64,000 nucleotides of DNA. It comes from Neelides folsomi (lineage: Eukaryota; Arthropoda; Collembola; Neelipleona; Neelidae). Position numbers and translations under genes: made by a program. The first letter of the stretch is position 1, and the number at the start of each line of letters is the position of its first letter. The stretch spans positions 27,187 to 91,186 of the forward strand of contig JAQGBZ010000253.1 of the NCBI GenBank assembly GCA_034687125.1, in the 5' to 3' direction. The notes under the pieces are model-generated. The model was not told where the DNA came from. It saw only the letters and a program-made list of their open reading frames with translations, and made no database searches. Positions 1-64,000 of the stretch are shown piece by piece.

Positions 1-2061
1 GCGACAAGGAGGGGATTAAACACTCGGCGTTGGAGAGTTATTAGGGCGGATTCCAACCTCTCCACCTCGCCAAATTGAATGGGGAAGGTTGTAAGATGCA
101 AATGAGCGGCCCTCAACTACGACCCTAATTAACAAGATCTTCATTTATCCTTAAAATAACCAAATTAAGATCCTGAGCGAAATCTGAATTTTTAATTACT
201 CTCAAATATTAGTTTGAGAGGGTAAACAATGGGAGGAATCAATAAATCCTCAACGGCCTTAGCAAACTTTCCTCTCTGGAACTTAACCTCGAGGAGGAAA
301 CTTTGTCCGCAAATTTTCTCAACTTCCCCGCACGGTCGGAATAATCGTTGAAAGGACTCGGAGTTCCCTCCACTCAATTTCCATCATTAATTGAAGACAG
401 CGGAGGAACGGTCTTGGGACGTGGGGAAGCGGAGAGGAATAATTATCAATTCCCTATTACAACTTACACAAATTATGCGAGGAATTAATCAATTCCCCTC
501 CCCTCCTCTTTTTATTCCAAGCTCAACACGTTCAAGTCTAATGGCCCTCCAGAATCTTCATTTTAATTAAAGAATTAATTGTAATTTAAATATATTAAAT
601 TTACAATATCCTTAGGTTATGAAGGAATATGTTTTCAAATAAAATAGGGTTTTGCTCAAATTTACTTTTTGGTCAGTTGAGAAAAATCAAAGTGTGAAGG
701 TGTTTATTATTTAATTTCATTCGTCCGATCTCTCGAAGGGGAATATTGAGTCCAGAAAGCTGGAGTGGTTGAATGGAAATAATAATAGTGTGAAAAGTTG
801 TTGTAGAGGGATTGAAGGGACGACTGGACAAAACTTAGGAAAAAGTTGTGAAGTGGAAAAGGATAATTTTTCTATAGACCTTGTATGGACTTTTCCTGGT
901 CCTCCTTCGGAATTTTCGATCGGAGAGGGACAGTGGGACAATGGAGAATGCCCACCGCCTGCTCGAAACACTCCACACGCGAAAACCACACGAAGTTGAT
1001 TCCAGACTTCCAAACTTCTCATCGCAACTCGCAACCTCACGGATGAACAAGTCTTAATTACATGGATTCATTACGCCCATAAACTATTTAAAAACCATAA
1101 TTAACAAGCATGAGTTGATGAGTCGAAGGAACCATCAACTACTTTTTTAATTGGATCCCCAAAACTGTCGAAATTCATCCCACACTCGAGTGATCCTGCG
1201 ACTTACTATATTTTCAAATACAACCAATTTTCTTATACTAATATAATGTAGATAGATTTTCCGAGTTGTAATTAATCCAAGTACTAGATTTATTTTTAAT
1301 AAAATTCCCTTTCCACATCTTTCAATTTTTAAATTACTCATTAGTTTGTATGACGCAAATAAATGTAACCAAGTGATGTATGTTGTAATTAATGGGAGAC
1401 TTGTATGAGAAGTAAATTGGAAGTTCAATTTAAAATTTAAATGAAGAATTTGTATATAAATACATATTCCAATATTTCCAACATGGAATTGCGGGTATGA
1501 ACAGTATTTGTTCATTTGAATGGGAAGAGTGGAGCTCAACCACGGTGAACTCGGGACCTTTGAATGAATCATTTTAAGTTATATAATACAACTCTACATT
1601 CGTTTTCCTCTCTTATTTTGGCCAAATAGGCTTCAAAATGGGATTTATAGGAAATCGAGGAAAAGGTTTGGGAGTTTCCATCCAAACCCTAAAGTGTGCG
1701 TCGAACCCTTTAAAGGAAAAGAGAATATGAAATTGAGTTTGGATTTCCTGGTTATTCTTTAATTGCGGAGCAGATTGCGAATTATTTCCAGTTTTTTGAA
1801 CTTGGAAGCCCTTTTGACCTCCGTGTATGAACAGGAGAGTGTGTGTAGGATGATATTATTTATGCCTTTTTGCCTTTTTCCATTTGGGCTGGAGATTAGG
1901 GGAAGTTCGACACTTCGCTCCTCTCCACGAGACTGAAACATCAAACATCATTCAAACTTGGAAAGTCTCGCATGAGTTGGCCCGGCCTTTACAAATCAAT
2001 ACATGTGCTTTCGTTGGATTCTTCGAATCGAACGACGAGAAAGAAACAAGTCTTAATAAAA
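1..2061. other. Noncoding DNA, no gene recognised
   Basis: About 2 kb without a supportable gene. Open frames here (the longest is 141 codons on the minus strand, 1147-1572) have random-looking low-complexity translations and no family resemblance. The DNA alternates purine-rich tracts with AT-rich stretches. It may contain the promoter of the small ORF that follows, but no TATA box or initiator could be assigned with confidence. Confidence 0.6.
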
Positions 2062-2412
2062 ATGTTCAAATTCATACAGAATTATGTAGTTGACTGCGTA
2101 GTTGACTTCTTATGGAGCATTCCCTTATTTGTGTACATTTGGGAATGTGAATTGTTTTGGTTGCTCTTCTGGTTGGCCATTTGGATGTCGCTGAAGACGA
2201 TTGTTTTCATCGTCCTACAATTCTTCATCACTGCCTGCATCGAAGCTTATACGATCCTCCAACCGCCCGACATTCGCGTGTTCATGAACGAAGGAAAAGG
2301 CAAAGTCGCTTTCATTGACCCGAACATTGTCAAGATTGATATGCCGAAGAAGAAAGTGACAAACAAAAGACTCAGACTTAATGCCAAACCTCAAAAGACA
2401 CGCTTTAAGTAA
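2062..2412 (+). CDS. Small predicted membrane protein, unrecognised (116 aa)
   Basis: I do not recognise this protein. The frame stays open from 1972, but the ATG at 2062 is preferred because the membrane region follows it directly; starting at 1972 would add 30 mostly polar residues. Residues about 10-60 are strongly hydrophobic and Trp/Phe-rich, enough for two closely spaced membrane segments. The last 45 or so residues are polar and strongly basic (KKK, KRLRLNAK, KTRFK), suggesting a cytosolic tail. The codons look coding: third positions favour C/G and contrast with the AT-rich flanks. No intron is needed, although an upstream exon cannot be excluded. It stands alone in a gene-poor stretch. 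It could be a lineage-specific gene or the last exon of a longer one. Confidence 0.6.
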   Translation: MFKFIQNYVVDCVVDFLWSIPLFVYIWECELFWLLFWLAIWMSLKTIVFIVLQFFITACIEAYTILQPPDIRVFMNEGKGKVAFIDPNIVKIDMPKKKVTNKRLRLNAKPQKTRFK

Positions 2413-5400
2413 AAAAACATTCATATGGCCTCCAATCCATTTTAAATTGAATTAAAATATTTATAAAAAAGCAATAAGGAAATCTATTTTGTTTAAATTT
2501 ACGAATTTCAATTTTATTCATTTTTTTATTTTAGGCTTAAACAAAGAAACTAACATTAATCTGCATCCTGGATCCTGAAAGACTGAAATACCTGGAATTT
2601 ATTCTGCTCAAGTGGAGACCTGACGTTTAATAGAAAACCTTTTATAAAATTAATTGATATTAACTGATAAATAACGACCATTATTGGAACTTTCACATTG
2701 GTGCTCAAATTGTGATAAAACTCGTGGCAAATTCAACATGCCAAACCTGATTTACTTTAACAATTACATTTGAATGATCTCTTTGTACCTATTGTACTTT
2801 TATATACTTTTGTATTATATGTCTATTATGTTTACATTATTACCATAAACGCTTATTGACTAAACCTTGTTCTCCGTTAGGTTTAAGTTAATATATTAAA
2901 ATTGTTAAAGCGTTTATTTTATCTATGAATTATAAGATAACTGTAATTTATTTTGGCATAGGAATTGCACACCTAATTATTTAACATGATGAAAAGGAAA
3001 AGTTTGGTAAAGTTTCTCAATTTTACGACTTCAAATGACTCCTCATGTGTCAAAAATGGTCTTTTGAAGAAGGGAAAGAATAAACGGTTGGTTTTCGTCA
3101 TAATTTATTGAATTATTACGAGAACATTATTATGGAATGACATGGGTTATTAAGGTTCTTCCGCTCTTCTGGCTTCCATGTCGGGCCTGGCGCGTGGAGA
3201 GAGCCAAATAAATTGCAGAGTAATTTCTCTACAAATAAAGGTGAGTATAGATCAATCATTTAAGTGGGGCCGAGGCTATTCAGTTCGAGCTGAGTGGTTC
3301 GAGGATTGTTGGGGAGAACTGAGCGGCAGATTAAGCCCATCAATGGAACTCCCCAAATATTAAATATATATCATTGTAAGTTGCACAATGGGAAAGGGTG
3401 GGAAGGAATATCCACGAGATGTTTTCCTACTTTCCTATTTGCCAAGGTTCATAAATATATATATATCCATATAGAGAGGAGATTTTCCTTTTTAATCAAA
3501 GGCCGGCTTTATTAATTCCAAAATTTCGAGTAGATTCTCTGCATCTCTCCTCATTAGAGGGGCAAAGGGGCGATTAGTCACGGGTCCTCATCACGAGTTA
3601 CGCGGATTCATCGAGTTATCTTTCCGCAGGTCTGAAGGAGCTCGGAAGGAGCTTAATCGGAGGAATTAACCCAAGGAAACCTCCGTTTCGGCCGAGGTGA
3701 AGAAAAGTTTTGGGGTGGGGAAACAAAGCGGGGAATTTCTAACTTGTTGGCCCAAACAGACAATGGGGAATCAAGAAGAAAAGTTTGGTTCTAATGAGAC
3801 AGTTGGAGATTTTTATCCTTTCCCTTGTACCGCTAATAGACTTTTTATTCTTTACATTCAATACACGCTTCCCCTTTCAACTCGGACTCATAATGACGAA
3901 GACGACGACGGAATCTCAGCGACTAATCCAATTAAAAAGATTTAAATTTTAATTGATTCACGTCCTCGGCTTTGAGAGATTTCCGCATTGCAAAGACATC
4001 CCGAGACTTTTAATAAACAAAAATCACCGACGTTGCTTCAATACGCCCTGTAGATCTCTGCAGAAAAAATATTTTAATAAACAATTTCATGAGTGGTATG
4101 CCTTTAACAAACTTTAATGTATTTATATTTCACTCCATTTTGGCAATTTTTTAAGGATATTTACTCTATGATAAGAATGTCTTTGGGAAGCTCGGGGCCG
4201 TGGAGGATGATCTTTACTTATTATGACATACAATATTAAATCTAGGAAGCATATAGTTACTAAACCGTGTCATATAAAATAGGTATAATACCACATTTAC
4301 GGTCTGCTTTGGCCACGTATTATTTGGCAGAGCTCTTTTATCTAAAGAAAATATTTCACTCGGGCCTTATAATTGGATTCGTTCACATGCTTATTCCTAA
4401 ATATTTTTTCAAGGATTAAGGTCTTAACTAGCCATAGCAGGGCGGCCTATAATCAATGCTTTTGTGCAGAGAGGAAGAACGTCTCCCCTTTCCAGTTAGT
4501 TAAGGATTCGCGGTGAAGTGGAGGGGAAAGCGGAGAGATTTCTCTCAGCTCAACAACCTGCATCTTCCAACGTTGGCCGCCACGCCACTCCACACCGGAA
4601 GAAGACATGCATTTTTCAAACGACCGTTTTATTTTAAAAGCTTCTTAGACTCGATTATCCTTGAATTATATAACTTTAAAAGCAATTATATATCAAAAAA
4701 ACCCAACGCGAAACACTTAAAAACCCTCCATTTAACATGAAGAAGATAAAATGGACTTCGAGTCTCCTTCCCTTATACGGGAAATGCATCTAATGGTTGG
4801 AAGCTATTTGGGCCAAGTGTTTATAAAAATATATTCCTTGTCATAAATTAGTATAAGTGAAAGGTCCTTTTGTTCTCCCACAAGACTTGGAGGTTCGTAA
4901 TAAGGAGTAATGAAAGAAACAAAAAAGGTAAGAGATGGAACATTAACTTTTATAACAATAAATCAATGAAGGCTGTCTTCATAAGAATCAAATGGGATTG
5001 AGAAAGTTTCTTTAAACCAAAGTTTATGTTTTATTAAATTTCTTTTGTAATCTTTCCCAGGAATAAACTGTTCCTATATCCGTATCACAGGTCTCCTCCT
5101 CGGGCATGTTTAACATGAGGGATCTACTCTGGGAGTATAAGCATATATTGGTAGACATAGAGGGATTCCATATGTGAAGGCATTGGGAAGTTGAAGAGGG
5201 AAAGTTGGTAACATGGAAATGTGAGGTGTGGAAGAAGAAAGAACGACTCACTCACTCAGTTTTTCACGGGGCGGTTCAATTATAAGTTTTGAATGCGAGG
5301 AAAACGGCGTCTTGGGATCGAAGATGAGGAGACAAAAACCTCCTCAAGTTTCCCGAACAAAGGACGGAGGACAATGGGAACTCTCTATACAAATGAGAGT

Positions 5401-6595
5401 AATGGCGGGCCGAGAAGACACAACATTTTTAATGATATTTTCCATTTGAAAGGGAATTCTCCTCCAGCTATGCAGATTCTACATTGGAAACTGGGAAGCG
5501 TATAACTACAAATACACTCAAGCTGAGAGAGTTGAATCTATCTTTCGGAGGGAATGAGGTGGTCCATATGGGCTGCATTAAATATATTTCTCTCCAGAAT
5601 ATGGTTCATGTGGAGATGTTTTTTGCGGTTGTGAGACGGAATGAGATGTGACCTGTAATTTATTCCTTCCACTTGATAGGGAAGGGCAATGAGGAGTGGC
5701 GGAAGTGGCGGAACACGTGGAAGTGTCTCCTTGGCGCGGATGGGGTTGTAGAGAGGAAGTGGAAGTGAAGGACCTTAATGGAATTTCCCTCAACCGCGTC
5801 TTTCTCCTGTTGTCTTACAATTTCCCCAATCTGTTTGTTTGGGAGGAGGGAATTGAAATTCCAATAATAACAGTCGAGCGGAAGAGATGAATTCGGTGAG
5901 AATCGATTGTGGGGAAATGTATTGGTTCCATTTCTTTCTTCCCCCCATCTCTCCCATTCCGCGGGCCGCCCGAGCTCAAGAATCTGATGACCGAGAGAAA
6001 ATGAGGCTCCGGTCCATTACGGGAAGAATCTGGGCAATAAGTCTGCGGAATTGGGAATTCGGGAGGAGGAAGCGTAAAATAAGAGTAATTCGCCCATTAG
6101 GTTGACGGGCGGGCGAAGGCGGGAACCCGGCGGGGAGATGATCTGTGGCCGGGCTAGCCGAGAGCCATAAAGGAGATAAAAGGGCCACTTTGTAATCTAG
6201 TGTGAAATGGCCGGCCTCCGAGGAGCGGCCGCAGTGGGCGGAAATGGAATTGATTCCTCGGTGGGTCACCGGCCACTTCCGCACACAATTACATCTAATT
6301 GAAACACAACATTTCCGACCCCGACAACTTCGTGCCAAATTGGTGACATTAAATGGAAAGCTGACATGCGAGAAGATTCTTCTCCACTTCCTAATCTCGA
6401 CCCAATGATCCGGAAAAAATGGTCCTCTCACTTCATTTCCTCGCCCAGCGCCCAGCCTTTGAAACCCACACGGCTCACATAATCATTCCGATTTTATTAT
6501 TCAGCGATGGGCATATCCAATGCATTATGAGGTCCGCGAGGAGCGCACGCCTCCCACCACCGGGTTTTTCTCTCCCGTCTCCCCGGCTCGAGCTC
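2413..6595. other. Noncoding DNA, no gene recognised
   Basis: No coding exon could be supported. AT-rich DNA up to about 5 kb gives way to GC-richer, purine-rich DNA. Short open frames (60-150 codons) on both strands near 5.2-6.4 kb have no family resemblance, and they sit where GC content lowers the stop-codon frequency. Confidence 0.6.
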
Positions 6596-6720
6596 AGTCT
6601 GCCTCAGTTGCCCGACGTTCCTCTTTGTGCTCGGCCGTGTGAAGGCCGTGAGTGTGTGCTCGCGGCCTCCGCCGCCCATGGAATCCCAGTGCTACCTCAG
6701 TTGAGCAGTTAGGAGAAACG
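6596..6720 (+). promoter_or_regulatory. Candidate promoter and untranslated first exon
   Basis: Two arthropod-style initiator words, TCAGT, lie ten bases apart (6594-6598 and 6604-6608) in a GC-rich, pyrimidine-tract context. They are followed by about 115 bases ending in a textbook donor, ACG|GTGAGTA, at 6720/6721. The only ATG in this stretch (6679) opens a frame of eight codons, as in an upstream ORF. The SMPDL3-like gene has a splice acceptor ten bases before its ATG (exon from 18168), so it needs an upstream noncoding exon; this is a plausible one, implying an intron of about 11.4 kb. The link is inference, and another exon could serve instead. Confidence 0.35.
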
Positions 6721-9700
6721 GTGAGTACTTTTTTCACCTGCTCTATCGCTGGATCTCCCAAGGAGTTCCAGCCCGGATTACTTCCACAATGTCCTGGCTT
6801 ATTCGGAGCTGAGGGAATTCCTTTATGGAAAGCCAAGGAGATGTGTGAAGGATTTGGGCTCACCTTAATAAAACTCCCTACATGATTATAAATGGAGTAT
6901 AATATTGCATGGGAATTATTGAGGGATGATTTCTCGGCGGAGCTCCCGTGGGGAGCCCGGGACTCCCAAACCAGCTGGGGAGAAAGCTTAGACTCACAAC
7001 GAGAAACGTGAGGGAATTGCAGGAATGTTGTCCTTCAGACTTTTAAAAGGTTATTGGAACTCGTAATGAAGACAAGTGGCGTTGGGAGATTTATCGGCTT
7101 CCTTGAGAGATGGGTGGAGGTGGGCGGAAGTGGCGGCTGTCACTCCGACCTCCTTCCCGTCCCACAGACACTTCCTAATGGAACCATTGAGTGTCCTAAT
7201 GGTCCTCTTGGATGGTCGTGCAGGTGAAGGCTCATGCCAAGTGTCCATTAGTCATTTAACAGGCGGAAGGAAGTGACCCTGTCGCGGAGGGCCCATCTCG
7301 CCCCAATTTCCTTCTCCAACCCTTGAGGATCAATGGAGTTTATTTATTAGCCGTCTCGAAATGCAATAATTAATGGGCCCTCTCCATTTTTCCGCATTAG
7401 AGAAAGGTGAGCCTTGAGAGTGAGAAGCCGGGGCGCCACATCTCCCGGCTTCCCAGCCAAACCTTTCAATGCCTTTCATCTTCCCATTGAGCCCCTCCAT
7501 TAGGCCCGAACTCTCCATAGCACAAAGATAGGGCCGCACTCATCCTTGAACCATTGTGCGGGGGATCGGGGCCAGGGACGGGTATTAATAGTTGGGGAAT
7601 TTTTCTTAATCTGCCAGCTCAGAATTAAAACTTGGGAGACAAACTTCCAATGAATTATCCCGAGCTCATAAAATGACCCAGAGAAAGCGAGGAAGGCCGG
7701 AGGCTTGGTTTAATTCGCATGGTTTCTCAAGAGAGTCCGAGAGTCTCCGGAAGATCATGAAGCTCATCTCTTCCCCCCAGGACTTATTCTCGGGTTAAGA
7801 AGGCAATGCTATTGATTGTCGGAGAGACAGGTGGCGAAAGGGGCCTCATATTTATCTCAATATTAATAATAAACGTCCCCCGTGGGGAAGGCATAAAAGA
7901 GAGATGAGCCTCGTTGGGGATGTTTATGCGAGCGGAGGGGTGGAAAAAATGATTAGATTGTGATTCATGGCGGGGAGGAGACGTAATTAGATGGCTCGCA
8001 TTCAGGCTCCCCCCACATGGGCACAGAGGTGAGGAGTGAAATATGTGCGGGGATTTGAGTCCACCTCAAGAGTGAGTATAAATGGGGAAGAGTTTCATTT
8101 CCTCGAGGAATCTCTCGCGGAAATAAGTTTCTATTAAGGGAGGGACCTTCATTGACTCGCGCCAGTTCCTCTCCGGAGAGGCTAGTGGAGAGTTATGGCG
8201 CTCCCTCCCTCTCCACATTTCAATTTAGAGGACTTCGAGGGCCATGTGGACAAATCTCATTAGGGGCGGATCGATTCGGAGAACACACAAATTTTTTCCA
8301 TTATTTCCCAATTACCCTGCCGGCGGGGCGGGGCGGAGAGGGTGCCAAGAAGGGTAATTTATGGCTCTCAGTTCCGAATCACCAATTAAAACCGGATCGA
8401 CACCTCTCGTCAACTCCAGACGGGAGTTTGATCCGCGAGAAGATCGAAGAAGCCTCTGGACAATTCCCTCGCTCGGTAATCAAACAGGCGTGTAATGAAG
8501 GAGGAGCTGCTTAATTTGCGGATCGGACGAGGGATGGATGGAGGTCTCTTTGGGGACTTGTCCCTATCTCCGCTCAAAGAGGAATGATTAAGCCAATTTG
8601 TTTCGAGCCCCAACATGGGACCTCACCATTTCCATGAATATTTTGACACAGTCTCGTGGCCTTATAATTCCTCCTAATCAACCAGGCAATTCCTCACGTC
8701 CAATGGGCCGCCGAGACCACGTCCGCTTCTCCATTAGATCATGGCGGATAACTCAACTATTTATGTCCATAATTGGGAGTAAATGCTCAGGCTGAGAGGA
8801 TGAATGGCGGGTGTGTTTTGAGTCCGGTTGGCGGGGGTCCAAGGACCCGCGTTCCCAAACAGGGCCTTTATTCTCCTTCGGGCCGGGAGCTCTTAGAAGC
8901 TCATTCCGCTTCCAATTCTAATCCCGATCCCGGGAGCGACGTGACCCTCCGAGGAACCTCAAATCAAAACGGACGACTTTCCACAAAAATATTTCGAGAC
9001 AAAAGAGTAATGACAAAAGTTTTCTTCTCCTGCTGGGGAAGGCATTAACGAGTTGCTAATTGAATTATCTCTACCCTCGGAACTCTTTCCTTCTCTCCCA
9101 AACACAAGTGTTGTGATACCTAGACAATGAAGACCATAATGGCCCGAAAACTTGAAAAGTATCTTTTGTACACACAAGGATTAATCCTCCCTGCGTGAGA
9201 GTCCACGGCCCGAGCTTGAGAATTAGTATTTAAATATTTATAACTCCCCGTTTTGACATTCGCGTAATGAATATTTGGAGTGTGAAATAAAGATGTGTTA
9301 ATTCCAACATCCATGGAAATTAATTTTTAGGCCTTGAGCCGCGGGTTTGGAGCTAGAATAATTAGAGATTCGATTTGAGTCAACAAAAGGAAGTGTGAGA
9401 TTTTTAATCAAGGCTTCTAATCCTTCTGGTCTCAAAACGCAGATTCCTCATTTAATAATATTAAACTCTCGTCGAGGATCGATTGTTCGTTAGAAGGCCG
9501 CTGGGTTTTTCCAGCCCTCTAAATTCATCAGAGCTGACGGGGAAGAGAAAGTTATTGGCTCTGAACATAACATTCCTAATTCGACTAATCCTCGGATTCT
9601 CCTCTTATTGAAAAATCGGGCGGAGGAATTTGAGTCACGTCGGAGATTTCGAGTTCCGGTCAATTCTCCCGAACTCCGCGCCGGCACCTTGGCCCCTTTA

Positions 9701-10048
9701 ATTTATCTCCTCGTTTTCCATCATTAACCCCCGAGGTTCCGCGTTCCCCCCGCCCTCCGCCACGATTTATCTTCCTGGGAGTGAGGGAGGACGCGGGAAG
9801 TCGAGAGGTTGAATAAAAGGGAACTGCCCGAATTACCGCCAAGTCCATTTGCCCTCTGAGGAAAAAAAGGGCCGTTTGACTCGAGGGACCCATTCATTTC
9901 CAAGAGGAGATTTTAAGAAGAGCTCTTAGTCCCGACTCCCATTCAATGGGAACAGGAGTAATTAAACCCGTACGATGAGGTATTAGAACCAATGAATCCC
10001 CTCTTCATCTCCTCATCATGGGGAAGGGGCGGAAGACAAAGGGCCGGC

Positions 10049-10063
10049 ATTTGCATTGCAAAT
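10049..10063. promoter_or_regulatory. Near-palindromic double octamer (POU-type) motif
   Basis: The 15 bases ATTTGCATTGCAAAT form two back-to-back octamer half-motifs around one central base. ATTTGCAT and ATGCAAAT are the classic binding words of POU-domain transcription factors. A further single octamer, ATGCAAAT, lies at 18712-18719, inside the SMPDL3-like intron. Function is inferred from the motif only. Confidence 0.35.
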
Positions 10064-13000
10064 CCACACCGAGATCGGTGCATGAAAAAAGTTGAAATTG
10101 AATAATAAATTTCTCCGTCGCCGTATTCTCATGTAGATCACCCTTTCCGGGTCCTTGGTTAAATATTCATTGGCCGAACTGTCACCTCACCACTTGTGAT
10201 TGACCAGGGGAGCCGCAAGACCCACGGGCTTCCCCGAACCCGGAACGAACTGGCGATCGAAAAGTTATAAGGAGAGATTTCCCAAGCGATTTCCGACCTC
10301 GCAGATGAGATTTTTTCTTATCATGAGCGGAGTAAATTTGTATTCTCGGAATTGGGCTTTTACATGGGCGTGAGTGCAGCGGAGCGAGGGAGGTGGAGGC
10401 CCATGAATGCATTACACCCTCTGGATGGCTCTTATCTTGGGGCTGATGAAACAAAGAGGATTCCACGAGGGAATCCTCCTTTCCGCCTATTTATGTCTCT
10501 CTCATCTCCCCGTCCGAGACCAACTTCCCGTCCGATTCCTCTCACTCTCAATGATGAAAGCAATGAATGTCCTCGAGGTGGACGAGGCTCCATCTTAATA
10601 AAACCCGCGTCCCAAGGCGAAGGCCTAAGCCTCTTGCATTAAAAGGAAAACCCTATATTTTAACCCTGGATATATCTATTCTTTCCATTAGTATCTCCTG
10701 GGTCTTATTAGCCACTTACCTACTCTTTATTATACCCTGCTCAAAATATATATAAGAAGGGATAAATCCAAATAAAAACAATACCATATTAAATTCCTGT
10801 GTTTACCTATAGATGAGATTACTTTTGCAATAGATGAATTGTTCAAGCGTAGTAGATGATACCGATATAGAATTCATATATTGGGCCATATCTTTGGCCA
10901 GTCACATATTTGATATACTTCTCTCACTCGTGTTATGTAGGTATTGCTCTTTTGTTTTCAAACTGCTACTAAATACACTCTACTGCAACAAGATATCTAC
11001 GATTGTAAGAAGACGATTCTATACATGTGTGTGTATGTAGATATATGGAAAAAATCCTGAACTCTGTAGAAAGTGGTAGTAGTCGTAAATAGAGAAGTTG
11101 AGCTATAGATGTCTACGGCACTGAGCACAATTTAATATTTGATACTCTTAGGAGAAATGCAGAAGTTTGAGTTGTACGGAGATGAAAAGGCGAGGATGTA
11201 AAAAGGCCTTGGGGTAGTAGGAAGGGGGAATTGTTGCGGGAGAGCCATTGTACATACTTATACAGATACATATCCTCGGTGTGGAACGGAGCAGAGTTGT
11301 CGGGTGTATCTTAGTGGGAGATAGGCGGATCGGCGCTTGTTGCTCTCCCGCTACTTGTAGGGTCCTTGAATCTCTTCGAGAGCCACTTGGCCCGAAACCT
11401 CCATTCCCTTGATGGGGATGAGAGTTTTCAGGTGGATCTGGAGGGAAGTTTATATGTGTGAGGGTTCGTTAATGGAAGAAAGCTCCCTTTCTCTTCTCAA
11501 TCCCCCGGATCAACATGAGGGCGGATGCAGATGAGGCTGTCATTGAGCCATGGCCTCAATCCCTCCGTTCTCCAATTTGCCATTTTTGATTTCGAGGCTG
11601 TCGGAAAAGAAAAAGAGACCATTACTCATACCACAACTTTCCTATCCCACTCCACATGTTTCTTCCATCTCCGCCTCATGGATCATTATTAGACTGTAAG
11701 AAAGGGAAAAGGTCGGATTTCACTCTCCGAACAATAAATACAAGACTTGTTTGCGGAATAATAAGGGAAGAAGTGAAATCTCGATGAGGGTCCTCGGGGC
11801 CGTCGCCCGTATCTCGTTCAAACAGAGCCTTGGCTTTTCCAACCTCCGCGCCGCAAGCTTGAATTTAAATTTCCCATTTTATGGGGAGATAATGCGAGGG
11901 GAAATTGTGATTTGTCTTGTGGAGAGCTGAACCGTTTTCCCTCCGAAGATCATATTTCCTGCCGGGTGAGACCGCCCGATTCAAACCCCTTTTATTCCCA
12001 ACAACTTATTCCGACCCCGATGCATATGAGAGGACAAGGGGCCGAGGAATCAATAACAATTTCCTCTGATCGTAATTGAGCCTCCTTTTAGTGCATCTCT
12101 GGTTTTACGTTGACGGGGCTTCTCCGGCGCCGACCTTCCCAATGGCCCCCGTACATGCGAGACGGGGGCGAATTACGTCCTATACACATCCACATAATAC
12201 CCACTTTTATGACTACTTTCACTTACAATTGTTAATGTCCACGGGAGAACATAAAAGGCCTTGTATGATCGACACACATGGTATGAGATTCGTCAGCAAT
12301 TTGAATTCACTTCTCTGTCGCTAATGCATTGGCATATTGTACAAACCAGTTGTTTGTGTCTCATGTCGTGCTTGGAGTTCCTTTGTTATTATCCCTCCTT
12401 CAGCCCCATAACTTCCCTCGTTGACCTCCTCAGTGGATTGACAACGCTGGAGACATATTTCTCCCATAGCACGAATATTACTTATTGGGGATATACTATG
12501 TAAGGGAGGGGAAATCAGGGGGAAATATGCCGGCGTGTTTATGCGGTGAATCTTAAAAAGATAATAAATTTCTCGAAGGGAAATCCTGAAGCGAAAGGTA
12601 AAGAATTCCCTTTTTAAATGGGAAAATCGCATTGCAGGTCCGGAGTTTTTAATGTGGAGGGTCTGCAGGACCCGCCCGATGCATGCATAAGTAACTGGTC
12701 TATCAATCTTCATGAGAGGGAGGGAGCTGAAACAATTATAAGCGGCCTCATGAAATATTCGGATGGATCCGAGCGAGGTGTGAGGCGCGGAGGAATTAAG
12801 GCGCGTGGGGCATTAACAGCCCTCCAATAAAAAGATGGATGGGGGAATTGGTGAGTGGGACATAAAAAAGTCCCCGAAACCCTCTTGGCAAACTATGAAA
12901 TAGTGATGCAGAGGTGCGTCATCCGGTGTCATCCCTGTCCTGACCTTTGGATCATATCTGAGACGATGATAAAAAGGAATAAATAAGCGGACGAGTCACT

Positions 13001-16000
13001 CAATCTCGCTCGGATCCTCATGAGGACGCGGAGTTGTCTCGGGGTTTTTTATCTTCGGCGACTCCACTTCGATTTCACTTATCAAATCCATTACTTTCCG
13101 CCCCGCCCGCTCCTAGTTCATTTGACAGAGGAACCTGTGGAAGAAATCTTCCCACCTCACAACTCAACCTGAACAAATTTCCTTTTGACTCCAAGATTCT
13201 TCTACCTTCCTTAAATAAATAAAATGCTCCGTGGAATTGATCTCAAATCCTCTGCCCCTTCTAAAAAGTAATAAAAACTAAAACTATGGCCAACCTCTCG
13301 TGCCCCAATAAATGTCTATCTTCATAATGGAAATACCCTTCAAACGTACAAAGGAGAACCTCAATTTCCTCTTTTAAACCAATCCTTATAAGCTGATAAA
13401 TAATTCAAAGCAAACCATTCTTAAATCAATAAAATGCATTCTAAACCTATACAAAATACATAAAATCTCAACGGTGAAAAGAACCACTTTGACCATATAC
13501 ATTCCTTAAAAAAATCAAAGATCCTCGCTACATATTAAAACTTTAAAATATTAAAATCAATTTGTACTTAATCCACTTACCTGCTAAATTAAGTATTAAT
13601 AAGTTTAAGTTAATGGAACTGTAAACGATACTCTAAAAGAGTTGAAAATGGATTTTTTTATATTTTATCAGGGAAAATTTTCTCCAATTTGCATATTGAT
13701 TCCGAGTCATTCATTGTGAAAATAAAAATTGGCGTTTAAATTATCATTCGGAATGAGATATGAAGAAAGGGGAAGAATATTAATAGCCCGCCTATTTACT
13801 CTCTCCGATGAAACAACAAACATGAGAATTATTGTTTATTTACCTTCCTACCAAACGAACATTTTAAGACTTCTGTGCCAATCATATTAATGTCGGATTT
13901 CTCTCTGACTTTTGAATATATTGGATTATACGTAGCATTGAATCCCAATTTAATACGAATCAAATACTACGATACATACAAGCTACGTAGGTAGATTATA
14001 TTAGATCCTCAAATCAAAAATCATTATTATAATTATAATTTTCATCTTACTGTTAAAAGGATTTCAATGCTAGCACAAGCAATGGGCATTTTGTATAATA
14101 CGAATAATCTTTAAAGTCCCCATTTAAATGGAAATATATTTCGCTTAATGAAATTGGCGATTCACGGAAATTAAGGAAAAGAGAATTAGATAGGATTTGT
14201 AGGAATGAGTCTAAGCGAAGAAATGGTTTTATGCATATATTTGTAATTCTTTCAACTTGAGGTTTCCAAAACGTCAAAATGGCCAGTTTGGGAGAAAGCG
14301 AATGAGCCATTTGGAGTCCATAGAAGAAAAAAAGGCCCTTGCGAAATTCCCTTCCTCAAGTGATACATAGACTTAATATATAAAGTTAAGTAGTTACCTT
14401 CTTATATGGATGGAGGTATATATGTAGAGAATCACTCTCCCCTGTTCCTAATACTAATTGAAAATTTCCTTTCCCAATTCCCTTCCTCTTACTCCTTGAA
14501 ACTTATTGAGAGTAGTCAGAAGTAATATGTGTAGAAGATATTCATTTTATCTGTTAGGATTCAGAGCTTTTATTTCTTACTTTCATATTAGATGATAAAA
14601 ACTTATTGTATGCTTTTTACATTCATACAATACAAGAATCAAATATTTAGCACAATTATAATTGCATAAACGTTGGATATAACTAGGATATAGTATACAT
14701 ACATAATAAGAATAAGAAATAAATGTTTTTACCTCAGCGGAAAAACAATTTACTTATTTGGTTATTCCAACTATGGAGTTATTGGATATGCACGGTAGCT
14801 CAATTAAACTGTCAAATGCTTTCTTCCAAATCATATTTATATAGTACATATATACAAACTACATATATTGTAATCATATTTGTATAATTGTAATAAATTT
14901 CTGGTATAGTTTGTTTTGAAGTTAAGAAAAACTATTCTATTATAATTTCATATATCCATGAGGCTCAAAGTTAACAACGCTATTTTATTTATTTTCCTTG
15001 TATTTATTTATCTAGATATCCATACATATGAGAAAATTTCCATATATTTTCTCCTTTGGGTTGCGGCTATGATTTACAAGGGGCCTCATATGAATTTTGA
15101 ACATTAGAATTCTCCAAGTTCGTCACTTTATAGAGCGGATGTCTCTGGAATGTATTCATGTTCATAAGTATTCTTTCAAATTTGAACATCTTCCGAATGT
15201 TTGCGACGGAGGGGGAGAAATTCAATTTTTACTTGGCTCGAGAAAGGTGAAGAGTTTGAAATAGGAAAAACATACAAGGCACACTTAGGAATATAGAGAC
15301 ATTACATATAATACTTCGCGTACCCATATTAAATGAACATGGGAGTACTTAAGATGGGAAAGTTCGTATCACGTTCCCCACTTCTAAGTATATCTCTGAA
15401 TGTAAAAAAACAAACAATATTTCCCGTTTGTGTTTGTTTTGGCGAATCCTGGAGCCGTTTCTGTTTTCTCTCCATCGGAGGAAATTGAAAAAGGAATGGA
15501 TTCATTGGATTTCAAAACTTTCCCTTTCTCACCCAACCAGCCAAAAGGTGAAATATAAATATGGCGCGAGAGATTTTAGAAGAATTGTCTGAGGGTCGCA
15601 AACACTTTCATCCATTTCTTATGGCCTCCATATGTTTCATATATCCACTTCCATGTAAAGCTCATATCCAGAGAGTCGGGATGAAATATTGTCGCCATTG
15701 TATACCCTACATCTTCTGTTTGATAAAATGATCGAGTTCTTCCCTCGCGTTGACAGAAGATTATGAAAAAATGAGGATATGAGAAGCCTTCATTTTGAGT
15801 CTCCAGAGCTGATAACTCCACTTCCGCCTTCCCCACTACTAAATCCTTCCAGCCATCCGGCTCTCTGTCTCTCCCCGATTTCCCCTTCGCACTTATCTTC
15901 CAAGAGCGGCAGAGTGCATTAGAAGATTATTAGGTCATTAGTATTGCCAAACTTCTCCTTCACCCATTCAAATTGGGAGAGACAAGAGCCCCACTTGACC

Positions 16001-16203
16001 CTGAAGATCCTCGGATCTTGAGAGGGAAGGAATTGGAAGCCATTGGAAGGATAATGATTACTAAGGAGGAACTAATCCTCATACATGTCTCGACTTTCTC
16101 TCACCACCCTGAATTTTAATCGGTCCATTATAGGCCCCTTCCCCATAAAACCCAATGACCTTCCATCTTCATTCCTCCGACATGGACATTCGTTTTGGGG
16201 CGG

Positions 16204-16220
16204 ATAATAATAATAATAAT
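16204..16220. repeat. Trinucleotide microsatellite (TAA)n
   Basis: Uninterrupted ATA/TAA repeat of 17 bases in noncoding DNA. Confidence 0.9.
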
Positions 16221-18177
16221 GCTTTGTCAAATTCCTTGACAACGTCAGGCCCAAATCCCTTGTAGAGATATTTATATTCGCGAATGGGCTTAAGGGCGGA
16301 TTGATGTATTAGGTGTTATCATAGCGAAGCTATGTCGGGACCTGGGTTGAGGTAAAGTGCGCCTTTGAAAAGATGTTTCCAAAGCCCAGGGGCTCCTCAC
16401 CTCACTTTCTCGGAATTGAAGAGGAGAAAGTCATTTGTTAGCGGATAAAGAACTTCTCTGGTAGCGGATATAATGGACTGCTCAGTTCCCTATGTGGAGG
16501 AGGATATAGGGCTCCCCTTATATGGATCCCTTTTTGGTGCTCTGACGTGGGGATTCCCCGAGCCTCCTCATCTATTTTTCTAATCCTCTTCCCGGCCCAG
16601 GACCTCTTGGTGGGATGAGGAAATGTAATTACAAGCTACCTGGCCCTCCAACGGCAGATGAGATTCGCATGGCGCAAAACTCCGGATGTCACCAACATGA
16701 TTTTGGAAAAGATGCATTTTGTTGTTTGAGTCTTCGAAAGTTTGTCTCCCCTTGGCAGCTCCCCATTCCTGGAGAGAGGCGTGGAGGAAATAGGAAAAAT
16801 AGGAAGACTGGGGGGAAACTTGTGTTTCGCGAAAGTAAATATGTCGATTTGGACGTTGTCCAAAGTGGAAGCTTCCGCTCTTGGTGGCCACGGAATAAAT
16901 TCTCACTTTACAGACTTCCAAATTAATTTCACTGTCCCGCCCGAGTTTCCTAGCCCTTTAAAGGAGACTAATTGTAATTATGCTCCATTTGGAAAATGAA
17001 ATTGAAATGAAATTAAGAAGCCCAGAGATCCATTCACGAACCTCTGGGAAGAGACTGGGAATTTACAACTATTTCTTTATTTATTCCAATCTTGGAGGTG
17101 TTTTATGAAGTTGGCAAAGTTTTTCAACGGATTTACGACCTCGGCGGTTTCAACTATGAAAGATCACATTACGATCCATTTACGTCTTCTCTTTTATGAG
17201 GCCATGCAATCTGGCTTTTAATTAATTAACACTATATAATATATTATTTAATCTATATTTACAATTATATTAAGTATTATTATAGATACTTTGAATATTT
17301 TAAAGGCCATTTCAGTTCGGCGTATGCATTCCACATTTTAGGACTTCCTTCATTTTAACTAACAGGACAATTTAAATGACAAAGGTAATCTGCAGTGAAA
17401 ATAAAAGTTTCAAGAATTATCTATGTAGTTTTAAAAGAGGCACATTAGCAGGAATTTTATGGCCCATTTTTTCGATATTTGTATCTTGAGAAGGAATTAG
17501 AAAAACGGGATTTGCAGGAGCTGAGGAAAATCTCGTTTGGTCTGAATATTTAACGCTACGAGGGGAAGGAAGATGGTAATTAGAAGGCGAAATGGAGGCA
17601 AGGAACTTTGAAATCTTATTGAGATTCCCCATTTGGAATCTTTTCAACCGCCACCTTACCAACTTCAACACTCGCCATTAAAACAAATTTTAACTCGCTT
17701 TAAGCATTGGCGGTTTCTCCAAAATCCCACTTATTTTGGTGAGGCGCCGACGGCTCCTGCGGTCCAAGCCATTTATAAATTATAACTTTCACAAACCATT
17801 ATTCATAATTTATTAATCGAGCTTAATTAATTTCAAGTTTTCATTATGAACTGCTTTCATATACCCCAAACAACCACGGTTTAACACGGCATCCGGAAGC
17901 CCTGAGTTGAGACTGTGCTTTAGGATAACACTTGATGGACTATTTTATATAAATATTTGTGAAATTATAATTGTTTTTAGGGGATTTTTAATTTGTTGGG
18001 TTTGGGAAGGGTGGCCATTGGCGCGTGGCGTCCTTGTAATTATTTGTGTGGGGCGGGAACGGAAATTGCATTTCTGGAGTGAAAAGCATGGAAAAATGTG
18101 AAAAGTATTAAAAGGCGGATTGAAGGGGGGAAATTCATTTCCGGATGTTCTTTCTCTGTTTACTTAGAATCCAAATA

Positions 18178-21100
18178 ATGTGGGTCCTTGGAAGGCGGCG
18201 GCTCGCGGAGACGTTTCTGGTCGCCCTCACCCTCTGGCACTCTTCCCAAGCGAACCTCGGTAAGGAACTCTGAATCCATCTTCCTTTAATCTCCCGTGAT
18301 TCCTCCACCTTCAAGGGGACCCAGGCGGAATCATTCCAAAGGCCCTGGTTCAAAAAGTGTTTTGGCCACCGGCCAAGGCAGATTAGCCGACCCATTTTTC
18401 CCATTTTCCCTCTTCGGATACAAGATGAGCCAAATGAGCGCGCACGCGAGGGTCCGAGCAATAGAAAAATAGGAATCCCCCATTAAATTTTATACCGGTT
18501 AGGTCCTGCATGGAGAAAGCTTAGCCGAATTACGAGGCCGGGATTTACGAGGGAGTTAGGACGAGCTCACCGGGGTAGCGGGCTTTGTAATGAGACACGT
18601 GGTCGCGCACACCCTCCGTGACTCAGCTGCCCTTCGCCCATTAAGGGAATGGAAGGGGGATCTTGAGGAGCTTGGGATTACCCGCGGCTTACCTCCGCTC
18701 GCGTGTCCCCCATGCAAATGCTCGTGTGCAGAGGAAAATAATTAGTGAAATTGAACCGGGCCGTTCCCTCACGCGACTCGGAGAATCCTTCCTCAATTAG
18801 CCCCGCTCTTATTGACACTCCAGGGCCATTTATCAGCCCATCATCCTCTATTGATTCCCGATTAGGAGCGCCCAACGGCTCCATCCATCACGATCAGCTC
18901 AAGGAGCCCTGATTGTCTCCCGACCTGATTGGGAATCCCGAGGATGGAGAGTGTCTCTCTCAAATCCTCATCTGTAAGGGGAGCCCATAACTCCAGCACG
19001 ATGAGAAAATCGGATCATCTCCTCAGATTCCGCCCAGCCCATAAATAACCCTCTCCCGCCAAAGCCCCGCACATGCATCATGGCCGTGACGGGACAACAA
19101 ACCTGACTTTCTCCTTCCATTAAGCGAGTCCGATTGAGTTGGCGGGTCGGCCCAACAGCTGCCCGCGTCCCCACTCACCCAGTTTCTCATCTTGGAGGAG
19201 TCTTCCATTTGGCTCTCTCCGAAACTCTCAATATCCCAAACAATTCCTACTATTGTGAGGCTCTAAATATCTCCGCATCCCTTTCTCTCTTTCGCTCACT
19301 ATTATTTCGGACACATTTCTCATTTGACGACTCGGGTCCCATATAAAATTTTACGAGCTCCTCCGACTCCGCGCCCCTCCCACCCCTCATCTTCATACTT
19401 GGGGGATCACGTAGGAGGACAATTTATTCTCCCTCCACACACACACACACACACACAATGTTGCCTCCGCAAGTCTTGTAAATAATAATTCAAGAAGTTT
19501 ACGATAATAAAGGGAGCGGAGATAATTGCGCCCATTGCGGGCCTCCTAGGATTAACGACCGGCGCATAAAAATGATTCCAATTATCTCGACGGATGGGCA
19601 ATGTGTCGAGAGGAACTTCGATCCCGATAATTCCCCAACTGGCCGGGTAATGGGTTCTCGCGGAGGATCCTTCGTATAAAAAAGATAAGTGGGGGTTATG
19701 GACGATCTCGGCCCGCGGTCCATTATTCCCAAACCGCTGACCCGAATGGCCCAAATGACCGGGCCAACTGCCCATAAACCCCCGGTATTTATTGTGGCGG
19801 CCCTCGGCCTCCCACGCCTAATTCCCATACTAATCTCCCCCCACCCTCCGAAGCAACAGCTTGGGCTGGCGGTGGGGCCGATCTCATTACTCCCTCGATA
19901 AAGGGGAATCAAAGTGTCATTGAATGAGGTGCGGAGCGAGAAGTGGATTCCCACTCATTTCCCCTTAATGGGCCCTCCCTGCAGTTGAGTAGATGAACAT
20001 AACCGTTGGACCGGTTTTATTCCTTCTTTGTTCCAGGGTACTTTTGGCAAATCACGGACCTCCACTTGGACCTCAACTACTCCGCCACGGGGAACCGGGA
20101 CAAAAGTACGTCATCTTCATTCTTGAGGATTATTACTACGACCATGAATTTCAGTGTGTTGGAGACAGACTGGAGGCGCCTACCGTTACGCGGAAGGACA
20201 TTTCGGAGACTATGTCTGCGACTCCCCTTTCGCTCTCATTAAATCCGCCATTAGAGCCATGAAGGAGAAAGTCCCCGTCGACCAAGTGGAGTTCATCTTG
20301 TGGACCGGGTAAAAATTCCATCTCCGACAAACCCACTTTACCCATGTTTCTCTTTACGATTATTGCCCCGGGCCCCTCAGGGCTCATTCGAATATGGAAA
20401 ACAAATTGGAATCACAATCTATGCATTCCCTCCCTCTTATTTATTCCCCATTTCGGGGCGGATAAATCAAATGTGAAATGAGGATCTATTATTGACAAAA
20501 CAGTGGAACACAAGTGGAATTCCACAATGGTATTATTTACAAATTGTTAAATGGAGACTTAGAAAATATGGATTAAGAAAAATAGTAGAAATCAATAGAA
20601 ATGACTCAAATGAGTAACCACACATTATCTCTTCCCATCCGAGGCCTGTGGGTTTTAAATTAACTTTTGGTATTCAAAATTCATAATGGTGGTTCGTTTT
20701 GCTGGAGGACAAATGAGTTTAAAGGGTTAAATTAGTCGTAATAGTGTAGCTATTTACATAAAGCGTGCCGTTAGCCCTCCACATACCTTCCATTTGGGCT
20801 GGGAGTGAAAGTTGAATGAGACTCGGGGTCATAATGAGGTTTCCCATTCAACTTTCCCCCATAAACCCCGAGTCCGAGTCCGCTGAGAGAACTTCTCCCG
20901 CCCATTTATCAATATTTAATTCCCGGGATTCCTTTTGATGAGTCGAGATTTGAGTCTCTGGTTGGTGCGAGTGATTTGTGGGCCATTTGAGTGGGAGTGG
21001 ACAGCTAATGGGTCTTGGTGATGCAGGGACTCGATCTCGCACGCGATGCACGGGAGCGAGGATCACTTCAGCCAAGAGGCCGTCTTCCACATCATGACCA

Positions 21101-22871
21101 ACTTGACGTCGGTGCTGAAGCAGGAGTTTCCCTTCTCGAGCATCTACCCCGTACTCGGGAACATGGACTGGCACCCGCGCTACTCCATGGCCCCCCACAC
21201 CGGGCGCTACAACGAGACGATGCACCAGTACGGCCAACTCTGGTCCTCTTGGATCCCTCCCGAGTCCCTCGACACCTTCAGGAGAGGTGAATGAATTGTT
21301 AAGTCTGTCGCGCCCCCGCGGGCCGCTGCATAATTCAAACGGAGGAAAGTGGGCCAGAGGTCCAAGCGAGGAATCAAATATTGAAGCTTCAATTACCTTC
21401 TGAGGAGGTTGATATCTAAATACAATGTTTTACAGGGGGTTACTACGCGATCGAGCGAAAGAACCAGAAGCTCATGCTCCTCATCCTCAATACGAACCTC
21501 TACTACAAGAAGAACTCAAAGATCCGCCCCACCGAGCTCGACCCGGCCGATCAGTTCGCCTGGCTCGAGGGGATGTTGGCCAAGGCGCGAGCCTCCTTCG
21601 AAACCGTCTACATCATAGGCCACATCCCGCCGGGAAAGATGGAGCGGTACATGAGCAGCCGTCTCGGCTACCATGTTTACCAAGAGCAGTTCAACAAGCG
21701 GTGAGGAATCCTAAATCCACTTCCAATCCTTTCCTCCTTCAATGTCAATGCCTTAAATTGTCAATGGTCCCAGGTACTTGGAACTCGTCCGAGAATACCA
21801 TTCAGTCATCGCAGGGCAATTCTTCGGCTTTTTCCATTCAGACTCTTTTCGAGTCTTTTACGAGAAAATGGGTGAGTCCCATCAAAGGAATTGTCCTTTG
21901 ATAATTTGCATTAGATACCATTTACAGCTTGAGAATGAAAGATTTGGATTTGTTTTAACCATCAGAATTTGTTTGGATGATCATGTATGGAATAGTTTGA
22001 AAATGTGGAGATGTTTTAAATGGGTGGTTTTTAGATAAACACAAAGGGAAGTTTTTGGAGAGAGACCCAATCTCGTACCTGTTCATTGCCCCGGCTGTGA
22101 GTCCGAGAAAATCAAGCATCGCGGACGAAGTTGGGCCCAACAACCCCGGCCTGCGGCTCTACCAGTTCAACACAACTTCCGGGCAGATCTTCGACTACCG
22201 CCAGTATTACCTCAACTTGAGTCTTGCGAACGAGAAGAACGTGGCGGACTGGAAGATCCTCTACAACTTCACGTCTTACTATAATCTTCCCAACGTCTCG
22301 GCCGTCTCGCTCTCCGATCTCGCCTTTGATTTCATGGGGAGGTCTGAGAAGCAAGCGGAGCTCTTTTACAAGTAAGCTCTACATCATTGAAGGGGTGAGT
22401 GGGGATTGGAGGAACAATTAGACTCAAGTGCTTCGGCATGATAAGATCTCGAAACGATCTTCCACTTTCATAATACAAACTTTAATCCCTTTTCATATCC
22501 TTTTAAATTTTCTCAATGATTGTGGAAAGGCTTAGGAAGCATCATTGAATTACGAGAAAGGTTTGGGAATAAGCTCCCCAATTCGCCCTTGTTCTTCCCG
22601 TCATTGTTGATCCGCCACTTGACGGCTTGTCCTTTGCAGGTATTATGTAGCGAACTCGGTAGGATACGACGACCCGCGAAACTGCAAGGACCTCTGCAGA
22701 CGAACCCATTTCTGTGTCATCACCAACATTGACTACCAGGACTACGAGCGGTGCATTCAAACCGTCCTTGGGACCTTCGGGGTGTCGGCGGGGAGGCGGG
22801 TCGCGAGCTGGGCCCTCCTCCTCCTTCTCCCTCACATGGGGAAGTTCCTGTTCTCAAACTTTCCTAATTAA
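18178..22871 (+). CDS. SMPDL3: SMPDL3-like secreted phosphodiesterase, two active-site histidines replaced
   Basis: Exons: 18178-18259, 20037-20105, 20155-20308, 21027-21286, 21436-21700, 21774-21871, 22035-22371, 22640-22871; 498 residues, all junctions GT..AG and in frame. Residues 1-25 form a signal peptide (RRR then a hydrophobic core). The calcineurin-like metallophosphoesterase domain follows: TDLHLD with metal ligands D35 and H37; WTGDS (D103); GNMD at 146-149 where the family has GNHD; IIGHIP (H251); GFFH at 295-298 where the family has GHTH. The ASM-type C-terminal region follows, with YYLNLS, paired cysteines and several N-glycosylation sites, then a hydrophobic tail (WALLLLLP) resembling a GPI-attachment signal, as in SMPDL3B. 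Active relatives hydrolyse phosphodiester or nucleotide substrates extracellularly or in lysosomes. Loss of the general-acid His and one metal-ligand His suggests little or no catalysis here. An acceptor at 18166-18167 implies an upstream untranslated exon. Confidence 0.93.
19436..19457. repeat. Dinucleotide microsatellite (CA)11
   Basis: Eleven uninterrupted CA units inside intron 1 (18260-20036) of the SMPDL3-like gene. Confidence 0.95.
20820..20874. repeat. 10-bp inverted repeat in an SMPDL3-like intron
   Basis: GACTCGGGGT at 20820-20829 is matched by its exact reverse complement at 20865-20874, with a 35-base spacer. It lies in intron 3 (20309-21026). It may be a chance hairpin. Confidence 0.5.
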
Positions 22872-25800
22872 TCACCAGGACGCGCCCATCAGCTACATGT
22901 GTTAATATAATTATGGGAAATCTCGCATTAATGAGGCCCGGGCCCGTCCTTTCACACCACCGTCGAAAATGAGTCCGGGATGTCAAACTTCTCCTTCCGA
23001 GGATTTATGGATAAAAATGGAGAGAGTCTTTTCCCTAATGATCATCATTACTTCCACCACTCTCCCAACCTCTCGAGATGAACATGATGATTATGAGGTT
23101 CACACGCTGCAGGATTACACCCGGCTTCCCCCATATTCCTCAACTCTGTGTCAAACTAAGTCTAATGATGGAAGTATAATCAAGGAATGTTTTATTATAT
23201 CCATATAATCAGCCTTCCTATTTATTACCTACAGATTCTCGTCAGGAGTAAAGGACGATTTTATTTTATGCGAAATAATTATTAAATTCATACACTACTT
23301 TATACCTAATGAAGAAAATTCCTATCAGAAATAGCTATCCCTACCAGAAAATTAAAATAATATTACAGATTACATATTTCAACATATGCTTAACTTTAAG
23401 AAATCTACGTATAAATATAAAATTATAAATTTGTCATATTATGCTAATATTTCCCCAGTCATATTGTCATTAGTCATTACTAGTTACATGTTAGTAGTTA
23501 TAATATATAATTACCTATATATTTACATAGCTATGTAGTCAATTTGAAGTCATAAACAAAAGTATTCATTAGAAATAAATATAATTTTATTGGATGTCAT
23601 TAAAATTATCTAAATATAATTGTATTGGATGTCATCAAAATTATCTAAATATAATTGTACTAATTAGAAATTATGTATGTAGAAATGTATCGCGAGCGTA
23701 GGAAAGAGTAGATAAATATTAATGATAAGGATAACATACCATAAAATTATTTCGTATGGTAAAGTAATAGGATATTTACAAATGGGTTATTGTATCACAA
23801 TAGTAAATGAAATTGCTTTGTATGTTTACACGCATAAAATTTTATTATTATATTATTTCATTGTACTTCATTAGGAAATTTATTAGGCACTTCATTAGGA
23901 AAACATTAGGTTTTCACAAATAGGTAAATCAACATTACAGTTACAATCCTCTGAATCATTCTCTTGCACAAACTCAATTCCCTTGATTCTCAACTTTAAT
24001 AAAATTAAAACCATTTACTTAAAAGTCAAAATTTCGGTTTCAATTTGGGCTGTACGTACCTACGTACATACTTAAATAAATGTTTCATTTTACTGTGACG
24101 ACTTTCACTAAACTATCAAAATCTCATGTTATCTAAAATTAAAAAAATATCTAAAAGTTAATAAATTATTTAAGTATGTTTATTTTTATGAAATGTATAA
24201 CTTTAATTTACTATTTATAATGTTATGTATACACAATATATGTATTATGTACTAGTGATGATCATGTTGACAATTATGTAAAATCTCCTAAATTCTTATT
24301 CAACACATATAAACTACTTATACATAGTACATACATACATATAAATATTCTATACTATAGAGTTATTGTTACAAAAATTGGTTGTCATATTTGAGATGGC
24401 TTTACAATTATGTATTTATTAATTATCAGGTTGATAATTCAAATCAGTGCTTATAAGAAATATTGCTACGATTTGTAATGTCAAAAAATAAATTTGTGAA
24501 TTTTAAAAAGTTTTATAAAAATATAATAATTACATGGAAAATTAGATTGTCTCTTCTAATTATAAATATGATATTTATAAATATAATGTTTGCTAATGGT
24601 TAATTATGATTTCCAATTTAATGTACCCCTTTGTTTCTCTAAATATTGTATTTTAGCAATGTCTTTCTCAATGGTGGAGCGTTTTCTAAAATGGCAATCT
24701 TTGTAAGATGAACATTAATTGACGTTTAACCGACGTCTCCCAACTCCTTCGTTCGCGAGCAAAAAACCCCCTGTGATGTTCTCGGCTAACTTTGGAGAGC
24801 AGAGGGAATTATACTGGATCGTTAGTATTGTGAAGATAATTGTCTAATTAAATGTGCTAACATTACATGATAAGTGCTGACGTCTGTACAATGTAATTGA
24901 TAGATCGAAGAATTGGACTTGTCCGTTCATTGTTAATATGAAGAAGAAAAAACAAATACTCGGATTATTACGCAATGCGTATCTCGTGTTTACATATTCC
25001 ATCAACTGTACGTATACAATTTAAAAATTCCATATTTTCCCAGTTTTTCAACTTTTGTTTGCAAATTATTTAATGCTAATAATTAAAAAAAGAGTCGTCA
25101 TTGATCTCATTGGTCTTGTATATACATAATAAAAGTAGAACTTAGAATTATTCAGTTAAGGACATATTCGGCTATTGTGGCTACTTTATGTGAATTGTAT
25201 TATTGCTATTATGTAAAAATACTTAATAAATATAGTTAAATTGTTACAACTAAATAACAAACATTGAACACTCATTGTGAACCCCATATTATTCTTTTTT
25301 TGTATTTGATGTGAGGGAATGAGCAAACCCCTCCAATGCATGTCCAGTTGTCCAGTCGTCGAGTCTCATTCATGTGATCTTTCTCAATCTACTACTATTA
25401 GTACTTACATAATTAATTAATAATTATTTGATCTACTCAATGTATGGTACATTACTAAATATATGTAAAATAAGGATGCGTTTGGAATTGCATCATCCTT
25501 TCATTCTGTATTTAATAAACATGTCTGTATTATTTCAAGGACTTGTGCTCTTCCTCATTTTCATCCCAAACTGCATAATTATACATAATTACTTGTAAAA
25601 CTGTAAGCCCATGTTTCCACCCAATTGTATAGAATAAGAATAGATAAAAGTTTCGGGGTTTCTCTCCTCTCTCACGTTTGTTTGGATGGTGGAAGAGTCT
25701 GAAGGGTGCGGAATCTCATATCCTCAAACTTTTGAACTTCATTCATTATTCAGGTGAGTTCTTGTGCCTTCGAGTGATAAGGGAATATTGAAACATCGAA

Positions 25801-28800
25801 GTCTCCACTTTCAACTAAATTATCCAAAATGAAAAGTCAGACAGAGAATCCATTTCACATACATGTATTGATAAGTAGTTGAACGTAGGATGCTTTAAGA
25901 GCTTCTCTCTTCCTATCCGAAAGTCATTTAATCCGATATTTCTTTTACTTCCTACAATGTATACAAAGCACTTACTTTTAGATTAAGATACAAGGTAGAG
26001 AAGCACATGATAGAAATTTTGGCATTGGTTCACTTTTAGGTATTTCATCTATTCTATATGAGTAAAATGGGTTGGTTCTTGGTTTTTATTTTTCTACGCT
26101 CACTACTGGACGTGATTTCGATTACAAATTATGATGTGGATGAACATTGAAACACGCGTTGTAGCAAATAACCCTCAATCAAGACTCTTGATTTTGAGAG
26201 AAAATAAGTATTGTTGGTAAGTATCTGCTCCTTGTATGTAATATACAGATCGTAGTTGTATACTGCGTGCGTGTGGAGCTGAAAGAAACCTCCCTTAAAA
26301 TCATCTCTGCTCTCTAATTCTTTAAATGTAAAAAATGATGGGGACGCGGCGGTGTTAATGTAAAGTTGATTGAAAACGTTGATGGAGAAACTGAGGAAGT
26401 TGATGGTGAGAAGTTTAAGTTCAATTATGCACATGAGAGTTTGAGGATGGGTCGTCTTTGATGTGAAATCATCATCACTCTTCTTGACAAACTTTCTGTT
26501 GACTCAACTTCTACCCAGATCCGCATCTAAGCCCAAAGTACACAACTCGCCTCTCTCTTGGAGGATTTATTTTAAAATAAGGAAAGCTGTGTAAGTGAAA
26601 CAGACCCAAATGTCTGATTGATTAATTTAATTGCCTTTTCTTCTCCAGGCTCTCAAGAATCTTCATTTCCGCCCGTGAAAGATAAAAAGTTTCTTGTTGA
26701 AGAAGTTCCTAATCCACAAAGTCTTTGTAACTTTCCGCGATTTCGGATTTGTTATAATATAAGAATTCCCCCATCTCCGTCAGAACGTGAAATGTTGAGC
26801 TGATGAAAGTCTCTTCATTAGAATTGCGCTCGTGAATCAACAAGTTTATTAAACAAGCATGTTTGAATCTTATGGGTTTATATGAGAGATTGGGACTTGG
26901 ATGGATGTCTGGGTGTCGAGACTGAGTTCTCCATCGATGTGTGTGGTGTTATGGAAATGGAGCTATCTCCACTCCCACTCCGAGTTCCTCCGTATCGTAA
27001 ATATGGAAATCGGGCACATTTCTCCCAACCTCGTCACCGCAAACAACTCCTCGCTTTCTCAACCAATGGACGTTTATTATAGAAGTGAATATTTATGAAT
27101 TACTTAATCAATCCTTTTCCTTTGTTTTCTACCTCGCTCTCATTTAATATTTAATATGCTGGATTATCTCATTTGCATTTTACAGGATTCATTTAGGGAA
27201 CATCTCGCATTTGACAATCTTGATCAATTTCGATGAGGGCCGCATACGTGGAAGTATTTGTATGATAAACCAGAATTGATTTAATATAAATTTCTGGAAC
27301 CTTGGAGGAGAACCTTTTCCCATTTGCTGGTCGCGATCATTAGTTAATGAAGGTGGAGAGTTAAAAGTTGGTCGTCCCAGGATGGATGTAAATAGGGGTG
27401 TTACGTGGAGCGATCTTGAGAGTGCATTATAGATGTAACGAAGTAATTCCCTGTATAATTTGCCCTTTCTCGTCCCCATTGTTTCCCGAGTCTGCACATT
27501 CAAATGTCAAGCCGCTTCTATTGGCACTTCTTAATTTGCCGTGGGATGAGAGTCGAGCTCAAGTTTGGAATTTGCTAAATAAATTATTTATTTCCCCCAT
27601 CCTCAGCCCATGTAACCGTAAAGTAATTAAAGTAGTCGAAGTCAGTATACAAAATTAATTAGGCGCCTCCCCACAACTGACATCTAATGCATGTCCCGCC
27701 ATTACACCCATGAATCTCAAAATCCCAAATTCCTCTTCGGAACTCATCCAATTCACACGGGAGACTCAAATGCCTAGGTCCGTCCAACCAAATGACGCGC
27801 TTTCACCTGGATCTCTACAAACAATGGTAATTGAATAGCATCATTTAATCCAATCCCATTTCATCATAGATTCGATGCATTGAACCATTAAATAACATTT
27901 TCTTAAAACTAATATTCTATTACATAGTCTTCAATTCCAATCTGGTTCCATCAGATTCATGTTAAAAGCCCAGAATTGCTTTATGTGGATTTTTATATGC
28001 ATGCTTAATAGTTCATTCAAACCGAGGACATAATATTTACTCGGCGTCTCAATTTACTCAAATCATTTTTTATAATAAATTAAGGCATTTGAAATTTCTT
28101 GCTCATGTATGTAATCCAATGTAATTATATGAAAATTATGTGGAAATTAAACATTTAACATCGATGTAATTATCAACACGAATTATTGATTTTCTGGATT
28201 GTTAAACTAATCGTAGGGAAGTGACTTTCCAATGTAGGTTCAGGAGACAAGAGGGACTCTGGTGAGAAGGAGAGGTGTACGTGTGTATGGTCGGATAATT
28301 AATAATTAGACGTGTAGTAGGAGTAATTATACATTCCGCTTCTCTCCCTCCCAATTTCGTGTTTGGGGGCTCGCGTGAAAGCGGCAGAGAAACTGTGTGG
28401 GTGTTCGGAGCCAATTAATCTTATATTGCCATATAAAATCCAACTTTGGATTTCACTCACTATATAAATATATCCTCTTCAAACACCCTTCTGAATTCCT
28501 CTTAAAAGCTCGGTTCATCCGCGAGTAATAAAAAGTAAAAAAGACTCGCCGAATCTCTCGTTCCAGAAAAATGTTTAACCTTTGACTCTCCTTACAATGT
28601 GAAATACAATATGGAGCAGAGAAAGAATTTAAAAGAGGGGGAAATAATTAAACATTAATTTTCATTAATAATGAAGTTTGTGAACAAAGAAAAAGTTCAT
28701 TTGTGAAAAAATCTCTATTAATTCATGTTGTGAAATCAGAGGAAAAGAGATCTCAAACGAGGATGTGTTGAATTGAAGAATCAATAAAGTTTTCACTCCA

Positions 28801-31800
28801 CAATTCAATTATATTTACACATAAATCCATGTGTAGATTTAAGGTGAAGCGAAGTATGAGGTAAGAGGAGTTTGGGAAAACTTTCCCCAAACTCATACAT
28901 TCCACTATATGAAAATGTTTGTAAACCATACGAGGTGGATCTCGAAGGACGCTCCGTAAATTCTTTTTTGCATAAGTAAAAGGTTTATATGAAAGCGAAG
29001 GGTTTGTATTTGGATGTATGGATGCGGTGCTAATCCATATGAGCATTTTCACTCCGAAGACGTCGGGTGGAGGGAAGTTACAAGAAGCATGATGAGGACG
29101 AATTGATATGTTTCCAACGCATGAAACAAGGAAACTTTTACCAAGTTTAAGTTCATATTAAGTACATACAATTCGAACTGTATATATATATGTATGTATC
29201 TGTTGGTATGAATATATACACTCTAAATATTTATACATACCATTTACAAACATAGTATAGGAAATATAGTAGTTTTCTCCGATACTTTCTAAATTCCATT
29301 TCCCAGCCATTTTGCTTCACTTGGCAAGGAAAAACAGAGGGAATTGATATGTTAAACTCTCAATTCAACTCGCTACACACTTCGTCTCTCATCGTCTCAT
29401 CCAAAGTTCATCTAAATAAGTATCCGACATCTTTCAAAACTTCTTTCCCAACGCGTCACTTCTCCCAATAATCACTGATGCAATTTATAAATTCATGCGA
29501 AATGAATCTGCACGTATTATAATAGTACATTTATGAACCAGGTATGTAATATGATATTATAAAATATTTTAAATTTAGTATATTAGTATTAAGCATTAAC
29601 TTCCAATTAAACAATGAATTAAGGCTAATAAAAATGCATACATATACCATTGTACTTATACACTATGAATTCACGCCACATTAAAATGTTATAAGAAACG
29701 TTGAAATGAATTATGACAAGAGCAAATGTTTACAATGTACAAATGAATCTTAATGTTAATGAATTCCAAAGATGGGAAAAAGATGAAGTTGGGAATCGAT
29801 ATTTATGAGGCCATTAAATTGGATAATGAGAATTAATAAACGAGGGAAAAGTTTCAAATTCATTTATTTTATAAATAACATGGATAATCATAAGCCTTCC
29901 AAATACCCTACAAATGATATGATATATATTTATTTCAACGCAGTTTAATTCACCAACTTTGCAGAATCATAATATATCATAAGTATAATAGAGTTGAACT
30001 TACAATTATGTAGTGAATAAATATGATAGATTTATTTAATACGGAGAGACGAAAAAAGCTCCATGGCATGCTCTAAGAGATAAAAAAATTCTTCCACTTT
30101 ACGACTTTTTTACGCTTCCTAATTTTCTCCTTTAGGTAATAAAAGATTATAAATGTAAAATTTGAGTCTTCGGCGAGAGAGAAATCCCCTCACCTCAGCC
30201 CGCTCGGCACTCCCCGGGTTCTAACAATTACGACTCTCTCAACAACTCCGACTTCATTCTCATAAACTCAAAATTCAGAAGGGAAGAAGAGGGAAAGTAT
30301 AAAAAAGTGGTAAACTTCATTTTATCCGCACCCTCCGCCCAAAAATTCTTAATACGAAGGAGAAAAGGCATAAAAAGGGGATTTTGAGGGATTTTAATAC
30401 AAAAGAATTAAGTAACGTTTTCTCTCAAAGCGATGTCATTTCCTTCAAATCATAAGTATATATAAAATAGTGCTCATCGTCAAAGATGAAATAAATTCCT
30501 TCAAATGGAAGGAATCGAACAAATCCTCAAAGGACAAAAAATAATTGTAGAAAATGCATATAAGATTTTTCTAAATATAATAATACACTCAAACATCTTC
30601 TACTGCCATGTAATAATATAGGAAACAAGTAGGACATTTAATACACATGCTATATTTATTTAGTCATATACTTATACATATATCATAATCCAACAGTGCA
30701 CGTAGTTTAACTATAAAGGAAACTTAATAATGAGAATTGTACAAAGGAGACTCGTGTATTGAAATAATTATAATTATGATTGAATATTCCTAGTAATAAT
30801 ACCTTGTAAAATATCCTAACGAACTCGTTTCTTCCCTTTACTCCTTATTATTATAATCTACGACTATCCGCGAGTATTCTTTTCTCTTTTTTTATCATCT
30901 TGGATGGAAATCCAATCGTAGCTAAATATACGCATTTCGTTCGATCATCATTAGAAGGATTCTTCCTCGTTACTCCCTTCACGATTCAACCCAGTAATTA
31001 GATAATCCCAATATTCTCTTACAAATAATAATAATAATCAAGTGAAATTCTTTGTAAATGGACTTTTAATAATATCCTCTCCAAGGAACTAAGGTCGTTT
31101 CATCCCATATTACAGAAGACAAACCAGGAGGTTCCTCCACAACTCCTCTTTCGTTAACTTCAAACCCTTCAAATCCTTATTAGTATACATCTATGCTTAA
31201 ACAAAAAAGTAATATTATATTTATAAGAAACAACATTTATGAAATTAAGATTAAAAGGAAAAAAGATTATGATTCGTTTACATTACAAAAGGCTCTTAAC
31301 GATTAGATTAGGCATTGATTATTTCTTAAATTAACATAATAAATTAGAGTTATATGAAATATTCTTAAATGGCGCTTTCCTTCATTGCCTACAGCATAAA
31401 GAGCGTGAGTTGGATGCAAGTTATATAATAGACATATTGAGTTATTCGACTAAATAATTGTTAATTATGAACAAATACAAAGTAACATTTAAATTTATGT
31501 TAGTGGTAGCTAAAAACTATTCGGTTCGCTCATCATTGTATTAAGCGTCGAGATTCAATTGTTCATATCGAGGCTGTATTACGCGATTCTTTGATAATTT
31601 AAACCCGCTTTGATACAAATAGTTTATAAAGCAAACTAAAGTACTATTACGCTTTGTAATATAAAGTCTTACTTGCACTGCACTACGCAAATTAATTAAT
31701 TAATAAAATATTTATAAACAAATAACCTTAGTAAAATACTTTTATAAGAGTATCAATATGAGAATTAAGCTATTAAAATGCATAAGTGAAATACAAATCT

Positions 31801-32646
31801 TTGAATGTGAGAGTGAGTATATTAATAAACGTAATAAGTACCAACTATAGTTTTGTATTCAATAAAGTTATTTTTGTTAGTCGATCATTTAAATTAATCA
31901 ATACGTTAATTCTTTGTATATAATAATACCTAAAATAAGAATAATACGAAATTGGCATAGTATGCTGATAAATTAATGTAACGACGTGTTTAAAAGCTTC
32001 AATGAAATTCACAAATACTTCAACTAATCCACTCCAATATAGCTCGTTTAGAACAAATCATAAAATTACATTAAATTCAATTTAAAAAGAGACAGTTGAT
32101 TAAAAACTTTGATGTAAAACCATTACAATGAAAAAAAATACTTAATTATCAAAAAAGCTTTAAGAATTAAAATGTATTAGTATAGAAAGTCTTATAAATA
32201 TTTCCTCATTACTCCGCCCTTGGAACATATTTCGTATATTTGATACGCTCATAAAATTGTAACTAGATATTTGCGTGGATATTTGAATGACATTTATGAG
32301 TAATTTTTAGTAATATAAATACTAAACATGCAAACAAGTGTTTACATGTTATAGAGTATATATCGGTCGTTTTCTTCTATGAATTCTATGTAAGTATATT
32401 CCTTCTTTTAGAATTGTAAATATTAGTTTGTATAAATAAAATTGAATTTTTCAATCAATCCATCTCTCTTTGACCTCCCCAATTTAACTTTAAAATTTAT
32501 CAATAGAACAATGGCTTGTGTTAATGATAGTTGAGTACCGCAGTCGAAGTTTTAAATCCGCTCCATCAGCATATTATAAGTCATTTAAAAAATGCGTTCA
32601 AACAAGTAAATGATAAGTTGTCGAATTGAAAATACAAATTCCTATC
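22872..32646. other. AT-rich gene desert of 9.8 kb
   Basis: It lies between the SMPDL3-like stop codon and the last NF1 codon. The DNA is mostly AT-rich, especially 23.2-25.7 kb and 29.1-32.6 kb, with low-complexity tracts and short direct repeats. Open frames of about 100 codons on the minus strand (26129-26434 and 28753-29052) have no family resemblance and no coding-like codon pattern. The two flanking genes converge here, so both 3' UTRs must lie at its ends. Confidence 0.75.
23578..23659. repeat. 35-bp tandem duplication
   Basis: Two consecutive 35-base copies (23578-23612 and 23613-23647) differ at two positions. Both carry TTGGATGTCAT in the middle, and a 12-base partial third copy ends the run. 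It sits in AT-rich intergenic DNA. Confidence 0.85.
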
Positions 32647-47801
<15,155 letters not shown>

Positions 47802-48652
47802 AATGTCTAATATTTCTCCTCATCGTCGAGGCCGAGAAGGCGGCCGGATGGTCTTGCTCACTCCGAACCTCACCCACGCTCACGTCCGCCCACACGGGAT
47901 CCACGTCCCGCCGTAGAACCCTGTCCCACACATAAACTCTCTCGATCCCGTCGACAGCAGTATGGATTCTTCCCGCTCCCACCCCTACGCCTCCCTCCCT
48001 CACGGATGCTCCCACGGGGAGATGAATGGGAAGATCCACATTGCTGCGCAGTTATCATTTACAGGTGGCACCCAGCACCAAGCCCCACACACTCCCTAAA
48101 TGACTCCCCAATTAATTCCAATTTACACCCATGAGGTCGAATGTTCAAAATAGGTCATTCGATGCAGGCAGAACTGCAATGTTTACAAAAAGAGGAAATT
48201 TAATATGCCTAGGAAAGCCATAGAAAAGATGTGGGAAGTCATTGAAAGGAGTCGTGAAATCGATATTCCATTCATGCTTTCCTTCGAGGCTTCGACTCTC
48301 CTTTCAACCCGCGCAGGAGGATCATCAAATGGAACAATAATCTCGTTCCTTTAATTCTAATTCCTTGTTCTGATTCCTTTTCTTTTCATTATGATTGAAA
48401 TTGCTTAAAATACAGATTTTTAGAACATCGAGCTCTAAGAATATATGGAAAAGATAATAGGACTGGATGGATTTCCAATTCATGTCTTTACTTTGTTCGC
48501 ATTTCAGATATTTTAAAGGTGCAGGGAGGCTAAAATCTGAAAGTTCTACGCGCTTGAAACTTCTCATTGAAATTGGAAAGACGAAAAGAAAGCCGATCCG
48601 AAAAGCTTCATTTCTTGCCGGGCAACTTTCGTTTTAATTATCAATTTACAAA
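47802..48652. promoter_or_regulatory. Divergent promoter region of NF1 and LSM7
   Basis: 851 bases separate the outermost NF1 ATG (minus strand) from the LSM7 ATG (plus strand). The NF1-proximal part (47.7-48.05 kb) is GC-rich, as a 5' UTR or promoter might be; the LSM7-proximal part is AT-richer. No coding exon is supportable. The exact start sites cannot be placed from sequence alone. Confidence 0.6.
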
Positions 48653-49084
48653 ATGGCATCGGGAGATGGAAAGGACCGAAAAAAGAAAGAGTCCATCGTT
48701 GACCTTTCGAGGTACATCGAGAAACAAATCCGGGTCAAGTTCTCTGGAGGCAGAGAGGCTTCAGGGGTCCTCAAAGGCTTCGACCCTCTCCTCAATCTCG
48801 TGTTGGATGATACTGTTGAATATCTCAGAGGTAATTAAACCAAAAAGCAATAATAATTTATAATTTCCCAATTTACAATATATAATTGAGTGTAGACAAG
48901 TATATTAAATTTACTAATAATAATGCTCATTATTTATACAGATCCGGATGATCCAATGAAGCTGACAGATGACCGTCGTTCTCTTGGTCTTGTCGTATGT
49001 CGAGGAACATCCGTCGTTCTAATCTGCCCTGCGGATGGAATGGAGCAAATAACAAATCCTTTCCTGAGTCAAGAACAAGATTAA
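48653..49084 (+). CDS. LSM7: U6 snRNA-associated Sm-like protein LSm7
   Basis: Two exons, 48653-48830 and 48942-49084, with the junction in phase 1; 106 residues against 103 in human. LSm7 is a subunit of the LSm2-8 ring that binds the U6 snRNA 3' end in the nucleus, and of the LSm1-7 ring that promotes decapping and decay of mRNA in the cytoplasm. The Sm1 motif is visible at about residues 25-60 (IRVKFSGGREASGVLKGFD, then LNLVLDD), and the Sm2 motif in exon 2 (LGLVVCRGTSVVLICP). The N-terminus has the family's charged KDRKKKES stretch. Divergent from NF1 and convergent with CCT6. Confidence 0.97.
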
Positions 49085-49676
49085 AATTTTGTATTCACTA
49101 AACAATTTAATATAATTTATAATTATATATGTTATCTACGATTTCCATTGTTCAACCTTTTTCTTTATAATTCTTTCAAAAATTATCAAGTTATAATTTT
49201 TACTCTCAGCCTTTGCATCCCCCGCAATACAGAAATAAGATGCGCTGTGTTACATTTACATATGTACTTTAAAAATGAGAAAATAAATATGACATGACAA
49301 TTGAAGAAGCATTTTAATACTTTATTAATAAAGTTCACCAGATTTTTAATCTTATATAAATGGTAAATATTCATATATATAATTTTTTGATACGTAGATA
49401 GTATTCATTAATAATGGTAAAACAATTGAATTTAAAGACTTACGAGACAAGGAATTTGGATTGGAAGTGTATAAAATGACAATAACATTCGGATCAAATC
49501 TTAACATGTAATAAAGAAAGTCGTAACAAAAATTAGCGTCTCAGTTAATACATATATATCTAATGTTTTAAACTAGGGTTGACAAATCATGGGGAGTTTA
49601 GGAATATTAAATAATTAATTAAGAAAAGGGGAAAGTAAGAAGATGGTTGTTTATGTAAGATTCGAGTAACAAGCGT
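49085..49676. other. Convergent 3' region between LSM7 and CCT6
   Basis: AT-rich spacer holding the 3' UTRs of both converging genes. A plus-strand AATAAA near 49284 could serve LSM7. Nothing else is recognised. Confidence 0.6.
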
Positions 49677-51550
49677 TCATCCTTTAAGGGAAGAAAGTCC
49701 AGCCCTCATGATTTCATCGGTTAAGAGCAGAGTTGATGCAGTGAGAACACTGAAATTTTGATTTTATTTTAAATAACATGTTTTACAATCATTCAAAAAT
49801 AAATCTTAATATAAAAATATTATTTTACTAAACACTTACGCTGCAGCGACCATTTGGACTTTCGCTGTGATTCCATCATAAATCCCCGCTGCCAGAGGAT
49901 CCATCGTCTTTCCAGTGTCGAGGTCAAGCCCAATTGCCTTCGTCATATCCTTAGAATACTTGAGGCTTGCATCTGCAACGACGTCTTCAGCATCCCACCC
50001 TGCATTTGAGAGAAGAGCCTTTGGGATGGAAAGAATGGCCTTCTGGAGAATTTGGATTCCATATGAGGGTCGAAGACCATTTTCCCATTCTCCCATCGGA
50101 AGCTTGGCGAGACGACTGTGAACTGCCAACTCAAAGGCCCCAGCACCAGGAAGAACATAGAATTGATCGTGATACACATTGTTCAGGGCCTTCAACCCGT
50201 CTTTCAACGCGTCCTGAAAATCACAATGAAAACAATGATGATATTTGAAAGAAGGAAATGTTTAGTTTCGATTAGAAATAATTAAACCTTCATCTGAGTA
50301 ATTTGATACTTCGTTGGTCCTTTGAGAAGAATCGTGACACTCTTGGGCTCCTTGCATTCTTCGACAAAGGTATAGGCATTGTCATTGACCACATGCTCGT
50401 AGACAGAGTTCGCCCAGCCAAGACACTCCTTCGAGAGATCCGTGAGGTCGTTCATGGGTTGACCTCCACAAGCCCGCGTGAGCCGCTCCATGTTCCTCCG
50501 CTTTGCACGTCGAAGGGCAATGATGCCTTCTTTAGCAAGAAGGTCAAGACTCAATGGGTCAATTCCTTTTTGGTTCACAAGAAGGAATCCCTCGTCGTTT
50601 TGACAAACCGATCGCTTGAGAGCAATGATGTTCATCACTCGGCCAGTAATGAGATGTCTTTCGGATTGAAGCATACGCTCTCGCTCGCCAGCGTTCTTGT
50701 AAAAGAACCCGGCATTCACTTCCGTCTTCTCATACTCCAAAGACACGTTGCAAGTGAGAATGAAGACATTCGAGAGCTGCTTGGGCATGTCAGGATGACG
50801 ACCGCCATGGTCCATCACAAGTCCCTTGACGAGGCATGAATCATCCACTGACCGATGTTGCATGTCCATGATTTCAACCATATTAAGATCAACGCCCATT
50901 CCACCGGCGTCATCCAAATATGAAAATGCATTAGCGCACATCTAAATAATTAAAATGTTTAATTAACATATTAAGATATTTTTATAAATATATTCAAATA
51001 TTTAATTTAATAATATATTAAAATGTGAAATTACCTCAGCAAGATGATCAGCGATCTTGTGATGAACTTTGGTTCTGATAGCAGACCGAGCCACATCAAT
51101 CATCTTGTCGGATTTCTTGGGCATTGCAACTTTGAGATCGTCAATGACCTTCAGCCCCTCATCCCTCGCGACATTCAACCCATCAACAATCGCCCTTGGA
51201 TGAATCGAAGAAGAAGAAGAGATGAGGTTTTCAGCTTCGAGAAGAATCGCTCCAATCAGGAGCACCGTGCTCGTGGTTCCATCTCCGACCATTTCATCTT
51301 GAGCCGTCGAGACTCGCGCAATGAAGGATGCAATCGGGTGTTGGATTTGCATCTCATGAAGCAAAATGTTCCCATCCTTCGTGATCTTGATGTCACCAGC
51401 ACCAGAGACGAGCATTTTCATTGTCCCCTTGGGTCCCAGGTTCGTCTTCATCACCTCCATGATCCCCTTCGCGGCCGAAGTGCTAATAGCCAGAGCCGCC
51501 GCCGCTTTGGCGTACTCGGCTTTCGGGTTCAATATGTTGATGGCAGCCAT
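49677..51550 (-). CDS. CCT6: T-complex protein 1 subunit zeta (CCT6)
   Basis: Four exons: 51550-51035, 50941-50288, 50213-49840, 49749-49677; 538 residues against 531 in human. It is one of eight subunits of the cytosolic chaperonin CCT/TRiC, which folds actin, tubulin and other proteins using ATP. Group II chaperonin signatures are clear: NLGPKGTMK at 37-45, GDGTTS at 89-94 with the ATPase aspartate D90, then [11 protein letters not shown] and [13 protein letters not shown] in the apical/intermediate region and [10 protein letters not shown] near the C-terminus. Reading exon 3 straight through gives a stop at 49836-49838, but that stop overlaps a perfect donor, GC|GTAAGT. The last exon restores the conserved end ([14 protein letters not shown]). 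A short 5' UTR intron may end about ten bases before the ATG (TTTTTAG at 51557 on the minus strand). Confidence 0.97.
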
Positions 51551-52150
51551 TTCTAACCTAAAAATGAGTCAGAGATATTTTTTGACCTTTGGTTACCTTT
51601 CTTGGACGGAGTTTCTTTACAGGTGCGTTTCCGAAATTCTTTCTGTCTCGTGGAGATTCGAAGAGTCGGCAAGTGAGGAAAGAACGAAGGAGCGCCTCCT
51701 AGAACTTTCTTCTTTCTTTTATCCGCACACCACTTACAGGGGCTGATTGAGACTTTGGCCATCCATTGACTAGAGATTTCCTATCTTCTCACAGTCACCG
51801 AATCACCGTGCCTGATCATCATAGCCCAATGTATGGCTTAAATGTAAAGTGGTAAAGGTGTCAAACGCCGCCTGAAATCTTACAATGACATCGTTGTCAT
51901 ATAATATAAGTTGTACATGAAATGAAATAGAGTTATAGAGTATGGCCTGGCATGGGTTTGAGAGCTCGACTGTTGGCCACCTGTGGTTGGAAATTGTAAA
52001 CCATCCCTGCATGCCATGCTGATCCGGCGACTTCTTCCCCTCACTCACCCAACTCACCCTCTTGCAACCATTCACTTCTCATCGGTCCACGACCACAGCT
52101 GGTCAAAGATCCCCGACAAGTAACAGCACCAAGGACGACAACGCTTGACC
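51551..52150. promoter_or_regulatory. Divergent promoter region of CCT6 and EIF3A
   Basis: 600 bases separate the two ATGs, pointing in opposite directions. Both genes are strongly expressed housekeeping genes in most animals, so a shared promoter region is likely. No coding exon is supported; open frames of up to 90 codons here lack family resemblance. Confidence 0.6.
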
Positions 52151-55100
52151 ATGTCAAGATACTATCAAAGACCGGAGAATGCCCTTAAAAAGGCAAACGG
52201 TAAGAAATCGGCGGATTGAATACTATTCATTAATATTTGTCAATTAAAAAGCCTTTCGCGGAGGCCCCCTCAACTTCCCTCCTTTCCCTTGTAATACTTT
52301 ATAAAAAATCCAGATGTGACATTGTCATTAACCTTTTACTCTCAATAGGAGTTGGGTGATTGGACAAGGGTGATACTTGATGCTTGGGTGCGGATTGTAA
52401 TTACCGACCTTTTTTTCGTTTCAGAGTTCATCGAGGTGGGGAAGCCCACGAGGGCTCTTGACACGCTCTACGATGTTATCAAGGGAAAGAAGCATCGTGC
52501 TTTTAGCGAAAAGGTCATCGAGCCGATCATGCTCAAGTATCTTGAATTGTGCGTGGACCTCAAGAAGCCACATACAGCTAAAGAGGGTCTCTACCAATAC
52601 CGGCTCATGTGCCAATCGGTAAACCGCGCGACCATATTTTATATACCTACTAATGGATGCTATGATTTCATGAACTAAATAAGTTTTACATATCTTATTT
52701 ATGAATTTTAGGTCAATGTTGGCCTCTTGGAGAAGGTCATTAGAAGTTTCATTAAGATGGCCGAGGAACGAACCGAGCTTGCAAGAGATTCCCTTAAGAA
52801 TAAAGTACTTTCAGAGACACAACAGGAAATTGTTGAAGTTGATGATTTGGATAATCTCTCAATGGCAGAGATGACCCTTCTTAAGTAAATTTTATTCAAC
52901 AGCCACATTTACAAATTAATATGATAAATTATTTAATAAATATCTTTCCATGATCAGTGTCATTACGGAAGAACAAGCTCAAGAACGGAGCGATAGAGCT
53001 GCACTCATTCCTTGGGTCAAGTTTCTTTGGGAATCATACACCCAGTGCCTAGACTTACTTAGAAACAATGCTCGTTTGGAGAAACTCTACCACGACATTG
53101 CACAAATGGTAAATTACTATTTTTAAATATTCTTATATATTAAACTATACAACAAGAATATATCGGGCAGCATCAATCAATCAAATGCTATATAATATAT
53201 ATATATATATAATAATTAATTTTTAGGCCTTTAAATTTTGTCTGAGCTACGGTCGAAAGACGGAATTTCGTAAACTTTGCGAACGACTTCGCAAACATTT
53301 TGATGACATCGTGAACCGTGCCAGCACACAAATGAACAGCATTGACTTCTCATCTCCTGAAACTCAGCAACTAAATATGGAAACTCGGCTTTCTCAGCTC
53401 GACTCTGCCATTACAATGGAGCTGTGGCAAGAAGCGTACAAAGCCATTGAAGACATCCATTTGCTCATGAACCAGTCGAGGAAGTCTCAGACGAGGATGA
53501 TGGCTTACTATTATCAGAAACTGTCTCTGGTCTTCTGGAAGGCTGGGAATCTTCTCTTCCATGCTGCGACGCTCCTCAAGTACTACATGCTGTGCAAAGA
53601 CATGAAGAAGAATGTCTCTCAGGAAGAACTTCAGAGGTCTTAATTTCAATTAATTTTTTATATAAAACGATTTAGTTTAAGATTATTACATTTATATTAT
53701 TTTTATAATAATATTAAAAATCATATATGTAGTACTTTGTACTTATAAAATTTATATAATTAACATATTTTTTATAATTTAGAAATGCTTCTCAAGTTGT
53801 TCTTGCTACATTGGCCATACCATTCCCTGTTACACATCCCGAATTTGAGCGGTTTGTGGAGACGGACAAAGGAATGCTTGAAAAGTCTCAGAAGCTGGCC
53901 ACTCTCCTGTTCTTACCTCAACCACCCACGCGGTCGTCTTTGATCAGGGATTTGAACAGATATGGCGTCCTTTCAAATGCCATTCCAAGATTGCAGGACC
54001 TCAATGTCCTCTTGGAGACTGAGTTTAGTCCATTGCAGTTGTGTGGTCAAGTTGACATAATTTTGAAGGAAGTGGTGGCTTCAGAAGAAGCTGAATATTT
54101 GGTCCAATACGTTGAACCATTGCAAGATGTTGCTCTTGTTCGCCTTATTAAGCAAATATCTCAGGTATGGTTCAATCATTATTTGCTTATTTTTTAAAAA
54201 GAATTATTTTTACTTATTCGAATCCATATGAAAAGATATTTATTTTATAATAATTTTTAGGTCTATCAAAGCATTGATTATGATCGTTTTCTCCAATTGA
54301 CGGTTTTTACTACCCAATCGCATTTGGAACAACTTCTTGTGGACTCTGTTCGATACAATGATCTTCAGATCACAATTGACCATCGTTCCAACTGCATCAG
54401 ATTTGGTTCTTCATTGGCTGAGGCATCTCGTGAAGATTTGCCAGAGGGTCCACATCTTCAAGCAATGCCATCTGAGAATGTTCGTCTTCAGCTGGTCAAT
54501 GTCTTCAATTTCCTTGAGGATACTATTGACATGATCAACCCTCCTGCCGATTTGGTAATTTTTTTAATAAAAGCTTACAGTATAAAAGGAAAATATTAAT
54601 CATATTTTAAATCTCCACTAATAAAATTTATCTGTTTAGATCAACGAAGAAAATTTGAGAAACAAGATTGTGAACCATTACCTCATGACTGAACAACAAT
54701 ATCACATTAAAATTCTTCAAAGACAAAAGATCATTGCTGAACGGCGAGAGGTTCTTGAGCAAACTGCCGTTGATCGCGAGAATGAGGAGAAACGTAAGAA
54801 CGAACAGATGATCAAACAGCAACAAATGATTGAGCAGAAGCGTCTTGAGACGGAGCGGGAAGAGCGCGAAAGACGTCGTATTGAAACGGAGAAGAACGAG
54901 TTCAATCAACGGCGTTTGATGGACCGTCTTCAAATGATGTCCAATACAAAGATTGGACAGAAGGTTCGAGAGAAGCTGAAGGAGGACGAGAACCTCGATG
55001 TTGAGACGTTCATGATACGCCAACAAGAAGAACTAGCCAAGGAGGCAAAGGAACATTTGGCCCGAATGCGTGCCCAAGAAAAACGCATTGACCATATGGA

Positions 55101-56618
55101 AAGAGCCAAGCGGATCGTTGAGATTCCGATCATTGAGAAGCATATGAATGATAAGAAGGACAAAGAGCGGAGGGAATGGGAGGCCCATGAGAAGGAGCGA
55201 ATTACTCATTTGATTGAGGAGAGGAAATTCGCCGTTGCGAACAGGGATCGAATGAAGAGGATGAAAACGGACAAGGATGGTTTCCTTCGAACACTCCTCG
55301 AATCGAGGAAGCACGAGTATCAGGCTCGGCTTGTAGCTTTCGAGCAACGATTTAAGGAAGTGAAGGCTCAGCGTCTTAAGGAACGAAAGGACCAACGGAA
55401 ACATGACAAGAAGCGAGTGTATTATGAAGAAAAGGCCAAGGAGGAGGCTCGAAGAGAGGCAGAGATCAGAAGGATTCAAGATGAAAAGGAAAGAGAGGAA
55501 CGAGAGAAAACTATGCGAGAAATGGAAGAAAAGAATAGAATTACGCTTGAAAAGCAACTGGCTAAAGAGCGTGAACTCGAAGAGAGGTTCGAAAAGGAAC
55601 GTCGAATGGGATCTGCGGAACCGAGAGCGGCCGTGGCTTCTGATGGCTGGCGAGCTGCTGGGCCAAGAGGAACAACTGTTCCTTCTACAGATAAGCCACC
55701 AGTCCCGGCGGCCGCAGCAACTAAATGGGTGCCTAGGGCAGTTGCTCAGAAGAAGGCTATGTTGGAGCAGGGAATTAACCCTGATGAGGTTTTGGATGCT
55801 CCAAGTAAATGGCGGGAAGAAGAAAAGGGCCGATTTGATCGGGAGAGAGACTATGGGAACAGAGATTGGGACAAAACTAAGACTAGAAATGCGGGAATGG
55901 TAATTGTAATAACCAATATTAGTAAAGATAATTTTACTAAAAGTATATTAATTGTTTTTAAATTTGGTGCATTATTTTGTCTCTTAGGGAGATCGAGAGT
56001 CTTCTCGAGAAATTCCACGTGAACGAGAGATGATGAGCCGGGATAGAGAAGGCATGGGCCGTGAACGGGATGGGATGCGTGATCGAGACGGAATGGGTCG
56101 TGAGCGGGATGGGATGCGTGATCGAGAGGGAATGGGCCGTGAGCGGGATGGGATGCGTGATCGAGACGGAATGGGTCGTGAGCGGGATGGGATGCGTGAT
56201 CGAGACGGAATGGGCCGTGATCGCGAAGGAATGGGCCGTGATCGTGAAGGAATGGGCCGCGATCGCGAAGGAATGGGCCGTGATCGCGAAATGGGGAGAG
56301 AGCGAGATTTCGAACGACGAGATTTTAATGAGACGTCGTCTTGGCGAACTGCTGGTGGTCCTCCGAGCAATCAATCGAGTGGACGACGCGATGAAGAATT
56401 CAGACGTCCAGGTCCAGGCCCAGATGGTGGTCGTGGAGGTGGAAGGGATCGCGATGGGCGAGAACGCGATGCTCCTTTCAGGTATACATTAAGCCCATCG
56501 TCAGAATTTACTATTTAAATATGAGACCCTATTTTACTTTTGATTTGATTGTGTTTTTAGACCAAGAGAAGAACGTGATCGGCGCGAACCCTTTGGAGAG
56601 GATAATTGGAGAAAATAA
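52151..56618 (+). CDS. EIF3A: Eukaryotic translation initiation factor 3 subunit A
   Basis: Ten exons: 52151-52199, 52425-52618, 52712-52884, 52958-53108, 53227-53636, 53783-54164, 54261-54554, 54640-55899, 55988-56481, 56561-56618; 1154 residues against about 1380 in human. eIF3a is the scaffold of eIF3, which loads mRNA and the initiator complex onto the 40S subunit. The N-terminus matches the family ([10 protein letters not shown], then [14 protein letters not shown]). Helical repeats and a PCI domain occupy about residues 50-500 ([31 protein letters not shown]). Exon 8 (about 552-971) is an extremely charged Glu/Lys/Arg coiled-coil region. Exon 9 carries an Arg/Asp/Gly/Met repeat corresponding to the DDDRGPRRG-type repeats of vertebrate eIF3a. 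The shorter length is mostly due to fewer C-terminal repeats. Confidence 0.97.
53185..53220. repeat. AT-dinucleotide-rich tract in an EIF3A intron
   Basis: A run dominated by TA dinucleotides sits just upstream of the acceptor of exon 5 (exon from 53227). It takes the place of a normal pyrimidine tract. Confidence 0.8.
56051..56290. repeat. Coding tandem repeats in EIF3A (4 x 39 bp, then 4 x 21 bp)
   Basis: Four nearly identical 39-base units (56051-56206) encode [14 protein letters not shown]. Four 21-base units follow directly (56207-56290) and encode GMGRDRE. Copies differ by only a few, mostly synonymous, bases. Both unit lengths are multiples of three, so the frame is kept. The array lies in the disordered C-terminal tail. 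Confidence 0.95.
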
Positions 56619-56837
56619 CTTATATTATTACTTTAAATATAAGTGAGAAAGTTTTTATTGAGCGCTCGACCGAGATTTAGTAATGAAACAGCTAAGAAGA
56701 AACTATGATTGGGCCTTATTTAAAAATTAAATTTCTCTATTATATATATTTAGCAATTATGTAATTATATATTACAAATGTTTCCTTTGTTTGTTAGTTA
56801 CATTTGGAAACCTTCGAATCAACTATTGAAGTTAACT

Positions 56838-56843
56838 AATAAA
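56838..56843 (+). terminator. EIF3A polyadenylation signal
   Basis: AATAAA lies 220 bases after the EIF3A stop. It is followed by a T-rich stretch (about 56850-56880), the usual layout for cleavage and polyadenylation. Confidence 0.65.
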
Positions 56844-57517
56844 GTCTTCGTTTCTTATATTTTTTGTCTTTATTTTCACAATTTTTATTTTAATTATTAA
56901 AACTTATTGGATTTCATAAGCTTAACATTTCAATGATATTTAATACATTCATATCTCATTGTTATGAGCATATTTTACATTTAACTTTTTTACAAATTAA
57001 ATGCGTGAAATTTATTCGGGTCTAAATCCACACATGAAATAATATTGTACTATACATTGAATAATATATACTATAATTTATATAATAATTTGTATAATAA
57101 TATAATTATTAAATATTCACCCTTGAATTATTCAGGTTTCATATTAGATTACTAGGTAATCATTTTAACAAGTTGTAATTTCAAACAATTTTTATCAAAA
57201 ACCTCATTTATAAACATGGGGAATACTGAGAAATGTAATATGTTAAAAAGACTAAAAAGAGAAAGCCCCTTCAATGCGCATTGCATTACACAATTACTCA
57301 CATGCAAAATCCCTTCATTCCCGCTTCACTCGAGTAATGAAATGTTCCACATGTTTCTTTAATAGAAACAGAACAAACCAGAAAGAACTCGGCAAAAGAT
57401 AATTTCCTCTTCAATGTCGATTTGAATGACTTTGAAACTTGGATTAAAGTGCCAATATTGAAGAAGAGATTTTAAATCCATCGAATCCACTTTTGTGATC
57501 ACAATCATCATCAAATC
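56844..57517. other. Intergenic spacer between EIF3A and PBDC1
   Basis: AT-rich DNA between two genes on the same strand, presumably carrying the PBDC1 promoter. No exon or conserved motif was recognised. Confidence 0.6.
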
Positions 57518-58462
57518 ATGTCTTTTGCGCCAGGGATTGTAAGGACCTTTTTCAGATACCAATATCGAAAATTATTGATAATTAGACGATTTTTGTAAAT
57601 ATTCATAATTTTGTCAAATTGTTAATTGAAAATTGAAAATTCTAGGATGCATCTGGTCTCATACAAGGATCATCTTACCTATCTCGTCCAGCTGATGAAT
57701 ACGTTAACAATGTAATTCACAGATTTCACAATGAATCAACGATTCTTGGAATACCTATATGTTAACACGCAGTTTGATAAAAATAGATAATTATTAATTT
57801 AAATAGGCAAATGTTGAAGCTATTTGGGCTGAAAAAACTGGACGTTATGCTGATGTGCATTATAATGTGAGCCTTAATTTATTTTTATTTTATAATTACA
57901 ATAACACATACATTGGGATTTTAGAAGCAGACATTTATTTTGTTCATTTTTATCATTTAGTTGCTCTGCTCCGCCAAACCAAGTATGCTCAAAATGTCGA
58001 AATACGATAACCGGATATATGATTCATTCAAGAAACAATTTCCCGACTTTGCAGTAAAAGTTGTCACTGAACATTCTCTCAAATCGCCGGAAAATAAGGA
58101 AGTAAGCTAGAAAAAGAGAAAAACTGTATTTAAATGGGAGAACAAAATCCATTACGATTAATTACATAATATTTTAAACTTGTATGACTGATTGTGAGAA
58201 TAATTAGAATGTTCTTTTTTCCTTTACTAAGAAATGGAGGAAATTCTGTGAAGAAATGAAGGATATCGAGGATTACAACTTTGGAACCTTACTTCGACTT
58301 GATTGTGAAAAGGAATATGATGAAGTGAACACAATTTTTGTGACTCGAATTCAGTTTCAAGCTATAGAAATTGCTCGAAATCGTCTCGGATTAAATGACA
58401 TAATTTGGGAACAAAACTGTGTGAAGAAAGATGCTCTCAAAAATAATTCTAATGCTAGTTAA
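57518..58462 (+). CDS. PBDC1: PBDC1 (polysaccharide biosynthesis domain-containing protein 1)
   Basis: Five exons: 57518-57538, 57646-57711, 57807-57866, 57961-58101, 58232-58462; 172 residues, all junctions in phase 0. The first coding exon is only 21 bases (MSFAPGI) and ends in GTAAGG; the next exon has no usable in-frame ATG of its own, which supports this start. The best signatures are WRKFCEEM, YNFGTLLRLDC and FVTRIQFQAIEIARN, matching the family's WRPFC, FNYGTLLRLD and IQFFAIEIARNR. PBDC1 is a small conserved eukaryotic protein. Despite its name it is not an established polysaccharide enzyme; related yeast work points to chaperoning or assembly roles, which I mention cautiously. The charged C-terminal tail of the human protein is nearly absent here. 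Confidence 0.92.
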
Positions 58463-59245
58463 TTTAATTGTGAAAGTGGTAAATTGAAAATATATTGATT
58501 ACATATTTTACATAAGTACATATTACTATCCTTATTTGAGTACTTAAATATTTATATATTTAAGTATTTTTCTTAAATCGACAAGTTTCTCATTTATGTC
58601 TACTTTTCAATGCATTATATTGTAGATTTACTCATTGAGCTTTTCTACATGATGAACATTCTTAAGTACCTATTTTATTCAATTAAAATCATAAATATGT
58701 GCCATGGAAGAGGATCGGTTATGGTTTGATTGCACGATCTTTAAGCCTCACTTCTTTTCATTTTTTTCAATTATGAATTCATATATGAATCTATAAGTGG
58801 ATTAGGATTATGGTGATTGAATTGAAAATGGAGAAAATGTTCCCAAAATAATAATCATTTATTCAAACAAACTCACGTATTTGAAATTATTAACATCATA
58901 ACTTTTATAACACCTTACATTAATAAAAAGAAATTCTTGAACATTGCTATATTTAATTATATTTTGCTTTGATGCGTTTAACACAGTATGGTATATAAAC
59001 GTAATCAAATACACAATAGATAGGTATAAAATTATTAATTTTATTAAATAAGATGTTTATTAATTTCCTATTCTACTATTTCTACTATTCAAATTACCGA
59101 TACAATCATTTCAATTGACCCTTTTGCTTCTGGTCAATTAATGAATAATTAGTCCTGAGATTTATGGCGTTTAGCATGCATTGTCAATGACTATTAACGA
59201 TTTAAATGGTTCTATTTAATAACTAGCATTTCAAGATTGTGTATA
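58463..59245. other. Convergent 3' region between PBDC1 and the unknown gene
   Basis: 783 bases of AT-rich DNA holding the 3' UTRs of two converging genes. No exon is supported. Confidence 0.6.
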
Positions 59246-61643
59246 TTACACAAAGGTGGGCTTGTCCATAATCCACGCTGAGTCTCCGTCATCTACGATT
59301 GGTGGAAGAGGTCTTTGAGCAATAAAGTTGTTCCCAGAATTCCTTAATTGGCTAAAGAACAAAAAAAGATTAATATTCGATTGACTGATTTATAATGAGT
59401 CATAAGTCAGTTATAGCAGTTAAAGTAATAGTTTAATTACTTAAATTACTTTTTTAATTTGTTAAGGAATATTTTATTAAAAAAATGGTTATTTACCTCA
59501 TTTTAGGGGGGAGCTTAGGGAGGACGTTTCCATTTGAATCCGATCTGTTTTCATTATTTGGATACGAGTTGATTGGATGTTGGTTCAATGCGATTGTTTG
59601 CGACTCTTTAACTATAGTTCCATTTTCATTTGGAAAAGTTTGATTCATTGAGTTTTGATGAGCTTGTCTTATGGAATCTTCCAAATTATCTTAAAATGTA
59701 AAGAATCCAATTATATTCATAATCTAATTTTATAGTTTTAAATTGTCTTGAATAGATTTAGGGAAATTTTGTTTGCCAATGTACCTGGTTTTCCATTATT
59801 TCTATACTTTTTACTATATTTATAGTAGTCCGCCATTTCGAATGGCTTCGTCGACTCCTTGGTAATGTTCAATTTCGATTCACTGCTTTCACTACCTATT
59901 ATACAAGAACAAATCTGTGTTACTCATACATCTATCATTTGTGCATTTGCGGCAGTTCGTGTAATTGAAAATTTATTAGAAAGTAGTCTTGTAAATTTGT
60001 AGTAAATTGAGTAGAATTAATGAAGAAAGATTCAAAATTTGTAAATTTGTTTAGTTCTTACTGCTTTTTTCACTAACGTCCGTTGGACTTGAAATTATCG
60101 GTCTCGTATAAGAATTCGAACTGATTCCAGAGAGGCTCACGGAGTCTAAACAAAACAAATTATAAAGTATCTTTAGGGAATATTTATTTATTAATAATTA
60201 ATATGTATTGAAATTGGCTATTTCTTAAATACTAATAACTCGGCTAGTGGGTGCAGAACATTAGTAGAACATTTCTCACAAAAAACACTATTGGGTTCTG
60301 GTTTATATTAGATGACATATTTATTTAACCAAAACCATGATTGGTAAAAAACACAATGTTTACCATGAGGCATGAGGACGGATGAAGTGGTATGAATAGA
60401 CACTGAATCATCATCAAGATTTGTTTCAAACCAAGATTTGCTGTCATTTGAGTCTCCGTTCTTTATTTTCCAACCATCCCCCATTTGATCTTTGGCTTGG
60501 AATTCCTCAATAGGGAGAATGATGGGATGGAATGGTTTGTAAAACGATTGCTTCAAGGGCCTCGGCGGGGGAGTTAAGGATTTCTCTTCAATGATTTGTC
60601 TTGGCATTGTTTTCATTCTACTCATGCTGCCTCCCCTTTGGCGAACGGTTGCAATACTAGGAAGACCAATTTCATACTGCTCATCTGGACGGAGTTCATC
60701 GACGCGGTCGAAGACATTTAACCCTCCCAATGACCCAACTGTTTTTGTATGTCTGCGATTACGTTCCAAATAATTCCTCTTCTTCTTGCTCATATTTCTA
60801 TCAAGACTTCCATACCTGAAAAGGAAAATCATTTAATTAAATGAGATTTCAAATATTCTGTAAATTTTCTACACATTGTGTACGAATCGTGATACAGAAT
60901 GCTTTTGCTAAAATAATAAATAGCGTTTAGAGTATACTAACCAAGATTCCTTATCACTTTCTTTATTTTTCAATGAATCTAAAACGACGACTGGGTCAAG
61001 GCCACTTGGTCGAACAACTTTATCTTCTTTCTTTCTTTCCTTTGATCCTATCAAATCTCCAAGTCTCCATTTCTTCCTTTCAACTTAAGAACAAAGAAAA
61101 TTTAATTTTTGGGTTGTAAAATAAATACAATGAAGTTTTGCTAGATTTATACAAGGCACTGCACTGATTGAATCAATTGTACCTTTATTAGAAGTGTTGG
61201 CTACTATTGTTGTATTAGATGAATTGTTATTATTAACACTTATTGAAGATGATACTTCGGGTTGTTTATGCTCAAGAGCACCATACACTTTATCCAAAGT
61301 TTTCATTACTTGAGAATTCAAAATTTGTTGACGATTTAAAACAGGGTTCATTTCTCCTCTCATGTCAGATCCAATAATTTTTGATTCCTAGATTAAAAAT
61401 AATAGATATTAAAGTAATGGTAAATTACCAAATACAAATATTAATTTGCTAATTTAATGTGTTTATTATACTTACCTTTTCCAGAAGAATTCTTAATTCG
61501 TCAATTTTTGAATAAGTTTTGTCCATTAAATCTTGAAGTTTCAAGGCTCGATCTTGGTCTCCGTTTCTCTGAATCCACAATTTCCTCTGTCCCCCTTTCA
61601 TAATGCCAGAGGAGACGGGTTTAAGTCGTGATGAAGTTGCCAT
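59246..61643 (-). CDS. Unrecognised intracellular protein with C-terminal PDZ-ligand motif (486 aa)
   Basis: I do not recognise this gene. Eight exons join in frame: 61643-61476, 61387-61183, 61083-60942, 60815-60364, 60145-60062, 59895-59785, 59689-59497, 59351-59246. There is no signal peptide or membrane segment. Residues about 20-95 look helical and coiled-coil-like (RALKLQDLMDKTYSKIDEL; QVMKTLDKVYGALEHK). A basic stretch follows (RKKWRLGDLIGSKERKKE), then KSW-rich and SLDR-type serine motifs, a proline-rich TPPPRPLK, and a long Ser/Asn-rich, probably disordered tail. The protein ends in PTFV, a class I PDZ-binding motif (T-x-V). Together this looks like a cytoskeletal or junctional adaptor, but that is inference. 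Intact splice sites and frame across eight exons support a real gene. It could be a fast-evolving orthologue of a known adaptor. Confidence 0.85.
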
Positions 61644-63642
61644 GATTGAACGTCGATTTAGACTTCAATGGTTAATAATTTTAACGTTGAACTAAAATAT
61701 AAAAGTCCAAAATGATAATAAGGCTTCGAACTATTATAAAGAAACAATTATAGCAAATTTCGCAAATCTCTCAAACTTTCTTTACAGGGAAAGCTCAACA
61801 GGTTAAATTACTTATTTGTTGTTTTTGTTTTGCATTATTATTACCACCAATATGGGACATATTGAATGAAAAGTTAACGAGGGCATTTAAAAAAGGTGTT
61901 GAAAGTGGTTAAATCACTCACCCCACAATTCCTGTTGGCGATTCATCTTCAGAGTTGTCTCATGAAAAAACCCGTGGTAAAAACTCAAACATGGTTAAGT
62001 ACACAAGGAAGTCGCGGAATGAAAGGAAGCTAATTGAAATGGGCTTAGGGGCCAGAAAGAGTATTAAAATTTAAAATCACATTTGCGAACTGGGACTTGA
62101 TGGGGAAAGGAATGGGCAGGTGAGTGTCGAAAAGGTTGATTGTCTCATTCATGGGAGAATGGATGGGAGGGAGAATGAAGAAGATTCCATTCCTCGTCAC
62201 TCTCTTCCGTCCCAGAGGGCCTCCATCTCGGCCACCATTCGACATCTCACCTCACTTCTTCTTCAATCTCCCCCGAGATCCCAATGAAGCTTGAAGCTCT
62301 TCCCCTATCCGCATCCCATCAAGCCCTCGTTGTACATCTAGACCCCAACAGACCCTCGAGCTTCAACCCTCTTCCTTCCCAACAATCATTGAACTTACCT
62401 GTAGACTCTAATCAAACCCACGCTTACAACGTTATATACGCTAACTTATAAACGTTATATGCAAATATATATTGTCTGCAAATCTGATTGACTTTCAAAT
62501 ATCTTCACCTCTGCACCATACTCCATCTTATTAAACTCAATATGTAGATATATTGTAGTGTTAATCTAATTAATTTTATTTAATTCAAAATCACAATGTT
62601 TCGTCACTCCTGATTATTCAAAGTTAAAATCATTCAATAAAATTATCCCAATTATTCAATAAAGTATCTTCATTTACAAATACATGATGAGGTTAAAATT
62701 GATAAAATGCACTAATTCCGATGAGAAACGATAATTGTAAAATCAAATAAGTAAAGGGAAGAGCACATGGGTGGAGAAAATTCAAGTTCAATTGGATGGA
62801 ATGCGTTTCGTCTTCATGCCATTTAGCGATATAGCCATACATATACCACATGGGCAGAATTTTGACAAGCCGGTATATGCAACAGGTTGCATGCACGCAC
62901 GATGCACGAATCCGGTGTGTAGAGCTTATACCTAACATAGTAGGCTATATTTTCATATGTACTATCAGAAAACTTTCTATATATGCAAAAGAGGATTCTG
63001 ATTCTAATCAATATAGTGTAAAAAACTTATCCAACAGAGAAATAATGTCAAATCTCCCGATATAAGCTTTTCCAATTTACATCTTCGGGTTTAAAATGAG
63101 TAAAATACTTATGTTCAGCTATTATGTAAAGAATATGAAGATGCCAAATGGTGTAATTTTGTATAGTTATCAATAGGATAAAGCGACAGATTAAAAATCC
63201 ACGAAATTCACCTACTTCTCAATTCTCAATAAAAAGACTGGAGTGTATTCAAAACTGTTTTATTAAAACTGTGATCGTTCTCTGTAATTAAGTATGAGCA
63301 TATTTAACGATGCTTCCTCTCAATAAAAATGGAAATAATGAGCTGATTTTGTATATTTTTATTTTTATTCGATAAAAATTTATTCAACAATCAATTTGGC
63401 ACACTACAAACACCTTCACTCAGCGAAGAATGAAGTGAAAGTCCTCATCATATGGCTATGGTACATGAATCGAAAGAAATATGTATAAAAAGGTGGGAGG
63501 GGTTTTGAGAAGAAGGAATCTGGTAACAAATGAGTTCACTTTATCAACAAAATTATATCTGTACAGAGTACATTCATACATTTAACAAAGAAGAGAGATT
63601 CGAAGTCATAAACAAATTAAATTAATAGAGAGAGTGAAGGAA
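61644..63642. other. Noncoding spacer, no gene recognised
   Basis: 2 kb between the start of the unknown minus-strand gene and the terminal exon of the next minus-strand gene. It should contain the promoter of the first and the 3' UTR of the second. Open frames of up to 80 codons near 62.7-63.0 kb have no family resemblance. Confidence 0.6.
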
Positions 63643-63795
63643 TCAGACGTATTCTTCGCTTGGGCGGGGAGTCGGGTACCGTCCGACGGATCTCCCTTGA
63701 CTTCCCCGGCTTGTTGACCCAAGATTGTTTAACCCTGTGACGGGACTCACGTTCGAGTGGCTCACGTCAGACACGTCTGGAAGTTCCGCAATGTC
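63643..63795 (-). CDS. Terminal exon of a gene running off the right edge, ends in EEYV
   Basis: An acceptor (TTTTTAG) at 63796-63797 opens a 51-codon frame (50 residues plus stop) with coding-like, GC-richer codons in AT-rich surroundings. The translation is polar and Ser/Gly/Pro-rich (ELPDVSDVSHSN; GRYPTPRPSEEYV), as in a disordered cytoplasmic tail. The last four residues, EEYV, fit a class III PDZ ligand (acidic residue at -2, hydrophobic at the end). The rest of the gene lies beyond the window and the product is not recognised. The next 205 bases are intron. Confidence 0.6.
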   Translation of the reverse strand, partial: DIAELPDVSDVSHSNVSPVTGLNNLGSTSRGSQGRSVGRYPTPRPSEEYV

Positions 63796-63940
63796 CTAAA
63801 AACAAACAAATGTTTTTATTAATAATTGTAAAAAATTACGTTTATCATTATTTTTTATTATAATATATTGTATTGGTGTTTACAAATATATCATAACATT
63901 TCATACAATTTTCAGGTTTTTAAATACAGTAAATACTTAA

Positions 63941-63961
63941 ATAATTGCCCCCGGCAATTAT
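63941..63961. repeat. Palindrome and direct repeat with CCCCCGGCAATTA
   Basis: ATAATTGCC and GGCAATTAT form perfect 9-base arms around CCC. The right part, CCCCCGGCAATTA, recurs as a direct repeat at 63980-63992. It lies in the intron upstream of the terminal exon. This could be a paired TAATTG-type binding site or part of a repeat family cut by the window edge. Confidence 0.6.
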
Positions 63962-64000
63962 ATGAAACTTTGATTCGTTCCCCCGGCAATTAATTCAGAC

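Follow-up and report, generated by a model that had tools for sequence, protein, structure and literature searches.

The question raised by this locus is whether the protein it encodes, a relative of SMPDL3A and SMPDL3B in which two active-site histidines have been replaced, still works as an enzyme. The gene lies on the forward strand at 18178-22871 of the 64,000-nucleotide stretch of Neelides folsomi DNA analysed here (the window; C253:27187-91186 of an assembly of 75.1 Mb in 840 contigs), and its eight exons encode 498 amino acids. All introns have GT-AG borders and the reading frame is open across the 498 codons. Exon 1 (18178..18259) carries the start codon and a signal-peptide-like N-terminus (MWVLGRRRLAETFLVALTLWHSSQA) with its hydropathy maximum at residues 9-19, exon 2 (20037..20105) the metal-ligand motif D35-x-H37 (TDLHLD), and exon 3 (20155..20308) the motifs CDSP, with D73, and FILWTG, ending two bases into the codon for G102. 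Exon 4 (21027..21286) supplies D103 and the retained H107 (GDSISH) and then GNMD, with M148 in place of histidine; exon 5 (21436..21700) contains LNTNLYY and GHIPPG, the latter with H251 retained; and exon 6 (21774..21871) contains GQFFGFFHSDS, in which F296 replaces the first histidine of GHxH and H298 is kept. The bulk of the ASMase_C subdomain is encoded by exon 7 (22035..22371), for which an alternative in-frame acceptor would move the exon start to 22065 and remove ten codons. Exon 8 (22640..22871) supplies the end of ASMase_C, conserved cysteines, a hydrophobic, GPI-signal-like C-terminal tail and the stop codon. The tail comprises 38 residues beyond C460 with a maximum at 476-486, as judged by hydropathy only. 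The protein, which has seven N-glycosylation sequons, is probably secreted through its N-terminal signal and held at the membrane by the tail, which makes it a candidate for GPI anchoring; the tail agrees with the GPI anchoring stated for SMPDL3B in a passage of PMC13157387.

The family assignment is consistent across several comparisons. Pfam profiles for Metallophos (E 5e-8, 34 bits) and ASMase_C (7e-30, 104.3 bits) both match above cut-off, with the calcineurin-like phosphoesterase domain preceding ASMase_C. The best matches among solved relatives are SMPDL3B (E 3e-89, 303 bits), SMPDL3A (4e-82, 280 bits) and ASM (4e-41, 145 bits). All 12 distinct solved sequences that match at E <= 0.01 belong to the ASM/SMPDL3 family, eight SMPDL3 sequences coming first (269-303 bits) and four acid sphingomyelinases following (135-145 bits). 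Identity to SMPDL3A and SMPDL3B is 38% to each over ~410 residues, and the protein has in common with them the domain order without a saposin domain, the C-terminal ASMase_C subdomain and most active-site residues. No saposin domain is found in the gene model, where the signal-like region is followed by residues 21-27, at which the SMPDL3 matches start. The catalytic and C-terminal domains of SMPD1 (acid sphingomyelinase) are likewise homologous, whereas the protein described here differs from SMPD1 in having neither the saposin domain nor two of the histidines. A tree of five sequences and 287 columns, without support values, puts it on the SMPDL3 side of a long internal branch to two ASM-type proteins from the same assembly. 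In this tree, which carries no support values, it falls outside the pair of SMPDL3A and SMPDL3B, a position such as would be expected of a common invertebrate SMPDL3.

The two replacements were pointed out in an earlier note on this DNA, which flagged the interval 21027-21871, corresponding to exon 4 through exon 6. Its description of an SMPDL3-type protein that reads G-N-M-D at residues 146-149 and G-F-F-H at 295-298 was borne out by the codons, by the residue numbers and by alignment with the solved relatives, as was its account of an intact frame, splice sites and glycosylation sites. The Met148 codon (ATG, 21163-21165) occupies the position of the GNH histidine in the solved homologues inspected, and the codons of Phe296 (TTT, 21829-21831) and Phe297 (TTC, 21832-21834) occupy those of the histidine and x of their GHxH; both the M148 and the F296 codon are mid-exon, in exons 4 and 6. 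M148 and F296 align with the GNH and GHxH of SMPDL3A, SMPDL3B and ASM, and both motifs are present in all seven of the solved relatives whose alignments were inspected (7 of the 12 matches). Thus the protein has GNM where SMPDL3A and SMPDL3B have GNH, M148 taking the place of the histidine typical of SMPDL3, and GFFH where they have GHxH. The alignment confirms that D35, H37, D103, N147, H251 and H298 remain, as the earlier note had listed, and adds H107 of the GDxxxH loop. Six of the seven metal ligands (D, H, D, N, H, H, H) are therefore present, F296 marking the missing first histidine of GHxH. H107 aligns with the donor histidine of SMPDL3A/B and of ASM 5hqn, and D73, invariant with SMPDL3A/B, is the putative counterpart of the donor's partner Asp249 of mouse ASM.

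Across SMPDL3A, SMPDL3B, the two ASM-type proteins of the assembly and one solved ASM there are 31 invariant columns, 27 of which are retained here; the residues lost are H148, R202, H296 and D355. When a Microvirga homologue is added the invariant columns fall to 20, of which 18 are retained, H296 and D355 being lost. The losses are not significantly enriched in the active site (2/6 columns, against 2/25 elsewhere; one-sided Fisher p = 0.16). The Microvirga protein reads GNND with its GHTH intact. Phe at 296 is thus unique among the sequences compared, which are thin samples, and the GNH histidine is replaced in one further homologue. Small insertions after motifs II to IV are seen relative to SMPDL3A/B, the sole comparison. 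As a sign of remodelling they were given little weight, the largest of them hinging on the choice of acceptor and SMPDL3A/B being the only reference.

What the two replacements would mean for catalysis depends on the roles of the residues in ASM, whose structures establish the metal ligands and the donor; motif alignment equates F296 with H457, M148 with H319 and H107 with H282 of the human enzyme. The earlier note took the GNH histidine to be the catalytic proton donor, a premise that is not supported in that form. Passages of PMC5062611 do propose H319 of human ASM as the donor and link H319Y to severe disease, whereas the mutants of mouse ASM described in parts of PMC4961792 favour His280, together with Asp249, as the likely donor and give the GNH histidine, His317, a probable role in substrate binding. 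In the same account, the H317A mutant is only slightly reduced in activity on bNPP, while its activity on liposomes is abolished. M148 on its own need not kill the enzyme, since H107 is retained, the effect of H317A on bNPP is mild in that account and a bacterial homologue carries GNN.

F296 is the more consequential change. According to portions of PMC5062611, the two zinc ions of human ASM are bridged by D278 and have H457 and H459 as their other axial ligands, with N318 and H425 as equatorial ligands of one zinc and D206 and H208 of the other; we read H457 as an axial ligand of the first of these. By correspondence, one metal site of the present protein has its full set of ligands (D35, H37, D103 and H298), and the other (D103, N147 and H251) is short of its axial histidine, now F296. 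The second metal would then be held weakly or be absent. The main chain of H457 also holds the catalytic water in the structure discussed in PMC5062611, and a Phe at 296 could still supply that contact. That the enzyme is dead may reasonably be supposed, chiefly because F296 replaces one of the seven metal ligands.

A possible, if doubtful, alternative is that the protein is altered and still active, hydrolysing small phosphodiesters with one zinc or a loosely held second metal, with H107 as donor and a shifted substrate preference. H107 and six of the seven metal ligands speak for it, as do the bNPP activity of the mouse GNH mutant and the Microvirga protein, in which GNND occurs with an intact GHTH; the small insertions near the motifs add to this weakly. 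Set against it are the removal of an axial metal ligand by F296 and the behaviour of other mutants of ASM-type enzymes: activity of human ASM is abolished by H425A or D206A (as given in part of PMC5062611), and bacterial RsASML with H280R, equated with human H427R, is inactive on pNPPC (as given in part of PMC4140839). Since SMPDL3A is described as hydrolysing nucleotides (in a passage of PMC4961792) and SMPDL3A and SMPDL3B as cGAMP hydrolases (in one of PMC13157387), it seems unlikely, by analogy, that these activities would be unchanged in a protein with GNM and GFFH.

The explanation that we hold somewhat more probable than the remainder together is a folded, extracellular and catalytically crippled SMPDL3, GPI-anchored or secreted, which would retain one metal, bind phosphate ligands with little turnover and be kept for another role. 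Phosphate-bearing ligands such as nucleotides would still be admitted to the site and turned over slowly, and what selection maintains would be binding, or contacts with a membrane scaffold, instead of catalysis. A family member offers a parallel for contacts made without catalysis: the phosphodiesterase mutant H135A of SMPDL3b still bound insulin receptor isoforms and caveolin-1 in the experiments excerpted from PMC6584700. The protein is thus probably a weak or dead enzyme kept for another job. The term 'secreted pseudoenzyme' used in the earlier note was reasonable as to a dead enzyme, mainly on account of F296, and overstated given that H107 is retained; 'secreted' is better put as 'secreted or GPI-anchored' in view of the hydrophobic tail. 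The observation of the two lost histidines was right, and the interpretation placed on it, though reasonable, leaned on a role of the GNH histidine about which published accounts disagree.

Several features bear on how long such a protein has been under constraint. The GC content at third codon positions is 0.78, and that of the introns of the same gene is 0.47. The branch to the protein measures 0.77, compared with paths from the common node of 0.88 (0.63+0.24) to SMPDL3B and 1.03 (0.78+0.24) to SMPDL3A in the tree of five sequences and 287 columns without support values, and because it is no longer than those paths there is no sign of accelerated decay. Together with the open frame and the splice sites, these values speak for selection on the gene during most of its history, although the two replacements cannot be dated from them. 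Recent loss of function, in a gene or allele whose sequence as yet shows no damage, is an unlikely account. The loss of R202 and D355, two further residues invariant in the family, would fit it, as would the presence in the assembly of six ASM-type loci with intact motifs, though their substrate may differ. It sits poorly with the full frame, all splice sites, the third-position GC bias, the 27/31 invariant columns retained and the unlengthened branch, and also with the fact that each replacement takes several base changes, over which time no stop or frameshift arose.

An assembly or sequencing error at both sites is very improbable. M148 could result from a pair of single-base indels that lie a few bases apart (21157-21168) and restore the frame between them. 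Reasoning from the codons, however, His to Met otherwise takes three base changes, and His-Thr to Phe-Phe takes at least four if the ancestor had GHTH; at 296-297 two codons have been replaced at unchanged length, and the remainder of the gene is open. The surroundings look sound as well, with Pfam matches for 8/10 of the neighbouring frames tested in the window, including NF1-type PH and RasGAP, TCP1 chaperonin and eIF3a domains, and the window is ordinary animal genome.

That His-bearing, functional forms are made from alternative exons or from a second SMPDL3 gene we consider the least probable of the explanations. When all six frames of the window were scanned for GNH[DE] and G[H/Q][T/S/G/H]H, no GNH[DE] and no GHxH frame came up, only two unrelated GQ.H matches, although motifs split by introns or with another x would escape such a scan. 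Within these limits the window showed no alternative exon with the usual motifs. In the assembly, a protein search gave 16 matches (22/22 candidates scored), eight of them in the SMPDL3-type gene, and an ASMase_C profile search gave seven (9/9 scored), two of them in that gene; neither search found a second SMPDL3-type gene in the 75 Mb, and the present gene appears to be the single one of the assembly. An exon-by-exon search of this kind is, admittedly, blind to assembly gaps. The remaining matches fall into six loci (C498, two on C534, C115, C316 and C477), in each of which the one frame compared matched a solved sphingomyelin phosphodiesterase better than SMPDL3. All six have GNHE, and all six have HxH as the last motif (GHSH, GHGH, GHGH, GHTH twice and one HTH, in front of which an intron presumably interrupts the codon for Gly). 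The search for an active paralogue proposed in the earlier note therefore has a divided outcome: neither of the two assembly searches turned up a further gene of SMPDL3 type, and six ASM-type loci carry both motifs.

These loci differ from the SMPDL3-type gene in other respects. Saposin domains seem by eye to be present, while none of the four separate saposin-like frames matched a Pfam profile at E 0.01; in the C115 frame the match to ASM begins at chain residue 41, ahead of the catalytic domain. Third-position GC is 0.30 to 0.48 (one frame per locus) versus 0.78 in the SMPDL3-type gene, and in the assembly at large GC is 0.28 to 0.42 across seven sampled 2-kb stretches, six of them on other contigs. 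The contigs of the ASM-type loci, being lower in GC, may not all derive from the same animal, and either a heterogeneous genome or a mixture could be at hand.

A naturally occurring SMPDL3 whose site is broken, with an intact gene and no second copy found, would offer a direct way to test for non-catalytic functions, in a family where some protein contacts of SMPDL3b are independent of the phosphodiesterase site (in the part of PMC6584700 noted above). If the protein were active instead, it would show that neither a complete metal site nor the GNH histidine is indispensable in this family. A bolder version of the favoured explanation, which we offer as speculation and consider distinctly improbable, is that the only SMPDL3 of this lineage, once an ectoenzyme that cleaved nucleotides, has become a membrane-anchored protein with one metal that captures extracellular nucleotides or cyclic dinucleotides, leaves them uncleaved and might serve as a receptor, carrier or sponge. 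The interest of the case is modest, because single members of enzyme families commonly lose catalytic residues. As a functional parallel only, and not as members of one group, VPS29 and the DNA polymerase B subunits may be compared: these calcineurin-like folds are without catalysis and retain the phosphoesterase fold for binding; both are intracellular and have lost more of the site than the protein described here.

The open-licence literature searched contained no report on pseudoenzymes of SMPDL3, sphingomyelin phosphodiesterase or calcineurin-like phosphoesterase, nor did the subject appear in the titles and abstract openings among the papers listed by wider searches. Viral contigs gave no relative among 14 stretches, and 72,556 plasmid records gave one, the Microvirga protein. 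Two short peptide patterns picked out one relative (L023) among 35 stretches of genome contigs; it has GNHE and GHTH and resembles, by eye, an intron-bearing eukaryotic gene within a MAG. As a separate observation, one contig of the Neelides assembly, 15,157 bp long, shows an order of putative mitochondrial genes that would fit an arthropod: its single COX1 match (E 3e-126) has an open frame when read with the invertebrate mitochondrial code, and around it are frames which by eye resemble ND2, COX2 and ATP6.

For exon 7 of the SMPDL3-type gene, two candidate acceptors lie in frame with ten codons between them (window 22035-22065), and use of the second would remove an insertion relative to SMPDL3A/B. 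At three of the acid-sphingomyelinase (ASM)-type loci elsewhere in the assembly, the motif reads GDFVH or GDFIH (L009:3947; L010:1703 and 5244, - strand), with Asp and His spaced one residue closer than in the GDxxxH of SMPDL3 and solved ASM. This shorter spacing may shift the position of the donor histidine.

Among distant homologues, a metallophosphoesterase of a Microvirga plasmid (L031:306-1679; NZ_CP016620.1), an SMPDL3 relative, carries GNND instead of GNHD, with GHTH intact. An acid-sphingomyelinase-like gene lies on a contig titled as a Verrucomicrobiaceae MAG (L023:1501-2901; JAIYDP010000366.1) and appears to be interrupted by introns; the stretch is probably eukaryotic DNA inside a bacterial bin.

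Elsewhere in the window, at 56018-56290, 39-bp (21-bp) units are repeated in tandem; in one reading frame this array translates as repeats rich in Arg, Asp, Glu, Gly and Met. It directly follows a long open frame without a Pfam match (54640-56019), downstream of frames matching eIF3a, and because of this position the array is possibly the repeat tail of eIF3a.
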